Assembly (NCBI GenBank): GCA_021792045.1 | Contig: JAJYVJ010000107.1 | Location: forward strand, 1-5,973 | Length of the DNA: 5,973 nt | DNA from: Thermoplasmata archaeon | GTDB lineage: Archaea; Thermoplasmatota; Thermoplasmata; Thermoplasmatales; Thermoplasmataceae | Direction: 5' to 3' | In this document: positions 1 through 5,973 of the stretch, one piece after another | How positions within the stretch are numbered: position 1 is the stretch's first letter | How the letters are laid out: each line of letters begins with the position of its first letter | The notes under the pieces: generated by a model | The model's input: the letters and a program-made list of their open reading frames with translations, nothing else | What the model was told of the DNA's origin: nothing | Database searches by the model: none | Made by a program: the position numbers and the translations under genes

Positions 1-266
1 TGAAATTTTCTGAAAGAAACATTGAATTAAGAAGTTTAAGGAAAAATATATCCGAGGATCTTAAAGTTTCTCAGAGCAGGTTAGATTACTTTATTAGATT
101 TTATACTGTGTTTAACCGGTTCTCGTTAAACGATACCTTATCTTGGGGAATTTATAGAGAGCTTGTAGATATCAAGAACGAAACAAAAAGAAAAGATGCC
201 TTAGACAAATTAATGTCCGGAGAATTGAGAACAACTGATGACATCAGAGATTTTAAAAGAAATTAG
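1..266 (+). CDS. Small helical protein with LSWxxY motif, 5' end at or beyond window edge
   Basis: An open frame runs from base 3 to the TAG at 264-266 and gives 87 residues. The window opens with 'tg', so the preceding codon is ?TG. That could be the start codon, making an 88-residue protein, or an internal Leu/Val/Met codon. The product is charged and looks all-helical. A segment reading RLDYFIRFYTVF is followed by LSWGIYRELVDIK and then a basic KRKDALDKL stretch. The spacing of an aromatic FY segment and an LSWxxYxxL segment resembles the N-terminal helical region of DUF1016/YhcG-type nucleases and some ParB-like helical domains. That comparison is from memory and weak, and no nuclease motif is present in the visible part. 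The gene may be a complete small DNA-binding-like protein or the tail of a larger one. The reading frame is well supported; the function is unknown. Confidence 0.6.
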   Translation, partial: KFSERNIELRSLRKNISEDLKVSQSRLDYFIRFYTVFNRFSLNDTLSWGIYRELVDIKNETKRKDALDKLMSGELRTTDDIRDFKRN

Positions 267-384
267 CCAGGGAGATTTGATTTACCTGTCTTTGCCCATT
301 TTTTCAAATAATTTAGTTTTTCGTCGAGCGAAGGAAAGTCTTAGGTTAGAAAATTGTTATTGCTCGCAGGCAATAATATTTTAA
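238..384 (+). other. Possible 48-codon ORF overlapping the upstream gene, perhaps a truncated remnant
   Basis: An ATG at 238-240 lies inside the end of the preceding gene and opens a 48-codon frame that stops with TAA at 382-384. Its first residues (MTSEILKEISQGDLI) look like an ordinary translated N-terminus, and a GGAG lies about 15 bases upstream. The overlap would suit translational coupling. The second half looks less protein-like, and the ORF ends inside an AT-rich hairpin. It could be the stump of a gene lost by deletion, a very short real gene, or chance. I recognise no family. Confidence 0.2.
351..382 (+). terminator. AT-rich hairpin, possible weak terminator of the upstream gene
   Basis: TTATTGC (357-363) and GCAATAA (370-376) form a 7-bp perfect stem with the 6-base loop TCGCAG. 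The stem can be lengthened by a G-T wobble, a T-A pair and, after one mismatch, three A-T pairs, ending in a T-rich stretch. It lies about 90 bases past the stop at 266. The low GC content of the stem makes it a weak intrinsic terminator candidate. Confidence 0.3.
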
Positions 385-559
385 TTCCTATGAGATCTAA
401 TAACTCCACAGAAAAGTATTTCGATGTTTGAAAGTGAAGTTAATGAAAGAAATTGGTTTGATCCTCGATGATAAGATCCTATTCCGTTAATAATTTTTCC
501 GAATCAAAGATGGGGTGTGAGATATATCGGACATGACAAAGCTGAAAAAAAGGTTAAAT

Positions 560-594
560 TACTTGTTCAAACATCGAGGAGATACTTTGTTCAA
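560..594. repeat. Imperfect direct repeat upstream of the restriction-modification gene, possible operator
   Basis: TACTTGTTCAA at 560-570 recurs as TACTTTGTTCAA at 583-594, with one extra T. The starts are 23 bases apart, about two helical turns. The second copy ends about 65 bases before the TTG start. The position would suit an operator controlling the restriction-modification gene, but there are only two AT-rich copies and no regulator gene is visible nearby. Confidence 0.25.
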
Positions 595-659
595 CTGAAA
601 TGGAGCCTATAGGTTTCGTACCGTGATACTGGTGAATAGAATAAAAGAAGAAACAATCA

Positions 660-3146
660 TTGTTTCAGTACGAGGATATAATACTCGGAGAAGGGAAATT
701 TCTCGTGAAGGGACATGGTTTTATAAATCAATATAATCATTCCCCTAAGTTGTTGAAGTCCGATATCATAAAAGGCCATGTAAATGAGCTCGAGCAGAAA
801 TATCGGGAAAAGTTAGAAATAGCCCAATGGCTAAATAGAAAACTTGTTAGCAACCAAGGAAACAAGGGCGTTGCGTTTTTGAATTGGTTCAGCCTCAAGG
901 AAAGCTTCTCGTATGACCTGGTAGTCAAGCTTATAAGGCTAGCAAATTCAAAACCACAAGGTACATTCTTAGATCCATTTTCAGGTGCCGGGACATCTAT
1001 TTTTGCTGCAGCGAGTTACGGAATGAAATCTATCGGAATTGAGTTATTGCCTATCGGTCAATTTTTGCATGAAACCCGATTAGCAGCCATTCTAGTTAAT
1101 ATTGCTGATTTTGAGGAAAACATATTCGAAGTCTTGAAGTATACTAAATCGAACAGGAGCCCAGGGGAGCAGTTTCTCTTCAGACACATACCGATAACCG
1201 CGGGAGCTTTTCCGCAAGACACGGAGAAGTCGATTTCGAGATTTCTCGAATTTGCTGAAGGCGTGAATGACGAATATGTGAGACAACTTTTGAAGTTCGC
1301 TTGTTTTTCTGTGCTTGAAAAGGTAAGCTACACCAGCAAGGACGGCCAATATCTCAGATGGGACATAAGGTCAGGGCGAATTCGAGCTGGAAATTATACT
1401 AAAGCAAAAATATACAACTTCATTGATGCAGTTTCAAACACTCTCACTTCTATGCTTTCAGCAATCAAAGGTAGGGACTTGTTTTTCAGAAATGCGCAGA
1501 CTATTTCAGAAAATACCATGCTTTTGAATGGTTCTGCTTTGGAAAAATTACCAGGCATACCTTCTGAGACTATCGATTTGATAATTTCATCACCTCCTTA
1601 CTGTAACAGATATGATTACACGAGAACATATGCACTTGAACTAGCGTTTCTTGGGATCGGCAATGAGAAAGTTAAAGAGCTCAGGCAGGGACTGTTATCC
1701 TGCACGGTAGAAAATAAGAGCAAGGAACAATGGTTAAGATCCTTTTATCACTCAATTGGCCGGGTTGATACTTACGAGTCTGCTAAAAGAACCTTTGATA
1801 GCAATGGGGCACTCAAATCGATTCTCAATGCATTAAAGCGCTCTATGGAGAAGAAGGAGTTGAACAACCCTGGCATATACCGGATGGTTTACAACTATTT
1901 CTTTGAGCATTCTTTCGTGATTCATGAAATGGCCAGAGTCCTGAAACAAGGAGGAAAGATATTTTACATCAATGACAACGTGAGGTACGACGGTGTCTCA
2001 ATACCAGTCGACTTTATCCTTTCTGATTTTGCAGAGTCAGCGGGACTATCCGTGACAAAGATATATTACTTGAAGAGGGGTAAAGGCAACAGCAGCCAAC
2101 AGATGGGCAAGCACGGTAGGGAGGAATTGAGAAAATGCGTTTATCTATGGGAGAAGAAAGAGGTGGATCAAATGATTGGCTATAGTAGTCACCTTAGAGG
2201 CCCGGAGGGCCTGGTATCAACTTACGAGGAGCAAAGAGCTGGTTTCCTTGCTCTTGCATTGGAAAAGAACAAGATGTCCACGCCGTTCATAGACGAGGCG
2301 AAGGTATTGCGTCAGGCAGCTTCCGCAGCAACTCATCCAAGGGATCTGCTCAATATTGATTCGATCCAACATTCGTTCTTGAAGGCAGCAGGGATCTCGG
2401 ACAAAGCCGAGAAGTTTCTTACGCAAGAAGACAAGAGAAATGCCAAGATCAACCTTATTGAGAAGTTTCTAGAACCCGCTGGACCTCAGTTCGTTGATGA
2501 ACTTGTCTACAGGTTCCTTCTAATCCAAGGAGATGCTCTTGGAGGAATGATTAGGAATATTGGAGGCAAGATGGCGAAGATAAGGTTCATAGACTTGTTG
2601 CGGGCGTCTCTACGAAGTTCTGGAATAAAGGCAGAAGTGATGCTGAGGAAGGCAAACAATTGGTTGGCAGATGAACCAAACTACGTTTCATCCGAAAGCA
2701 TAAAAGCGATGAGATGGCTCATCACTCGAAACCATAATACGCCTAATAACCAAGAGGATAGAAGAACTCTAGTTCTTGATTATACACCAAAATTTATCAA
2801 GAAGAATGTTGATGCATGCCTGTTAAATGGGTATTTCAACACTTTCACAGACGACACACTTGCTTCGCCCTCCTCATACCTAGCGTTGGGAGAACTGAAG
2901 GGAGGGATTGACCCGGCTGGTGCCGACGAACACTGGAAAACTGGAAATACAGCCCTGCAAAGGATAAGAGACGCCTTCAATCAAAAGGGGTATCGCCCCT
3001 TAACATTTTTCGTGGGTGCCGCCATAGAGAAATCTATGGCAGAAGAAATATGGAATCAACTTACCAGTGGAACACTGAGCAATGCTGCTAATCTGACCAA
3101 AGCGTCTCATATGGAGGCACTTTGCCTTTGGATGATTAGCTTATAA
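660..3146 (+). CDS. Fused DNA methyltransferase - AvaI/BsoBI-family restriction endonuclease
   Basis: One 828-residue protein appears to contain both halves of a type II restriction-modification system. Residues about 1-500 are an amino-methyltransferase: a motif X-like WFSLKESFS (76-84), the S-adenosylmethionine-binding DPFSGAGT (105-112), acidic IGIELLP (125-131), and catalytic SPPY (311-314). The serine in SPPY is typical of N4-cytosine enzymes. The roughly 200 residues between motifs I and IV may hold target recognition. The half ends at YLWEKK (495-500). Residues 505-828 are an AvaI/BsoBI-like endonuclease, with the family block ELKGGIDPAGADEHW at 745-759. D718, E745, K747 and H758 correspond to BsoBI Asp212, Glu240, Lys242 and His253; counted from M505 they are 214, 241, 243 and 254. 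Known AvaI and BsoBI cut CYCGRG and are separate polypeptides beside their methylases. TTG at 660 is chosen because an in-frame TAA lies at 642-644 and the first ATG falls after motif I. No frameshift is visible. Actual specificity is inferred. Confidence 0.9.
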   Translation: MFQYEDIILGEGKFLVKGHGFINQYNHSPKLLKSDIIKGHVNELEQKYREKLEIAQWLNRKLVSNQGNKGVAFLNWFSLKESFSYDLVVKLIRLANSKPQGTFLDPFSGAGTSIFAAASYGMKSIGIELLPIGQFLHETRLAAILVNIADFEENIFEVLKYTKSNRSPGEQFLFRHIPITAGAFPQDTEKSISRFLEFAEGVNDEYVRQLLKFACFSVLEKVSYTSKDGQYLRWDIRSGRIRAGNYTKAKIYNFIDAVSNTLTSMLSAIKGRDLFFRNAQTISENTMLLNGSALEKLPGIPSETIDLIISSPPYCNRYDYTRTYALELAFLGIGNEKVKELRQGLLSCTVENKSKEQWLRSFYHSIGRVDTYESAKRTFDSNGALKSILNALKRSMEKKELNNPGIYRMVYNYFFEHSFVIHEMARVLKQGGKIFYINDNVRYDGVSIPVDFILSDFAESAGLSVTKIYYLKRGKGNSSQQMGKHGREELRKCVYLWEKKEVDQMIGYSSHLRGPEGLVSTYEEQRAGFLALALEKNKMSTPFIDEAKVLRQAASAATHPRDLLNIDSIQHSFLKAAGISDKAEKFLTQEDKRNAKINLIEKFLEPAGPQFVDELVYRFLLIQGDALGGMIRNIGGKMAKIRFIDLLRASLRSSGIKAEVMLRKANNWLADEPNYVSSESIKAMRWLITRNHNTPNNQEDRRTLVLDYTPKFIKKNVDACLLNGYFNTFTDDTLASPSSYLALGELKGGIDPAGADEHWKTGNTALQRIRDAFNQKGYRPLTFFVGAAIEKSMAEEIWNQLTSGTLSNAANLTKASHMEALCLWMISL
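789..794. other. CTCGAG: a CYCGRG site inside the restriction-modification gene
   Basis: CTCGAG fits CYCGRG, the site cut by AvaI and BsoBI. It lies in the first 50 codons of the fusion gene. It is the only match I found by eye in the window. It matters only if the enzyme keeps the family specificity, in which case the gene must be methylated to survive. Confidence 0.5.
2160..2174 (+). promoter_or_regulatory. Internal ribosome binding site and ATG at the methyltransferase/endonuclease junction
   Basis: GAGGTG (2160-2165) stands six bases before an in-frame ATG (2172-2174, residue 505). This is a better ribosome binding site than the one before the main TTG start, where only a purine-rich AAAGAAGAAA is seen. 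It falls exactly where the methyltransferase fold should end and a separate AvaI/BsoBI enzyme should begin. It is probably the inherited start of a once separate endonuclease gene and may still work. Confidence 0.55.
2172..3146 (+). CDS. Possible separately translated AvaI/BsoBI-family endonuclease (internal start)
   Basis: This is the same frame as the fusion, read from the ATG at residue 505. It would give a 324-residue protein; BsoBI is 323 and AvaI about 315 residues. The N-terminal YEEQRAGFLALALEKN, the middle LLNIDSIQ and FLEPAG...FVDELVYRFLL, and the catalytic block with D214, E241, K243 and H254 span the whole enzyme, so nothing of the family appears to be missing. The GAGGTG box makes independent translation plausible. 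If it is used, the cell makes both a two-function fusion and free endonuclease, which could set the balance of cutting to methylation. This is an alternative product of the same gene, not an additional locus, and its use is inferred only from sequence. Confidence 0.45.
   Translation: MIGYSSHLRGPEGLVSTYEEQRAGFLALALEKNKMSTPFIDEAKVLRQAASAATHPRDLLNIDSIQHSFLKAAGISDKAEKFLTQEDKRNAKINLIEKFLEPAGPQFVDELVYRFLLIQGDALGGMIRNIGGKMAKIRFIDLLRASLRSSGIKAEVMLRKANNWLADEPNYVSSESIKAMRWLITRNHNTPNNQEDRRTLVLDYTPKFIKKNVDACLLNGYFNTFTDDTLASPSSYLALGELKGGIDPAGADEHWKTGNTALQRIRDAFNQKGYRPLTFFVGAAIEKSMAEEIWNQLTSGTLSNAANLTKASHMEALCLWMISL
2198..2212 (+). other. GC-rich hairpin just after the internal start
   Basis: AGGCCC and GGGCCT form a perfect 6-bp stem with a GGA loop, the most GC-rich short hairpin noticed in this AT-rich gene. 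It starts 24 bases after the internal ATG, where mRNA structure can slow ribosomes and affect initiation. It encodes the start of the endonuclease region (RGPEGL), so it could be coincidence. Confidence 0.3.
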
Positions 3147-3193
3147 TATAAAATTTTAAAAAAAAAGTATGCCGAAAGTAACTTGGAACGCCT

Positions 3194-3217
3194 GAAAAAA
3201 ATCCCACGATTTTTATC
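3194..3217. terminator. A/T-stem hairpin after the restriction-modification gene, possible terminator
   Basis: GAAAAAAATC and GATTTTTATC pair over ten positions with one mismatch around a CCAC loop, 48 bases past the TAA at 3144-3146. The T-run lies inside the stem, so the hairpin is close to symmetrical and could act in both directions. The low GC content makes it a weak candidate. Confidence 0.3.
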
Positions 3218-3235
3218 TCAAAGAGGAGTCAGGAA

Positions 3236-3810
3236 ATGCAATATATCGGGTTTCAATCAAGCAGATGTAAGATAACTGGAGAATGGAAAAGGAAATCTCA
3301 AATGCTCTTGGGGTTTTTCTCCTATCTGGAATTCCACTTTTTACAGATACGGTTCTTTGGACTACGACCTTGTAGAGGAATCAATAACTCAAGCTAGGGC
3401 TGAGTTAGACCTGTTTAGAAAAAGAAATCTTCTTGCATATGAACAGACAGATAGGGACAACATAAAAGCCATATATGGTAATTTTCTCCGCTCGATCAGA
3501 AGTAAAGGGAAAGCCGGTACAAAGAATGATATCCCACAGCCACGTATCTTTTGGAAAAGCGCTTCATCTGTTATGCCCTTCTTTCTTTTACTTATGGGAC
3601 AAAAGGATTGTAAAATCTTACGATTGTTTGTGGTGGTCAAGTACTTAGAGTTTTGACAACTATTGGAAATTCATGATAATGATTAGGTATCAAACTTCCA
3701 ACTTGATCGCGGGTCCTACGAAACGTTCAGAACTAAGTGGGTTGAACACTCTAAAATTGATAGTTGGATATAACCGAGCTAGATTCACTTTTTGCTTAAG
3801 CACTATCTGA
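3236..3810 (+). pseudogene. Decayed gene for a protein with a P-x-F..WD signature (frameshifts and in-frame stop)
   Basis: A gene-like start (ATG 3236-3238 preceded by AGGAG with seven bases between) opens a frame that stops at 3395-3397. A second frame, open from about 3276, carries coding-looking sequence (EESITQARAELDLFRKRNLLAYE, given here in part) and FWKSASSVMPFF. Around 3582-3588, in a T-rich run, the sense jumps to a third frame reading FYLWDKRIVKSYD. That frame hits TAG at 3646-3648, then stays open through DNYWKFM and LKLIVGYNRARFT to TGA at 3808-3810. From memory, proteins with 'KaLHLl.P..F..WD..Ia' followed by 'Y..Fm' and 'KLIDEYNw..FT' exist as uncharacterised families. The order and spacing here match that, with the EYN part changed to GYN. 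The N-terminal join is uncertain. Function is unknown. The 99-codon ORF at 3357-3656 is only a piece of this. Confidence 0.6.
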
Positions 3811-3857
3811 TGATTTACAGTGATAAAATAAATATAGGTGGGAGAAGATACAATTAA

Positions 3858-4574
3858 ATGGGAGTCAGAGTATCTGTAACTGTTAAACTTCCAGGAGGAA
3901 GCTTGGCATCAGGTTCAGACATTTCTCTTGTTAACAGAAACGCAAAATTTAAGGACTCACAGAACTGGAATGGTACGGCCGACAGTGAGGGAAATTGTAT
4001 TTGGGAAGAAATGGATAGTGGTACTTTTGGCCTTGGGGATATATACGACTTTCAGGCCAGCTTCACTGATCCAAGTAACGGTAAATCTTATATCGGACAC
4101 AAAACGGAACGAATCAAGAAAGATCAGAATGTTACAATATACCTGAGAGAAGCTCACATGGGTGAAACTTTTGAACTCAAAATTAGCAAGGACGATTTAA
4201 CTGCAGTTTCAAAACTTTCTGGCGGAGAAGAGATTCTGTCGGTGATTAGAGAGCTTTCTGTAACAACCAAAGATAAGTTAAGTCACGCATCGGTAATGCT
4301 TGAATCTTATATTGTTGAATCATTCATTAGAAATAGGCTTCACGACAAAGGTCTCTGGAAAGATAATTTTGAAAAAATTTCACTTGGAATGTTGCTGGAG
4401 AAAGCCGAAGTAAAGGCAATTCTGGGTGGCACCCTTCTTAGAAGAATAAGCATTCTAAACGAACTCAGAACAGCAGCAGTACATCCTAAGGGTGTTGAAA
4501 CGTATTTTGAAGAGGCTTCAATCGGTTTGGGTCTAATTAGAGAACTGATAAGGGACTGGTTCAGGAATGCTTAA
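3858..4574 (+). CDS. Beta-sandwich domain plus HEPN-like helical domain protein
   Basis: This 238-residue protein has no signal peptide or membrane segment and should be cytosolic. Residues about 3-97 look like a small beta-sandwich of the transthyretin/carboxypeptidase-regulatory type: alternating VSVTVKLPGG, a DSEGNCIWEEM turn (42-52), a DIYDFQASF strand, and a closing VTIYL. Residues about 125-238 are helical and end in ILNELRTAAVHPKG. R204 and H209 there give the R-x4-H motif of HEPN ribonucleases and of the related DUF4145-like domains. HEPN proteins are often RNA-cleaving effectors in toxin-antitoxin and phage-defence loci, but some are inactive. It is the first gene of a three-gene run, 50 bases before the SIR2 gene. 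A GGTGGGAG box ends 14 bases before the ATG, a rather long spacing. The beta domain may sense or bind a partner; this is inference. The exact family is not recognised. Confidence 0.75.
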   Translation: MGVRVSVTVKLPGGSLASGSDISLVNRNAKFKDSQNWNGTADSEGNCIWEEMDSGTFGLGDIYDFQASFTDPSNGKSYIGHKTERIKKDQNVTIYLREAHMGETFELKISKDDLTAVSKLSGGEEILSVIRELSVTTKDKLSHASVMLESYIVESFIRNRLHDKGLWKDNFEKISLGMLLEKAEVKAILGGTLLRRISILNELRTAAVHPKGVETYFEEASIGLGLIRELIRDWFRNA

Positions 4575-4624
4575 TTTTAAACCAAACATGATTCAAATAA
4601 TTCTCTCAAGCGAGTGGGAAAAAC

Positions 4625-5719
4625 ATGACTAAAAAGATTGTATATCTTATCGGGGCTGGCGCGACCGAAGGAGCAGCAAGGTTCCACGGATATGAAAAAA
4701 GCCTTTTGATGGATGGTCTACTGGACGATATTTCTGTTCTCTTATCCGGAAAAAGAGGAAAGGACATGGAGTGGGCAAGAAATCAACTCGCCAATGGAGC
4801 TAACTTAGAGAGACTGGTTTCACTTTATGAATATTCAGGTACCTCAAAACACATAAGAATCGCAAAGGCACTAAGAGATGCTTTCAGGATCTCACTTGAA
4901 AATAGAATAGCGGAAATTGAGAATGACTTTACTCCTGAATTATTTGTTGCACTTTTGGACATGCACAGGGTTAGGAGAATTAATGAAGAATTGACTGCTA
5001 TATTCACCACCAACTACGAAGACCTGTTGGAGCGATCAATTTTCAAGATTTATGGGAAAGTGAGTTACCCTATTCAGATTACGTCAGTTAGACAAACACT
5101 ACGGTCATCAACAACTGTACCTTTTTTCATTTTGAAACTGCACGGCTCATTTAACTGGAAAAGTGCTTATCCAATATTCCGTACAATGCCGCACGACAGA
5201 AGTAACGATAGCCTCTGGATACCTCCCGGCGTTGTGAAACGAAAAGAGGCGTATCCATTCAATATATTGTGGGGAAGAGCTAAAGAACTCCTTGACTGTG
5301 ATGTCTTAAGAATTGTTGGCTCTTCTCTTAGCCAGAATGACTGGGATTTAGTAGCCCTAATCTCTATTGCACAGGGACTGAGTACTAGTTCAAAACGACC
5401 TTTGAGAATAGAGTTTATAAACTCACTGGAAGCTAAAAATGAAATAGCTGGAACTCATCGTTATTTGGATATTGTTGGGATGGACGAAATTCCAGAAATT
5501 AAGGATTACGTCAAGAAGACTTATTATCCTTTAGATGAGCCTATTGATGATGATAAGCTTCAAGAAGCAGTAAAAGATGTGTTATCAAAAGGAAATATTT
5601 TTGAGCTATGGCTAAGAGCAAAGGGGGAGAAAATGTTTAATGACGGTTTACCTCTGGATACGGATTCTTCGGACTTCAAAGATTTCATAATTACCGGAAT
5701 GAAGGGTGGAGCTAATTGA
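4625..5719 (+). CDS. SIR2-family protein, probable NAD-hydrolysing defence effector
   Basis: This 364-residue protein shows the SIR2_2-type motif series in order: nucleotide-binding GAGAT (10-14), TTNYEDLLE with N130 (128-136), KLHGS with H173 (171-175), WIPPGVVK (198-205), and IVGSSLSQND (230-239). Asn and His of the second and third motifs are the residues needed for NAD cleavage in defence SIR2 proteins (Thoeris, DSR, SIR2-Argonaute families). All are intact, so activity is likely. Residues about 285-364 form a C-terminal acidic and helical tail (NIFELWLRAKGEKMF) with no extra domain recognised. No zinc-binding cysteine set of protein deacetylases is present, which argues against a classical sirtuin. 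A GAGTGGGA box lies before the ATG. The stop overlaps the next start. It probably depletes NAD when triggered by its neighbours; the trigger is unknown. Confidence 0.9.
   Translation: MTKKIVYLIGAGATEGAARFHGYEKSLLMDGLLDDISVLLSGKRGKDMEWARNQLANGANLERLVSLYEYSGTSKHIRIAKALRDAFRISLENRIAEIENDFTPELFVALLDMHRVRRINEELTAIFTTNYEDLLERSIFKIYGKVSYPIQITSVRQTLRSSTTVPFFILKLHGSFNWKSAYPIFRTMPHDRSNDSLWIPPGVVKRKEAYPFNILWGRAKELLDCDVLRIVGSSLSQNDWDLVALISIAQGLSTSSKRPLRIEFINSLEAKNEIAGTHRYLDIVGMDEIPEIKDYVKKTYYPLDEPIDDDKLQEAVKDVLSKGNIFELWLRAKGEKMFNDGLPLDTDSSDFKDFIITGMKGGAN
5704..5718 (+). promoter_or_regulatory. Ribosome binding site and TTG start overlapping the SIR2 stop
   Basis: GGGTGGAG (5704-5711) precedes TTG (5716-5718), and the SIR2 stop TGA (5717-5719) overlaps it as TTGA. 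This arrangement suits translational coupling and decides the start of the DUF262 gene, since no ATG occurs until the codon 19 position inside the domain. Confidence 0.65.
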
Positions 5720-5973
5720 AAAAGGACAATAAGAAATGGAAAATTAGAGAATTTATTGATAAAATAGGAATGATTTCTTTCCCTGAGTATCAACGCGAAC
5801 CGAATGTGTGGGATTTAAAAAAGCGACAGAGATTAATTGATTCCATACTTAGGGGAATTGATATTTCATCGATATACCTGTATCGAAATGAAGATAATTC
5901 TTACGACTGCGTCGATGGCCGTCAGAGAATTACTGCGATTCTATCTTATGCTAACAAAAATGCAGCAGATGAT
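5716..5973 (+). CDS. DUF262 (GmrSD/ParB-like) protein, N-terminal 86 codons, cut by window end
   Basis: The visible part carries the opening of a DUF262 domain: FPEYQREPNVWD (22-33), RQRLIDSILRGIDISSIYLY (37-56) and the hallmark DGRQR (67-71), which corresponds to the family's DGQQR. DUF262 forms the N-terminal part of GmrS/GmrD type IV restriction enzymes, which bind nucleotides and cut modified DNA, and it occurs in many other defence proteins. The gene runs off the edge, so the C-terminal partner (for example DUF1524 HNH, or another effector) cannot be seen. That partner would decide whether this is a GmrSD enzyme or a sensor for the SIR2 protein. The start is TTG, overlapping the SIR2 stop, which places both in one transcript. 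Fold assignment is strong; function is inferred. Confidence 0.85.
   Translation, partial: MKKDNKKWKIREFIDKIGMISFPEYQREPNVWDLKKRQRLIDSILRGIDISSIYLYRNEDNSYDCVDGRQRITAILSYANKNAADD

Follow-up and report, generated by a model that had tools for sequence, protein, structure and literature searches.

The AvaI and BsoBI restriction-modification systems each consist of two separate proteins, with the methyltransferase gene (M) lying before the endonuclease gene (R) in AvaI and R lying before M in BsoBI. A 5,973-nucleotide stretch of DNA from a Thermoplasmata archaeon (contig JAJYVJ010000107.1; hereafter, the window) raises the question of whether such a pair can also exist in nature as one working chain. 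Positions 660 to 3146 of its plus strand form one open frame of 828 codons without internal stops, and the encoded chain runs from an amino-methyltransferase (residues ~42 to 499) through a four-residue join into an AvaI/BsoBI endonuclease (residues 508 to 828), with both parts complete. The window thus holds as one chain what the known AvaI/BsoBI systems hold as two proteins of the same endonuclease family (PF09194) and the same methyltransferase profile (PDLC03224). In our judgment, the locus is probably a natural single-chain orthodox type IIP system of the AvaI/BsoBI family, born by the loss of a stop codon, in which both halves work and a free endonuclease is likely made as well. The features on which this reading draws are as follows.

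660..3146, plus strand: single open reading frame (ORF), methyltransferase-endonuclease fusion (828 aa from TTG 660; 813 aa with the GTG 705 start)
705..707, plus strand: alternative start GTG (Shine-Dalgarno [SD]-like dG -6.6; residues 1 to 31 also disordered in the structure model)
783..2156, plus strand: methyltransferase domain, residues 42 to 499 (PADLOC MTase_II PDLC03224, 445 bits)
972..995, plus strand: S-adenosylmethionine (SAM)-binding motif DPFSGAGT, residues 105 to 112 (D105, P106, F107, G109, and T112 invariant in 9 aligned sequences)
1590..1601, plus strand: catalytic motif SPPY, residues 311 to 314 (invariant in 9 aligned sequences)
2157..2165, plus strand: SD-like AAAGAGGTG preceding an internal ATG (dG -10.5)
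2160..2171, plus strand: interdomain join E501-V502-D503-Q504 (pLDDT <50 at residues 503 to 505)
2172..2174, plus strand: internal ATG (M505), presumably where the ancestral endonuclease began or close to it, judging from stand-alone endonuclease N termini
2181..3143, plus strand: AvaI/BsoBI endonuclease domain, residues 508 to 828 (Pfam Endonuc-BsobI PF09194, 381.5 bits, profile positions 1 to 313 of 313)
2811..2813, plus strand: catalytic D718, equivalent to BsoBI D212 (BsoBI alignment; invariant in 20 aligned endonucleases)
2892..2900, plus strand: catalytic E745 and K747, equivalent to BsoBI E240 and K242 (same alignment; invariant in the 20)
2931..2933, plus strand: catalytic H758, equivalent to BsoBI H253 (same alignment; invariant in the 20)

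A reading made from the sequence only had proposed that a complete methyltransferase and a complete BsoBI-type endonuclease share one frame with almost no linker. The ORF, Pfam, PADLOC, and BsoBI alignment agree on the two complete parts, and the linker indeed amounts to four residues. These residues, E501 to Q504, are all that separates the end point of stand-alone methyltransferases from M505; the N termini of stand-alone endonucleases fall at most a few residues before or after M505. Among 13 close stand-alone methyltransferases, the C terminus reads WEKL in 8 and WEKK in 1 and is similar in the remainder. A structure model of the fused chain reached a pTM of 0.65, with the relative placement of the domains unsure. 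The true start of the ORF is uncertain between TTG 660, which lacks an SD-like sequence (dG -0.2), and GTG 705, which has one; the N termini of close relatives fall near window residues 25 to 33.

Elsewhere in the window, positions 4625 to 5719 encode a SIR2-like protein (PF13289, with weak matches to SIR2/Dsr2 defense profiles) behind a gene for 238 aa at 3858 to 4574, and the two possibly form a further defense operon. Positions 5716 to 5973 hold the start of a GmrSD_N-type protein (PADLOC NsnA profile, 6e-20) that is cut by the window end, and a fragment at the left edge (3 to 266) has weak DUF1016_N and PDC-S02 matches; together with the genes on the right side, this fragment gives the region the look of a defense island. 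The ~700 bases between the fusion and these genes (3147 to 3857) are without a recognizable gene, including a 99-aa ORF at 3357 to 3656 that has no Pfam match.

The methyltransferase half matches profile PDLC03224 and carries the DPFxGxGT and SPPY motifs of the amino-methyltransferases associated with AvaI/BsoBI, with motif I at residue 105, motif IV at residue 311, and ~200 residues between them. AvaI/BsoBI systems target CYCGRG and methylate cytosine at N4. Taken with the SPPY motif and with weak matches to Deinococcus radiodurans plasmid methyltransferases (23%) and to a Haloarcula virus gene annotated as an N4-cytosine methyltransferase (21.6%), these family properties suggest that the window enzyme is of the cytosine N4 type; by family membership, the target of the system would be CYCGRG. 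This site occurs once in the window against 2.6 expected, numbers too small to use. An m4C enzyme is reported from D. radiodurans in an excerpt of PMC10855626 and may be encoded by a gene other than the plasmid match, and an excerpt of PMC9516812 lists CYCGRG among the cytosine-methylated motifs of marine viral genomes. In the same family, methyltransferases P0018, P0020, P0024, P0026 to P0029, P0031 to P0034, and P0036 (584 to 586 aa) form a subgroup that is ~115 residues longer; in P0020, the sole member aligned, the surplus stretch is N-terminal.

The endonuclease half is placed in the AvaI/BsoBI family by the full-length PF09194 match, the catalytic residues, and the BsoBI fold; PADLOC REase_II PDLC03415 covers residues 505 to 827 (326 bits), and the alignment with BsoBI (1dc1) covers residues 508 to 827 (322 bits). 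The four residues initially picked out as a BsoBI-like active site (D718, E745, K747, and H758) pair with their expected counterparts, as listed above. Counterparts of BsoBI K81 and D246, which we take to be base-contacting residues, are K582 and D751, also invariant in the 20 sequences. The fold predicts that the enzyme would cut inside a palindromic site.

Whether this half is still under full constraint has to be asked because its end branch in the tree is long (0.46, versus 0.15 for the neighboring P0124), so that its function may be shifting or its constraint relaxing. A fused endonuclease in decay, the fusion being a step toward losing restriction while keeping the methyltransferase, would account for such a branch beside an unremarkable methyltransferase branch of 0.27. 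However, all four catalytic residues are kept, and the frame stays open to the native endonuclease C terminus. When each row of the alignments was left out in turn and its broken near-invariant columns were counted, the window broke 2 of 73 endonuclease columns, both conservatively (T to S and M to I), and 0 of 88 methyltransferase columns; the median across rows was 0, and the worst endonuclease rows broke 4. We therefore regard decay as improbable, and an active endonuclease within a single-chain system remains our preferred reading.

A different concern is that a sequencing or assembly error masks a stop codon between two genes. L001 (Thermoplasmata archaeon TL1-4.bin52; 63% identity in M and 61% in R), the closest relative among the genomes, has exactly one stop codon at the same place. 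Its join reads TGG GAG AAG GTG TAG ATG (i.e., M-TAG-ATG-R in one frame), and that of the window reads TGG GAG AAG AAA GAG GTG GAT CAA ATG, a difference of more than one base. We searched with the endonuclease part for proteins of 455 to 1449 aa, and 4 of 7993 scored candidates passed (P0001 to P0004). P0001, from another contig (5274 bp), differs from the window protein only at residues 279 and 723 and has the same junction, and its cluster has 5 member sequences. P0002 (866 aa) and P0003 (794 aa) are methyltransferase-endonuclease fusions whose endonucleases are 49% and 44% identical to that of the window, and a further natural fusion, L021, from a Leptolyngbyaceae cyanobacterium (CRU_2_3 MAG), shares 80% (M) and 87% (R) identity with P0002. 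The linkers of P0002, P0003, and L021 all differ from that of the window. Because P0001 has the same junction and the divergent fusions have other linkers, a base-calling accident is unlikely; the sequence-only reading had named such an error as one of two things that would overturn it, and this objection is much weakened, to the point that we give it hardly any weight.

The Pfam comparison that the same reading had called for finds PF09194 over residues 508 to 828. Both domains stand together in P0001, P0002, P0003, and L021. The last of these was missed by the protein search, and the database counts of fusions are therefore lower bounds. The fourth candidate, P0004 (Chloroflexi GY796_04170), was not counted as a fusion, having an endonuclease and a PfkB-like part and no methyltransferase match. 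Its BsoBI-type endonuclease seems to be without a middle stretch and to be joined to a PfkB-like kinase, and the gene may be degenerate or misassembled. Among annotated plasmid records, 28 matched the whole protein; 3 did so with at least 80% cover, each annotated as two genes, and the remaining 25 matched through the methyltransferase part, as did 2 phage records.

To place these fusions among their relatives, loci were collected by a GTDB genome scan with A2 (450 relatives confirmed, 80 kept) and from viral contigs (3 loci, none of them fused), giving 83 in total; a second scan, with A1, gave one locus, whose contig already carries one of the three. One of the 83 is fused (L021), one has R before M (L055), and 81 have a separate R behind M on the same strand, consistent with the earlier statement that the known enzymes of this family are stand-alone. 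The M-then-R order of the window is that of these 81 loci and of AvaI. The 81 include two loci with the M end only (L017 and L039), one with a distant methyltransferase (L077; 31% identity), three with an internal stop in one gene (L025, L032, and L081), and two with identical domain sequences (L082 and L083). The junctions are tight: with starts placed by script, the start of R precedes the end of the M stop codon by 16 bases in 25 of the 83 loci, by 1 base in 15, and by 4 bases in 7. The frame of R relative to M is 0 in 11 (including L021 and the reversed L055), 1 in 15, and 2 in 57. In L009, L041, L072, L082, and L083, M lies upstream and meets or overlaps R.

Whole-genome samples were also examined, with only two or three candidate places scored per genome in most genomes. 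In the phylum of L001 (292 genomes), one genome has M and R, with a single TAG between them. In the class of L021 (291 genomes), the only fusion among the matches listed is in the genome of L021 itself; 11 further junctions read in this class all have a stop codon, and 5 of them are in frame with R. No BsoBI fusion was found among matches with E values up to 1e-50 in 400 genomes of the phylum of L067, 392 of that of L034, and 392 of that of L058. Five cyanobacterial loci with open frames of 805 to 814 aa (L105, L107, L109, L110, and L111) were rejected as fusions, each having one in-frame TAA. These samples show that the fusion is rare and that its precursor arrangement, M-stop-R in one frame, is not. 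The fusion is rare but not unique in the AvaI/BsoBI family.

Since L001 has M and R in one frame with a TAG between them, the simplest route to the window is likely to have been the loss of a stop codon with the gain of a few bases. Trees were built from 118 endonucleases (the window, P0002, P0003, the loci, and 28 of the 120 collected proteins) and from 119 methyltransferases (the same sources with 31 collected proteins; the short rows L017 and L039 dropped). On both trees, the fused label needs three changes, i.e., one for the window, one for P0002 with L021 (100*), and one for P0003; if only starred branches are counted, at least two changes remain necessary on the R tree and at least three on the M tree. 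One ancestral fusion, with all four as one clade, was rejected by AU tests (p 0.00038 for R and 1.4e-95 for M), with the caveat that the group was picked by trait after the trees had been viewed; the trees were also built quickly, and some of their branches are long. Parsimony favors three fusion events, which suggests that separate origins are more likely than one. Parsimony does not distinguish gain from loss of fusion; a single old gain would need repeated resplitting, with stop and start restored each time.

A comparable fusion involves another endonuclease family. Positions 1276 to 3936 of L121, from a genome of the phylum of L067, combine in one frame of 887 codons another member of the window's methyltransferase family (PDLC03224, 444 bits) with an XcyI-type endonuclease (PF09571, 9.8e-19). 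L123, from the same class and 62% identical to this fusion, has both parts in frame but separated by one TAA. The fused form was found in 1 of 47 genomes searched in its class, and the case is that of one assembly.

The internal ATG at 2172 bears on what the window gene produces. When duplexes with the 16S tail are calculated, its SD-like site ranks second of 283 start-like plus-strand codons and first of 48 in-frame starts of the ORF and is among the best 0.9% of 2456 positions. The corresponding dG values are -7.6 for the separate L001 endonuclease, -5.8 for the XcyI fusion, and -0.1 for the internal ATG of L021. Because the strongest in-frame SD-like start sits here, the gene may yield a free endonuclease in addition to the single chain. 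This dual-product reading does not extend to L021, whose internal ATG lacks an SD-like sequence. P0002 has no methionine in its interdomain linker and so looks bound to the single-chain form, barring a GTG or TTG start.

The same start would also suit a system that works as two proteins, with restriction left to the product of internal initiation at ATG 2172 while the long chain carries an idle, tolerated endonuclease tail. The separate L001 endonuclease starts at about the same place, and a recent fusion is conceivable, given that the closest relatives recovered are separate proteins. Against this, the SD-like sequence may be vestigial or may owe part of its strength to purine-rich Glu and Lys codons, and the P0002 and L021 fusions suggest that a single chain can stand on its own. 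We thus consider the two-protein explanation unlikely, if still to be reckoned with, and favor a single chain in which both halves work.

Comparison with known single-chain enzymes further defines the window protein. Like the type IIC/IIG enzymes MmeI, BpuSI, TspGWI, and TaqII, it has methyltransferase and endonuclease in one polypeptide. Those enzymes mostly have an N-terminal nuclease and cut at a distance, whereas the window chain puts M first and ends in a whole type IIP endonuclease. The usual, though not universal, type IIC order described in excerpts of PMC4081073 is an N-terminal nuclease followed by a gamma-class methyltransferase, with cutting away from the site; the order in the window is the reverse. 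The earlier label "type IIC-like" holds only for the union of both domains in one ORF, since the BsoBI fold predicts cutting inside the site. The same source describes gene fusion as frequent among type II enzymes and includes BtgZI, which resembles the window in joining an N-terminal methyltransferase (alpha class) to a C-terminal PD-D/EXK nuclease in one chain. However, BtgZI cuts 10/14 outside GCGATG with a variant nuclease (Q for E), whereas cutting inside a palindrome is expected of the BsoBI fold.

A further parallel is engineered RM.Eco29kI, a type IIP pair whose overlapping stop and start codons were replaced to give one chain that retained both activities (PMC3039593, in part). It is man-made, with R first, a GIY-YIG nuclease, and an m5C methyltransferase, whereas the window fusion is natural, with M first. 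According to the same excerpts, the Eco29kI fusion retained ~80% of methyltransferase and 33% of endonuclease activity, and restricted phage 100-fold versus 10,000-fold for the wild type, but although it cleaved DNA, its methylation in vitro was low, which speaks somewhat against the single-chain reading; the subtype P entries of their table are engineered RM.Eco29kI and HaeIV, which cuts outside a bipartite site. Natural C-REase fusions likewise join a type IIP endonuclease to the product of a neighboring gene, although that partner is a controller protein rather than a methyltransferase (PMC3850674, in part); TspGWI, TspDTI, BpuSI, and engineered Eco29kI are cited there as methyltransferase-endonuclease fusions. 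In the accessible portions of this literature, natural single chains of M and R cut outside their sites, and the one that cuts within a palindrome is the engineered Eco29kI. No natural type IIP methyltransferase-endonuclease fusion was found in these portions, including those of PMC6158711 and PMC3936762 (subscription journals and REBASE being outside the scope); excerpts of PMC7325993 name a Thermococcus fusion protein, and those of PMC8112702 concern other Ava enzymes.

How a tethered pair might operate can be outlined from the family. BsoBI closes around DNA as a dimer. In the window chain, the methyltransferase half would act as a monomer and protect host DNA once the chain is made, and the endonuclease half, as in BsoBI, would cut only after two chains have dimerized around DNA, so that assembly would delay restriction. 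The proposal in excerpts of PMC12707154 that type IIC monomers modify without restricting, with restriction delayed until dimers form, fits a BsoBI nuclease that closes as a dimer. The four-residue join might hinder encirclement of the BsoBI type. Free endonuclease is probably translated from ATG 2172 as well, given the strong ribosome-binding-like sequence retained there, and would be able to mix with the fused chain.

The sequences show both domains complete with their key residues intact, and the trees make several separate fusions in the family more likely than one. We tentatively extend this to the view, which we judge slightly less likely than not, that type IIP pairs repeatedly become natural single chains by the loss of one stop codon, in at least two endonuclease families (BsoBI and XcyI), and that the window gene has two products (i.e., a fused M-R chain and a free endonuclease), with mixed dimers and a switch from protection to restriction timed by expression. 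That single-chain enzymes can evolve from restriction and modification genes joined head to tail was proposed from Eco29kI (PMC3039593, in part). The fusion loci look like natural cases of this proposal, with sister pairs that are still split by one in-frame stop. They provide ready-made single chains for type IIP enzymes and make it testable how a cell survives a protector and a cutter tethered 1:1.
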